A stretch of DNA of 64,000 nt, from positions 794,713 through 858,712 of the forward strand of contig MU004239.1 of NCBI GenBank assembly GCA_010405405.1, in the 5' to 3' direction. The position numbers were made by a program, and so were the translations under genes. This document shows positions 1 to 64,000 of this stretch, piece after piece (position 1 is the first letter of the stretch; every line of letters begins with the position of its first letter). This DNA is from Microthyrium microscopicum. Taxonomy: Eukaryota; Ascomycota; Dothideomycetes; Microthyriales; Microthyriaceae. The notes under the pieces were generated by a model that worked only from the letters and a program-made list of their open reading frames with translations, was not told where the DNA came from and did not search any database.

Positions 1-1392
1 GACCTGCATCACCAGCACAACACATTTTGACTGGAAAGGGTGGTCCTCGTGGCTCGAGACGATCGCGAAAAGCCGCCGCCGCTACAATCAATGGCCTCGT
101 ACAATCATCTGGTGACGAGTCTTCAGGGAAAAAAAAGCAAGCATTAAAGGGGAAAAAGAAGCGCAACTGGGGCGCGGATGGATACGAAGACGACGGAGAT
201 GATCAACAGCTAGATTTCTCGAATCCGCAAGAAGATGGAGGCTCCAGAGCGAACTTGGAAGCAGTTGACTCGGCATCATGGGGTACAACAACTGCTGATG
301 GCCAATTCATGCTCAAGGATATTGGCGAAGAGATGAATGAGATATTAGGAGCAGCACAGCAGAAGAATGCAGACTCCAAAAAGGCAACTGGAGTTGTTGG
401 CTCGAGTCTAGGCACGATAGGCGGTCTGTTCCGAAATGTCGTGGGCGGCAAGACACTTACCGCCGCGGACCTCGACGGCCCCTTGAAAGGAATGGAAGAC
501 CATCTGCTTAAAAAGAACGTCGCGCGCGAAGCAGCAGTCCGTCTCTGCGAAACTCTTCAGCAAGACTTGGTTGGAACCAAAACCAGCAACTTTACAAGTA
601 ATTCACCACCACTCTTCTCAATCGTCCAACTAACGCATTACAGGCATAGAAACCACCATCCGCGCTGCCATGGACCGCGCACTCCGCAAAATGCTCACCC
701 CCACAACTCCCCTCGACCTCCTCCACGAAATCGCAGCCACAAAAGGGAAACGCCCCTACGTAATATCCATCGTCGGCGTAAACGGAGTCGGCAAATCTAC
801 AAATCTCAGCAAAATATGCTTCTTCCTTCTCCAAAACAAGCTCCGCGTCCTCATTGCCGCTGGCGATACCTTCCGCTCCGGTGCCGTCGAGCAATTACGC
901 GTCCACGTACGAAACCTGCAAGAGTTGACCGCCCGCCAAGACGCCGGGGCTGTAGACATTTACGAGCGCGGCTACGGTAAAGATGCCGCCCATATTGCGA
1001 GAGATGCAGTAACCTACGCTGCCAGCAACAACTTCGACGTCGTTCTCATTGATACTGCGGGACGTCGCCACAACGACTCCCGCCTTATGTCCTCTCTCGA
1101 GAAGTTCGCAAAATTAGCAAACCCAGATAAAATTCTCATGGTCGGCGAAGCACTGGTCGGTACGGATTCCGTAAGTCAAGCACGAAACTTCGACGCAGCG
1201 TTTGGACCTGGACGGAGACTAGATGGTTTTATCATTAGCAAGTGTGATACTGTGGGCGATATGGTAGGAACCTTGGTTAGCATGGTGCATGCCACAGGAA
1301 TTCCAGTGCTGTTTTTGGGCACGGGGCAGCATTATAATGATCTCCGAGTCTTGCGCCCGGAAACTGTGGTGGAACTACTTATGAGGCCTTGA
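1..1392 (+). CDS. SRP101: Signal recognition particle receptor alpha subunit (5' partial)
   Basis: GTPase of the ER membrane receptor that docks ribosome-nascent chain-SRP complexes at the translocon. The frame is open to the left edge, so the N-terminal (beta-subunit binding) domain lies outside the window. Two exons are seen, 1-597 and 644-1392; the 46-bp intron has a GTAATT donor, a CTAAC branch and an ACAG acceptor, and frame and homology continue across it. The visible part has the charged, Lys-rich linker, then the NG domain: G1 GVNGVGKSTNLSK, the DTFRSGAVEQL motif typical of SRP GTPases, G3 DTAGRR, G4 SKCD and the closing GTGQ motif. These assign it to the receptor rather than to SRP54, whose M domain is absent; the protein ends just after the G domain, as expected for the receptor. 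It is convergent with the S28 peptidase gene. Confidence 0.93.
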
Positions 1393-1493
1393 AAGTCCTG
1401 CCGTTCGTTGCATTAAGGTAGAATTCGTCGCATTGTATAATAGCGCAACGGGGTAGCATGGCGGTACGCGCTCTTATTTGAACTAACAGATCA

Positions 1494-1507
1494 TATATAT
1501 ATATATA
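1494..1507. repeat. AT dinucleotide microsatellite
   Basis: Short run of alternating TA between the ends of the two convergent genes. It probably lies in a 3' UTR. No other signal is seen here. Confidence 0.7.
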
Positions 1508-1554
1508 CATCCATGGCCAGGTTGGATTACTGGTCTCATGTTCTACCACCCTTA

Positions 1555-3705
1555 CTAGTAATCGTCCTTATGTATGTGAATAGCTTGCTGGAATAACGGA
1601 TTTCTTGCTGGACCGATCGGATGGTCTTCACGCTCGTTGGTCTCTGAAGTACATTCGCCGCGCCAGCGACAGCGCCAGGAATACTCTAGATTTGTTTTTT
1701 AATCTTCCATTGCGCTTCCTTTCGTGATGTGTATCAGACTTACCAGAAACCCACATATTCACAAAAGCACGCTCATATTCCTGCGCGAGGGAGACGGCGG
1801 ATGGGATACTACCCTTGTGCGTCTCGTTCTTGAAGAGACCGTATTCGTCCCAGTGGTGAACTGCGCCGTTGATCTAGATATGTTAGCTTAAGATGATAGT
1901 CAAATTGATGGGGGAAGTACGTACTAGAACAAAGGGATGTTCGATATCGTCTGTTCGTTTGTTGGCTGTGGGTGCATGGACGCCTGCCCAACGCCATGGA
2001 CTAAAAATGTAGTTAGTATGCAAGTAGTGGAAGGTGGAGAAGGAAGAATAGATTTACTCTGCCTGTCCGTCTACGAATGCTAGGCGATTTGCGCTGATAT
2101 TGAACCCACCATACTGGTTGACACTCTCGATGTCAGGCTTAATTGGAAGACTCATATTAAATGCGAGGACGCATGGCTGGCTCATATAGTCCATTGTCAG
2201 CAGGCGTGACACAACTGGTTTTATGCTCGTGGGTATTCCAGCACCAGTTTGGAAGTAGCCCCATTGGGTACAATATTGCCAGGTCCAGGAACGCCATTCA
2301 GAAGTAGAAAGGTTCGATTGTTTCCAGAAACTCGCGTTCGCTGAGCCGAAGCATTCGTCTTGCGTTTTGTTGGTTTCAGCGCAGGGGGTTATTGCTGTGC
2401 TGTTGATGAGAGAGAGGAGGTTAAGTGTGGCATTCACCAAGGTGGGCGTGGGTATCAAGGAGCCTTCGGCTTGAATGAGAGATATCACATTCGCTTGTTG
2501 CGCGAGTGATGCTGGGGAGAGAATGCTTGGTGCTGAGATATTGCTGCAGTAGCGTTCGAAGGAGTTTGAGGACACGTCGGCGTCCCATACTCGGCCTTGC
2601 CAGCCGGCGACTCCAATGTCTGTAATCACTTGGGCAAAGTCGGTGTCTGAGGTAATGTTTGGTAGGCCAAATGTGCTTTTTAGTTTATTTTTGAGGTCGT
2701 CGTCCTTGGCGAGTAGGATGCCGTCGACGAGTTGGATAATTTCTTGGGTTGATTTGATACATGCTTGTGGACCGTAAAGACGCACTGCTTCCCTATTTGT
2801 GTTGTCAGCTCCTGTTAATATCGCGCGAGTTACAATAGATTACCAGTACTCCCAATAGTCTGTGACAGCGACGGGAACGCCTGAGGAGGATATGGCTCCC
2901 CAGAATACTTTTGGATAAAGCAATCGTAAGAAAGCCGCAAAGCTACCAGCATAAGAACCACCATAAACGATCCAGCTAGTCCAATCTGAGCTCAAATTCT
3001 CCCATTCGAGTCCCGGAAATCTGATGTGTTTGGCAAAATAAGCGTCTTCAGAACAATTCATTAGCACATGTCTCAACCGTTCGGTCATGAAAAGCTTACA
3101 ATCTGCCAGTGCTTGTTGAGTGTCTAGATACCTCAAGTTTTCAGTACTCAGGTCTTCAGTTGGCATACTATGACCATAGTATCTATGTTCGAGGATAACG
3201 CCAATTCCGTGAGTTTCTTTGATAAGCTGAGAAAGTATGCCTTTTTGAAGATATGGCAGCCTATTGACTCCTGTGGTTTCGCCGCTCGCAAGAACAATAA
3301 CTGGACCTCCACGCTGATAGTAGCGGGCGTCAAACCAATAGCGTAAAGGGAAAGTGCCATTGAGATGGGGTGAGTATTTATCATCCTCTGGGAAGTGATC
3401 TATTGGGACAGAGAAATTCCATGCTGGATATAGATCTTGGAGATCAAGTGCTTGTGTTGTCATCTATGTCATGGTTAGTATGGTACTGGTTGATATCATA
3501 CACCAAACAATGAGTAAGCGCTCGAAGCTTCTGATATTGATCAAAGAAACTAGAAGCAAGTCCAGGTATTATTATGACTTACGCTATTACTTTCTTGTTG
3601 TTTTAGGATGCTCTTGAATTCAGTGTATGGGCCGACTGACATAGCCAGGCCAGTACCAGCTGCCAGAGCGGCAGCAGCCCCATATAGCATTGTTCTTGGC
3701 TTCAT
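1555..3705 (-). CDS. Serine carboxypeptidase / prolyl-type peptidase, family S28
   Basis: Likely secreted or vacuolar serine peptidase that cleaves next to proline (peptidase family S28). I read seven exons: 3705-3583, 3530-3504, 3463-2844, 2792-2058, 2000-1925, 1873-1744 and 1685-1555. Each junction has a GT donor and AG acceptor and keeps frame. The start at 3705 gives an N-terminal hydrophobic stretch rich in Ala (signal peptide or anchor), which the first large reading frame lacks. The nucleophile sits in GGSYAG, the acid residue in DGQADPW and the catalytic histidine in NGAVHHWDE, all in family order. HRYYGHSMP is the usual oxyanion-region motif. Several N-glycosylation sequons are present. 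The last exon is the least certain: without the final splice the frame would run on from 1743 and stop about 110 bp downstream. The head faces the NIPA-type gene across a 0.5-kb divergent promoter. Confidence 0.85.
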
Positions 3706-4214
3706 TTTGTCTATTCAAATACAAGTGTCAAGCTATTCACGATAAGAACATACTAAATAGTAGTGACATTTCTAGGGTGCTTGTATGGGGAGGCTGGAGG
3801 TGGAGTTGAGACGAGTGTTGTTGCCCGATGATCCCTGTCTGAGAGGTTGTTGACGATTGGGCGGTTAGTCAAGTCTCGTTTCTCTCCTCTCCTCTCTTCA
3901 ACCAACCTTGACCTTGAACTAGTCGCTGCCTCAAACCACCGACTCCTAAATCCTACAACCTAAGAATCCTCATACATCGACACCAGATACCCAAATAAAT
4001 CTCCGCCCAGCGAAACCCAGCATCGAACGCCCAAGAGGACTCAACCATACACCCCATCGCAAACCACCGGTTTTCTCCGCACCATGATCTCATCGTCAAG
4101 ATCTCCCTCATAAACGCGACTACCCACACCAACTAGTCCTTATACCATTCACGAGGCCAGTCACCTGGCGTGACCGAACTATCTCGCGACGGACACGCCC
4201 CGACGCATTCGCAC
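3706..4214. other. Divergent intergenic region (S28 peptidase / NIPA-type gene)
   Basis: About 0.5 kb between two divergent start codons. It is CT-rich near 3880-4080, as fungal promoters and leaders often are, and contains a short upstream ORF (separate entry). I see no other gene. Confidence 0.6.
4084..4113 (+). promoter_or_regulatory. Short upstream ORF (9 codons) before the NIPA-type gene
   Basis: An ATG in an ACC-ATG context opens a nine-codon frame ending in TAA, about 100 bp before the main ATG and out of frame with it. If it lies in the leader it could reduce translation of the transporter. Transcript start is unknown, so this is inference. Confidence 0.4.
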
Positions 4215-6703
4215 ATGAAAATCCCGGCCTCACAATATGCTGCCGCATCCGTCTTCCAAAGCACAGCAACCGCAATAGCCAGCGTGGTCGACAATGGCGG
4301 CAAGCGCGATCGCGAATCCTTCAACTCCATCATTGGGGTTGTTACGGCGATATGCGGCAATGTTTTAATATCCATCGCTTTGAATACCCAGCGCTATGCT
4401 CATTTGCGATTGAACGAACAGTGGCTGGAACGGAGACGGCTGATCAGAAAAGCTGAACGGAGGAGAGAAGCTGCTCAGACGGCGAAAGAACGGAGGAGGA
4501 ATGGAGAAGGCGCAAATGGAAGAGCGGAGGATGATACTGATGGCGAAGATGAGCGGGAGCCATTGTTGGGGTCTTACAGGTCGGACCAGGCGCAAGCCGA
4601 CCATGACTCTGAACCGGAACTTAAGGAAGATGAGGCGCAGAAATCATACCTCAGTTCGCCGTACTGGTGGGCTGGCATTATCACCATGACGATTGGCGAA
4701 GCTGGAAACTTTCTGGCCTACGGATTTGCGCCAGCTTCTATCGTGTCACCACTCGGAGTCGTCGCGATCATATCGAACTGCATTATTGCGCCGTTTTTCA
4801 TGAAGGAACGCTTTCGCTGGAGAGATTTAATTGGAGTATTGATCTCTGTTGCTGGAGCCGTGACTGTTGTTTTCAGCGCCAACGAAAGCAACCCAAAACT
4901 AGGACCCGATGAAATATGGTCACTGATAACCACTTGGGAATTTGAGACTTACCTTGGAATCACTTCTTTGATGATATGCGCCTTAATGCTGGCTAGCAAC
5001 AAGTATGGCGATAAATCAATATTCATTGATCTAGGTCTTGTTGGCCTGTTTGGTGAGTTCTCCATTTGAATAATACTGCAAACGCTAATCTACTAAAGGT
5101 GGTTATACCGCACTATCAACCAAAGGCGTAGCATCTCTACTCTCTTACACCCTGTTCCAAGCTCTTACCTTTCCAGTCACTTATCTACTGGTGATAGTGC
5201 TTGTCGGGACGGCAGTCATGCAAATCAAATACGTCAACCGCGCTCTTCAAAGGTTCGAGGCAACCCAGGTCATTCCCACTCAGTTTGTCATGTTTACACT
5301 TTGTGTTATCCTTGGAAGTGCGGTTTTATATCGTGACTTTGAGAAAACACCTGGAGACGAAGCTGGAGAATTCATCGGAGGCTGTGCCATGACTTTTATT
5401 GGAGTGTGGCTTATCACCAGCGCTCGACCAAGGCCTTCTGACGACGATGAGGAGTTTGATGATGAAGATGAGGAAGCAATTCGATTGCGGGAAGGAGATC
5501 CTTATCAGGATGACCTGTCTATCACAGAAGTTGGTACGTTACACCAAAAATCCCATTTCATTTTTACGCTTTCGTTGCGGCGGCTCGGCTTTCCTTAGTT
5601 CCCATCTGCTTCATTACATATACTGGCTGGATCACGATGCATTTCTCGATATTTTATGTACTAGCCAAGCTGTGTTACCAGATTTGCCCGATGTGGATAA
5701 AGCGTGATATCTTGGGATTTTTCATTGTCTACATAGTTCAAGCTAATCAACTATAGGCGGATCCCGAGTAACACTGGATCGCAGTGTATCGAACGCATCT
5801 TCAATGGAGCACAACCAACACCGAAAGTCTATGGCCAGCCATAGAAGTGACATATCATTACCAGAGTCCCTTGAAAGAAATCATTGGGACTCTGCAGCAG
5901 CTTCTGGGACAGTTACGCCTGCAAGACCTACCATTGTAACCTATGGCACAACATCAGATCACTCAACTGGTCCCTTACCTCTCAATGGAAATCCATGGAT
6001 CAGCGCTCAGGAGAGCGATAATAAGCAGAAAAGCTCCATACAAAGGTTTCTGGCACCACTCGTAACTCTTTTCCCTGGCCAACGCCACACGCCTCAGACT
6101 CTCCCATCAGTTCTTGAAGCTAGACACTCATCACCGGACATTAACGCAATTGAATCGGATTCCCCGTTACCGTACACTCCTCGTACACCGCGAAACAACT
6201 CACATAGCCCTCATCATTCTCAAAACCACCTGACTCCTGGACCGACAATCTCCCACCGCCATTCTATAACTAATATCTACCCAGCTCCGTTCACGTCACC
6301 ATTATCATCCTCATTGAGTGCTGTGGTCGCCGATTCCCTGCGCCGTGGCATGAGCAGACGTGGACTGCGGTCTAGACACACCACTCGTCCTCGCATACCA
6401 AACATGCCCTCAAATCCGCAAACCCGATTGCGCGGAAACTCTGAGTCGGAAGCAAGCGCTGACTATTACGAAGATGCAGCTGGCGGTAGCTCCTATTTTG
6501 ATACTACCCATCCGTCTGCTCTCAGACGTAGTAGGTCTGAAGACGACGATGACGCTGGTGTGGAAATCGAAGCCGCAAATGAGCGACGGAAAAGTTTCAG
6601 TGCGCGCTTGGGCAGCTTTCTAAAGCGAAATAAAATGACTCCGCAAAAGGGGACAGACAACGCTGTGGGTAGCTCATCGGCATCTCAAGATGATCTGGTA
6701 TAG
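4215..6703 (+). CDS. NIPA-family (DUF803) magnesium transporter-like membrane protein
   Basis: Polytopic membrane protein of the NIPA family, some members of which move Mg2+. Three exons, 4215-5052, 5099-5533 and 5757-6703, give about 739 residues. The frame is open upstream to a GTG, but the first ATG is at 4215. The first membrane segment follows FNSIIGVV. A charged Arg/Glu-rich loop interrupts helices 1 and 2, and then come the hallmark stretches GEAGNFLAYGFAPASIVSPLG and APFFMKERFRWRD, with further helices through FIGVWLITSA. The last 330 or so residues are hydrophilic, rich in Ser/Pro/Thr and acidic runs, with no helix, so this is a long cytosolic tail. The second intron (223 bp) is long for this locus and could hide a small extra exon. 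Domain assignment is firm; the transported ion is not shown. Confidence 0.85.
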
Positions 6704-6960
6704 ATTCTTTCGCGCAACTGGGCTTGCACACTGTTTATAACTTCTCGAGTTCGTTCTGCGGCACGATACTGCCTAGTTGGCTTACGAGGTGGTGCCTTTG
6801 CCTCGCCGCAATTCTTGCATACCCCTATATACCCTTCTAATGTACCATATTCTGATTTCAAGCCATTATCCTATTGACCGCATACGTCGGGTCTTCTAGA
6901 AGCAGGTCCCGCAATTCGCTGGCATCAATCAAGAAAAGCTGGACCGTTGTAGTACACTAT

Positions 6961-7959
6961 TCAAGCCTGACCAGCCGATAAACATGCATCAATCAACGGC
7001 TCTAGTCCCCGTTGAATATGCTCTACTCCTTCTTCCATCAGTTTCGTCAGACTGAGAGTTGCTGCTTCTGACTTTAGATGCGCTGTGTAGTATTGTTGAT
7101 AGACTCTACTCCAGTTAGCATTTTCTCGATTTTCCACACCATCGCTTTCGCAAGCTCCGTAATCTTCCAATCACTTACTTGTTAACGTTCACTTTAGTCA
7201 CACCTTTCGCTATACACTGCCGCAGCAACTCATCCGGAACACCAGTAGTTCCATGCAACGCAATTCGCATTCTACCCGCAATTGAGCTCTGTATATTCTG
7301 CAGCCTGTCCTCGTCAGCTTTGCCCATGGGCACTGCAACGTACTGTCATACCTTTTCAAATCAAATTGTGGTCCTCTTGCGCCATAACTCCCATGCACAT
7401 TTCCAATCGCCGGCGCCAAAACATCAACACCCGCTGCCGCAAAATCCTCCACATCCTTCTCCGTCGTCAACACGCCCTCCAACTCTGCCGTGTCCGCAAT
7501 CCCATCCTCACCACCCTCAATCCTCCCCGGCTCCGCCTCAACCGCAATGCCGCGCTCATGACAGTACTCTGTCAACTCTTTCGTCTTTCGTAAATTCTCC
7601 TCGCGCTCATGGTGAGACATGTCAATCATGATGCTATCAAATGGCAAGTTGTCTGCCGCGTACCGGATCTGCTCTTCATCTTGTGCGTGATCTAGGTGCA
7701 CAGAAACAGGAATTGTGGCTTGTTTGGCGGCTTGCGCAGCGCAGTGGACAAGCAGGCCGGAGGAGAATGTTATGGCCCAGGGAAACATTTCGATTATGAG
7801 GGGGGCGCGTTTTGCTTCGGCGGCGCGGATGGAGCCGATAATGTGTTCTAGGTTGTAGATTACTGGGCTTACGACTGCGTAGTGGCCTTGTTCGGCTGCT
7901 GAGAGTATCTGGAGGGTCTTGTTCTCGGAAAGAGGTTTAAAGGCTATTGGGGAAGCCAT
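6961..7959 (-). CDS. Class II (zinc) ketose-bisphosphate aldolase family protein
   Basis: TIM-barrel, metal-dependent aldolase family that includes fructose- and tagatose-bisphosphate aldolases. Three exons, 7959-7352, 7304-7179 and 7105-6961, give about 292 residues. Zinc ligands are visible in order: SVHLDHAQD (also the catalytic Asp), a Glu/His set in VEAEPGRIEGGEDG, GNVHGSYG and the C-terminal ALHGTTGVP followed by KVNVN. The third acceptor has two AG choices 3 bp apart (exon start 7105 or 7108), changing one residue. At 292 residues it is shorter than the main yeast Fba1 (359), closer to bacterial GatY/KbaY-like enzymes, so it is probably an accessory paralog, perhaps of sugar catabolism, rather than the glycolytic enzyme. 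Substrate is not determined from the sequence. Confidence 0.85.
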
Positions 7960-8864
7960 GGTTATGGTGAATTGGTCTTCTTATGGCTGGCTTGAGTGGT
8001 GTATGCGAGTGACTCCCTGTATCAGTTGTGTATGCTAATGAAATTGAACACCCGAGAAATTGTAAGTATCTTGATTGAATCTGGCGTCTATGCTATGAAA
8101 TAGTTGATTCTTCAAGGCGAGGTTGGAGAGTTGCCTTAATGCAAGCGATATAGGCTTCGATTCCCCACAGTTTCTACTCCTCCATATAAGCACTGATACC
8201 CTCGAGCTCTGATTTGCTCCACGTTGAGATGCTCTTGTGTTTTATCACGATGCATATTCCACATCAGGGATTATTGTACCTTGGTATAACTTTGGTGTTT
8301 CGATACCTTTGAGGCTAGTCTATCTCACTACTTACAAATATCAAGTTCCCATATCCACCATGGCTTATCGCTTTGAGCTAGCTTTACCTCAACCCATTGG
8401 AAAGCTACGAATACAAATACGTCCGAGCAATGCCAAAGCAATATATTCAGCCGCCTTACAAAGACAACAACATAGGGCACACTGAATACATCCGGACCAA
8501 CCGCCACCACGTTTAGATAAATTACTACCTCAAGTTCTTCCGGAACTGACCCTACTTAATTTCTTCCGACCAGAAAAATCGAAGTTCTTAGACCACGTTG
8601 ATCCACGGTATTGGCTCTGGAGCCCAATGGACTCATTGAAAACGTAAACGTAGGGGCATATGCGATGCCATGTCGCTCTCAGCGAGACCGAATGGTTTAT
8701 TAAGACAATTTTAAGTTCGACCTCCCCTGGCGTAGATTGTTCCTAAGTATATTGAAAGAGTTAAGAGACACCGTGCATAAAACTATTCTTCATCTCCCGT
8801 ATTTGGTTCTTTCTTTAGCATTTCTATTCTGCGAATTAGTACCTGAAGCTCACAACTCGTCAAG
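7960..8864. other. Divergent intergenic region (aldolase / tyrosinase)
   Basis: About 0.9 kb between divergent genes. Small open frames here have no recognisable motif and no good splice partners. It probably holds both promoters; nothing specific is seen. Confidence 0.5.
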
Positions 8865-10197
8865 ATGCTATTCCGCGCCTCTTTTGTGGTGCAACTTGTT
8901 GCATTACAGCAGGTGTTCGCAGCTCCACAACAGCCAAAAGCAGCCGAACAGCCAAAGACACCTGCGCAGGCAGGATGTACGAATCCTCGAATCAGGAAGG
9001 AATGGTAAAGTCCAGCAGACCAGGCTTATGTTCAAATGCTAATGACTGATAGGCGATCACTGACCGTTGACGAGCGAAAAGGCTTCACCACCGCAGTCAA
9101 CTGTCTAATGAACAAGCCTTCAAAGTTCAAAAAATACTACCCTCTAGTCGAAACGCGTTACGATGACTTTGTCGCGCTCCACGTCAACGAGACTGGTATA
9201 TCTGGTCAATTCGGACACCCGCAAGATGGACAACCTCACCCTGGCGCTGCGTTCAATCCGTTTGCACACGACGACGTACATGGCGGAGGATCGATTTTGC
9301 CGTGGCATAGATATGCGATTCAGTCATATGAAGATGCTTTGACGGAAGAGTGTGGATTGAAAATAGGCCTACCATGTGAGTGTAGAAGAGAAAGGATGCA
9401 TTAGTGTGTACTGACTTGTAAGACTGGAACTGGTTCTTGGACTCTAAAGATGCTGGTGGCGACTTTGTCAAATCACCCCTTTTCGACCCGGTTTCTGGAT
9501 TTGGTGGGAATGGAAAGAAGGAGAAGAATGCTGGTGGTTTCGGTGGTTTCGGTGGCTTCGGATTTGGTGGAACAGGCGGTGGATGCATAAGTACGAACCT
9601 GAGCACACCACACTCGTCGAGCTTTGGGTGCTAATTCGCTATCTCTAGCCGATGGCCCATTCGTCAATCGCACACTCCGCATTGGGCCTCAAGGCAAGAT
9701 GGCCGTTAACAACACGCGCTGCCTCAGAAGAGACTTCAACCCGAACGTTGTAGACCAGACTGCAAACAAGAAGGTCTTAGGACCACTTCTGAACTCCAAG
9801 ACATACGCACAATTCTGCCAAGTGATAGGCATGCAACTTCATAACGTTGGACATATGAGTGTTGGTGGAGAGGTGAGCTTCCATATTTTCGAGGGATCTC
9901 TCTTATACTGACCACTTTAAGATGATGGATCCCTTCAACTCAGTCAATGACCCTCTGTTTTTCCTCCACCACTCGAATCTTGATCAACTCTGGGCACTAT
10001 GGGAAGAGCAAGACCCGAAACGACGGACCGATTATAGCGCGAGACAAGGAGAGGTGTTTGGGCCGGACTCGGTTATGTCCCTTGGAGTCTATGGAGCTCC
10101 GTGGACGGCAAAAGAGTTGATGGACACGCAAAATCGGGATGGGAAGGGTAAATTATGCTTCAAGTATGAGGGAATACCCATTGAAAAGTACTCGTAG
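8865..10197 (+). CDS. Secreted tyrosinase (type-3 copper polyphenol oxidase)
   Basis: Oxidises phenols to quinones through a dinuclear copper site. Five exons, 8865-9004, 9053-9375, 9423-9590, 9649-9872 and 9922-10197, give about 376 residues. The start at 8865 supplies a signal peptide (hydrophobic residues 4-19, ending VFAA). The CuA region has His90, His123 and PWHR with His132; the CuB region has HNVGH (His275, His279) and FFLHHSNLDQLW (His301/302). The junction between exons 2 and 3 rebuilds the conserved YWNW. An unusual Gly/Phe-rich stretch (about residues 178-208) sits between the copper sites, encoded at the end of exon 3. The protein stops about 75 residues after CuB, so the long C-terminal latency domain of mushroom-type enzymes is absent. 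This matches the short secreted ascomycete tyrosinases. It ends 41 bp from the convergent HET gene. Confidence 0.92.
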
Positions 10198-10238
10198 AAT
10201 TAGACATGAAACTATCAGAGAATCTCACAAATCGAATA

Positions 10239-12778
10239 TCATCGAATCTCAAATATGCCGTCGCCGATACATGATACTCGGCTTTCTCTCTGGAACTGCC
10301 TGGCTTGTCCATCCATCATTCCATGCACGTAGCATTCACCGATAAGCGTCCAATACCAGTCTTGACGAGCCTTACCCTGCCCTACTGGATTATCGATTTT
10401 GATCTGACTGTTTTTTGGACGCTTCATAGATGGAGGTTCTTCATGTTCGTCGGGCTCTCGCGAGCGCTTGACGCTAGTAGAATCCTTGGAGTATGTTGTC
10501 AGACGAACATTGGCAATTGCCTCTAAGTTGGTTTCATTTTCCAAGGCGACAGGATCTTGAGTAGATGATCTTGCTTTTACTGAAGAAGGAGCCACATGGC
10601 TCTTTGCAGTCATCTCTTGCGAGGGTTCTAATATCGACCAGGCGAGCGCGTGGTCTCTTGCTTTGCTTGCAGAGTCTGATGCATCGATGTTGGTTTTATC
10701 GAGATTTATGGACCATGTCATCTTAGGCGCATGCTCTTGTAATGACTCGTACGCTCTTTGGGCTGCTCGAGCTATTCGATTGGCTTTACGCTCGCGATAC
10801 CTTGCGACCAGTTGTTTAGCGACGTATTGTACAGCATTCTGTTGTCGATCTGCATCATCTCTCGCCTCGAGATCAAGATCGTCTTTGGTTTTGAAGTGTT
10901 TCCGAAGGACTACTGGCACACTACAGCCGTCTAGGATAGCAATGAAGTCGCTGTATAACGCGTTCTTTGGTACCAGACCAAGGAAACCAGTGCGTGTGCG
11001 CATTAGTCTTCTGTTCCAGATCACCGCCTGCACACGAGACAGGAACTCCGTGATGATTGTGCTTCCCTGTGCCAGCATGGTTGAAATGTCTAGAGTATCG
11101 TCAACAAAGTCTTGGAAAATCTCCCTGCATGCTCTCGGATAAAATGGCGGTGGTTCTTCATTATTGTGATTCCGGTTTGCGACAAGCGTTCGCCAGAATT
11201 CCTCAGGAGGGAGGTCGCCGCGGTTATGCCAATTCACTAGTTTGAGCCATTCGGGTGGTATGTTGCCTAGCTGTGAGGGTAATTCCAATGTCTCAAGCTC
11301 ACTCAAGATGAAGCCTTTAACAAACATGCTTCTGGAGACCGATTCGTGGAACCTAAAGACCTGGTTCCCTGTGGTCGGGCCAGGCTTATATGAAGCATTG
11401 TATCGTAGCGTTCCGGGCATTCCTACAAGAGAATCGGCGTTACGTCTCACGAGTCTCTTGCCTACGCCCTCTCTTTCCACCAACCTGTGCGCAGATGTTG
11501 CCATGGTGCAGATCCAAGATGGGACTACTTCGTCTGTAGCGCCTGGCTCCGGGGCCCAAGGCCGGCACAGGATATCGAGCTTGTAAAACGGACTGGCGTT
11601 GCTGATGCAAAAGGAAATGAAGCGCCTGTATACCGCGACATAAGGTGCTTCATAGTCGACAAGAAAGGCCACTTTCGCTGTATGACTTTCCCACCACTCC
11701 AGCATGAGCTTCTGCAAATAGACCGACGGGCCCTCAGAGGAGACGAGGAGTTCGTCTCTGGCCATCTCGCTTCCGCTCTGAGGATTGAGCCTGAAAGCAT
11801 CGCTGGAGACCGACAACAAGGCATATATAATGTCATGGGAATTTGAGGTCTCGAACATGGTAAACGAAGTAACAAGATACTCAAGACTCCGGCCTGCTCG
11901 AGGTGCTGCGGCGTCATTCTTTCTTGAGAGTGCGCTTGTTGCTCTAATGAGTCGAATAGCGCCCAATGCCGGAGCTGCTCGCGTGCTGTACGCCATCACG
12001 TCTTGTGTTCTAGCGAATAATCGTGAGAGATTCAACGGCCCCTTCAGTGCCTGGTCTAGGAGTAGAATAGCCTCTGAAAACTGGCTCCAGGTGATTTCAT
12101 CCCTACCGCTGAATATCGTAGCTGTGTGCTGGTCGGCGAGGGCAATCTCCTGAATGACCCAGCGTCTGCTAAACTTCTGATGATCAGATCAGTCCATCCT
12201 AATATTATGAGAACAGCACCTACCCAAGGCCTCTCAGTGAAGCGGATTAGCGACATCCAATCTTCATCAAAGGCAGACTCTTGGCAAAGTCGGTCAAACT
12301 TCTGCAAAAGTAGCAAATGGTCCTGGATGAACGCAAAAGCCCGTCGACTGATAGCATCCTCGTCACCCAACCAGATCAAGACTCTTTGCGCTCGACCGTA
12401 TATCTCCGACATCAGAGCCACTTGTCGACTCTTCTCTTGTAAATCATTTTGATGTATACATATCGTGTCAATCCATATTGTGCGGTACTTATCAGGTAGC
12501 CTGAGCCTTCTAAGCGCTTGCTCGAGGTTCTTCGTTACCTTGAAGCAGAAGTCCCCGTTTTCGTCCCGGATTCGAATTGGATGTCTCGGCGGAACGGTGC
12601 CCCAGCACCACGAGATTGCTTCATAGGGAGCTTCTGCTTCGTTCTTGACTCGAAGCTCAACTACGATGTCCGCTTCCTTCGGTCTGGCCGGGTGAAGCCT
12701 TAGAAGTCGTATCTGGAAACCGCCAGCCTTCAGCGCAGAGCCATAGCTATAGGTCTCCAGTCCACAGTCAGTGCACAT
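10239..12778 (-). CDS. Heterokaryon incompatibility (HET) domain protein
   Basis: Member of the large fungal HET family, implicated in non-self recognition and cell death. Two exons, 12778-12224 and 12176-10239, give about 830 residues. The N-terminal HET domain shows IRLLRLHP, the core YEAISWCWG, then LEQALRRLRL, TIWIDTICIHQND, MSEIYGRAQRVLIWLG, and after the splice FSRRWVIQEIALA, so the intron falls inside the domain as in many relatives. The family's C-terminal signature is also present (GECYVHGMMDGQA, ending FEIR), so the gene appears full length. Between them lies a basic, possibly nuclear-directed stretch (SVKRSREPDE...KRPKNS). The start at 12778 is the first ATG but a 5' non-coding exon is possible. 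No partner NLR or SNARE gene is nearby. Confidence 0.9.
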
Positions 12779-13524
12779 ATGTGCTGAATGAAACTATTGA
12801 TGGCAGAAAATAAAGGTTGATGAATATTCCGTTCGCTCCTGCAAGGGTTGGAGCCGACTCTTGAGGATGCGATCACGCTGAGATATCGCGAGGCTGTCAC
12901 CGTCTCTAAATACGCCCGCGTGAGGGTGGCTGAGCTGCAGGACAGCCCTGGGCGGTCTTGTGCTTTCGTCTGCCCATATGACGCGCAATGCCCAGTTGCA
13001 ACAAGACCTGCAAGCTTCAACGCAGCCAGTAAGAAGTCATTACTGTTGATGCGCCGAAATGCGCGTATGAAAAAGAAGCCCGAAAGATAGGCCTGTGGGC
13101 CTGTTGTTCTACCTTTCTGCTGATTTCCAACCCCTGAGAACTCGTTGAATCCAGTCCTCGTCTTCTTCCAAGCAAACAATAACGCTATGATTGAATCGGC
13201 TAGAACTCCGCGCGAAGTTTGATACATAAGCAAAAAGAAAACGGCTGGATATACATAATAAGGCTTACGCTAACCAAGCATGGTTAGAAGGTAATTTGCA
13301 GTACTCTACGTTGAAAATTATAACATTCTTTCAAGTTCTCCTGAGAACCATTGAGGTACACATTGCCCATTCCTATATGTAAACTACTTCTTTTGCGCCT
13401 CATATGAAAGCTTGAATTTTCTCTATTCATACCTCAATACAATAACCACAGTAATACAGTAATTGTCGATCTCGGACAAGCTTCTGATAACAAAGAGAAA
13501 TCTGGCCCTAAACTTACAGCATAT
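12779..13524. other. Intergenic region upstream of HET gene, downstream of LYS2
   Basis: About 0.75 kb. A 167-codon minus-strand frame (13233-12730) runs into the HET gene in another frame but lacks motifs or domain composition; I treat it as chance. It probably holds the HET promoter and the LYS2-side spacer. LYS2 ends at 13525. Confidence 0.5.
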
Positions 13525-16500
13525 CTAAACTTTTTCAACCGCAGCACCACCTCTACCACCAACCGCGCCAACAGCCAGTCTCTGCTCTTCGCTAATTTGA
13601 ACATCTGGTAGCGCTCTTCCTCTCCCCGTTGGCCAAGGCACGAACCCAATCTCAGCCAAATAACGCAAATATCGTCCAACATCTTCACGACTAATACCCA
13701 TGCCAGCACTTTCATCAATGCCCGTCCAATTCTCACCATCAGCCTTGAGAACTTGCACAGCATTCCTATCATCTAGCTCAGGAGCTCTTGTAGTAGCCGG
13801 TAGATCGTTTACGACAAAGTGATACAGCGGCATAAGAGCCAACTGTTCCTGATCTTTTTCTTGACCACCTGCAGAGACGTACTTCTCTAGCCACTCCTTC
13901 CACTCATCGTATGGAACTTCTGGGACGCGGAAACCGTAGTATTCTAACAGAGAGAGATATTCGTGCATGCGGAGCCGTGGGTGGCCAGTGACATGGATGA
14001 CGTGGACTCCATTATTCAAAGGGTTGAGAGCTGCTGCTACGACAACTCGCGCGACGTGGTTGGCAGGGACGGAGTTTACGGTGTTGATGATGCGTGGCCG
14101 CATGGAGAGTTGGATACATCCTTTGAGCATGCGGATGAGGAAATCGTCAGTATTGCAGACACCGGTCTCTGAATCGCCGAGAATGTAGCCTGGTCGTATG
14201 ATGGAACCGCGTAAACCGCGCGCTCCGGCGGCGCGAACGAGTTGTTCTGATACCCATTTGGTTTGGCCATAGCCGGTGCCGAGTCCGGTGCGACTGCCCA
14301 TTAGGTCGTCATCTTCGGAGATTGCGTGTTGGCCGGTGTTGACTTGTTGTGTGGACAGGTCTACGTAGTAGTCGTTGTCGAGGACGCTTGTGGAGCTGAT
14401 GTAGGTGAACACCTTGGGTTTGCCTTCATTGCAGAGTTTCATGGCATCGAGGGTTGATAGGACGTTGGAGGCCATCATGTCTGCGTATCGTTTGACCCAG
14501 TGGACTTGAGCTCCATTGTGGATTACCACATCGACGTTTTGGGATAGCATTTGCCATGTTGGTTCATCGAGACCGAGTTGTCGTTTGGATAGATCACCAA
14601 CAGCGCAGGTCAGTCTGGTTGACCATTCTTCTTTCCAGAGACCATATGCTTTCAAAGAACCCTTGAGACGATCCAGCGCAGCCTGTTCATTCTTAGCTGC
14701 CCGAACGTGAGCAATCAATCTCACCGCTCGACTGGTTCGTTCAAGCACGTCTCTAATGATGTAGGCACCCAAAAAGCCTGTTGCACCCGTGAGGAAAACT
14801 GTCGGCCTGGATGATGCGCGAATAGTCAGCGGATCGGCGCTTTGATAGTTGCCAGCTAGTTGCTGCAGTAATTCGTCCAGGGATCGCGAATAAGCATCAT
14901 CTGCTTGCTTAGCATCATCAACACCATTTGATGGCTTCAGAAGTCGGTCTATTTGCGTGCTAAAGCCTTCGAGACTAGGATTTTCGTACAGGGTATTGAT
15001 GGAAATATTGGCACCAGTCTGCTTTCGAAGCACAAGTATCATTTGCTGAGCCAGGATACTATGACCACCAAGATCGAAGAAGTTGTTCTGAGGCGTGATG
15101 GTTTTGGCGTTCAGTCCACGAATGATCTCGGACCAATTAGTCGCCACGGTCTGTTCCGTCGGAGTCATTGAATCCCATCTCTTAAGGTCATCTTCAGAGG
15201 CATCTTCAGTTTGTTCCGCAATATCAGGGAATGGTAAGTTGGCTTTGTCGACTTTTCCATTTGGATTCAGGGGTAATTTTTCCAGGACAATATACACAGT
15301 GGGTACCGCATATGATGGTAGACGGCCTTTCAAGTGATCTCTTACTTCCAGCTGCATACGCCGAAACCGCTTGAAAAAAATCTTTGTCGTGCCAATCTCA
15401 GTAGCCTGCTCTTCGATGTCTTCTAGGCCCTGAGATTCAAGGAATTGAGGCCATTCCTTCATCTCCGGAACCACATAGCTGATCAGTGTCTGCTCTTCAT
15501 TTCTGTCTCTTCGGACTAGTGTTTTGCAGTCTCGAATCAAGGCACTCTGGCTCAAGTGTGTGTCAATATCGTTCAACTCCACTCGGAAGCCGCGAATCTT
15601 GACTTGATCATCTGCGCGTCCAGTACACTCGACGGCGCCGGACGGCATATATTTTCCAAGGTCACCAGTTCTATACATTCTATCGCGTGGGCCGTTGTAG
15701 TATTTTCTCCATGCTTCTCCTTTGCTGACCTTCTTGTCGGCTGTCTTCCATGTCTCATTATCAACGAACCAATTTTCGATGAATTTTTGCTCGTTCAAGG
15801 CTGGATCTCCTCTGTAACCTTCAGAAAGACCAGCAGCTCGAACGTAAATTTCGCCTACTTCACCAACGCCACACATCTTGGTGCGATCCTCTCGGTTAAC
15901 AACCAGAAGTTGGACATTCTTCATGCCTTGTCCAGCAGGAACAGTGTTTTCCAGTTGATCCAGGGCGTTTGGATCCTTGGCTCGACTTGGGATCTCATAA
16001 TAACTCACGGCTCGCTGAGTTTCTGTCGTGCCGTACATGTTAACGATGTTTGCATTCACTGCTAATTCTCGCAGAATCTTGCAATCTCTTGTGGTGAGAA
16101 CATCGCCAACGAAGAAAGCTCTATCCAGAGATGGGAACTCCGCTGACGCACCACCAACGAGAATTTGACCCATTGCTGGTGTCAGATGTGTTACCGTTGG
16201 CTTATGGGTAGCCATCCATTCTGCGAGTTTCTCGTGCATAATATCTTCCTTGGAAGGAACCAGTAATTGTGCACCCAGATACAAGGGAGTGAAAATGTCT
16301 CTTTGTACAGGGTCATGAGCGATACCAGAGAGGAGTGTAAACTTGCTGCTCGAGTTCAACTCGAATCGTTCCGCCATCCATCCAAAGTACTTTGTAAGGC
16401 TGAAATGCCGTCCTAGAACGCCCTTGGGTCTTCCTTCGCTGCCAGAGGTGAAAGAGAGTGTAGGCTGACTATCAGGACCGACCAGCACATCTGGTTGCGA

Positions 16501-17112
16501 AGAAGCTTTAGACCGATACGACTCAAAGACGTCTTTCCCGTCTACTTGACCACCCGTCAGGGTGCCGTCATCTCCAATACGTAGCGATGGAACTTCAGCT
16601 TTCAACGTGAGCTCTTCGTCGATGTACTTTCGAACCAATGGGGCTAATGGTCCTGATTCGTCTGTGGCTTTGGCGATATTTACTAACGCGGCCGGTTGAG
16701 AAACCTCCAAGTATACTTGTTGTCTAGCTGGGGGATATGCCGGGTCCAAAATGCTCATGGTTGCTCCGGAAGCCAAAACTCCCATGATACTAATGACCAA
16801 ATCGACTGATCGATGCGCCCAGACCATGACGACATCGCCGTTGGTGATACCAGACTCATGGAGATAATGCGCGAGCAGGTTTGACGCTTCATATATTTGC
16901 TTATATGTGAAGACCCTCTCTGGTGAGGTTGAAGTTCTGGTCTCAGTCACGCATACTCGGTCTGGATATTTGGTTGCGTTTTCTCTAAAGTGATGATGGA
17001 TTGGCCCCTCAAACCCAGACCAGTCGAGGTCTGCTTCATATTAGTCGAAGCTACAACGAACCATGAAGAGGAGTATTGACTAACCTACTCGAGGGTCTGG
17101 TAGCTCCGCCAT
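13525..17112 (-). CDS. LYS2: L-2-aminoadipate reductase (alpha-aminoadipate reductase)
   Basis: Fungal lysine biosynthesis: activates alpha-aminoadipate with ATP, loads it on a carrier arm and reduces it to the semialdehyde with NADPH. Two exons, 17112-17085 (28 nt) and 17033-13525, give about 1178 residues. The tiny first exon supplies the ATG and MAELPDP, the conserved LPDP entry point; the large frame itself opens only on a GTG. Adenylation domain: TSGSEGRPKG (about 205-214), LSGIAHDP, NMYGTTETQRAV, YRTGDLG. Carrier: FFDLGGHSIL, phosphopantetheine Ser about 668. Reductase: TGATGFLGAYI (about 758) and GYGQTKWVSEQ, then the ending of canonical Lys2 (APELDDRNAV). The roughly 240-residue region in front of LPDP in yeast Lys2 is missing. 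LYS5-type phosphopantetheinyl transferase would be needed; none is in this window. A TGAGTCA box lies 222 bp upstream of the ATG. Confidence 0.95.
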
Positions 17113-17333
17113 TTTGCTAGCAGGATGTATGTATGTACCTTGATGATGCGTGCAGCGTAATGGTCCAATCGCAGCGGGGTGTTGAGAAGAGTGAAGCGAC
17201 TGGCTGATGAAGCGAAGATTAGAGCTCGAATCAACGACTTTGCTGGCGGCTCTTTTTGATCAATTGAGATTTCGCGATTCCAGATTGGGCTGTCAAGAAA
17301 ATTTTGAATGGGGTTAAGTGGGCGGAAGGATAT

Positions 17334-17340
17334 TGAGTCA
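17334..17340. promoter_or_regulatory. Gcn4/CPC1-type box (TGAGTCA) upstream of LYS2
   Basis: Palindromic TGA(C/G)TCA box, here TGAGTCA, 222 bp upstream of the LYS2 start codon. Gcn4/CPC1/CpcA bZIP factors use this box for cross-pathway control of amino acid biosynthesis genes, and LYS2 is a classical target. A 7-bp box can occur by chance; its position before an amino acid gene supports function. Confidence 0.6.
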
Positions 17341-17523
17341 CATTCAAGGGCAAACCATATCCAGCCAATTAGAAGTCAATTTTTAAAGCGGTGTGAAGTA
17401 GCACAACCAATTTTTTATTTTATTTTAATGTCATTGGTTTGGTATCATAATGTTTCATTACATTTTGCAAACAGTTGATGTAAATATCTGTTGACAACAG
17501 AAAAGTGAGACTATCTAATATTA

Positions 17524-19998
17524 TCACCCTGTATGTCCATTCCAAGGCTGATAATACAAACAAGAAACCTCATGAAACTGTGCATCTCCCGTCGCTTTTA
17601 CATAATCACAAAGACATATCCAACAGAACTGATATCTACACTGCGAACAAGTCATATGGTCGCAACCGTCATTCTTTTCGATAGGCACCTTACATGAAGG
17701 GCAGTTCTTGGAAATCTCCTCAACCTTCTTCGCCGCCGCTAATTCATCAGCCTGCGTTCGAGACATGCGAGCATCGTACTCGGCGCAAGTTTCGCTATCG
17801 TGCCAACCGGAACTATGCTTGATACACTGAACATACTCGCAGGCGCAACAGAACATCCTCTCCCCAAAGAATTCGAGGCTATGCAGCTGGCCGGAGCTGC
17901 AAGTGGGTGACAGACACCAGTGAAAGTCGGGCTCTGATGCTAAAGCGTTGAGGAGAACGAGGCGATCATAGCGTTCGAATTGTGAGATTGTGGTACATGA
18001 TCTAACGTCTGAGTAGCTCATCTTCATGCTACATTCTGGGCAATTGATTCTGGTGTGTCCTTGGTTGGTTAACCTCTCGTCTATCCACTTGGACACACAC
18101 TTCTTGCAAGTGTTGATAGTGTGGAAGCAGCTAGCCGAGATTCTTTCCGGAAAGTTTACTGAATCGAGCTCTTCAACGCAAGTCATGCATGTCTTTTTTA
18201 CCGAGCCCAATCTAAGATAGATTCTATCCAGGCCCTCCTTTTGCCTGGGTGTCAGTAAACCTGAGTCTGCAAGTGTTAGGCTCTCGTTGTCTAAGAGCTT
18301 ATCTGCAAGATAAAATCCCCACTCGTGATATGGTATGGTAAGCCACTGTTCTCGAAGCCGTCTCTTCAGATCGGAAATAGGAGCATATGCCTTATTGAAA
18401 TTGTCGTTCCAGAAGCTGATGAAAAATCGCGGGCCATGATCCGATTGGACAGTGATGAACGGGTCGACGATGAGCTTTACTTCGTTTAACTTATGACTAC
18501 CCAAAGCTCGAGGCAAGGTATGGTGGGTTAATCGTATGCCGTCACACCACATGGAGATCAGTGATCTATGAACCTTGAGCTTCGTGGCCACATGGTTGAG
18601 GATTGTTTGCCAGGTGAGATGGCCGCTATTAATGCATCCGGACGGAGTTGTTGCCGTCCAGCCTACGAAAGATGTGACTTTCGGGGTCTTCTCAAGAAAC
18701 TCAAATTTGATGACGTCCCCGGTAAGGTCACCGGTGTCACCGGTCGAAACGACACTGATGATACACGGGTCAGGCACTGGGCAGGCAACGATTGTGCTTC
18801 GCTCCATATCAGACGAGACTAGTCCATCCTTACTCGTCCCATAAAGATGGTGATATTGTGGCATGTCTTGGCCGGATGGTCGACGAGCTGCATGTAGACG
18901 TGATGCGTCGTTGTACTGGCCGGCATTGGCAGGATGTTGGCGTTTCAGCGCCGAATCTTTCGCTGCTGTGGATACAGACTCAAAGCTATACACTAAAATC
19001 GCCTGGACCTGTTGAACCAGGTGCTCTGCATCAGCCAGTGTTGTATCTGGCCCATCCAACGATTGAGATTTCACGTCACTCTGACGAGACGTGAAGACTT
19101 TGCCAAGATCTGCTTGGATACGTGAGCAGGATTCTCTTGCCTTGTAAAGGACGTTCCGTAAAGATGGACTAGTCAAGTCGAGCATAGCACTCAGCTTCCC
19201 TAGGGTCTCATGAAATCGGGAAAACTCGGTTTGCAGGTCAGATAAATCTTTAATGCTGATGTCTCTCGTTGATATTCCCGGCTCGATACCCCTTGTGATC
19301 TGTTGTACCGCAAGACATTGCTCCTCAATGGCGCTGAGGAGCCCGTCGATTCTTTCCTGGTTGAAGCAAGCTTGCCAGTCATGGTGTTGTGAGCCTTGCA
19401 GTCCCCGATGGTCGCTTGAGGAGACCGTCAAGCCATTTCTTGGTATAGGCGATTCTGGTTCAAGAGAATCTATGCGGTGATGATGGAAACCCTTTGATTG
19501 ATTTCTTATGCTTCTGAAATTGGGTAGAATTGAGCTACAAGCGCTTCGATTGTTCCTTCTAGGTTTACCAGGTTCGTTCTGATCTGTCCTCGAGCTTCCG
19601 GCTGCGGGAGAAAGTCTGTCTTGCTGCCCATTGACTCTGGTGAGACTTATAGAACTCGATTCTTTCAGACTGTGTATATTGTAGTAGCTTCCATTGTGGA
19701 AGAAAAAGAGGTCTTCATCTGCGAATAGTAATTTCGATTCCAGACGGGGGTCAACATCGATTGTTTGGATAGGGCTCGTAGGGTCATTCTCGTCAACTCC
19801 TAAAGTCACAGTGGAATAGTCCTGCCGTGAAGTGATGGTTTCGTTTGTTCTTTTGGACTTGTGGTACAATCTTCGTGGTCCAGGGTTATTAGAATGATCA
19901 TCCTCCAGCTTCACTTTGGCGCTCTGGTCATTTTCGAGAACCGCACGTAACTTGCCCTCCGCATGATCGGACTTGAGCTTCGAAAGCGAATGACCCAT
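17524..19998 (-). CDS. RBR (RING1-IBR-RING2) E3 ubiquitin ligase
   Basis: Probable E3 ligase of the RING-between-RING class, which passes ubiquitin through a thioester on a cysteine in RING2. Single exon, 824 residues. RING1 spans about 604-656 (CMTCVEELDS to CPECSMK), the IBR about 690-740 and RING2 about 766-797 (CPSCKVPIEKNDGCDHMTC); the cysteine in DGCDHM, about 779, matches the catalytic position of HHARI/Parkin-type enzymes. The N-terminus, MGHSLS, fits an N-myristoylation site (Gly2, Ser6), suggesting membrane attachment. Residues 1-430 are low-complexity and Ser-rich; about 435-600 look folded, but I do not recognise that domain. A C-terminal tail of only about 27 residues follows RING2. 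The gene is upstream of LYS2 on the same strand with 411 bp between. Confidence 0.88.
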   Translation of the reverse strand: MGHSLSKLKSDHAEGKLRAVLENDQSAKVKLEDDHSNNPGPRRLYHKSKRTNETITSRQDYSTVTLGVDENDPTSPIQTIDVDPRLESKLLFADEDLFFFHNGSYYNIHSLKESSSISLTRVNGQQDRLSPAAGSSRTDQNEPGKPRRNNRSACSSILPNFRSIRNQSKGFHHHRIDSLEPESPIPRNGLTVSSSDHRGLQGSQHHDWQACFNQERIDGLLSAIEEQCLAVQQITRGIEPGISTRDISIKDLSDLQTEFSRFHETLGKLSAMLDLTSPSLRNVLYKARESCSRIQADLGKVFTSRQSDVKSQSLDGPDTTLADAEHLVQQVQAILVYSFESVSTAAKDSALKRQHPANAGQYNDASRLHAARRPSGQDMPQYHHLYGTSKDGLVSSDMERSTIVACPVPDPCIISVVSTGDTGDLTGDVIKFEFLEKTPKVTSFVGWTATTPSGCINSGHLTWQTILNHVATKLKVHRSLISMWCDGIRLTHHTLPRALGSHKLNEVKLIVDPFITVQSDHGPRFFISFWNDNFNKAYAPISDLKRRLREQWLTIPYHEWGFYLADKLLDNESLTLADSGLLTPRQKEGLDRIYLRLGSVKKTCMTCVEELDSVNFPERISASCFHTINTCKKCVSKWIDERLTNQGHTRINCPECSMKMSYSDVRSCTTISQFERYDRLVLLNALASEPDFHWCLSPTCSSGQLHSLEFFGERMFCCACEYVQCIKHSSGWHDSETCAEYDARMSRTQADELAAAKKVEEISKNCPSCKVPIEKNDGCDHMTCSQCRYQFCWICLCDYVKATGDAQFHEVSCLYYQPWNGHTG

Positions 19999-21196
19999 CG
20001 AGTGCGGTGCCGTCTATATGCTCAGGATAATGGGGTTTCTTGTGTCATCGAAGCAGTTCAAGCAAAGTCGTGAGCTTAAAGATGAAGCAACCAACCTGTA
20101 TCCTAGAATGCCAAATATAATGCAGATGCAAGCATAAAAACCGGTCAGGCTGATGCCGGAAGAGTCAAAGTGGGATGATTGCTGCGCCAAGTGCGCCTTC
20201 TAGGCAGAACAATTCGATTCGGCTTGATCTCAGCCTGGTAGGGACTGCAGGCTTCTACTCACAATAGTAAGCATTCACTGGACATTGAATATTTCTTCAG
20301 CTTTGATGAAGTCTCTTAGCCCCCACAGCCAAGCGAAGAATACTCTCACATGACAAAGAGAGCAAAACTGAAACGTTGAAGATACCCAGAGTGTCAAACT
20401 CCATAGAAATTTGCTGCAATATGCTGGACCTTCATATCGCGTTCATTAGTGTAGTGATTTTGTAGTTTGATGTGTATACATTACTAGTAGGACTATCAAG
20501 GCCAACTTTAGCTTCTTCGAGTTTTCTCATACAACATCAGTCTTGATGTTGGATCTAGCTGATGGATAATGATCCCTGGAAACTCTCAAGACTCTCCATA
20601 GTATTCGCGGCAGCACCTTGAGTGAGGCGAAGCACTGTAGCGTCAAAGCAATCGGTACCTGTGAAGTCTAGTAATTGACCAGCTCCTGTTTAATGGGATT
20701 TATTCGTGTTCAGGTTGACTTATACACGAAGTTTCCGTAGAAGACGGGAATATTGTCTTGACTCTAAAGCTATACGAATAAAGCTTCAACAGTAGAGTCA
20801 CCGATACCGATATCTGAAAGAGGCACCAATGCGTCTCACAGGTTGGGGCCTGATATCAGATACCAGGTGATCAATCATCACTCGGTCAGGAAGTGAATGT
20901 ATGTATGTCAATAAAGGTAAAGCGCTTGCTGAAGACGGTGATAAAGTCGCGAACGTTGATAGAGCAGAGAATGTTCAAGAATGTTGTAGCAAAAGTACAA
21001 AGTAGATGGCTGATCTAATCAGGGTTAGTTCGTTGTTGCCACTTTAGCCGTGGATGCCTACCTACATCAACCATCAATTGGCTTCGTCATCCATCGTGAC
21101 AACTTTGAACTTGCTATCCACCACCACCACCACCACCACCACCATACTTTCTGGTCTATCTTCTATCTCAATATAGCACATAGTGCGCCAAAAGCC
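19999..21196. other. Divergent intergenic region with (CCA)9 microsatellite
   Basis: About 1.2 kb between the RBR gene and the mitochondrial BAX-inhibitor gene. No coding region is supported. A CCA repeat of nine units lies at 21118-21144, in the probable 5' leader of the right-hand gene. It would read as nine histidines in the frame of that gene, but no ATG precedes it in frame. Confidence 0.6.
21118..21144. repeat. (CCA)9 trinucleotide microsatellite
   Basis: Nine uninterrupted CCA units, 53 bp before the ATG of the next gene. Likely transcribed 5' UTR. Such tracts vary in length between strains. Confidence 0.9.
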
Positions 21197-22261
21197 ATGG
21201 CTTTTATCCTGCGTCGGCCCTTTGCTGTCACAGCAACATTGCGACAACTTCCCCAGGTCGCAAAGCCCGCCACTCGACAATTCCATCAATCCTCCATCAA
21301 ACAAACCTTCTACTCTTCAAGACCACAACAAAATGCCACCTTCTCAAAGTCAAGAGACGTCTTTCGCGCCTCCTTCAAGCGTCACTATACTCCCGATGCC
21401 TCTCAAGCGGTGAAGCCAGACTCTTCGGCACTTCGACAGCGTCTACTCTATGGCGCCGGCATCTTCGGAGGCACCATTGTGGCAATCAACATGGTCTTCA
21501 ACCGCGAAACACGAGACGATGGAGGTATGCCACCATTCGAGCGGAGTTATCTCAACGATACCTTCCTACACACTGGTCTTGGTCTTGGTATAATTGCCGT
21601 TGCGGCTAGATCACTACACATGAGCGGCTGGTCTTACCGATTAATGGCAACCAATCCTTGGGTCGTTGTTGGTGTCGGTCTCGCTGGTAGCATTGGTACG
21701 ATGATCGGCTGCCAGATGACGCCACCAGAAAAGTAAGTTTGATCATCACGTTTGCAGGACTTATTGCTGACATTTCATAGCTACGTTATGAAGTATGGAC
21801 TTTGGACCGCCTTCAATGTCACACAAGCGGCACTTCTCGCTCCCATGATGTTCTTACAACCTGCTCTACTTGCTCGCGCTGGTCTTTATACTATGGGCAT
21901 GATGGGCAGTATCGCATTTGTGGGCGCCACAGCCAAGCAAGAGAAGTACTTGTACCTTGGAGCACCTCTTCTTGCTGGTGTTGCAGTTGTTGCTCTGTCC
22001 GGTCTTGCTCCTCTCGTCATTCCAGCAACCGCGGCCCGAACATTAATGTGGACAGAGAACATCTGGCTGTATGGTGGTCTTGCAGTCTTTGGTGGCTTCA
22101 CATTGTATGATGTGCAAAAGATTCTACATCATGCGAGATTGGCTGAGCGAGGTCTCATGAGGAGAGATGCTGTCAACGAGAGCATCGCATTGGAATTGGA
22201 CTTTATCAACATCTTTGTCCGGATGGTCCAGATTCTAGGCATGAACCAGCGCAAGAAGTAG
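21197..22261 (+). CDS. Mitochondrial BAX inhibitor-1 family protein (GHITM-like)
   Basis: Multi-pass inner-membrane protein related to human GHITM/TMBIM5, a family linked to cristae structure and cation exchange in mitochondria. Two exons, 21197-21732 and 21781-22261, give about 338 residues. The frame is open upstream but the first ATG is 21197. The N-terminus (MAFILRRPFAVTATLRQLPQ) is Arg-rich, has no acidic residues and is amphipathic, as in a mitochondrial targeting peptide. About seven hydrophobic segments follow, including the family region EKYLYLGAPLLAGV, then FGGFTLYDVQKILHHA and ELDFINIFVRMVQIL, which carries the conserved acidic residue near the C-terminus. The protein ends MNQRKK. 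The family is clear; the exact transport role in fungi is not known from the sequence. Confidence 0.9.
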
Positions 22262-23000
22262 AGCCTGGACCTTGAATACAGGAATGGAGTTTTGACTCTA
22301 TCTATCCCCACTCATGGTAGCTAGTCTCATTGTATTCTAGAACAAAACGTCCTGCTTGATCTGAATCGGCAACGACGAAGCTTTGTAACAATTGCATTTC
22401 ATGAATCATTGTATTATTCTTACCTGCTAGGAGCAGTAATCGCACTTCAAATACTAGTAGCGTTTTATGCACCCACCAAATATATCTTTGTAATAATTGG
22501 TCTTCTCAAACCCCTCCCAGGTGCTAAGTAGTACATCTGTGTAGCTCAAAAACAATTATCTCGGACTACCCCGACTTATGTAGATCTGTTCCCGTCCGTT
22601 TAATGTAACTGCATAGCAGGGTGCTTCACCACGGAACAGTTTCTTAGGACCAGGTTTGATTGCGCAACGTTAGTACCGTAGATCATCTAACCACCAAGCA
22701 TCCAATGATCGTCCCGCTACAACACTTCCAAGCTTCCAGATGTAACCACGCCAGAGGCCCGTTCCCGCGCGTGCTTAAATCATTCGCGATAGGATCATTG
22801 ATTTGCTTTAGAGGTCTATCCTGAACTCCCTAATTAGGAAATAGCGTGGGTGTTGTGGCGTCAAGTAGCGTTGCTTTAACAATGCAAGTTGGTGCTACCA
22901 CCACTACTTTGGTGAGAAGAAGGGTATATGATGAAGTGTGTCTCCGTTCTTGGGTTGGTCAGGTTGTGTAACTTCTCTTAATTCTACAAAATATACCAAA
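22262..23000. other. Intergenic region, no gene seen
   Basis: About 0.74 kb between two plus-strand genes. It must hold the 3' UTR of the BAX-inhibitor gene and the promoter of the nuclease gene. Nothing specific is seen. Confidence 0.5.
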
Positions 23001-24246
23001 ATGCCCCGTTTAACGTCACTGTCGTTTCTATCAGTCACTGCCATTTTGGCGAATGGAGTGTATGGCTGGGGCGCAATGGGTCATGAGGCGATAGGTCTCA
23101 TTGCTCAGAACTATGTGACAGCGGCCACGAAGACATACATGCAAGGTCTTTTAGGATCAACATCTACCACATATCTTGGAGATGTCGCCGCATGGGTTAG
23201 TCCTATCCCGCTCTTGTCTGAGCTTCCAGTGCTTGGTGCTAGGCAATTACGCACGCTGAAGAGGAATGAATACTAAAGTTCATATAGGCGGATACATACA
23301 GAGAGACCACGGCTGGCAAATTCTCTGCACCATACCATTTCATCGACGCAGAAGACTCACCACCAACTGCTTGCAGTGTCGACTTCAACCGTGACTGTGG
23401 TTCAGCTGGATGCGTCGTCGCAGCCATCTCCAACTATGTTCGTGCAATACAATCAATGTATAAAACAATAGAGACACTAACCCGCAGCTAGACCTCACGA
23501 ATCAAGGACACAAAGCTCTCCGCCACAGAGCGCACCAACGCCGTAAAGTTCATCGTCCACGTACATCACCCCTTCTCAACTCAACACCTACAACACCAAC
23601 CCACTAACACATATCTTAGTTCGTCGGCGACATCCACCAACCTCTGCACGACGAAGCCCTCGACGTCGGCGGCAACACCATCGCCGTCAAATTCGACAAC
23701 AAAACCACAAACCTGCACTCCGTCTGGGACACCGCCATTCCCGAAAAGATCATTGGCGGCGGCACACTAGCATACGCACAAAAGTGGGCTACCGCACTCA
23801 CAGCATCCATAAACACCGGCACATATGCCTCCTCCAAATCTAGCTGGCTCACTGGCATGAATGTCAGTGACGCGACGGCGACTGCTATGGTGTGGGCGCG
23901 CGATACAAATGCGTTGGTGTGTACAAAGGTTATTCCGGATGGACCGCCGACGGGCCAAGAATTGGATGGGGCGTATTATACGAGTGTGGTGCCGACGGTG
24001 GAGGAACAGATTGCGAAAGGTATGTTATGAAGATTGTGTGGTTGGGTATGTGTGCTGACTTGGTGGGTAGCTGGGTATCGACTTGCTGCGTGGTTGAATT
24101 TGATTGCCACGGGGAGTGAAGGGTCGAAAGTGAAGCGTGATTTGAGCTTTCAGTGGGAACCGATTAGCTATTTGCCTGAGGGATATGTAAATGATGGTAG
24201 TCCGGCTAAGATGGCGAGACGGGCGTTTGGAGATATGTGTCATTGA
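23001..24246 (+). CDS. Secreted S1/P1-type zinc nuclease
   Basis: Single-strand-specific nuclease/3'-nucleotidase with a three-zinc site. Five exons, 23001-23195, 23288-23437, 23492-23560, 23620-24019 and 24071-24246, give about 329 residues. The signal peptide should be cut before WGAMGH, leaving the Trp1 whose amino group binds zinc. Other ligands appear in family order: GDVAAWADTYR (Asp), PYHFID (His), FVGDIHQPLH (Asp and His), NLHSVWDTAI (His, Asp). The donor after exon 2 is a weak GTTCGT, but it rebuilds the conserved ISNYTSR sequence, whereas the later GTATAA donor breaks frame. Paired cysteines and several N-glycosylation sequons fit secretion. Likely role is phosphate or nucleoside scavenging. 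The gene is convergent with the LicD-type gene. Confidence 0.92.
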
Positions 24247-24905
24247 GGTTGACGGGGAAGTTGTGGATGGTTTTTGAGATGAAGGTCCATGATATAAACG
24301 TTGTATGTGTCTTGGTATCAAGTCGATATTATGAATGTATTCCAAAGTAGCAGTTCCTGTCGTTTTACCAGTGGAGCTACTCAATGTCAGCTTCGCAAAC
24401 AGGCATTGGAAAAGATTGGAGGTTGGTGTCTGGTGTTATTGTATGATCATGTTTTCTACATATGACCTTCGTTCTATCTAAAACCTCATAGCTTATGAAA
24501 GACTAGAGGATCGATCATGCATCTCGTGTCATGTCGTCTGCAGGTTGAACACTTGAAGTACAAATACAATAGCCTTCCTGCAATGCGTGTTACCGCGATA
24601 AAAACAAATGTGGTACACAATCCGGGTATCCTCCGCTGTGTATGCATTTTGAGGACATAACATATTGTTATTCCAACGCTAAATCAATGTTCATGATTGA
24701 TAGAGTATCCAAACGCCAAAAGTATGCGTGATGAAATATGCAGGAAGATGGTATAAGATGGTCGTAAACAGAGGCTCTCGCTTGTGAAATGACAAAGTAA
24801 ATAAGATGTGAGTGGTTGATGAATGATGTGATAGGTCTGTGATCGAATCGTATGTGTAGAGCAGGATGCCGTGTATGGTGGCTATTTGGTTGTATGGATG
24901 CCTGT
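24247..24905. other. Convergent intergenic region, no gene seen
   Basis: About 0.66 kb between the 3' ends of the nuclease and the LicD-type gene. AT-richer than the genes. No coding region, repeat or RNA gene is recognised. Confidence 0.5.
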
Positions 24906-26204
24906 TTACTTGGAGACTACGGCTGGAGCTGGACTTCTTTGATGTCCGACGTCTCCGTGGCCGGGAATGGTTATGGATTGGTCTTGTGGTGGAGGTGGTG
25001 GAGGCGGTGGGGTTTGAGTAGTTGGGGCAGCTGGAGGAGCTGGAGGAGCTGGAGGAGCTGGTGCTTGTTCATTGTTTTCTTGCTCTCTTACTGCTTGAGC
25101 TTTGAGTTGTTGTTGTTTCTTTTGCCAGTCGCTATGGAAGAATCAGTATTGTGTCAAGTCGTTGGGCTCAATTGACATACCCATAAGGAAGCCACTCCAT
25201 CTCATCTCGATCAAAGTGATGGCCTTCAAAGTCCACTCTGGTCAAGGAGATTGGCTTATATTCCTCTTCCAGCAGTTCCGTGTACGCATGCGGTATCCTC
25301 ACTGGCACGCCTTCGAGGGTACTGACACGAAGGGGAAAGATATCCTTCTCCCGATAGTGATGCTTATCCTTACACATCATCATTCCGGGAATACCGGCGG
25401 CTTCGGCCGTTGTATTGCGCCGAAGGGAGGTGATGTCGATGAATAGACCGGTACTCATGTCAATCCAGCGGGCATCAATCACATTGAGAACATCAGTAGT
25501 TGATCCATTGATGTAGTGGGGATTAATCTCCAGTAAATAGTCTTTGCCGCCTATGGTGCCGTCCTTAAACTTGTAGTGGTGCATGGTCATGTTGTAATAG
25601 TCGGCCTGAAAGTGGTTAGCTGCGTGAAGTACAGATTGATGGTATGCGCAAGATTGGAAAATCATGTATAACCATAGAAAATACAGGAAATACTGAAAAT
25701 ACTTGTTGTCCCGCAACATCGTTATGTACTTCAATGGTGTCGCGAAGTGTCGTATCAATCAAACTAATATGGAAAAGGTGAACTTACGAGGTATCTCATA
25801 GAAGATTGTGACATTTGCACGTCGACATCCGAATCCCAAGGCAATATCTTACGGTTCCACCACCACCCCATCAGCGTTCCGTGCATGATCCAAGTTTGAG
25901 CACCAATGTCGTTCATCGTAGACAAATAAGATTGCAAGAGTGAAGTGAGAGCAACTTTCCTATCCTTATTTTGAAGGACTTTGTCTGCGAAACGGCCATC
26001 ATAATGAGGATGGAAGATTGCCTCGTGAAAATACTTGTCTTTCGGGTCGCCAGGCTGTCCACTTAGTGACTTGGTCAAACGTGTTCGTACACTCCAGAAA
26101 TTTGCATCCCGCCGTTGGATGGCAGTCCGCCTTTGAAATTTGGTTGGAATGGCTTGACATATGGCGATAAGAGTGAAGAGGAGAAGAGCCAACCGCACCA
26201 ACAT
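24906..26204 (-). CDS. LicD/Mnn4-family phosphotransferase-like secretory protein
   Basis: LicD-family protein, the group that includes yeast Mnn4, which is needed for mannosylphosphate addition to glycans. Three exons, 26204-25788, 25605-25181 and 25131-24906, give about 355 residues. A signal peptide (MLVRLALLLFTLIAICQA) starts the protein. The nucleotidyltransferase-like core shows WIMHGTLMGWWWNRKILPWD followed at once by SDVDVQ, the paired-Asp metal site, then YLLEINPHY and DARWIDMSTGLFIDIT. The 182-bp intron between exons 1 and 2 was placed from its GTAAGT donor and CTAAC...TTTCAG acceptor; it bypasses a stop and keeps the alignment. The tail after the core is Gln-rich, then made of PAPPAPPAP and Pro runs with a small tandem repeat at DNA level (about 25025-25056). 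Donor and acceptor sugars are unknown. Confidence 0.85.
25019..25058. repeat. 9-bp coding minisatellite (Pro-Ala-Pro) in LicD-type gene
   Basis: Tandem GGAGCTGGA units on the plus strand, encoding repeated Ala-Pro-Pro on the minus strand, next to a CCA/CCT run for polyproline. Likely length-variable between strains. Confidence 0.75.
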
Positions 26205-27023
26205 GGCTGTTTTGAGTGGTGATAATCACCGCGACATCCAGGCTCTGTTAAGGTCGGAGAGTCCAGTCCCAGCCAGTTATAAATTCGATGACGTTTAGCA
26301 AGTTCTGGTCAAATATTCCAACACAAGAAGCCAGAGAATAAGTTGATATCAATCGATAGAATAGAGAATCCAATACCAGACTGGTTGACAAGAGCGGAAA
26401 GGGAAAGGTGATAATGATGACTTGAGCCAGGAGCGTTTGTGAGATGTAGTTGACGATAAGATGTAAGAGTCAGGTGGAGGTTATATGCTGGTAGATAGTA
26501 GTAGATGCGGGTAAGTCGATATAAGAGCAGATCTACAACGGCGCCAAGAGGATGTATTTCTAGCAAATCGGACTCATGGAAAGGCCGGTCGACGTAGGCA
26601 GAGGACGTGGACTGTGGAGATGGTTCAACACCAAGTCTCGATCAAAATTCGAACCCTTTCCTTTTGTAACGAATGGGCAGCTTGAGTGCCGCGCATCCGG
26701 CAACGCCCACTTGGACGCCTCCTTACTTTGCTTGCAAGCACACGACCATTTCCGTTGACCTGCCACCATTGAGCGTTGATGCCGGTTTTGACCCCTGTTA
26801 TATGCAACCTTTACTCCACCTGCATGCTTATCGCGCAGGCCAGTCCACTGGTCCAGAGATAGGAGTAGATACAGGCTCGTAAGCGATCAGGCTGGGGGTT
26901 AAAAGCCATCATGATGATTGATATCTCATCTCTGTAATACAAATGGTAACGATATAATCCAACAACTCAGCAGATGGTGAGGAAAACAAGGAGATTCTGC
27001 AAAAGATTGCATCTTGGCCGCGT
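26205..27023. other. Intergenic region left of the transposon
   Basis: About 0.8 kb holding the promoter of the LicD-type gene. Small frames near 26560-26880 overlap on both strands and show no domain. No gene is supported. Confidence 0.5.
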
Positions 27024-27026
27024 AAT

Positions 27027-27041
27027 GGGCAGCGTTAGCAG
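27027..27041 (+). repeat. Left terminal inverted repeat of Harbinger-type element
   Basis: 15 bp, exact reverse complement of 30473-30487; preceded by AAT at 27024-27026. Beyond the 15 bp the two ends remain loosely similar (GATTTGTGCAGG against AAATCGTGCACC). Confidence 0.85.
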
Positions 27042-28214
27042 TTCTGATTTGTGCAGGATTCCTGCACGATTATTGCAGAGGAGGAATTCAGTACTAACCT
27101 AATAGAGTCGTAATCCGCGCTAGTAGCGTAAATAAGTATTATTACGTAGGGATAAACGGCGTTATACAAATTTCCCCTATACTTGTTTTTAGATTGCAAT
27201 TTAGCGTATTTTAACTATAATTTTATTAAACAATATCTAAAATAGACCCCCTTTAAGAAGAATTAATTGTAATAACTACCATAGTAGTAGTACTATTAAT
27301 ATTATATATTATTATAGAAAAAGAGCTTTAAGAATAATATTATAGGCCTCTACTAGAATATATTTACTATGATTAGAATCTAGAGAATAGATCTAATCGC
27401 CTAATAGTAGTAGAATATTAATAACTGCTTTAAATTAGTAAAGGATAACATCTGTAGTACTAATTAGTATATAATAGATTTAAGAAGTATAAAATCCTAG
27501 AGCTAGTAGAGCTATTTAATCTTAAGAATCTTCTCTTACCTAATTACCTAAAGCTACTGTAGAAAGGGCTCTTTCTACTTTATATAGTATTATATAGGTT
27601 ATTAAAAATCTATACTTATAACGATATCTATTAGCACTTTAGTAGAAGTGCTATATATCTAAAGAAGTACTTTAATAGGACTATAACTTATCTTGATTAA
27701 AGATACGCTAATACTCTACTAAGATTCTACTCGTTATTAAATCTATAATGGATTTGTACCTATAATAAAATAATCGATAGAGCTAGTAGTAGTAATATAT
27801 ACTAGAATTATATTAATGGCACGCATATTAACGTCTATAGGCTAATAGGTTGTATCTAAAGATTATTATATTCTAGACACGATAAAGTATATTATATTAA
27901 ATACTAGGTAGTCTATTGCCCTAACGAATTAATGATAGTAATAGATTTATTACATCTAGGGGGTTTAAATAATCTAAGAATGTTATTAACGTTAGGTCTT
28001 AAAGAACGACTTTAAACGGTTAGTATTAATTCTGTCTAGATATAAATATAACTTACCTCTTTAGATGTTTAATGGGGGCCAAAAACTACTACTATATAAC
28101 GATATAGTATATCTAAATAACGACCTAATAATATCTCTTTATATAAGAATTCTTACGCTAGCGTAGAAGGCGTGGAATAAAGAAATATTAAAATACTGCG
28201 TGTGTATAGAATAG

Positions 28215-28454
28215 GTGTTTAGCAATATAAAAGCCTTGTTTAAGAGAGGAATATTTAATTTTAGGTTAGGCCTACAGATAGGATTAATATTAGTTGGAGC
28301 GTATATAGCGATATTGTTCTTACTTGCTAACTATTATACCTATTATTATAGAAATATTATTTTCGCGCGCTTTAGGGTAGATTTGCTAACTATTAGTAGA
28401 TATCTTAATCTTAGTAATATATTTAATAGTAGGATACTATTAGATTATCTATAA
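28215..28454 (+). pseudogene. Remnant of HARBI1-like DDE transposase
   Basis: The longest open stretch within the element, 79 codons. It includes FSNIKALFKRG and a hydrophobic tail typical of the C-terminal part of DDE_4/HARBI1 nucleases. It continues in frame upstream past stops to CIE. It is a decayed fragment of the transposase and not a gene of its own. Confidence 0.6.
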
Positions 28455-30472
28455 GAAGACAATTCGAACGGTATAGAATAGTTGTAGTAGTTATTAAAGA
28501 AGTAGATATTACAAAGTAAAGTTAGATATTCTTGTTAAAGGAGAAGAAGTTAATAAAGTAGAGTTAGCTAATTATTTAACCCTTCTATATACTTTTAAAG
28601 CTTTTAGTGTCTATCGTAACATTTCTATAAAAACTAAATTCCACCTTTACTACCAATTTACATAGGAAACACTAGCTTAATTTTTATAACTATAATTAAC
28701 TTAAAGACTTCCTTAATAACTCCTTTATCTCTATTATCTCTAAGCGAGCTGCCCTTACCTCTTCCCTTAATTTTGTAACTTTACTTCCTTCACTACTACC
28801 ACTACTACTACTAATTCTACTACTAATAACCATATTATCTTAAGTTCTAGACCTGTTCGAATTGAGACGTTCTAACTATTAAACTAGGCTATTATAAATA
28901 CTCATAATTTTATTAACCCTAGATACAGAAGTTTAAGTTCTACGCGCAGGCGTTAGAACTAGTATTATAGCAGGTCAAGTTTGAATAAGTAGAACTAACC
29001 CTTCCGTAGGGGCGTAATCTACGCCAGAAGTAGTTAAAAGCTAAGTTTTAGGAATATTTTCGACATCTTCTAGTTTAATAGTAATTATTATAATATCTTC
29101 TTATTAAATATTAGATAAAAGCGCTTAACGTTCTAAATATGTCTTATATAATTTATTACGTAATTCTATAGCTTCTTTACGACGTTGCTTAATAACGTTT
29201 ATAGAAGCTTTCTTCGTTGATATCTTAGTTTAGTAATAGTTGTATGTTTTTATAAAGGCATTTAGAGTAAGTTGGAATTCATCTATTAGTATATTATATC
29301 CTAACTTATCTTTTAGTTCTTAACGCTATTAAAGAAGAGCATGATTGATCGCTAGCTGAATTGCTTGTCCTAAAGGACTGTCTTAGAGGCCCTGAATAGA
29401 TTTATATTACTTAGTAACTTCAATCTACCACTATATCTTCTATCTAGTAATAGCGTCGTCGCTATTACTACTAAAGCTATCCTTTTGCCTTAACGCGCAC
29501 ATTAATACGACCATTAGACGTCGTTATCCCTATACTAGACCTTACTTCCTGCCTGCACGATTACTTGTTAAAGCGCTTAAACTAGTAGTAGGGGTTAGGG
29601 TAGGAATATAGGTCCTAGCGACTACTAGCGTAGCCTAACGTGTTAAAGGCCCTATAGTAGTATTTTAGGTAGTAGGCACCTACGTAGACGGGAGATAAAG
29701 AGCTTATATTAAGCTCTAAGATATTAAATCCTATGTGAAGCTATCTAGCTCTCTAGTAGAGCTATTTTAGCGTAGATAATTAGTATCCTAAAGCTAAGTC
29801 TCTACTTTGACCTAAGTATCTAGTTTAACCTAAGTCTCTAGATTAAAGTAGTATAGATTTAGCTAGTAAGTACTAAAAATCAAGGCATGTAGTAATACTA
29901 ATCTTAAAATAAGTTAAACATACTATGGTTTTAATAGTAATAGTATTAGCGATGACGGTAGAGTATTCTTAGAATACCCTAAATATAGTAAAGGAGGTTT
30001 AATAAGATCGTGAAGCTTAGGATCAATTTAGTTTAATAGGATTTGAAACGACATCATCGTTAAATTACTTAGTAGTAGTTATTAATTTTGTATTTTAATT
30101 AGAATTACTAACGATAAAGATAGGATTATTTAAATTTAGCTTCTTCTATATATCTAGCACAATTATATACCGCATCTAGATTAATTCTAGCGTTATTAAT
30201 TATCTCTTTTGCCTTCAACGCGTATAGCGCGTTTAAATTACTTTACGATCTTTATAATAATACTATTCCGCAGGACTATACTAAAATTAATATAACGTTA
30301 AAATATACACTGCGCTAGGCTTTAATAGGTAAAAGATACGCTGATTATTATGCCAAAATCCTGCGTTAGTCGCTTTGGCTAAGCTCTAGCGCCATTTGCA
30401 GGATTTTGGCTTTCTAGCCCGAATAGGAAGAGATCTAATCCTACGGCGTTCTCCGAGGGTGCACGATTTGGG

Positions 30473-30487
30473 CTGCTAACGCTGCCC
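30473..30487 (-). repeat. Right terminal inverted repeat of Harbinger-type element
   Basis: 15 bp, exact reverse complement of 27027-27041; followed by AAT at 30488-30490. Base composition returns to normal within a few tens of bases on the genomic side. Confidence 0.85.
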
Positions 30488-30490
30488 AAT

Positions 30491-32615
30491 CATTCCAGCG
30501 GCTTGTATGACCACTGACCTGGCAGCTCTCGGGTGTAGCGCCACCTACCAGGCATGTTTGGGCGTAAAATGATGCTGATTGGATGCAAAAGCCCGCTAAG
30601 AAAAGCTTGTCTCGTCTTGGCTTTGATGCTTGTTCCCACTAAAGTAAGTAAGGAGTGGTGGAGACTACAAGTATCGCGTGTCCTCAATCTTGATGTTTAG
30701 TGAAACCATCCCGGATAAGTTCAGACTTCAAGAACAATGAAAATGTCGCAACTTGTCTCGCGACTTGCTTCCTGCCTGAGTAGATTTTATTGGGAATGAT
30801 CGCACAGGTTTGAGGAGACTTCTTGAGCCCCATTGTACGTGTACCTCACAAGGCTTTCAAGATACAAGCTGCTCGTGCTCACCTTTGAAGTATAAAGATA
30901 CCGTACCTCTATCGTGGCTTGCTACCTTCTTAGGTAGATATTCTGGATATGATTCTTTGACTTCAGGCTGCCAATAGCTCGTGCTTTCTTTTCCTCCATT
31001 CTTTCGCCTATTCCAGAAATTATCACACCATCCAGCTTCCCCTTCGAGCATCTTTTTGACAAGCGGCTCCGAAAATGACTCTGCCACGCGGCCTTGGCGG
31101 CATTGGTTGTCAGTTCCGCCACAAAAGATATCTCCGAGCGCTTTAAGGATCAACTGGTCAAAGCAACCGCTTCTTTTGACGAATGCTCAGTGGCCTTTCA
31201 TTTCTCGTTTCAAACATTGCACCACCGCGCGGCAGCTGCATCGCAATTCGTAAAATTCGGCGGATACAAAGTATTTGTGGTATGTAGTTCGACGTTACAC
31301 GCGCCTACCAAATTCTGCACGAACCCCTGGTTCACGTACCAAGTCATCATCCCTGTGAAGCATTACACTTGAGTCGTAGGTCCCACAGTGCTGAAAAGAA
31401 TGAGTCTCAAGCGTGTTCTTCGCCTTCTGTGGACCATTTAAGGACTCGCTGTTCGGCCTTTCGCTGCAAGAAGATGCCGATTTCGGCTTGCCATTATCTG
31501 TCCCACTTGTCCACTAAAGCAGGTGGGTGGTCAGTACGTCTTGCAAGTTGCGTAACCAGTTGGACCCACCAAAAGATGTTCCACTTCTAGTTTCCTGTTT
31601 CACGGTGCTGCGTTATGACGACGGAAAACAATTTTACGTTCGTTTCTAGAACAGACCACCGGAACATTGCTGTGTAAACGTTCCTGTCAGCTGTCGCGTG
31701 ACGTTGGTGTAGTCGTTGTTTAGATCATCAGGGTTGATATTAACCTGGTTGGCAATAGTAGAGATTTACCGGTACAACCTTCAAGCCCTTGAGGTCAGTT
31801 TGTGAGTTGCTCTGTATATACTTTACGCTCTGAAATAGTATCATGATGAGGATCCTACAAGTCGATTGTCTGTTCAACGACCATGCTTCGAATCACACAA
31901 GCATCATAGAACGAGCCAAATCTGATGTGATGTTCCCGCTGCGGCCTCTAACGGGAAGTGTGCCTGTCAGATGTCTGGTCTGATATCAGCTTCCAGGTTG
32001 GGCATTATCCCGAGCACATATCATGGATGTCAGTCAGGGCCCAGAGTCAGGCTTTACCACCATTCAAGAAGATCAGCGTAGTTCTGTGATGATTGTCGAA
32101 GGTGGTCCAGATAAGCTATCGCATCAATGATCAGAAATAGACACGCAATATACGCAGGGCTGGAAAAGTATCCGCACTCCTGGTTTGAAAATTGATGAAC
32201 TTCTCACAGACCACGCGTGGTGGCTGGAGCAGATGAACCCTGCCCAGAGGCGGGACACATGCGAGATAAGATCGGCTCATTGATGGAGATCGCATCCCTG
32301 CTGTTCTGCCGAGCTTGTTCTTTCGGCCCGAGTCCCTTACCAAGAATAATTCGAACAATCTGGAAGGAACTTTCATAGCTTCACTCAACACCATCAAACT
32401 AACTATCGTCGCATCCATAGGTAATACCATCTTCGCCACAGAGCTCAACCGTCAACATCCACTCTACCCTCTGCGCAAACATAAGGACTCCACTATCACA
32501 CATCAATCTTCGCCAAACCCTCATCGCATTCTTCAACCCATCTTGCCAACAACTCGCCAGCCCACCAACAACTCCACAAACCTTCTACCCGACCACATCC
32601 CTCCCTCTCATCAAA
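30491..32615. other. 2.1-kb region between transposon and U2AF gene
   Basis: Normal base composition, no firm gene. One minus-strand frame is noted separately (31185-30857). The last 300 bp are C-rich on the plus strand and probably form the U2AF promoter and leader. Confidence 0.5.
30857..31185 (-). other. Orphan open frame, protein-like composition, unidentified
   Basis: About 109 open codons with balanced composition, containing LKALGDIFCGGTDNQC and EGEAGWCDNFWNRR. It has a stop at each end and no in-frame ATG at its start, and I found no convincing splice partner upstream. It could be the last exon of a gene, or the broken remnant of one next to the transposon. I do not recognise the family. 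Confidence 0.2.
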
Positions 32616-33300
32616 ATGGCAAATTACCTCGCCTCCATCTTCGGCACCGAACAGGACAAAGTCAACTGTTCATTCTACTACAAAATCGGCGCCTGCCGCC
32701 ACGGGGACCGCTGCTCGCGCAAGCACGTAAAACCTTCCTACTCCCAAACAATCCTACTACCAAACATGTACCAAAACCCCGCCTACGACCCCAAGAACAA
32801 ACTGAACGGCAGCCAGCTGCAGAACCACTTTGATGCGTTCTACGAAGACTTTTGGTGCGAGATGTGCAAGTACGGGGAAATCGAGGAGGTGGTAGTCTGC
32901 GACAACAATAACGACCGTAAGCTTTCTCCCTATTCCATTTACATGATATTTTTTACTGACGAGGTGAATAGATCTGATTGGAAACGTATATGCGCGCTTC
33001 AAATATGAAGATTCTGCGCAAAAAGCCTGCGATGCGCTAAATTCTCGCTGGTATGCTGGTCGGCCGATATACTGCGAGCTCAGTCCCGTCACGGATTTCA
33101 GAGAAGCTTGTTGTCGGCTGAATAGTGGTGATGGATGCGTGCGAGGGGGATTCTGCAATTTCATTCATCGAAAGCAGCCGAGTGACGAATTGGATCGCGA
33201 ACTTACGCTGAGTACTAAGAAGTGGCTGAAGATACGCGGACGAGATGAGCGCAGTGTTACGAGAAGCCCGAGTCCGGAGCCGACGAGAAAGAGATACTAA
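32616..33300 (+). CDS. U2AF1: U2 snRNP auxiliary factor small subunit (U2AF35/U2AF23)
   Basis: Splicing factor that binds the AG at 3' splice sites with the large U2AF subunit. Two exons, 32616-32916 and 32972-33300, give about 209 residues; the 55-bp intron joins VVVCDNNNDH to LIGNVYARFKYED. The domain order is typical: first CCCH zinc finger (CSFYYKIGACRHGDRCSRKH, residues 18-37), U2AF-homology RRM (about 40-145, with the FYEDFW segment and NVYARF), second CCCH finger (CRLNSGDGCVRGGFCNFIH). The C-terminus ends in a short RSPSPEPTRKRY, and lacks the long RS domain of animals, as in fission yeast. The start is fixed by the conserved MANYLASIFGTEQDKVNC. Confidence 0.95.
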
Positions 33301-33812
33301 AAAATACAATGGTACGATGGAATCAAGAGTAGGGGATGTGAGTGTGTATTATATGGACAGGCGTCGAGTATTGATTGATGCACTCTGATGGGTGAACCTG
33401 GGCAAGCATGCAAGGCGTTGTTATATCATGACGAGAATACAAAAGTTAGTAATGTCATTGAACTTTCACATGCAGACAGATGGTTTGAGAGGGTAAGCGA
33501 GAAGTTTTACATCTCGTTTGTGATTATTATTGTTTCGTATCTTGTCTGCATGCTAAGAACTTCATAGTCTTCATAAAGCTTGCGGACCCACCTATCCAAG
33601 TCGTCGCCCCGCCGTAATTGTATTACCTCCGTCTACTGGTGGTCCCATTATCCCAATATCGCATAAAAAGGCCGGAATACCATGCCGAACATAGTGGTGT
33701 GAGAAATCTGGACGGTCTTGTCATTAGCTACCTTTGTCATGGTATGCAGAGCTACTCGCCATGGCGTACCTGCAAAATGGAATCGTCCCAGTGGTTGCTA
33801 TTGGTAAATAGG
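33301..33812. other. Convergent intergenic region
   Basis: About 0.5 kb between the 3' ends of the U2AF gene and the small membrane protein gene. No feature is recognised. Confidence 0.5.
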
Positions 33813-34150
33813 TCATCTCGAGGATGAGGCCTTTTGGTCGTTGGCAGCTTTCGTCCTCATCCATAACACTATCAGTACCACGCCTACGATCAGACCGAAG
33901 AAGCAGAGCCAGAACAGCCAACATATCCATGCATGTCTCGTCCGTTTGCGCTTCTGTGCATCGAGCCATGAATCTCTACGCATTCACGTTAGTCCCATCG
34001 GCGATACTTTCAATCTGGAGGACCTTACGAGTGCTTGAGTTGTGGATGAAGAGGACTTCCGGCTCCCGGTCTAACGCCCTGCTCCTCGTCCTGGTGGACT
34101 GCCACGGAAAAGCGCCGCCAAAATGCAGGATCTCTGATGATGCCGGCCAT
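33813..34150 (-). CDS. Small single-pass membrane protein (94 residues), function unknown
   Basis: Two exons, 34150-34029 and 33975-33813, joined through a 53-bp intron with GTAAGG donor, GGACTAACG branch and GCGTAG acceptor; frame is kept and the protein is 94 residues. It begins MAGIIRDPAFWRRFSVAVH, then an acidic patch DEEQG, a Gly/Pro linker, LKHSDSWLDAQKRKRTRH, one strong transmembrane helix (about residues 57-79, WICWLFWLCFFGLIVGVV...) and a short polar tail. The basic patch before the helix predicts an N-in, C-out or tail-anchored topology. The arrangement resembles small uncharacterised fungal proteins that start with an RDPAFWKRFS-like motif, which I recall but could not check. Each exon alone is too short to stand out, and neither is captured by the larger chance frames at this site. 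Confidence 0.7.
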
Positions 34151-36686
34151 GGATATTGTATTGGATGATGTTGGAGAGGTAAATGCGATCGTCTAATGGC
34201 TGCAGAGTAGTCTGGCGACAAGTAGACGGCTAGGGAGAGCTAGGAGTTGAGTTCCTGGGCCTATGGTTGAAAATGCTGGAATGGAATGCAGAGCAAAAGA
34301 GCTGAGTGGTATAAAGTTGATGGGATGATAGGCATACAAGCGAGTGAAGTGCCTATTGTACGATATGGAAGATGGAAGATGGAAGATGGATGACGGAGAC
34401 AAGAGGTGGAGCTGGATGCGGCAAAAAGGTGTCAATGTACAACATGCAACGGCATCTGCGAGAACTTGGAAGGGAAAGAACTAGGTATGGGCGCGTTACC
34501 AGCCGCGAGAAGAAGGTACGACGCGCATGCAGAGGCAGGAGCAGTTGTGACTTTTAGGAATGAGCAGTTCCACCTCTCGTGCTACATGAGGAAGTTGCAT
34601 TCCATCAGCTGCTACTTGAGTTGGCAAGAGCCTTGTAGAAAAAGTACCACCAAAGACCTGCTTGTTACAAGTCTTACAAGTCAGGCCAATGCAACAAAGC
34701 AGTCTAAAGTCATGTGGTGATTAACTCAAGTCATTGGAAATGATATTCACGATGCAATCCAATGACTGAGTGCCGTTGGAAAGATCTCATTTTCAGGGGT
34801 TTCGAAACATGTTTGGCGCTTGGTGCATCCATGACATCCTTGTTGCATCCAATTGGGACCAGAATCAGATCAATGCTGCCTTGCATGAGATATAATTTAC
34901 TTTGGGCACATCTTCTGTACACTTCATTTCCAAGTCTTGAAAAGGTTTAAAGGTTTTGGAATACCTATAGGAAAGCATTTGGTCCTCAAACAGAGGCGAT
35001 TTACTTCCTACACCTATCAAAGCTATATGAGATCCGGAATGAGAGACATCCAGGTATAAGGTTTAGTATTTGCTGATCAGTGTGGTATTCCGTAATAGCA
35101 ACGTTTAATGTACTTCGCTAGAGTATCGAATTAAGCAGCCGTACTGGTGTTTATGGTCTGTCATATACACCACTTTCTCAGAACTCCGATTTACAATTTG
35201 ACATGGCTACCATTCAGCTGGTCACCATAGGCACAACACCATGCACCAAACACCCAACTTTTGAGTTCTGGCATATATCGCTTGAGTCTGATATGAGCAT
35301 AGGTTGCGCTGAAGTGAACAACTCTGCATTCGCATTGCTAATGCTTTCTATCTAGCGGTCTTATCCTGAAAGAAGACTGTGTGCTCGCCGTGGACAACAG
35401 AGTCATAGTAAAGGAAAGTAACACATGTTTGACCTCGAGATATTTCTGGTTGCAGTAAGTATCACTCTCTTCAATGGCCAAGAGGCCGTGTCAACGAGCG
35501 AGTACCGGTATAGTCAGAATCTTTACTGTACTTCTTTGGCTTTTGTGACGTCCCAACTTCCAGCCTTGTAGTTATGGATTACCGTAACCATATTGCATAA
35601 GCTACTGTGTTCTGCTCTTCAGGTCAACGATTTTGAATGATTCGATTCCTTTCACAATCACATATTAGCCTTCCCTGATCATGCATATATGCAATTGGTA
35701 CATCTATTCCCGTAGCGTCATCGGAATACCTTTCTAGCTCAATCGCAAACTGTCATCTTAAAACGGTAGTGACCATTTGATAGCTGCCGATTGGTGCCCA
35801 ACATTTTCTCGTGCAGAGACTTCACAGGCCCACAGGGCTATATTGGGTTACCCCAGATAAAGATACGGATTTAATATGTGGACGGCCTCAGCCTGATCGC
35901 CATGATTAGTAATTATTGAACTTCCACGTTGCAAGAACAAACTTGGCATTGCAACACGAGAGGCCGTGTGTTCAAAAATTGGTAATTCAAGACACAAGGC
36001 ATGCCAGTCAAGGCAGCTATTCTCTTCTCGAATTGCCAGATCAGAGCTTCTCTCAACTCTCAACCTGGCTGATGCATATGCAGCTCCATCGAGAGCTCTG
36101 AGAGTGCCAATCAGCAAGAACAAGAGTAGCTGAGGGGTAGGGGTAGCTCTTCTCCCATTTTCTCTTACCTAGTACTATCTGTACCTGTAATCTGAAGGCC
36201 CAGATTGATTGACCGCCGGTATTTATATTACACCCTAGCTTCTGAAACACACAGCGAACAAGCGATGCAGAATACGCCGTATGATTCTCGTGAGAGCGTT
36301 GATTGGAGCCAATCAGCAAGTGCAAGGCTGAGAACAAGTACGATAATTTGTAAGCGGTGCCCACAAAGCAAGGCTGCACGACCTCGGCTTTAAGAGATGA
36401 ATTGTCAGTGGACAGCCTAAGAGACTTAGAAATGCAGCTTGTAAGATGATCGATTGGATTTTCGAGAGGTATATAAGGTACTACATAGCCGGTCCAGCAG
36501 TAACCATCAGAGCAGCTGCCCGACTTCGCAACTTATAGCTTCCCAATATCAGGTACTTGACCCCTGAGCTCTCTCCATAAATAAGAGTCCATTGATCTAA
36601 CTTCCACTCTTCAGCTTTCCACCCATCAACCTTCTCAACAACTTACACAAAACACTTAAACAACTATCCAAATACCAACCGCAATC
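34151..36686. other. 2.5-kb gene-free region
   Basis: No coding region is supported. A short minisatellite lies near 34361-34391. The sequence GCCAATCAGCAAG occurs twice (36107 and 36307), each with a CCAAT core, possibly promoter-related but more than 370 bp from the next ATG. The last 150 bp are CT-rich, as expected for the leader of the DUF1993 gene. Confidence 0.5.
34361..34391. repeat. 7-bp minisatellite (GATGGAA), about four units
   Basis: GATGGAA-type units in tandem, the last diverging into GATGACG. Non-coding. Confidence 0.8.
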
Positions 36687-37196
36687 ATGTCCGTCAACAT
36701 CTACGACGCCTACATCCCCATCTACGTCCGCGCCATCAACAACACAATCCACCTCCTCACCAAAGGCGAAGCCTTCACCAAAGAAAAAGGCATCTCCGAA
36801 GCCGACGTCATGGCCTGGCGTCTCGCCCCCGACATGCTGCCCTTCACCTTCCAAGTGCAAACCATCTGCAACAACGCCAAAAACCTCCTCGGCAAGATCA
36901 CCGGCATTGAGCAGGCCAAGGTCGAAGACAACGAGAAGACCTTTGCGGAACTTCACGCCCGCCTCAACAGCACGCTTGAATTGCTCAATGGCGCGAAGAG
37001 GGAGCAGTTTGAGGGCAAGGACAAGGCGGAGATTACGGCGGGTCGGAATGGTGAGATTAAGCTAAGCGGATTGCAGTTTGTGCAGGGGATGGGTATTCCG
37101 AACTTGTATTTCCATGTTACGACGATTTATGCGTTGTTCCGTAGCCATGGTGCGCCGTTGGGCAAGCTCGATTTCTTGCGTGGAAAGGATGCTTAG
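36687..37196 (+). CDS. DUF1993 family protein
   Basis: Single exon, 169 residues, near the family's usual length of about 165-175. It starts MSVNIYDAYIPIYVRAINN, with the conserved block MAWRLAPDMLPFTFQVQ and, near the end, FVQGMGIPNLYFHVTTIYALFRSHGAPLGKLDFL, all hallmarks of the family. It is predicted as a four-helix, DinB-like cytosolic protein. The function is unknown. The ATG lies in a CAATCATGTC context after a C/A-rich leader. Codon use is strongly biased to C-ending codons, unlike most neighbours, which suggests high expression. Confidence 0.9.
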   Translation: MSVNIYDAYIPIYVRAINNTIHLLTKGEAFTKEKGISEADVMAWRLAPDMLPFTFQVQTICNNAKNLLGKITGIEQAKVEDNEKTFAELHARLNSTLELLNGAKREQFEGKDKAEITAGRNGEIKLSGLQFVQGMGIPNLYFHVTTIYALFRSHGAPLGKLDFLRGKDA

Positions 37197-40100
37197 GTGG
37201 AGAAGAAAGACGAAGGACAAAAGTGAAATTCAAGGATGAAAGGAACTGTCACCGTAGCTTATAAAAGGCGAAAATGCAAGGCATCAAGACAGTAACAATT
37301 ATGGATGCTGTGTGATCCGGTTTCATGTGTTGTGTGTGCATTCTGTATCATTCCACAACCCACATGGACAGTACACTTACAAGTATTGAGAAAACGTGTA
37401 TGAAATGTGTAAGTTTACCTAGGTACAAGAGATTGAATTGTCATAGCTTTGTCTCTTCCAGCCAGTCGAAACCAGTATAAACGACTTCCTGTTTTCTATC
37501 CCAAGCAAGGCCATCTGATCATTCGTTTCTTGCAACTCATTACAGTCCAAAAAGAGACAAAGACCTGTTGCCATACAGATTGTGTATATTATACGAACAC
37601 GTTCTGATCTAAAAGGCAAGAAATTATCATTCGCATCATTAGCCAAGATATTTAGAGTATAGAAATTATCGGTGGGCTCATCAATTTTTCATGAACAAGC
37701 TGAACCCGACAATGCTAGTCGAATTCCCATAGATTATGAAAGGAGCTCTAGACAGTGATGATATCCTGTGACAAGACACTTAAACTTCTCAACCACTCTC
37801 GCTTCCGAAAGTATGGACGCGGCGGAGCAAGCAATCAGTACGGCGGTCGTAACGATTTCTCCTCAGCAGGCCAGAGTAGCAAAAGTCACAACCAGCCAAC
37901 TTACCAGAGTCCACAGCAAAATCGCGCAAAAGATCAAGACAAGAGTCATGTGACTTCAAGTCTCGCGTACCGCGGTCAAAGAGCAATAGAGGTTGACACC
38001 AAAGAATGTCTCCAGAATTCAGGTATCAGCCGGGATGGGCGACCAGTAGCACAGATGGTAGTCTCGATCATCTTGATGGTTTAGAGAAGGGTGCTTGTAG
38101 GGCTCGAGAACCTTAACATCGAGATGAATAGGATGCCTTTTTAGAATCTGTACAGCAAGAGTCTGGTGTTCGGTATTGATCTGTTATGCATTTCTGTCTA
38201 AGCCTACAGCTGACAATGAGAGACTTACAGAATTTGGCGGCCACAGCTTGGAATTTAAGGAGTACAAGATGGTAAATAATGATACAAGAAAGACTAGACT
38301 CGTAGAAATGCAGTAATTGTCATCTCATTCATGAATCAGGAAATACTTGAGTTCCAATGTCTAACCGTGCGGTAGCAAACTCAATATAGCAACTGTAAGA
38401 GGCAAATAGAACATTCCTATCATTGCATGTGTCCATAATAGCAGTTCTCCTTAACAAACCAGAAACGAATAAGGAATATGCTGAAAGAATTAAGTATTCA
38501 AGTCTTTGAACTAGACATGAAGCACAAATACTAGAAGAGGAATATGAAAGGCTGACATCGCCCGGCTATCAGTCTGAACGTACAACTCCGTAGTTTCTTT
38601 TGCGACGTGATAAGATACAGCTTTTGAAGTTATGTTTTTCTTGCGCAGAAGATGAATCTTCATTTAAGTTTCGATTTTGGCAGTATAAAGACAGTGGTGA
38701 TATCGCCATAATACCATCTATCTTTCCTTGATATTCATTGGCTTCCTTGTTTGCTTCGACTGGAGTAGAAATTAATCAGCTTCGGATGGGAACGGGAATA
38801 TTTACTGTCTGATCAGCCCTCCTCCAGGTGATTCAACTGTTGTTGAGGATGTAGATGCCAAACCACAGATGGCGCTTATTGCTGATGTATTTCCCCATTT
38901 TGCTCATCATACCAAATCTTGATAAAGACCTAAACAACCTTCCAAAGCAATCTCATGCTAAGTTTTGAGATGGAAATCAATCAAGAGCAAAAGATAGAAC
39001 AGCAATTGTTAGCCTGCATGCTAACAAGCCGTACCAAGACAGATCCTTTCTTATATTGAAGCTGCTTACCAAGTCATTCCAATTTCTGCTTTGTCAAGCC
39101 TCCAGAAGTTGTTCATACAACCTTTGAAGAACATATGTTGATTCACTAAAGGAAGGTCCATCACTTTATACCTAATGATAGCTTGCATAATCGATGCGTT
39201 AAGTGCCAGAACGAAGGTATACCATTCTCCACCCTGTAACCACGAACTGAAGTTATACAGATAAAAAATTGCTCCTGATTCTTGTCAAGATATCGAGCTT
39301 GATGATAAGAACAGAGTTTAGATGAGTCTGAGCTGTGTCTACCTGTCATGACTTACAGCATAGAACGGATTGTCAAAAGACGTAATTGGGGCTGCTTCCT
39401 CACTCTAATTTCATAGCAGTGATAGCGACATAGCTCGATTTCTGACGGCCTGAAAGTAAACATCTTGGAGGCAAACTGGAACCAAATGCTTAAGGAAAGA
39501 GCAAGATTCGACATGCTAGTCAATCAGCTCTAAATGCCCGCAAACATTGGGTCCTAGTGGAATACAATGAAGGATCTATGGTATTCCATGCTCTTGCACT
39601 AGAACAACTACACCCACCACCCATCCCGCATGAAATCAGGAACCAGTAAAATCCATGAGACAATCATCGGCAGCAGAATACGACAACGAGGTCTATAGGT
39701 TACATTTACAGGGCAACCCAGCAAGTCAAGCGATTCAATCATCAGCAATAGAGCCTCTTCTTCGAAACTTGCCGTGCTTGCTGACGACAATGATCTTCCA
39801 TAATCCCTAACCAGCGTTACGTATCGTCCCTCAGGCATTGTGTAACGACATTATCCGTGGGACTACAAGCAAGCAATAATGCCCAAGCGCGTCGATCCTA
39901 CAAAGGTACGATGCCCTTGATCCTGGTGTACAATCATTCTCATTAACGTTGCAGGACCAGGGTAAACTAGATCCTGACTACACTTGATCCTATAATGCTG
40001 ATATCCTATAAACGTAGGTGTTTCTGCTGCGAATAGGTGTGATAATGAGTATAATTGTACTATTGGGAGTTGTGCGGTTGATAGTGCCTGGCGGAGAATT

Positions 40101-41389
40101 AAACCATGCGAATTTATCACAGCAACCAATTTCACGAAACATTTCGGTTGCTGATCACGGAAGAGAACTAGTTGCGTATGACGTTCTCTTCTTTCTCGTA
40201 AATCGAGGTTCTCCCCTGCTCAGCTATCGGGATTGATTGCAAAACATTCTAACCCGAAGATGTCTAGAAATTGTGTAACTACTCCTCATTCTGACAGCTG
40301 TTATTCCGCACTGATTGGCAGTTGGATCCAATTGTGCTACTATAGAAGAGAGGATATCCATGTTTCAACCCGGTATCATGAATCTTTGGATGTCTGTCTT
40401 GGTCTCCAACTTTCAGATTCACTGACGATTATCTTGAAAGTGTGGTACGCCCCTGAAGTTTGCTGGAGTGATCAGGAGGTGTTTCAAGCTTGTACAATTG
40501 GACTTTTAACGTATTGTCCATTTGCCATCTGGAATGCGCTACATTAGGACTTGGATTTCTACCCAACAAAGCGTACTAAGTCGCATCAGAACAAAGTATA
40601 TCATGCAGTGTTGTGGAGATTTCAATGGTACGGGAGCATGAAGAAGAACAAATCAAGTATGAACAACATCAGTATCAGAACATTCAGTTTGATATTGGAA
40701 TGGTGATGCCCTTCAAAGTTCAAACGTTAAGTGGCGGATCCTAGTATATCCGGTAATATGAGTACTTTTACTACTAAAGTAAACAAGCAATGAGCCTCAG
40801 ATGAGGTTCAGTCGAAACCAAACAGCTATGAATAGAATGATTGGCATGTTCTAGGTTTTGGTTGAATTGATCAATGGTTCGACCTGACAAGCTGAAACTT
40901 ATCTTCCGGAAACGTACAATGGGAAATCTCCAGTTGGCTGATCCTTTGCCGGTGCACCACTGTCAATTTGGTCCTTCTCAGTATCACAGTATCATGAAGT
41001 ATTCTCGGTATCTGCCGCGCATTGCAATCTTTCAGAGTTCAAAGACTGGGATCTAAGAATATAAGTCACGATAGCGAAACATCCGTCTTGATAAACGTGC
41101 ACTACGACAGATGCAAGGCTTAGGAGTAGCTTCACGTCAATTGGCCCAGAGGGCCCACATCGAACCGTTGAAGACTTTCATCCTCGTCTTTCGACCAAGA
41201 ACCTGACCTCATCGAACAACAACCTGGTTCACTTCTCAGTGGGCTTGGACTGCTCAGTGGTCCCGACAGTTCGACTTGGGTCATCCAACGGGACTAAAAA
41301 AAATAGACGAAGAGATGGCGTCGACGCCAGCGTAGATGCAAGCTTCGGGAGGCTGTCACGTCGAGGGGAAATTTGAGTGCTGCAGGCCG
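37197..41389. other. 4.2-kb gene-free region
   Basis: Moderately AT-rich, with many short overlapping frames on both strands but none with a recognisable domain or sensible splice partner. The frame pair near 37755-38084 has low-complexity Ser/Gln composition and is not accepted as a gene. No RNA gene was recognised. The right edge is the target duplication of the Mutator-like element. Confidence 0.5.
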
Positions 41390-41399
41390 CTCAAAACCT
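41390..41399. repeat. Target-site duplication, left copy (CTCAAAACCT)
   Basis: Perfect 10-bp match to 42641-42650 at the other end of the element. Confidence 0.8.
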
Positions 41400-41962
41400 G
41401 TTGAGAAATTTCCACATCCCCCCGTTTTGAGTCCCCCCGTGGCCCGCGTCCCCCCAAGCCACTCCAGGACCCCAAAATGGTCCGTTTCACCCTTGCACGG
41501 CGTTTCCTTAGTAGCATAAAATCAAACCTCTTTAGGAATGGCTCTCTCTGGGCCGTCGCTGGGCTTCTATGGGTGTTTTCGGCTTCCATATCTTATCGAT
41601 AGGTAACTCTCAAAATTAACCAATTATGAGCAATAAAGATAAGATAAGATTGTCAAGTCTTAGCAACATGAGCGTCTTCTTCTTCTTAATCTCGCGATGC
41701 TTCATCCTTAATCCTTCTCTTCACAACATCTACTTTCAACTGATCTACTTATATGCGCGTCCAAACGACGTCATCAAAAACTCGCTTGATCTACTACCTC
41801 TTGATCTACTATCTCTTGATCTGTTATTAAATGTACGTTCGTTCATAATATTTGACCTCAAAAACTAATTTCAAGGCAAGCTAAACGTGTTCAAAAAACG
41901 CGTTCTCTCAGGTTAGTCTTTTCTAGTTTCGCCCAACAATAACGGATTTCAAGTCATTAGTT
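41400..41962 (+). repeat. Internal tandem unit, copy 1
   Basis: Begins GTTGAGAAATTTCCACATCC; ends at the ATTAGTT that precedes copy 2. Includes GATAAGATAAGA and a Leu-codon-like triplicated CTTGATCTACTAC tract (about 41786-41825) that copy 2 lacks. Confidence 0.8.
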
Positions 41963-42529
41963 GTTGAGAAGTCTCCACATCCCCCCGTTTTGAGTCCCCC
42001 CGTGGCCCGCGTCCCCCCAAGCCACTCTAGGACCCCAACATGGTCCGTTTTACCCTTGCACGGCGTTTCCTTAGTAGCATGAAATTAAACCTCTTCAGGA
42101 ATGGCTCCCTTTGGGCCGTCGCTAGGCGTCCATGGGTATTTTTTAGAATAACTATTTAATCTCTTGCTTGAATGATAAGTAATCTTTAAATAAACCAATC
42201 ATGAGCCGCAAAGATAAGATAAGATTATAAGTCTTAGTAACGTCTTCTTCTTAATCTCGCGATGCTTTATCTATAATCCTTTCTCTTCACAACATCTACT
42301 TTTAACTTAATCTACTTATATGTGCGTCCATCCAAACAACGTCATTAACAACTCGCTTTGCAAGTCTAGATCTACCTCTCCTCTTCTTGTTACAAAAGGT
42401 ATATCGTCAAACCAAACGATTGACCTCAAAAGCTGATTTTAAGACAAGCCAAACGCGTTTAAAAAGCGCGTTTTCTCAGGTTAGTCTTTTCCAGTTTTGC
42501 CCAACAACGATGGATTTCAAGTCATTAGT
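41963..42529 (+). repeat. Internal tandem unit, copy 2
   Basis: Begins GTTGAGAAGTCTCCACATCC and follows copy 1 throughout, ending in the same TTTCAAGTCATTAGTT sequence before passing into the unique right end. Confidence 0.8.
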
Positions 42530-42640
42530 TTAGGTGCAGCTACCACCAAGGATTTAACTTTAGCGTCGGTTGAGGCGGATGGCTTGGGGGGTCGTGGAAT
42601 CAGGGGGGACTCAAAACGGGGGGATGTGGAAACTTCACCT

Positions 42641-42650
42641 CTCAAAACCT
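42641..42650. repeat. Target-site duplication, right copy (CTCAAAACCT)
   Basis: Perfect 10-bp match to 41390-41399. Confidence 0.8.
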
Positions 42651-45600
42651 TGCATCAGGCCAACACCAAGCCTATCTTAGACTCCAGAGGCGCTCGGCTC
42701 CTCAACCGCGCCCGTCAGCCTTCACCGGCGTGACGTCGAGTCGTCGAGACAAGATAAACCCCGATAGTCTGTAGCGGCTTGGAAGCGAAACAACTGCGAT
42801 TCGTGGATCCCGCTTTTGCACGCTTCGCACTCAGTGCTTGGCAGGCAAATTCAACACTGGAGACGTGCGGTGGGTTCGCAGGTTGGTGTGAGCAGGAGAG
42901 CTGCTTTCAGATGGCGTCGAGAGGCTTGCAGGATTGAGGCTTGCAGACGAGCAGAAGGGGCGCTCGATCGAGGTTCGCCAGGATGCAGGTACGGTTTCGT
43001 TGGCACCAGTTTTGACAGTTTCTCCACCAGATGCGCGAGAGACGCGTGGGAATTGTTGATGGCCACTTTTTCTCCTCGATCGTGGTTTCTTGAACTACAG
43101 AAAACGTGAGAATTTGGGTCTTCTGGTAGACTACAGGGGCTAAATGTGCGCCTCAACCTTTTGACACTTGATTATCACGAGGTTACCAAGTAGATGGGGA
43201 AAAATTAGGTGAAATATGGCTATAAGGCTCGGATACCGGCAATGGCATTTCAAACCTTTTGCCCCTTCAAAAGCTAATAAATGATCAGTGCATTTTTTGA
43301 TAACAATGAACCGCAATCTAGCCCCCAATTGATAAAATTCCATGCTCCACTTTGGCCTGTAACTTCCCATTATCATTGTCGAGGAGCGGTCCCTGCAATA
43401 TTTCTCTCTTACCGCAAGATAAGTCACAGAGCCGATCTTGACTTGATAGAGAGCAAGAGAATGATGTTGCTGCATGGGTGGTACACAGGTCAATATCACT
43501 TGACAACTGAGTTTCTGCATGCTGTAGCACCTACTGCTCTTGTGCAGGATCCCCTGCTTTCTATTCTGCGTTGTACAGTACATACATGTATGGACTGAAT
43601 GTTAGACCGAAGAACCCCGAAATCATCTTTTTTTGATTCGCGTGTCTTTTGATACAGACGAAGATCGATCAAACACAGCCAAGCGCCAAAGAATAGCGAA
43701 CGATCTTCAATAACGAAAACGCATTGGCATAACGTGCACTGTGCCACTGACGAAACTGTCATAAATAGCCGTTTGTTCAAGAACCCCCAGAAGTTCATCA
43801 AACGTACCACAATGTTTCGGGCTATCGAGATCCAATAGCCAACAGCTTCGAATTTTTGTGTGACTAGGACGATTTAAATCTATTCTATCAATTGTATGTC
43901 TGCATGATTTGGCAATGATGGAGGAAGGCAGTCTTCAATCTAGCATTCCATGGAAGTACAGAACAGCGGAAACTTCGTGATATCCCAAATCTTCTGATTA
44001 ATGCGGAAGCAAAAGAGTGCCAACCAGAGGGGACATTTAAGCTTTGTTCGCTGCACATGGGATGCTTGTCTATACGCGGAATAGGGGCTGTACTATCCCG
44101 CTTGGACCCAGGAAACCATCCTCCGACTGCGCGGTCCGCTTGGAGGTTTGGTGCGACTTTAAGCCCAGCTTTTGCAAGAATCTCAATCCCTGGTTTCCGG
44201 ATTGTGCCCATGGGTAAAGTGGGCAGAGGCTCTGCTTGAAAAGCTGAAGGGTCTGCTCGTTGATGATTGTGGATGTGACTCAGGGAAGGACCGACTACTG
44301 GGAATTTCCAGCAGCAAGCTACATAAGCTTCTCAACATGAAATCTTCCAGGCTGCTAAAGTAAGCAAGTAAGTTGTGAGAGCAAAAGCACACATGTCACA
44401 GTCAAAAGAGAGATCTTGAGGTGTGTAACCGTTATGAATCTGCTGCTTGGTCCCGCTCGGTTATCGTAGTCCCTGATTTGTCCAGTCCCAGAACCAAAGA
44501 TATCAAATGGTCACACGCAAAGCTTGTCCATGCTACACATGTAGACTTGTTCGCTTTGGTTCCATTATTCATCAGCAGGCTTCCTAGTTTGAGATCAAGT
44601 CGAGAATTGACCACGAGATATCAGTACCAGTAGTCCAGTGCGGTACTAAGCTTCACATGAAAGTACATGGGATTTTGAAGCTCCGCATTCTTGGAGATGA
44701 TTGCTGCCACTGGCCGGTGCCACGATGGTGATTGCAGAGGCTCAAAGGCGGCGAGAACGGCAAAGGCGTCCATTCTCAAAACCCATGCAGCCATCCAGCG
44801 ATCCAACCACTTACTCTTTAGGGCCTAGTAGTCGCACCGAAAAGCATCCTCCCCCGCAGGCAGCGCGGGATGAGGTCAGAGTCTAGAGAGTGCATCAAAA
44901 GGCTGGATTGAACAACTTCATTCCAGAATATCAGGTCGAGATGCTGGCTCTTGTCCCCCGCAAGTTGCATGAAAGGTGTGCATGGGTTGAATGACCTTCT
45001 TGGCCAGCGTCTGTCTGGTTTATGCGCGGACTAGCATTCGTCAAGAATCAGACCGCACTGCAGTTTGTCACAGAAGACATATGATTCAGAAGGGACTGTT
45101 GGTGAACCTTTAATGTTTGCGGCTGCACGAAACAACACATGTAAAAGTGCTTAATACATCTCCCCCTATCCATATTGATACGAACATCTGAATGCGACAA
45201 GTGCTTGACGATGAAGCAGATTGGGCCAGAAGGAGAAATTAAATCTTATGCAAGCCTGTCGTCAGAATGCCTTGCGGAACCATTGATCAAAGAATTGATA
45301 GAAAATAGGATCAACCAGCCTTCGAATTCATCATCTGCATCAACCAGTGAAATTGGCTCGGCACAGAAGCGGCCCTGATCCCTCAACACAGGGACAGGCC
45401 TCTAAGAATCAAGATGCAAGATTCTGGAAAGACTGTGTGCATGTTAACTGATATCTTCAGCACAGCGTTGAACTGGCCGTGAGTGGACGAAATCGTTATG
45501 CTGCTCGCGTATTGTGCCCAGGCATCCCAGGAAGCAGGTCATAGCAGAGAGTATAAATTTAGCTCTACCAAGTTGTGTGACCCACCACCTCCGTGGTTCT

Positions 45601-48368
45601 AGCGTACAACCAGGTCAACCTACCCCCGTTGCTCGACACCAGGAACCTGGAACGGGACTAGGCTCGGAATGAATGAAAGGTGTACGGGGGGCAGGAAAGA
45701 GAAAGAAAGGGACGTGCTGTCGTTGGACTGAAGGTAATTTCGAGAAAGTGGTCCTGGACTCGCTCAGTCCTGAGTCGAGCGTCTAGCGTTTCAGGGGATG
45801 ATGAGTTCACCGGCTGTCAAAGGAGCCGATTATTTTCATACACACTCACAGCGCTCTATTTTCAAGGTCCCACAAACACGTCGTCTCACGCGAAGCTCCG
45901 TATCTTTGTCGTGAGAGAAGCAGAGGCCCAGCCAAATGGATGGATTGACGATTTGTATCATCGGTACCAAGATCTCCACATGCTGAAGGTATTACCCAGC
46001 AGGTTTTGGCAATTGGGTCGCCGCCCTTTTGGTTATGGAAATGTTCAGCTGCACTTGCTGGCCTTGCAGACTGCAGTATTGTCGTTGGGTTGATGGTCAG
46101 GGGGGCGATTGAATCTGTGTTGCGGTGTCGCCTCCAACTGCTTGTCTTTCTGATCTCTGAATTGTGAGCAGGACATGTCAGCTCGATGCGGGATTTGTTG
46201 GACACCAGACAAAAAGAAAATAAATCTCAGGCTCTTTGACCTTTCAGTGCTTGAGGGGGCCGGAGACTGACAATCACAGGGCGCTAGTGGCAGCAGCGGG
46301 AGATGTGCACCAATAATGAGTGCAAGCGCTGCGACACTCGGATCCATGGCTCTGGCCTGGTCCCCTGTTTGGTCTAACTTCAATGAACCTCGTCCAGCCC
46401 AGTCCAAATCAAGTCCAGGTCAAAGTCCAAGTGTCCAGGTTGATGCCGTTGATGTACACTTTCCAGCACGAAGTTGCTCTGTTTTGCTGACTTTCAAGAC
46501 TGGCTCTTCGATACCTCTGGTCTTGGACCAATCGCTCGTCGGATGGCCGCCGGACTAGCCAGGCTGATGTGCTCCATGGGTTGATGGGCACTGGGATATC
46601 GCATGCTTTGATCTTATCCTGGCCCTCCCTTTTTTTATGATTCCCCAGGCTCTTCGCGTCAACGAGCAGGGAGGGGGAACATTACGGCGGCCAAGAGGGA
46701 AATCTTTCAGTCAGCTCGCAGGCCTTTGCAGCAAGACGATTCAATGAAGGATCATCCGAGATTCCCATGGACTCCAATCTTGTCCACCGCTTTATGCGCT
46801 AAGCAGAATTTGCGGTATTGTTTCCCCCCACTCTGCTGCTTTGAATTAGTAAAGGTGAAGAGCAGGAGCGCAGAGAATGTTTCGACTTGTGCTTGGATAA
46901 ATTTCCCAGAAACAGATCACAGACGGTTTTCAGAGTCGTCAAAGCTTTTCAGCGTGCTGGTTTGGTTGAGAATTGACAGCCTTGCACCTTGATAAGTTGA
47001 TATTCACGCAAAAGGCCGTGCATCTAAACATCTGCTCGATCTTGGTCAACAATTGCTTCCTTCTCCTCTATCTCTCACTTCATTCTGCTTCTGTGGTTGT
47101 CGAGTTTCGTTCGTTGCTTCTTTGCCTGCCTGCTCCATCCATTTGCTCAGTCCCCTTAATGCTCAGTGCTGCCGTTGCCCAACTTGAGAATCGTCATCCA
47201 TCACCGTTCTGCTCTTCGCCAGTCATCGTGCTAGCTTTCAAGAGAGCACATCCCCGTAATCAGTAGTTCCACACACCCTGGACATCTCGAACCTGCAGCC
47301 TGTGCCAAAGGTGGTCCCCGGTTTGCCTAGTCGATCTGGATCCTCCTTAAGGAGCTTTGATCGCTCTCTCGCGCCAGCCGAAAAGCCACGCGCCCCTTTA
47401 AAGCACGCCTCGCTGTACTCCCCTACATAACTCTAAGCGTTATCCTGCTGGCCGCAGACAAAGAAGAAGTCTCCTTTCAGCCTCCGTTTCCGCCTCCCGC
47501 CACTAGGCAGAGTCACTTTCAGATCGCCCAAAACTCCACATCCTCCTCGCTTCAAGTGTTGCTTTCTCTCCAAACTGCTACACCACCACGAGACCGTCTC
47601 AACGTCGTTCCTTATTCATTCGTTCTTTTAGGGTGCTGTGTCAACTGTTCTACAGTTCATCAGTCACGTCCATTCGTTTTCCTTGTCTCGAGTTTAATCC
47701 AGCTGGTTCGACGAACCCCGATTCTACACACAACTTCCAGGATAGGATTCAGAAAACGGCTTCGTCTCAGAAACATTCACCTCTCGACAGTTCCACGCCT
47801 TCCAAATACCACTTCTTGCACAGCTTGTCATACCGAAACGGTTACACAACATTTTGATCGAGCCCAAATACCTGGTCGCGACTGTTGTAGTACTAATCCC
47901 GAGCACCGCGAAGCTTTGTAATACTCACTGGACATTGGTACCTGGTTTCTTGAACTTGGTACGGATAGGCAACCCGAGTACTATTTCGGAGCAGAATACA
48001 TAGCGCCTGAACTCACGCGCTACTGATTTGTACGTTCCCATTGAATCAGTGTACAGGATTCTTTCACACCAGTGAAGAACTCAAGACTATCGACTTTGTT
48101 AGCAGACCCCTTCTGACACATCCTTTCTTTTAGGGCATTAACTTGATCCGATCAGCGTATAAGTTCCGTTTGAAAAAAGAACTAGCTATCCAGCTTGGCT
48201 TGTTCGAACATCACAAGTGCACTAACGTCACTGAAGACTAGCGAATCTTCAGTCGAACGTTTCTCACCACCAATTCTTTCTTTTACGGCCACCCGGCCTA
48301 CTCACATAAAAACCGTCATCGTGGCTGCCGCAGTTGCTCACCCGGCCCATATACACTCTGGGTCGGAC
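42651..48368. other. 5.7-kb gene-free region and probable long leader of the C2H2 gene
   Basis: No protein gene is supported between the element and the transcription factor start. From about 47000 the plus strand becomes CT-rich and then holds many short frames, as in a long transcribed leader. In the last 174 bp (48195-48368) the frame of the C2H2 gene is already open but has no ATG. Long leaders with upstream frames are common for fungal regulatory genes. An STRE-like CCCCT with flanking TTTAAAG lies near 47394. A transcript start cannot be placed. Confidence 0.5.
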
Positions 48369-49697
48369 ATGGGCGGTCCAGGCTTTGCATCAAGAAGGCC
48401 AAACGCCTCGAGCCTTCCCACTTTTGAACTTCCACAACCACACTCTGGACAATCAAAATACCAGTACACAATATCTGCCAGTCAAGGTTCACAAACACCA
48501 GGAAGTTTGGCGAGCGTTGGAAATCTACTCACACCACCAAGCACTATTGGAGGTGAGGTGTCTCCTTCCCCAACTAGCAATGTCAACACCACCTCTGGGC
48601 CTCCGCCACCTCTATATTCAAATGGCGGTTACTCATCATGGTCACCATCCCCGTCACAACATAACCATCAGCAAGCCTACTACACGCATTCTGGACAAAA
48701 TCAACAATTCCAACATTCCCGTGTTCCCTATTCTCCAGCAAATACAAACGTGCGGGTACGTCCTCACTCTCCTCAATCGACAGAAGGCGCACCAATGCAG
48801 TCACACTACGATCATCAAATTTTCTCATCTGGACCAATGACACCAGCGTCAATGACAACAATGGCTCCGCATTCCCAAGCGCCATCGCACCACCATATGC
48901 AACAAGCCATTATGAGCTCTGCGTCTGTGTCCAGTGCCGGTAGCAATCCCTCGCCAGTGCATGCCCAAGAAGCTTTCCGTCCACCACCAACTCCTACATA
49001 TTACTCCCAACAATCCACACCACAGCACTCACCATTCCCTTTCAGCACTGGACCAGGGCAACCTCAAATGACATTGAGCAGCACTGGACCAATGGTGAAC
49101 CGACCGCATATGTCTCCCGCCACAACAGGACCTATGCCATCACTTCCAGCACCAGCTGTCCAATCGCCAGCAGCCATGCAAGGACGATTCGCTTCGTATG
49201 GCCCTGTTATGTCAAACATCCACAACCCCAATGGTCAGCCAATGCTCGTTGGTGCGCTTCCCCATGGAATGGTAGCAAATTTCAACAGCGGACACGCTGC
49301 GAATATGCAAACCATGTATGGTCCACCAACTCCACAGTCGCAGCCTCAGAACGACAGGCCATTCAAATGTGATCAGTGTCCTCAGAGCTTCAACCGCAAC
49401 CATGACTTGAAGCGCCACAAGCGCATTCATCTGGCTGTGAAGCCATTCCCCTGCGGGTACTGTGAAAAGAGCTTCTCGAGAAAAGATGCCCTCAAGGTAA
49501 ATACCACCAACACTCCCTCCCATTGAACATGACTAACCCGCTCCCAGCGCCACATGCTTGTGAAAGGATGCGGCAACAAGGCCGCCGCTGCCGAAGGGGC
49601 CGCTTCGAAAGACAGCGCCTCCGTCGAAGCATCTTCGCCCGACACAAAGACTGCCGCGCCCAGCGAGAGCGACGACGCCAAACCACAGTCGTCGTAG
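48369..49697 (+). CDS. C2H2 zinc finger transcription factor
   Basis: Probable DNA-binding regulator. Two exons, 48369-49496 and 49548-49697, give about 425 residues. Residues 1-325 are low-complexity, rich in Pro, Ser, Gln and His with SSTGPM/SATTGPM-like repeats, typical of activation domains. Two adjacent fingers follow: FKCDQCPQSFNRNHDLKRH (about 333-350, closing at H354) and FPCGYCEKSFSRKDALKRH, ending in a cysteine (KGC), so the second is a C2HC finger. The intron splits finger 2 between Lys and Arg-His, which confirms the junction. The 40-residue tail is Ala/Ser-rich and acidic. Finger sequence resembles filamentous-fungal factors sometimes annotated Egr2-like; I cannot name the ortholog. 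The frame is open upstream, but 48369 is its first ATG. Confidence 0.85.
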
Positions 49698-50596
49698 AGC
49701 GACTTGTTCCTTCCAAAACCTTAATGTCTGTATTCTGATGGCCTTTACCTAGTGCCACATATCTGTATCAATAGAAAAAACCGCCTTTGCTTTTCATCGG
49801 AGTTCACCTGGACACCCATTGGTTATTCACCAACAACGCCTTTTCTTTGCTACGGAACAACGATCGATTTGCACATGATTTGCAAGAAAACTCCCGCACC
49901 GCAATTGCATATTTCCTTTTGCTGTTTAGTCGACTCAAAAAATGGTACCAATGCGGCGTTTTTGTCCATTCACTGGATTGTTGTTTGTTGTCGAGCCAAC
50001 AATTCCAGTTGTTCTTGCGATGCTGCTCTTTTCTTCTGTCAATTCTTCTTTTGTTGTTGGCCGAGGACGCCTTGATCGACTACTTTGACGTTTCCCCCAG
50101 TGGCGCTTGCTCTGCTAGAGAGGGATAATGTGTGCATTTTGCTGCGAGTCGCATCGTGGTTGATAGGAACGGAGGGATGGGCATCGCTGGCACGGGCTTA
50201 CCAGAACATGGAGCCATTCATCAACACAATCCGTCCACTTGAGAGCTATGGCTTCCCTTGGTTTCTTTGGAATGGGTTGCACTGTTGGTTGTTCAAACGT
50301 CGCTTCGCATTGTCCATCAGATGTTTGCTTCGCCGCGCTCTTGCCAGAGACTCTGTACAACTAGGCTCATTCCTGGTACGCATTGAAACGCTTGTTGTTC
50401 TTGGGGAAATCGGGGGTAGTGTGTATGGAGTGGTCGTTGTTGTTGCTTGCGAATTGTTATTACTTTGTGAAAGGATTGGGCAGGAGGAAGGGTATTACGT
50501 GAATTATGCTTCTATACGCCATTAGCTCTTTTTATAAGCCATATTTGAAGGAATCCTCGAATTAATGGAAATTTTATCATGTTAAATCACTTCATA

Positions 50597-50654
50597 TCCA
50601 GTGCTCTTGACTCCAGTGCCTTTGAAGTCAGTGCTGTTGAATTCAGTGCTCTAT
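50597..50654. repeat. 15-16-bp minisatellite, four units
   Basis: Four consecutive units of the form TCCAGTGCTCTTGAC with substitutions (CAGTGC then T/C, then TTGA/TTGAA). Non-coding. Confidence 0.75.
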
Positions 50655-51667
50655 GGTAGTGCTTCTAAGCGACAGACTGAGTGATTTGTATGGAGAAAGG
50701 AGCGCGCGCTACAAGTCAAGGGAGAGTATGATCGCCTTTGGTGCCTGATGTGTCCTCCTTGCCATCCCTTTATCTCGTCTCCTTGACCACCACCAAGCCT
50801 TTCCCTCTGGCAATGAACAACCTTCGAGCAAGTGACTTTCTTGTACTTGATGTTGAATGCTATTGAACGCTGAAATGGCAAAGAGTTGCTGACGCCTGGT
50901 TCTGGATACACACGGGTACCAGGGCGGGCCGGGCGAACACAAACGCGTTCGCGTTACCCAACTTCTTTGACCTCCCTCTCTGCACTTCACTGCAAGGTAT
51001 GAACCTTTTTGATCGAAGACTGAGAATGGAAGGATCGTTCACTACGCAGGTCAATAGCCTACCTACAGGCTACAGCTGAGCAATGAGCTGGACCGTCTTT
51101 TGTGCAGGCAAAGAGGCCTTGAAGGCGGAGCTACTTCATCGTCTTGATACTTCCTACACGCTCTTCAATCTACTCCCGCATCATGTTCTTCATGAAACAA
51201 GACCATCCGCTATTTACACCAAGCACTGCGTCCGGCAGTTGTGTTGATGGTTGACCAGAGACAATCCGGTAAGCTGGCGATTGCTTGCGCAGACGAACGC
51301 GACTTGGAGCTCATACTTCTTTTCCTCAGCACTCAGCACACTGGGCGCATGTTCACGAAGAATTGTGTCAGCCGCTGTACAATGGGTAAGTATTCCGCAG
51401 CAGACTGACGCTCTTCTTTGCAGACATTGAGTGCCTGGGATTTGTGCCTTAGCTGTGGTACCGCTTCATCCTCAAGCTCTTTGCACTACTCGACCATCTC
51501 TTCAGTCTTTGCCATCATCATCAATTTGACCTGCCTGGCTGGTCATTGTGACCAAAGCGAGCTGGGCAAGTAGATGCTGGCGAGAGAGACAGATAGTCTG
51601 CAGCCGCACCTTGATGCCTGCGGGTCTCCATCCCTTTACATCATACCTCCTTTGCTCTCGTCATCTT

Positions 51668-51760
51668 CTTTTGCTCTTCAATCTCTTTGGGGTCTTCATT
51701 TTCTTTTGCTCTTCAATCTCTTTGCAGTCTTCTTCCTCTTTGCGGTCTTCATCTTCGCTC
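51668..51760. repeat. About 38-bp pyrimidine-rich tandem repeat
   Basis: CTTTTGCTCTTCAATCTCTT occurs twice 38 bp apart, each followed by a TCTTC-rich tail; a third, more diverged unit follows. It creates long spurious Phe/Leu/Ser frames. Confidence 0.7.
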
Positions 51761-53441
51761 CCTTCTGCTCATTTACGCGCTTGGTTGGTTTACCACCCAT
51801 CATCCTCTTTGCACTCTTCATCCTCTTTGCTTCATCAGCACCCGCCTTTCAGATGGTCACCGTTCATCGCGCATAGATGTCGGTGACATTAGTTGCTCAG
51901 ACGTGATAGGCCAACCATCTGCAGCCGAACACTCTTTCATGCAGGCGGAAGGCAAGGTCTTTTCGTCTGCGGCTTTTGTGGGCGCTCTTCATTCTTCCCC
52001 TATACGCATCATCCAACGCGTCCCGTGCTCACTTCAACCATCAGGACTAGACCCATGTGCTGACCGAGAAATCATCTAGGGGCATTGAGATGCGTTGATG
52101 GCTCGTTGTTGGCCACAAAATGGCTGTGACTGCATCTCAGCGATGGCAGCATGGTGTTTGAGGCCGGTAGCAGGCAGTGTTTCAAGAAGGAAGAGCTTGG
52201 AAAAGGTCTAGCAGAGGCACAGAACGAGACGGGATGATCATTGAGAAGAATGAGATGATGATGGGGGCTGAATTCTATCTGATGGGAAGTGGAAAGTGTC
52301 AAGAAAGCGATTCTGTTTGCTTGAGGCCGGAGCAGCAGTTGTGGAATGTAAGCAGTTCTGGACCGAGGGCACCACACTAATGACATTCCAGGCTAGAGTC
52401 TATTTACAAAAAAGTTTTGGAAGACGCGTTCCCAAACGGTCGTCGAAAAAAACACAGGACCAGTCGATGATATCTCCAATGAATTGCTTCTGTTGGACCA
52501 TTCCACGATACCGACCATGGGACGAGACGGATATGACCAGATATATCAGATATCGCCTGTCTCTGGACCTTAAGTCGCCTCAGGCCCCAACCGATACCTC
52601 GATATCAAAGATCAAAGCTTCCAAGGTTGTTTGTGGGGGAGAACCGGGCCGTGACTGCCTCCTTTTAGTCTAACACAGACCAAATCACAGCAGTCACTGC
52701 CTTTTCTTCGACTCGCCACCAACACCTTCCACCTCCCACCACCGACACCTTCAAATCCCAAAAATCGAGGCACGAATTTTATTATTGCCTTGGTAAGAAC
52801 AACTCCAAATTTGCTGGTTATTATCTCCGAATTTGCGACGAGTCCTTCCAAGGTGGCAGTGATCTGACCTCGACCATACCCACCTCACCTCTTGTCCTCT
52901 ACTTCTCTCCTTCTGTTTTGCTCTCCAATAAACTCTCTTCTTGCGTCCCGCGCTTTACTTGCTTCGTGCTTCGCTCCTTCGTCTTCTCCCTGCTGTCCTC
53001 GTTGATCCCTCGTTGTTCATCGGGATCCCCATTAGATCTCGGATCTAGGTCCTGCTAGCAAATCTTCTGGATTTTGCGCCTGGCCCATTGTCCCATTTTG
53101 GGCTATCCCAGTATCAACAAGACACATTGCCATTCATCAGCAGCCTCATTTGCATCTGCTATTGCTCCCAAGCTACCATATGTACGCCGAATCGCCGTGG
53201 TCGACGAGACACGCCCAGCTGACCGCCGAATTATAGGGACCATTAGCACTGTTTTCGTAATCAGTAGCCTCACCCCGGCGTATTCTCCGGCATTGGGAAT
53301 TTTCGGTACTCTGGGAATTTGTTAGGCGATCGCTCACGACTCATTCAACTTTCTCTCGCTTTTACTCTTAAGCACTCGCTTGATTATATCAGCTTGTTAT
53401 TGCGAAAACCCATCGTCTACCATTCGACACCACCATTGATC

Positions 53442-56400
53442 ATGGTCAATTTCGCCCAAGCCGCGGCTAATGCCTTGCGGAAGCGGTTACCCTTGGCCGA
53501 TGTAACAGATCAGAATGCTGTTGCTCAGAATCGAGACAAAGCCGCGGTCCAGTCAAAGAATCAACCAGCTCAATATAGCGCTTCAGCTAATGCAGCATCA
53601 TCTTCTCAAGCATCGACACCTGCCACTCGACCCGAGACTGCTCGCGGCCTAGTTCGACAGAGCTCCTTGAATGCGTATTCATTTTCGGGACAATCCCAAG
53701 ATCAGCACAGCATTAATTCACCACATCCCGTCAAGACGCGTATCGGCGACTGGACTTTGGGTGCTAGCATTAGTTCTGGCGGTACCTGCACAGTCAAGAA
53801 TGTTCGCAATGTCTACACCGGACAAGATGCAGTAGCAAAGATTGTGAACAAGAAAACTGCGGAGCAGGTTCGCGCAAAAAGCCTGGCCAATTTGGCTATT
53901 CGTTTGAAGGAAGTGGGTGACATCCTATATCCATCAGATGTTGACTTGCCGATTGGTATTGAGCGAGAAGTTACCATCATGCGCGTTGTTGAGCACCCGA
54001 ACATTGTTAAGCTCTATGATGTTTGGGAAAACCAAGATGAAATGTAAGTCCAGTGAATATATTGCAGAGCTGGTGCTAACAAGATTCAGCTATGTCATTA
54101 TGGAAAAGATCAAAGGCTGGGAGCTGTTTCATTTTCTCCAGAACAATCCACGCCTTTCCGAACAGCTGGTGGTGTATATATTTCGCCAGATCATTGAGGG
54201 AATGCTCTACTGTCACCGGATGCAGATTTTCCATCGTGATCTGAAGCCGGAGAACATCATGATTGACTTCAACCACCAAGTCAAAGTCATTGATTTTGGC
54301 ATGGCTGCATATCAACCAAATGGCGAGATGCTGAAGACACCCTGTGGCAGCCCACACTACGCTGCGCCTGAGCTCCTTGATGGCTTTTTGTATGACGGTG
54401 AGAAAGCTGATGTTTGGAGTTTGACGGTCATTCTCTATGTTATGCTGGGAGAACGCAATGATCCTCCGTTCAACTACGTCCATATGCCTGGTTGGACCGA
54501 TCTTGACAGACTCAAGTACTTGTACAGCAAAATCAAGGAATGTCGCCCGACGATACCCAATGATTGGAGCCGCGAAGCCAAACATCTATTGAGTCGAGGA
54601 TTCGTCCGGGACCCTGCTCAGCGAATAACTCTCACTGAACTGTGGCATCATCCCCTTATGCACAAGTATGATGTGACGCTTGGTCTGCAGCTTAAGCCAC
54701 ATATGAATGACTGGATTGGCGATTCCCCGACTATCCTGAACTGGGTTTTGCTTACTCGGGACTCAATTGATCGCAAGATACTTCGTCATTTGATGATGCT
54801 TTGGCACGATCATCCTGAAAGCTTCATCATTCGAAAACTCCTCGACGGTCAGCTGAACCAAGAGAAGTACTTCTACGCTGCACTGAAGATAGATTATGAC
54901 CAGCAAGATGAGAGACGTGTGAAGAACCAAGAGCAGGCCCACAAGCCAGGACAACGTCTTGCTATAGCTTCCAGAAACGATTTGCACCATGGTGGGCTAC
55001 GTCCTGCTGAGCGCCCACCAGCATTACCTCTATGTCATCTACCAGTACCACTCAGTCAGCAGTGGACTCCTCCTCCAGGTCCTGTAGAGCTGGGTATTTC
55101 TGCAGAGAAATGGGAGTCATTTACGCGAAGAAAGGATCCAACTTACCAGCGTCCGGCACATCTCATGCCATCGACTGAAGTCCCCAACGAAGGTCCAGCA
55201 TATGTGCTTAACGGAGTTACCGACGTCCCACCACATCTATTGGCCGCTCCCAGTGCAAGTTCAAATGAGAAGTCAGTGGTTGATAAGGGCAAGGCGAAGG
55301 CTACTTCAAAGTCTCACCGTCGCTCCAAATCGCAGTTGTCCATATTCGGTGATGAGCATCTCACATCATCTTACAATCTGGTGCTGGAGTCCGGATCTCA
55401 GAATCCTCATGACCCAAATCGAGCTTCCCGTGAACCTACACATCCAGGTACCCATTCTTCCAGCGTTACTGCTCGTGGTGAGAGCTCTAAGAAGAATACC
55501 GGATCAGTCAACCATCCGTTATCCGCGCGCCTTGAAGCTATCAAACGTCAACCAGTCTTGCGCCCAATCTCCATGTCAAAGAGCATATCCTTGAGTCAGC
55601 TGTCCATTGATAGTAGAGTATCCGTGTCGTCGCGACGCTCACAATTGGGTAACCGCTCGCAAATCCTTCTGGTCATGAAAAAGCCCAGTGAGCGTCACAA
55701 GAAGAATGTCAGCTTCGATCATAAGCGACGTGCTTCTGCACACTTGCTGCCTCGGTTCGCGGGTTTTGATTCTTCTACTCCAGAATTGTCGAGCGATGTT
55801 TGGGATGGTGATATTCCTTCTAGTCCTCCGATGATCTCAACGCCCGATGGAGTCGACGTCAGTTCTTTCACAAATAGGACAATCCGAACCAAGACTATTG
55901 ATATGGTGGCTCGTAAAGCCAGCAGTGAGCTTGAAAAGTTCTGTGATGATGCATTCTTCCGTTCATCTCTTAGCGATGATTCTCCTCACTCTTCTGGCTT
56001 GGGTGTTACGAATTTCGATGGTAAGAACCTGCTGGCTTCAGTATCTACACGGTCTTCCAAAGAGCGAAAATTTGACAAAGCAATCCTGGATCGTCCGTTA
56101 CCTCCAACTCCTCGTGGTAGAGAGGATTCGAGAATGACGACCGACACCATGGAGACTCCAAATGCGTACACAACTCGAACACTTGAAGAGACACGCAACC
56201 GTCTGTCAACCAAGTATGAGCGACACGGCGTAAATTCTGATGACCATTATAACGAGATTATTCGGCAGCTGGACAACCTCATTCCAACACAATCGTCTAA
56301 GCGACCACTGTTCCGTGCTGGGTCCGAGTTTTTGCAATCAATTGATGACTTGAACCCAATGGCCGCAATTCCAGAAGAAGAGCGTCTGGCAGACCTTGGC

Positions 56401-57989
56401 ACAGTTCCTTCCTCCTCTGAGCGACTCCCACGTCAGAAAGCTCCCGTTGTTGGGCCTGAGGCCACTTTCCAAAACCAGCGGGGCGACCACCGTAGTCACG
56501 CACACACAAATACAATTCGAGTTGTCGAGCCCTCCTCTCCTTTGCCTCCCAGCATCCCACCACTGAACATTAGAAAATCCAGTGGTGCATCATCATCAAC
56601 ATCGACTGTTACGAGAAAGAAGTCTCGTCCGAGTAAGTTTTACCTCCTCTTTCTTCTGGTGTTATTTGTTTTTGTTTAAACGCGCTTTTTGCAAAGTTGA
56701 GGGTCACTGACGTGGTTGTTGCGATAGACAAGAAGACTTCACAGCAGATTAGTTCACGGGGATTTCATCGCGTTCCAGTCATGTGTACGGCGGACGCCCC
56801 AAAGATGCTGAGACCTACTCTCATGGCAAATGGTCAATTGCCTCCTCCACCGCCAGGCCCACTGGTGACCCACAACCTCCCCGAGGGCCAGTGGGTGGCT
56901 GGACGAGGAACTCGCTTGGACGACCGAACGGAAAGCCGCGATCGTCGCAATAGAGCACAGGCTGATGAGCCTGGAATCGTGGCGAAGATGATGAGCACAT
57001 TGACTCGAAAACCTCGACCTCGTTTGGTAGTAGATGGTAAGTCTTAATCATCAAATTTCTTGTGTTTCTTACTTACCTTTATCCCAGCTCCAGGCCTCGG
57101 TGATGTTCACAATCGAAACAAACCCGAATTCATGGTCATGAAGATCGATCCGCCGAAGTTCCAAGCCAAGGAGAAGAACTTCTTTGAGTTTTTATTTGGT
57201 CGTGGTACTGTGCGAATTCCTATCTCTCGCATCGTCGCCATGAAACACGCACGTGATGTGAGCAAAGCTGCGATTCAAGACTATCTGATCGTCAGCTCCG
57301 ATGACTATGGCGATTATCGCCAAGACCCGCAGAAACCTGGTGTTTTCGGGGCAAGTCTTATGTCAGGAAACCGTAAGTACTCAAGTTTCTAACCAGAAGC
57401 ATTGAAGCTAACATGCGAACTAGAATTCCGCCTTGCGCCAATGTCGTTCGTAATCGAGCTCTTCCAGATGATGGAGGGCGAACCACAAACAGCCATTCCA
57501 CTGACTGTGGTTCGTATCACTCTAACCAGCACTATCGACACGGGTTCCTTCGATGATCTGCAGACCCTTTGTGCTGCTATCGTGTCTATCATGGAGTCTC
57601 GCGGTGTGAGCTTCGATTTTTCGAGCCGAAAAGCCAAAAAGGCGATTCGAGATGTCCAGGGCCAGACCAAGAAACGCCTTGAAACCCAGGCTATCTTTGT
57701 CGAGCGAAACCAGCCGGTCACTGAGGAGCTGTATGCTGACGATTCAGAGCGTCGTCGTGTTGAGGCTCGTCGCCTCAAAGCGGTTGAGGATGCTGTTGCT
57801 CTAGAGCGAAAATCTCGCCAAAACAGCCCAGCGGACACAATAGTTCGCCAGGAATGTCCAATCACCAAACATGGGTTTGAAGTCGACGCAGAGTGGACCA
57901 CGGCCGGCGCTCAGCGTTCTCCGAAACCTGATTCTGCACAGCTTCAGCAGCCAAAGGAAGCCAACGAGACTCACAAAGCTAGTGGCTAG
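53442..57989 (+). CDS. Gin4/Hsl1/Nim1-related serine/threonine kinase with fungal KA1 domain
   Basis: Kinase related to the septin-associated Gin4/Hsl1/Kcc4 group, which couples morphogenesis to mitosis. Five exons, 53442-54043, 54090-56632, 56728-57036, 57088-57372 and 57424-57989, give 1434 residues to a TAG. The kinase domain spans about 103-394: Lys in AVAKIV (133), HRDLKPEN (Asp251), DFG (Asp269), GSPHYAAPE. The group-typical segment LWHDHPESFIIRKLL follows. A long disordered, Ser-rich middle leads to a fungal KA1-like lipid-binding module (about 1165-1310, FEFLFGRGTVRIPISRIVA to DDLQTLCAAIVSIMES). Oddities: the glycine loop is degenerate (LGASISSGGTCTV, keeping only the middle Gly of GxGxxG), there is an insertion near NDPPFNYVHMPGWTD, and the same frame stays open for 416 codons after the TAG (separate entry). 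The sequence is divergent from canonical Gin4/Hsl1, so it may be a paralog. Confidence 0.85.
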
Positions 57990-59240
57990 TCGCCAGTGGT
58001 TTTTCCAAGCTCTCAAAAAATCCCGCCTGTTGATTTGAAGCGTCTTCACTCCGAAGAGAAACGCACTGCATTCAAGGGCTTGACTCCTCAACAAATTCGC
58101 GATGCCCCAACACCACCATCCGCAGCGTCTCTGGGAGCGTCGTCCTTTGACGGCGCTGAGCACCAGATTGAAGCCTCGATGATTCGGTATGCACCAGAGT
58201 ATCCTGCTATGTCAGCTGAGCATGTTCATGAGGAGCTACAGCTCCCAAACCTCGCACCTCTGCGCCGTGCTCGACGCGCTAATCATCGCGGCGAGTACCG
58301 ATCGCTCATGACTGGGCAGAGTGCTATTCGCAATGGCTCTTCTTCGTCCTCTCAAGGGCAACAACCATCACTGCGCTCTTCATCTTCTCGAGAACAGCTC
58401 TCCTCCCAGCGCCCCTCGCCTTCTCGAGGGCCGAACTCATCTCAGCAGTCCTCGACTCCTCGCGTTGCCTCTAATTTACGGTACATGACTTCGACAGATG
58501 ACCTGAATGAGACTCAACCTCGATGGGATGACGAGCGCCAATGCTGGATTGATCCGCGTCTAGCAAAACCATCTTCTATCCCGCACCCATCTACTCGGCG
58601 TCAGTATCGTCGTGAATCACCACCCTCTCCTATTCCGCAGCCACCTGCTCGGACTCGAAGTGGTCGTCAATCGCCACCATCACCCCTCCCGCAGCCAGCT
58701 GCTCTGCTTTCGGGTTACCGTCAAATGACTACTCAGGCTCAGGTTTTCGGTCAATCAACTGCTTCCGCAACTGTAGGCTACGGTAATTTTCAGCGATCTC
58801 AAGGCTACGGTCCCCCCACCCCAGACTTGGGACAGTCCTATACTCAGCCTCAAGGCTACGGTGTATCGGCTGCGACTCCTCAAGGCTACGGCAGACCCTA
58901 TGTTACGCCTCAAGGCAATGACCCACAGGCTACCACGACCAATGCCTTCTCTTCCCATCGCCGCCGTCAGGCAACCACCACCGAGCCGCTTCCGCTATTC
59001 TCACAGCGGGCTGAGTCACCACTACCTAGCGCCCCGTATGTTCATCAGCCCCTCCTGGGTCGCGGTCGCCGTGACTCTGATGGGCCAGTAATTCCTAGCT
59101 GGCTTGAGGAACCCCGTGAAGTCCGACAATTCAGAGGAACCCTTGACATTGAAGCAGATGTCGCAGAAATGGAGCGGGAACGAAAGCGAGAAAGCGATGC
59201 TCGCCGCGCTGAGGATATCTGGGATTCCTACGAGTACTAA
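57990..59240 (+). CDS. In-frame continuation after the kinase stop (416 codons)
   Basis: Directly after the TAG at 57987-57989 the kinase frame stays open to a TAA at 59238-59240. The encoded sequence has real-protein composition throughout: KRLHSEEKRTAFKGLTPQQ right after the stop, then a Ser/Arg/Pro-rich region, tandem QGYG-type repeats (about 58780-58910) and a closing charged, coiled-coil-like segment (DIEADVAEMERERKRESDAR) before DIWDSYEY. The first ATG in this part is at 58179, 61 codons inside apparently coding sequence, and only 190 bp separate it from the kinase stop. I therefore read it as the C-terminus of the kinase, reached by read-through, by an unseen splice, or lost to a nonsense change or base-call error, rather than as a separate gene. 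Expression is unproven. Confidence 0.55.
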   Translation, partial: SPVVFPSSQKIPPVDLKRLHSEEKRTAFKGLTPQQIRDAPTPPSAASLGASSFDGAEHQIEASMIRYAPEYPAMSAEHVHEELQLPNLAPLRRARRANHRGEYRSLMTGQSAIRNGSSSSSQGQQPSLRSSSSREQLSSQRPSPSRGPNSSQQSSTPRVASNLRYMTSTDDLNETQPRWDDERQCWIDPRLAKPSSIPHPSTRRQYRRESPPSPIPQPPARTRSGRQSPPSPLPQPAALLSGYRQMTTQAQVFGQSTASATVGYGNFQRSQGYGPPTPDLGQSYTQPQGYGVSAATPQGYGRPYVTPQGNDPQATTTNAFSSHRRRQATTTEPLPLFSQRAESPLPSAPYVHQPLLGRGRRDSDGPVIPSWLEEPREVRQFRGTLDIEADVAEMERERKRESDARRAEDIWDSYEY

Positions 59241-60029
59241 ACCACACAACTATTCTATTCAACGGCCTCTGTATCGAGCAAACTCCCGGTTTTGGAGTTC
59301 TAATTCATTCAGCCTTTACACGATGGCCTATCATCAACATCACTGCCCCCAATCACCCATTCATTCTTTCAATCAGGAGAACAACATGTATTAAGTGCGA
59401 CACAACACCACTCAACAACTGAGCATCATCTTAACCCTTCCTGGACAGGCTATTGGCGGCCAAAATGTCCCATTGAATCACTCACGACCCTGTACGATAA
59501 CGACCTTTACGAGTTTTGACGACCACGTTTCCTCTTTTGGAAACTGTTCATGCCCATATTGGGTTACTCAAACCGTTTGCGTGTCTTGCTTTTTTGGGTC
59601 GGAGAACCTGCTTTTTGTACTATACCCCCCAGTTTTTTTGAGATTGTTTCAGTTTCCCTTTCCGGGGTTTAATAAGACTTTTTTAAGTCAATGCGATGGA
59701 AAGGGAACGGTTTTTCTTGTATATTAGGTAGTAGCTTTAGGTCAATATGTTTTTTCGGCTTCGATTTCCATTTCTCTACGTTGTGATTCCCTTGTAATGT
59801 CTTTTAAGGTGAGATTTTAGGTAGCCGTGGGGAGCTTGCTGGGTCGTTGTTTACGTGTCACTTTCGTGACGCGTGCTTCCATTTTGGGCCTATTTCGTTC
59901 ATTTTCTATATAACTTTCTCATTTTACAGCGTTTAAGACGCAGAATCCGTATTTACCAGCAGATTGTATGGCAGCCAGCGACGTCGCTGGGCGCCATCAT
60001 ATGCGTACTTACTGAAGCCCAGTTTCCTC
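59241..60029. other. Kinase 3' flank, no gene seen
   Basis: About 0.8 kb of T-rich, probably 3' UTR and spacer sequence leading into the tandem array. Open frames here are short and without motif. Confidence 0.5.
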
Positions 60030-61420
60030 GAGGCGAAATGAGCGAGTTTTTGGATGAAAATGGAGTCTTGAAACCACTTTTTTCGAGCTCTCCGTACCTG
60101 ATTTACTCGGTCCATCTTTTGTTTTGACCATATATCATTTCCCCGTTGCGGCCCTGAACGTCTTGGAGTTGTAAATATGCCCCTATTCGAGTCAGCAGCC
60201 GCGGACCGGAGTTGAGCTCACCGTCCATTGGCCAAAGCTGACGCCTTAAAACCAAGATTTTTGAACTCTCCGTATCAACTTTACCCAGTGCGCTTCTTTT
60301 TCTAGCATTCCAATTCATCCTCGTTGTGGCCCTGACCGTCGTGCTGTTGTAAATATACCCCCTATTCGAGTCAGTAGCCGCAAAGAGGAGTGCACCTCGC
60401 CGCCGATCCGCAAAAAATGGCGGTCTGAAACCAAAATTTCTGAACTCTCCGCATCAAGTTCACCCGGTGCGTTTCTTTTCCTAGCATTCAAATACGTCCT
60501 CGTTGCAGCCCTGATCGTCGCGCTGCTGTAAACACAAGCCCCTTTTAAAGGAGGGCATCGCGGCAACGGCGGCGTTTTGCTGGAGATGGGGAAATTTCAA
60601 AGTCTCCCGGCGCTCCTGGGGCTCTGCTCATGGTGCTGGGGTGCTCCAGGGCTGCGGTTTTCGACGATAGCTTGGTTGCACTGTTGCTGTGCAGGCTGGT
60701 GGTGTGTTTGTACCCCTATTGTGGCTGGTGAATGCGAAAAATGAGATAGATTGGGGTCGGATGCTGAAAATTGGGTTTGACGGATTTAGTGAGCTTTCCT
60801 AATGGCTCCAAGCTATGAGGTCTCTTGGTTTTGTGATAATGTGTTGATTGCCGTGATCTTGACTGCCTTGGTACTGTATTTGTACCCCTATTGTGGCTAA
60901 CGGATGCGAAAATTGGGCGAAAATTGGGCTGGCGGCAAAAAATCGACTTGCGCAGCTTTGGTGAGCTCCTCTGATGCCGCTGGATGTTTTGTTTCCCCAG
61001 ATTTGTGATGATGTGCTGTTTGCCATGTTCGTGACCGTCCTAGTGCTGTGTTTGTACCCCTATTATGGCTGGCGATTGCAAGAAATAGGCAAAATTGGGC
61101 CTAGGGGCAGAAAAGCGACTTGGATGGCATTAATCAGCCGCCGGTAAAGTCCCTGAGCCCCTCAAGTGCTTTGGCTTTTCATAACGGGTTGCTTGCCATG
61201 TTGCTGCGCGTCGCATGCCGTGTACTTGCCCCTATTATGCTCAGCGCTCCGCAGAATTACGAGCAACTCTCTTCTGACCTCGAAAATTGGCCTGACAGAA
61301 CTTCGGAATTTTGTGAGAGGCTGTGAGTTGTTGCCCTGAAAATCGCCGCAGTTTATTGCGTATAATAACAATGGTCATTGTCGTGTTGATTGTATCCCCC
61401 TATTCGTGTCAGCGTTGGTA
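60030..61420. repeat. Diverged tandem array, 168-180-bp period, at least eight units
   Basis: An anchor near CCCCTATT recurs at 60180, 60359, 60539 (as CCCCTTTT), 60713, 60885, 61057, 61229 and 61397, with spacings of 179, 180, 174, 172, 172, 172 and 168 bp. Flanking parts also match: units 1-3 share ATTCGAGTCAG and CTCTCCGTATCA-like blocks, units 4-7 share TTGTACCCCTATT then GTGGCTGG. On the plus strand, the segment before the anchor encodes a repeated hydrophobic stretch (such as VLIAVILTALVLYLYPYCG). On the minus strand, units 2 and 3 encode alignable 59-residue peptides. Neither strand gives a continuous gene. It is a nucleosome-length satellite-like array or the remains of a repeat-rich gene. 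Confidence 0.75.
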
Positions 61421-62190
61421 AATATTGGAAAAAATGCCGAAGAAATTGGCGGCAAATCGAGCGCCGGTGATAGTGGGGCACGCGAGATATTTGAAAAATA
61501 TGGCAAGCAATATTTAATGCTATTTGCATTATGGCAATAAGATAATATGCGTGCGTGGAAGGAATAGGGGCGGATCGATGGGCGGCTGGAGGCTGAGATG
61601 AGATGTGCTTACCGGTATGCTGCAGTAGCTCAACAACAAGTGGAACAACGACCCTGCCTGAATTCTCTGGAGAGCTTCTTTGCTTGAAAGCCTCTCTGTT
61701 TGCTTAATTGATGCAAGTTGGCGTGATTGGACAGAAGTATGTGTGCTTTGTTCTTTGTGCTGGGCGAGCATCAAAATTCCATTGTGAGTCCACATGTTGT
61801 GCTTTCGCTCAAAAGACCTTTGTTTCATTGTTCTTGAGATATAAAGCAAATACTTTCTGGAAGGACGAGTTAGTATATCAATCTCTCAAAAATGTAGAAA
61901 ATAGTAGGCTTGGATTCACATACCGTCGTTATGATGAGGCAAGCATGCGGAAAAGGAAATTAGCAAATGTTTGTAATAAGGATTGAACTCCTAAGCAGCT
62001 GCAAGCTAGTCCTCTGCTTTGCTCTCTGGTATAGTTAAATTGTAAACCGAGTATGGCGGATCTGGAGGAGGGTAGTCGGGGAGGTAGGATCTCGTGGAAA
62101 CGGCGAAGGGAAGGTACGATAATTAAAAACCCTAAAATCAGTCATAAGTTATCCAGCTCTTTCCCCTCAGCCATTCCTTTCCTCCACATC
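61421..62190. other. Spacer between arrays, no gene seen
   Basis: About 0.77 kb. Short frames on both strands without domain or splice support. Confidence 0.45.
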
Positions 62191-62700
62191 TGCCATTGTA
62201 AATTATGAGTTCGGTTCGGTCGGTAAGGGGTACGAAATCGAAGGTATGCGGAGTATAGGAGCGGTATTGTGGACAAATAGGGAGGAACGTATGAAAATGC
62301 TAAAGGGACGTATGAAAATTCTGGCCGCAAGTTAAATGATTCCACAACATGTAACACTTTAAATCATACCTTTTCTTACCATTCAGTTTCTACTTTGATG
62401 ATAGAAGACTTAATCCGTAAGGACGCCGTTGCGAGTGTACGTGGACTGTGCGGATAAGTAATAAGGGAAAAGCACTATTTGTGAGTTAGTTTTCCTCCTC
62501 TTTTGCTCCCCATCCTTTCCTCCTCTTCTGCCATTGTAGATTATGAATTGTGTATGAGTTCGAGGGTAAGGTCCGCGCGGAAGGGTAAGGTTTGAGAGAA
62601 GGATATCGTGACTATATGTGTGGTTATCTCCTCCTTTTTTGCTCCCCGTCCTTTCCTCCTATCAGCTGCCATTGTAAATTATAATTCGGTTTGGGAAGTA
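62163..62700 (-). repeat. Three dispersed copies of a 60-bp block with an ATGGCA core
   Basis: On the minus strand the sequence TAATTTACAATGGCAG (or TAATCTACA...) recurs, with plus-strand positions 62191, 62529 and 62667. Each is followed by an AGGAGGAAAGGA-rich stretch (plus strand TTTGCTCCCC-TCCTTTCCTCC). Spacings are 338 and 138 bp. Each copy offers an ATG in an ACAATGGC context opening a short frame of 9 to 42 codons. It may be a decayed tandem array. Confidence 0.6.
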
Positions 62701-62722
62701 AGGCACATGCGTGCGAGGTAGG

Positions 62723-62839
62723 AAAACGTGGAATGTAGGGATTCGCCGTAAGAAAAACGTGGGAAGATGCGCAATGGAAGGAAAACGTGGAGCGTATGGA
62801 AGGCTCAAGGGTAGCGCCCCAACGCGATATAAAACGTGG
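62723..62839 (+). promoter_or_regulatory. Cluster of four AAAACGTGG motifs
   Basis: The exact 9-mer AAAACGTGG starts at 62723, 62754, 62782 and 62831, all in one orientation, with unrelated sequence between. ACGTG is the half-site core of bHLH and bZIP binding boxes, so the cluster could bind a regulator; it could equally be a short decayed repeat. No gene start is recognised next to it. Confidence 0.45.
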
Positions 62840-63150
62840 AAAGAAAACTTATGCGGTTCAACTACAATGTAGTCAGATTCTGGCCTTAGGAAGTGGCAGC
62901 GCCAGTGCCAACCTGCAAGTTCACAGCTCTTGTTTGTCGATAACAAACAGGCTTAATGTACCGAGCTATATTCTTACCTGATACCGGTTTTTAAGCTGAT
63001 TCTGAAGCTGTTAATGGAAAAAGAGTTTGCGCATGAAGTCCGTATGACGAAGTTCCCAGCCGCCAGGCTTTAGAGCAAGTGCTTAGGAGCTGGAAGCATT
63101 GTACTCGAGCGAATGAAGCCATCTCGAGCACAAGTGTCGGAGGCTATAGT

Positions 63151-63745
63151 CTGTAAAGAAGCTCGTCAGTAAAATGTTATCATGAACAAGGCTGGAGCAA
63201 TGAGCCAATAGCAGCCAAGCCTGGGTCGAAGTTGAAGACGCGCACAATGAAAATGAAGTCGCAGCCCGACTTTTTGGATAAGGTACTAACCTGAGAAAAG
63301 AAAATGAAGCTGTTTCCAAGTTGCCTCGTCAGTATAATAGGTTTTGGCACAAGGCTAGGACGACTGACCAATAGCGGCCAAACTTGGCCTGTAAATGAAG
63401 GTGTGCGTGGTGAAAATGGCGTCGCAGCACGAGTTTTGAAGGAGTGACCAAGAAACGAAAAAGAACGCATTCTGTAATCAGGCTGGTTAGTATAATCAAC
63501 TTTGAGGCAAACCTAGAGCCCCAAGTCAATAGTAGCTACGCTTGAGCCGCAATGGATGATGTGCGTGATGAAGACGATGCCGTGGCACGAAGATACGCGC
63601 GGCGGCTGGATGATAATGATGTGAAATGCAGACGGCCGCGGCGATGCTAGGGATTGCAGGCAATGGAAATCAAACTTACCAGCTCCTGGGTCATCAGAAC
63701 GCGGCGCGCAAATTCCAAATTGCCTCGTCATAACAAGACGCAAGA
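63151..63745 (-). repeat. Tandem array of intron-like modules
   Basis: Read on the minus strand, three homologous segments look like introns in series: 63679-63472 (GTAAGT...TACTAACC...TTACAG), 63448-63310 (GTCACT...TACTGACG...AAACAG) and 63290-63151 (GTTAGT...TACTGACG...TTACAG), 208, 139 and 140 bp. Segments of only 23 and 19 nt separate them. They share internal blocks such as CTGCGACG-CATTTTCA and GCTATTGG. A fourth, partial copy ends near 63722-63745 (TGACGAGGCAA-TTGG). The short intervening segments do not build a long reading frame, so coding function is not shown. Confidence 0.5.
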
Positions 63746-64000
63746 CGGCTCTCTGGTGCGGGCAGTAACCTCATGGGTGCTGATGCTCTTGCTTAAGTTC
63801 TGCGGAAGGTTAGACTCAGTTGAATGATGATACTGAAGCGCGCGCGGCATGGAGATGGGTCAATTGACAATCGAGGGTGCGAAACTTCCCCGGCAAGCAG
63901 AATTTGCTTCGCGAAGCCTGGCAATTGGAGGCAATCTTACCATCTTCATTGTGAACATGAGGAGCAAATCTCAGCTGACGAGCAGAGCTACGAGGATTCG
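63746..64000. other. Right edge, no gene assigned
   Basis: Contains a minus-strand GTAAGA donor-like site near 63940 that could start a further intron-like module. No reading frame of note reaches the window end. Confidence 0.35.

What the first reader, a model, noticed from the sequence alone, without database searches (positions are those of the whole stretch)
57970..59240. One in-frame TAG splits a 1.85-kilo-codon kinase frame
Seen directly: the kinase frame reaches GGC-TAG-TCG at 57984-57992 and then remains open in the same frame for 416 codons with ordinary protein composition, QGYG-like repeats and a charged tail. A separate downstream gene would need its promoter inside 190 bp and would discard 61 good codons. 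Explanations, in rough order: a recent nonsense change (a CAG-to-TAG transition would give Gln), a base-call error, programmed stop read-through producing two isoforms, or a missed splice. The downstream base context is not the well-known UGA-CUA read-through motif, which weakens the third. Read-through would place an extra disordered tail behind a lipid-binding KA1 domain.
Basis: partly seen in the sequence, partly recalled or inferred. Interest (0 to 1): 0.7.

Follow-up and report, generated by a model that had tools for sequence, protein, structure and literature searches.

The report
Stop codon splitting a fungal kinase
A fungal cell-cycle-type kinase gene is interrupted by one stop codon followed by 416 more protein-like codons; this is most likely a very young loss in this isolate or a sequence error, but the stop lies in a hairpin of the kind that some fungi edit at the RNA level, which is worth a simple check.

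Summary
A five-exon Hsl1-type kinase gene (window 53442-59240) reads to TAG at 57987-57989 (codon 1435) and stays open for 416 more codons. The tail is real coding sequence: codon usage resembles the body, the 63 codons before the first downstream Met also score as coding, and a scrambled relic of the gene on another contig differs from the tail mostly at third codon positions (23 of 40). No splice candidate tested has a credible donor. The stop is therefore young or bypassed. Two facts are new: the TAG sits in a threefold 7-bp near-repeat, and in the five-base loop of a very stable hairpin (3 of 1,560 other TAGs in the window match it), the setting favoured by A-to-I stop-codon editing in Sordariomycetes. 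Against editing: two of three marker genes place this fungus nearer Aspergillus than Sordariomycetes, the +3 base is unfavourable, and a small sample showed no second case. Best reading: a young or isolate-specific nonsense change (or consensus error), about 0.5; RNA editing about 0.2. Orthologs, reads and RNA data, which decide it, were not available.

The parts
53442..54043 (+). exon 1, start of kinase domain
   Evidence: gene model; Pkinase match E 3.3e-5, below the curated cut-off for this exon alone
54090..56632 (+). exon 2, rest of kinase domain and linker
   Evidence: Pkinase E 1.5e-43; best PDB match is HSL1, E 1.1e-50
56728..57036 (+). exon 3
   Evidence: three pieces of it in the relic on contig C3
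57088..57372 (+). exon 4
57424..57989 (+). exon 5 up to and including the TAG
57987..57989 (+). in-frame TAG, codon 1435
57978..57999 (+). 7-bp tandem near-repeat, 3.1 copies, consensus GCTAGTG, containing the TAG
   Evidence: score 30, the minimum asked for
57975..58003 (+). predicted RNA hairpin, 11 bp with one mismatch, loop UAGUC at 57987-57991
57990..59240 (+). same-frame tail, 416 codons and TAA

Best explanation
The gene is an Hsl1/Gin4-type kinase whose normal product carries the long low-complexity tail. In this isolate, or only in this assembly, a very young change inside a short 7-bp near-repeat put an in-frame TAG between the kinase body and the tail. Shown: one stop, intact frame on both sides, coding signature of the tail, no credible intron among those tested. 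Inferred: that the stop is young and not bypassed, because an untranslated 1,248-base frame would soon collect further stops and indels. If the base call is right and nothing bypasses the stop, this isolate makes a kinase of 1,434 residues without the tail; the kinase domain is untouched.
For: One lesion only in a five-exon gene. Tail codon usage correlates with the body (RSCU r 0.68; maximum of 500 shuffles 0.38). The 63 codons between TAG and the first Met score as coding; 0 of 5,000 shuffles reach that. Tail against the C3 relic: differences 7, 10, 23 by codon position, third-position excess p 0.0014, so it was translated. 154 of 3,744 single changes in the tail give a stop; with an assumed 0.1 indel per substitution the chance that an idle tail is still open is 0.17 at 1% divergence and 0.03 at 2%; without indels 0.60 and 0.36. 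No splice rescue among nine pairs. The stop lies in a short tandem near-repeat, a kind of place where both mutation and assembly go wrong (general knowledge).
Against: The TAG sits in an exceptionally stable hairpin loop, which a random nonsense change would rarely hit. No reads, second isolate or ortholog was available, so neither youth nor error is shown directly.
Confidence: 0.5

Rival explanations
1. A-to-I mRNA editing: the UAG in the hairpin loop is deaminated by a Tad2-Tad3-type enzyme at some stage (sexual in most known cases), so that ribosomes pass and the tail is added only then.
For: UAG with U at -1 and G at +1; A in the loop of an 11-bp hairpin. Only 3 of 1,560 other TAGs of the window (2 of 932 with similar G+C), 3 of 1,458 in other held loci, some overlapping the window, and 10 of 5,000 flank shuffles have one as stable. 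Published preference for UAG, hairpin loops and stable hairpins. Bases -2, -1, +1 and +4 are preferred ones. The tail is coding.
Against: Reported in Sordariomycetes and Pyronema, not found in Aspergillus nidulans and Botrytis cinerea; two of three markers place this genome nearer Aspergillus (one search is neutral). C at +3 is depleted at real sites. Being in a hairpin loop at all is common (458 of 1,560; 2,019 of 5,000 shuffles), and the near-repeat may explain the hairpin. None of 6 DNA-methylase matches, on 4 loci, had a stop inside. Of 54 kinase matches 6 had a stop inside; 5 of these 6 were read, and their stops, 3 TAGs among them, look by eye like introns or match edges.
Confidence: 0.2
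2. Programmed ribosomal read-through of UAG makes a minor long isoform.
For: A long coding tail lies directly behind a single stop.
Against: The known fungal context is a UGA one (title of PMC4207609 in the listing; the letters UGA CUA are recalled); here it is UAG UCG. The hairpin encloses the stop instead of following it.
Confidence: 0.07
3. The TAG is the kinase's stop and the tail is, or is becoming, a separate gene or idle 3' sequence.
For: The kinase domain is complete before the TAG; a Met lies at codon 64 of the tail; codon scores fall to about zero from codon 1526 on.
Against: 30-codon windows on the two sides of the TAG score alike (0.29 to 0.34 bits per codon for codons 1406-1465; 0.08 just upstream, inside the body), and the 63 codons before the Met score as coding.
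Confidence: 0.12
4. A missed intron removes the TAG.
For: Nine in-frame GT-AG pairs of 40-160 bases span it.
Against: Best donor 3 of 6 against 6 of 6 in all four real introns; no CTRAY branch point in any of the nine. Longer introns were not scanned.
Confidence: 0.04

Closest known systems
Hsl1/Gin4/Kcc4 (Nim1) kinases of yeasts
   Same: Kinase domain and a long non-kinase region; best PDB sequence match is HSL1 (organism recalled).
   Different: 416-codon low-complexity tail behind an in-frame stop; no KA1 domain found by sequence.
PUK1 and about 70 other Fusarium graminearum genes whose stop codons are corrected by A-to-I editing
   Same: In-frame UAG inside an otherwise intact kinase gene; U at -1, G at +1. 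Edited sites in general favour hairpin loops; PUK1's own fold was not looked at.
   Different: PUK1 has two tandem UAGs that break its kinase domain; here there is one and the kinase domain is complete. Lineage probably not Sordariomycetes; no RNA evidence.
CHE1 premature stop of Fusarium, edited in hyphae
   Same: Single TAG, predicted in a hairpin loop, splitting one frame (passages).
   Different: Conserved among species and seen in RNA there; untested here.
UGA-context read-through of fungal enzymes (PMC4207609, listing only)
   Same: C-terminal extension behind a stop.
   Different: Other stop, other context.

Membership tests
Hsl1/Gin4-type kinase | Protein kinase domain closest to HSL1 | tested here: met
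   (closest among PDB chains only)
Hsl1/Gin4-type kinase | C-terminal KA1 domain | tested here: inconclusive
   no Pfam or PDB sequence match; its fold was not predicted
Gene with A-to-I-edited premature stop | UAG with U at -1 and A or G at +1 | tested here: met
   preferences
Gene with A-to-I-edited premature stop | Edited A in a stable hairpin loop | tested here: met
   predicted only
Gene with A-to-I-edited premature stop | Purine at +3 and +4 (a preference, not a requirement) | tested here: not met
   +3 is C, +4 is G
Gene with A-to-I-edited premature stop | Fungus of an editing lineage (Sordariomycetes, some Pezizomycetes) | tested here: inconclusive
   markers lean away from Sordariomycetes
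Gene with A-to-I-edited premature stop | A-to-G in RNA at the site | not testable with these tools
   no RNA data
UGA-CUA read-through gene | UGA followed by CUA (recalled) | tested here: not met
   UAG UCG

The most novel reading that the evidence does not exclude
Stage-specific A-to-I editing of a hairpin-borne UAG switches a long tail onto an Hsl1-type kinase in a fungus that, if the markers place it rightly, lies outside the classes where mRNA editing has been reported, with a duplicated DUF726 (Ame1-family) protein as a possible independent activator.
Probability: 0.15. Interest if true: 0.75.

Novelty: new member of a known kind. Interest (0 to 1): 0.38.

Why it matters
If the stop is only a young loss or an error, it is ordinary and a caution for gene models: annotation would drop 416 residues. 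If RNA editing bridges it, editing would probably extend beyond the classes where it is known and would give a cell-cycle-type kinase two stage-dependent lengths; one RT-PCR on the right tissue would go far to decide.

Tried and rejected
Relatives of the tail in genome contigs and viral contigs: none confirmed among 49 and 9 pattern matches. NCBIfam and PDB with the tail: nothing; Pfam: one match at E 0.33, not significant. rDNA for naming the fungus: not found (one search scored 39 of 1,125 candidates). A paper search for the genome size listed a Parastagonospora nodorum paper; its largest draft contig, 3.5 Mb in the passages seen, does not fit 4.5 Mb here. Aldolase as a class marker: not usable, since no Sordariomycete chain that I recognise was listed. 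Ame1 residues MV/KN: at simple spacing from the GxSxG serine I saw neither pair by eye in the three DUF726 copies, one of which lacks that serine, so not decisive. The C3 relic as a witness for the codon at the stop: it lacks that stretch. Structure prediction of the tail: the queue was full four times.

Full report
What is there. The window holds a five-exon kinase gene on the + strand with four short introns, each with the donor GTAAGT. The kinase part matches Pkinase and, among PDB chains, HSL1 best (that this is the yeast protein is recalled). The frame reaches TAG at 57987-57989, codon 1435, and then stays open for 416 codons to TAA at 59238-59240.

Is the tail coding? The tests agree, with shades. 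The open stretch has a chance of about 1e-6 at this composition. Its synonymous codon usage correlates with the body at 0.68, against at most 0.38 in 500 shuffles; same-length pieces of the body give 0.82 on average and at least 0.71, so the tail is somewhat lower, though those pieces overlap their reference. 30-codon windows score 0.29 to 0.34 bits per codon for codons 1406-1465, on both sides of the stop, 0.08 just upstream in the body, and about zero from codon 1526 to 1585, where the table ends. The 63 codons between TAG and the first Met score 12.4 bits in frame, 0.4 and -15.9 in the other two, and 0 of 5,000 shuffles reach that. The whole-tail score is modest, 0.09 bits per codon, though highest of six frames, the next being 0.05.

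A relic elsewhere in the genome gives evolutionary evidence. Contig C3, minus strand, 1654134-1655407, holds seven pieces of the same gene in scrambled order: three of exon 3, one of the start of exon 5 with a bit of intron, one from before the TAG and two overlapping ones from after it. The more diverged post-TAG piece differs from the window at 40 of 231 sites, 7, 10 and 23 by codon position (p 0.0014); in its part before the Met the counts are 3, 4, 5, which show little by themselves. Controls before the TAG: exon 3 pieces 3-1-12, 1-1-6 and 5-1-14; the piece just before the TAG 5-2-9 (p 0.05); the exon 5 start 4-6-7, without bias. The second post-TAG piece is 98% identical. So the tail evolved as protein. 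The relic lacks the stretch around the TAG and cannot say what stood there.

How old is the stop? 154 of 3,744 single changes in the tail would give a stop. With an assumed 0.1 indel per substitution an idle tail would still be open with probability 0.42 at 0.5%, 0.17 at 1% and 0.03 at 2% divergence; without indels 0.77, 0.60 and 0.36. The stop is therefore young, or it is bypassed.

Splicing. Of the nine in-frame GT-AG pairs of 40-160 bases that would remove the TAG, the best donors match GTAAGT at 3 of 6 bases and none has a CTRAY branch point.

Local structure. The TAG lies in a 3.1-copy 7-bp near-repeat at 57978-57999 (at the minimum score asked for). RNA folding places UAG in the five-base loop of a hairpin at 57975-58003; z is -3.0 and -3.3 for 25 and 41 bases, -2.4 and -1.9 for 63 and 103 bases. 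Of 1,560 other TAGs in the window, 458 have the A in a hairpin loop, 8 in one with as many pairs and a loop of at most 8, and 3 in one as stable; 3 of 1,458 in other held loci, some of which overlap the window, and 10 of 5,000 flank shuffles are as stable. I looked for the hairpin because editing predicts it, but the energy cut-off is the site's own value, and the near-repeat may have produced the hairpin without selection.

Editing as an explanation. In Fusarium graminearum UAG in hairpin loops is edited in sexual tissue, and about 70 genes depend on correction of a stop; related editing is known in Neurospora, Sordaria and Pyronema (parts 1 and 2 of 3 of the review PMC11156358; abstract and passages of PMC4817773; passages of PMC11087585, PMC7306014 and PMC11169179). 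Base preferences (passages of PMC9600606) fit at -2, -1, +1 and +4, are neutral at +2 and unfavourable at +3. Editing was not found in Aspergillus nidulans and Botrytis cinerea. The class of this fungus is not known. Isocitrate lyase is 73.6% identical to 1dqu and 67.0 and 67.6% to 5e9h and 5e9g, which are 68.7% identical to each other; Get3 scores 366 bits against 3ibg and 309 against 3iqw; trehalose-phosphate synthase 227 against 5hvm and 225 against 6jbi. Species recalled: 1dqu, 3ibg and 5hvm Aspergillus; 5e9h, 5e9g, 3iqw and 6jbi Sordariomycetes. Each comparison used part of one protein. Two of three thus lean to the Aspergillus side. None of 6 DNA-methylase matches had a stop inside. Of 54 kinase matches 6 had a stop inside; I read 5 of them, and by eye their stops look like introns or match edges. 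No second case was found, in a small sample. One literature search for A-to-I editing with Dothideomycetes listed one paper, on Fusarium.

Judgement. A young or isolate-specific nonsense change, or a consensus error, in a short repeat explains everything but the hairpin, and hairpins this stable occur at about 1 in 500 TAGs. Editing explains the hairpin but needs a lineage in which it is unproven. I give 0.5 and 0.2, with the rest spread over a genuine stop with a separate or decaying tail, read-through and splicing. These odds are my own weighing, not computed.

Noticed in passing
L006 (G000:C3:1650000-1659900), C3:1654134-1655407 by BLAST, to about 1655646 by eye, minus strand: Scrambled pieces of the same kinase gene, 80-98% identical, with TTTGCGAACACACTTG in four exact copies there and two one-mismatch copies elsewhere in the genome. 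Exon 3 pieces differ mostly at third positions, so the source copy seems to have been functional. One tail piece sits between two exon 3 pieces that adjoin in the window.
   Followed up: partly
L039, L040, L041 (G000 C7 and C1): Three DUF726 (Ame1-family) genes; L039 and L041 look more alike, and L041 has GWGVG where L039 has the GYSLG serine motif.
   Followed up: partly
window 26001-30000: A+T-rich block, G+C 0.31-0.38 against 0.42-0.51 in the other 2-kb bins; possibly mutated repeats.
   Followed up: no
L011, L016, L021 and L036-L038: Contigs C2, C7 and C12 begin with CCCTAA-type telomere repeats; contig C20 and the readable part of the first 9 kb of C19 are about 19-23% G+C.
   Followed up: no
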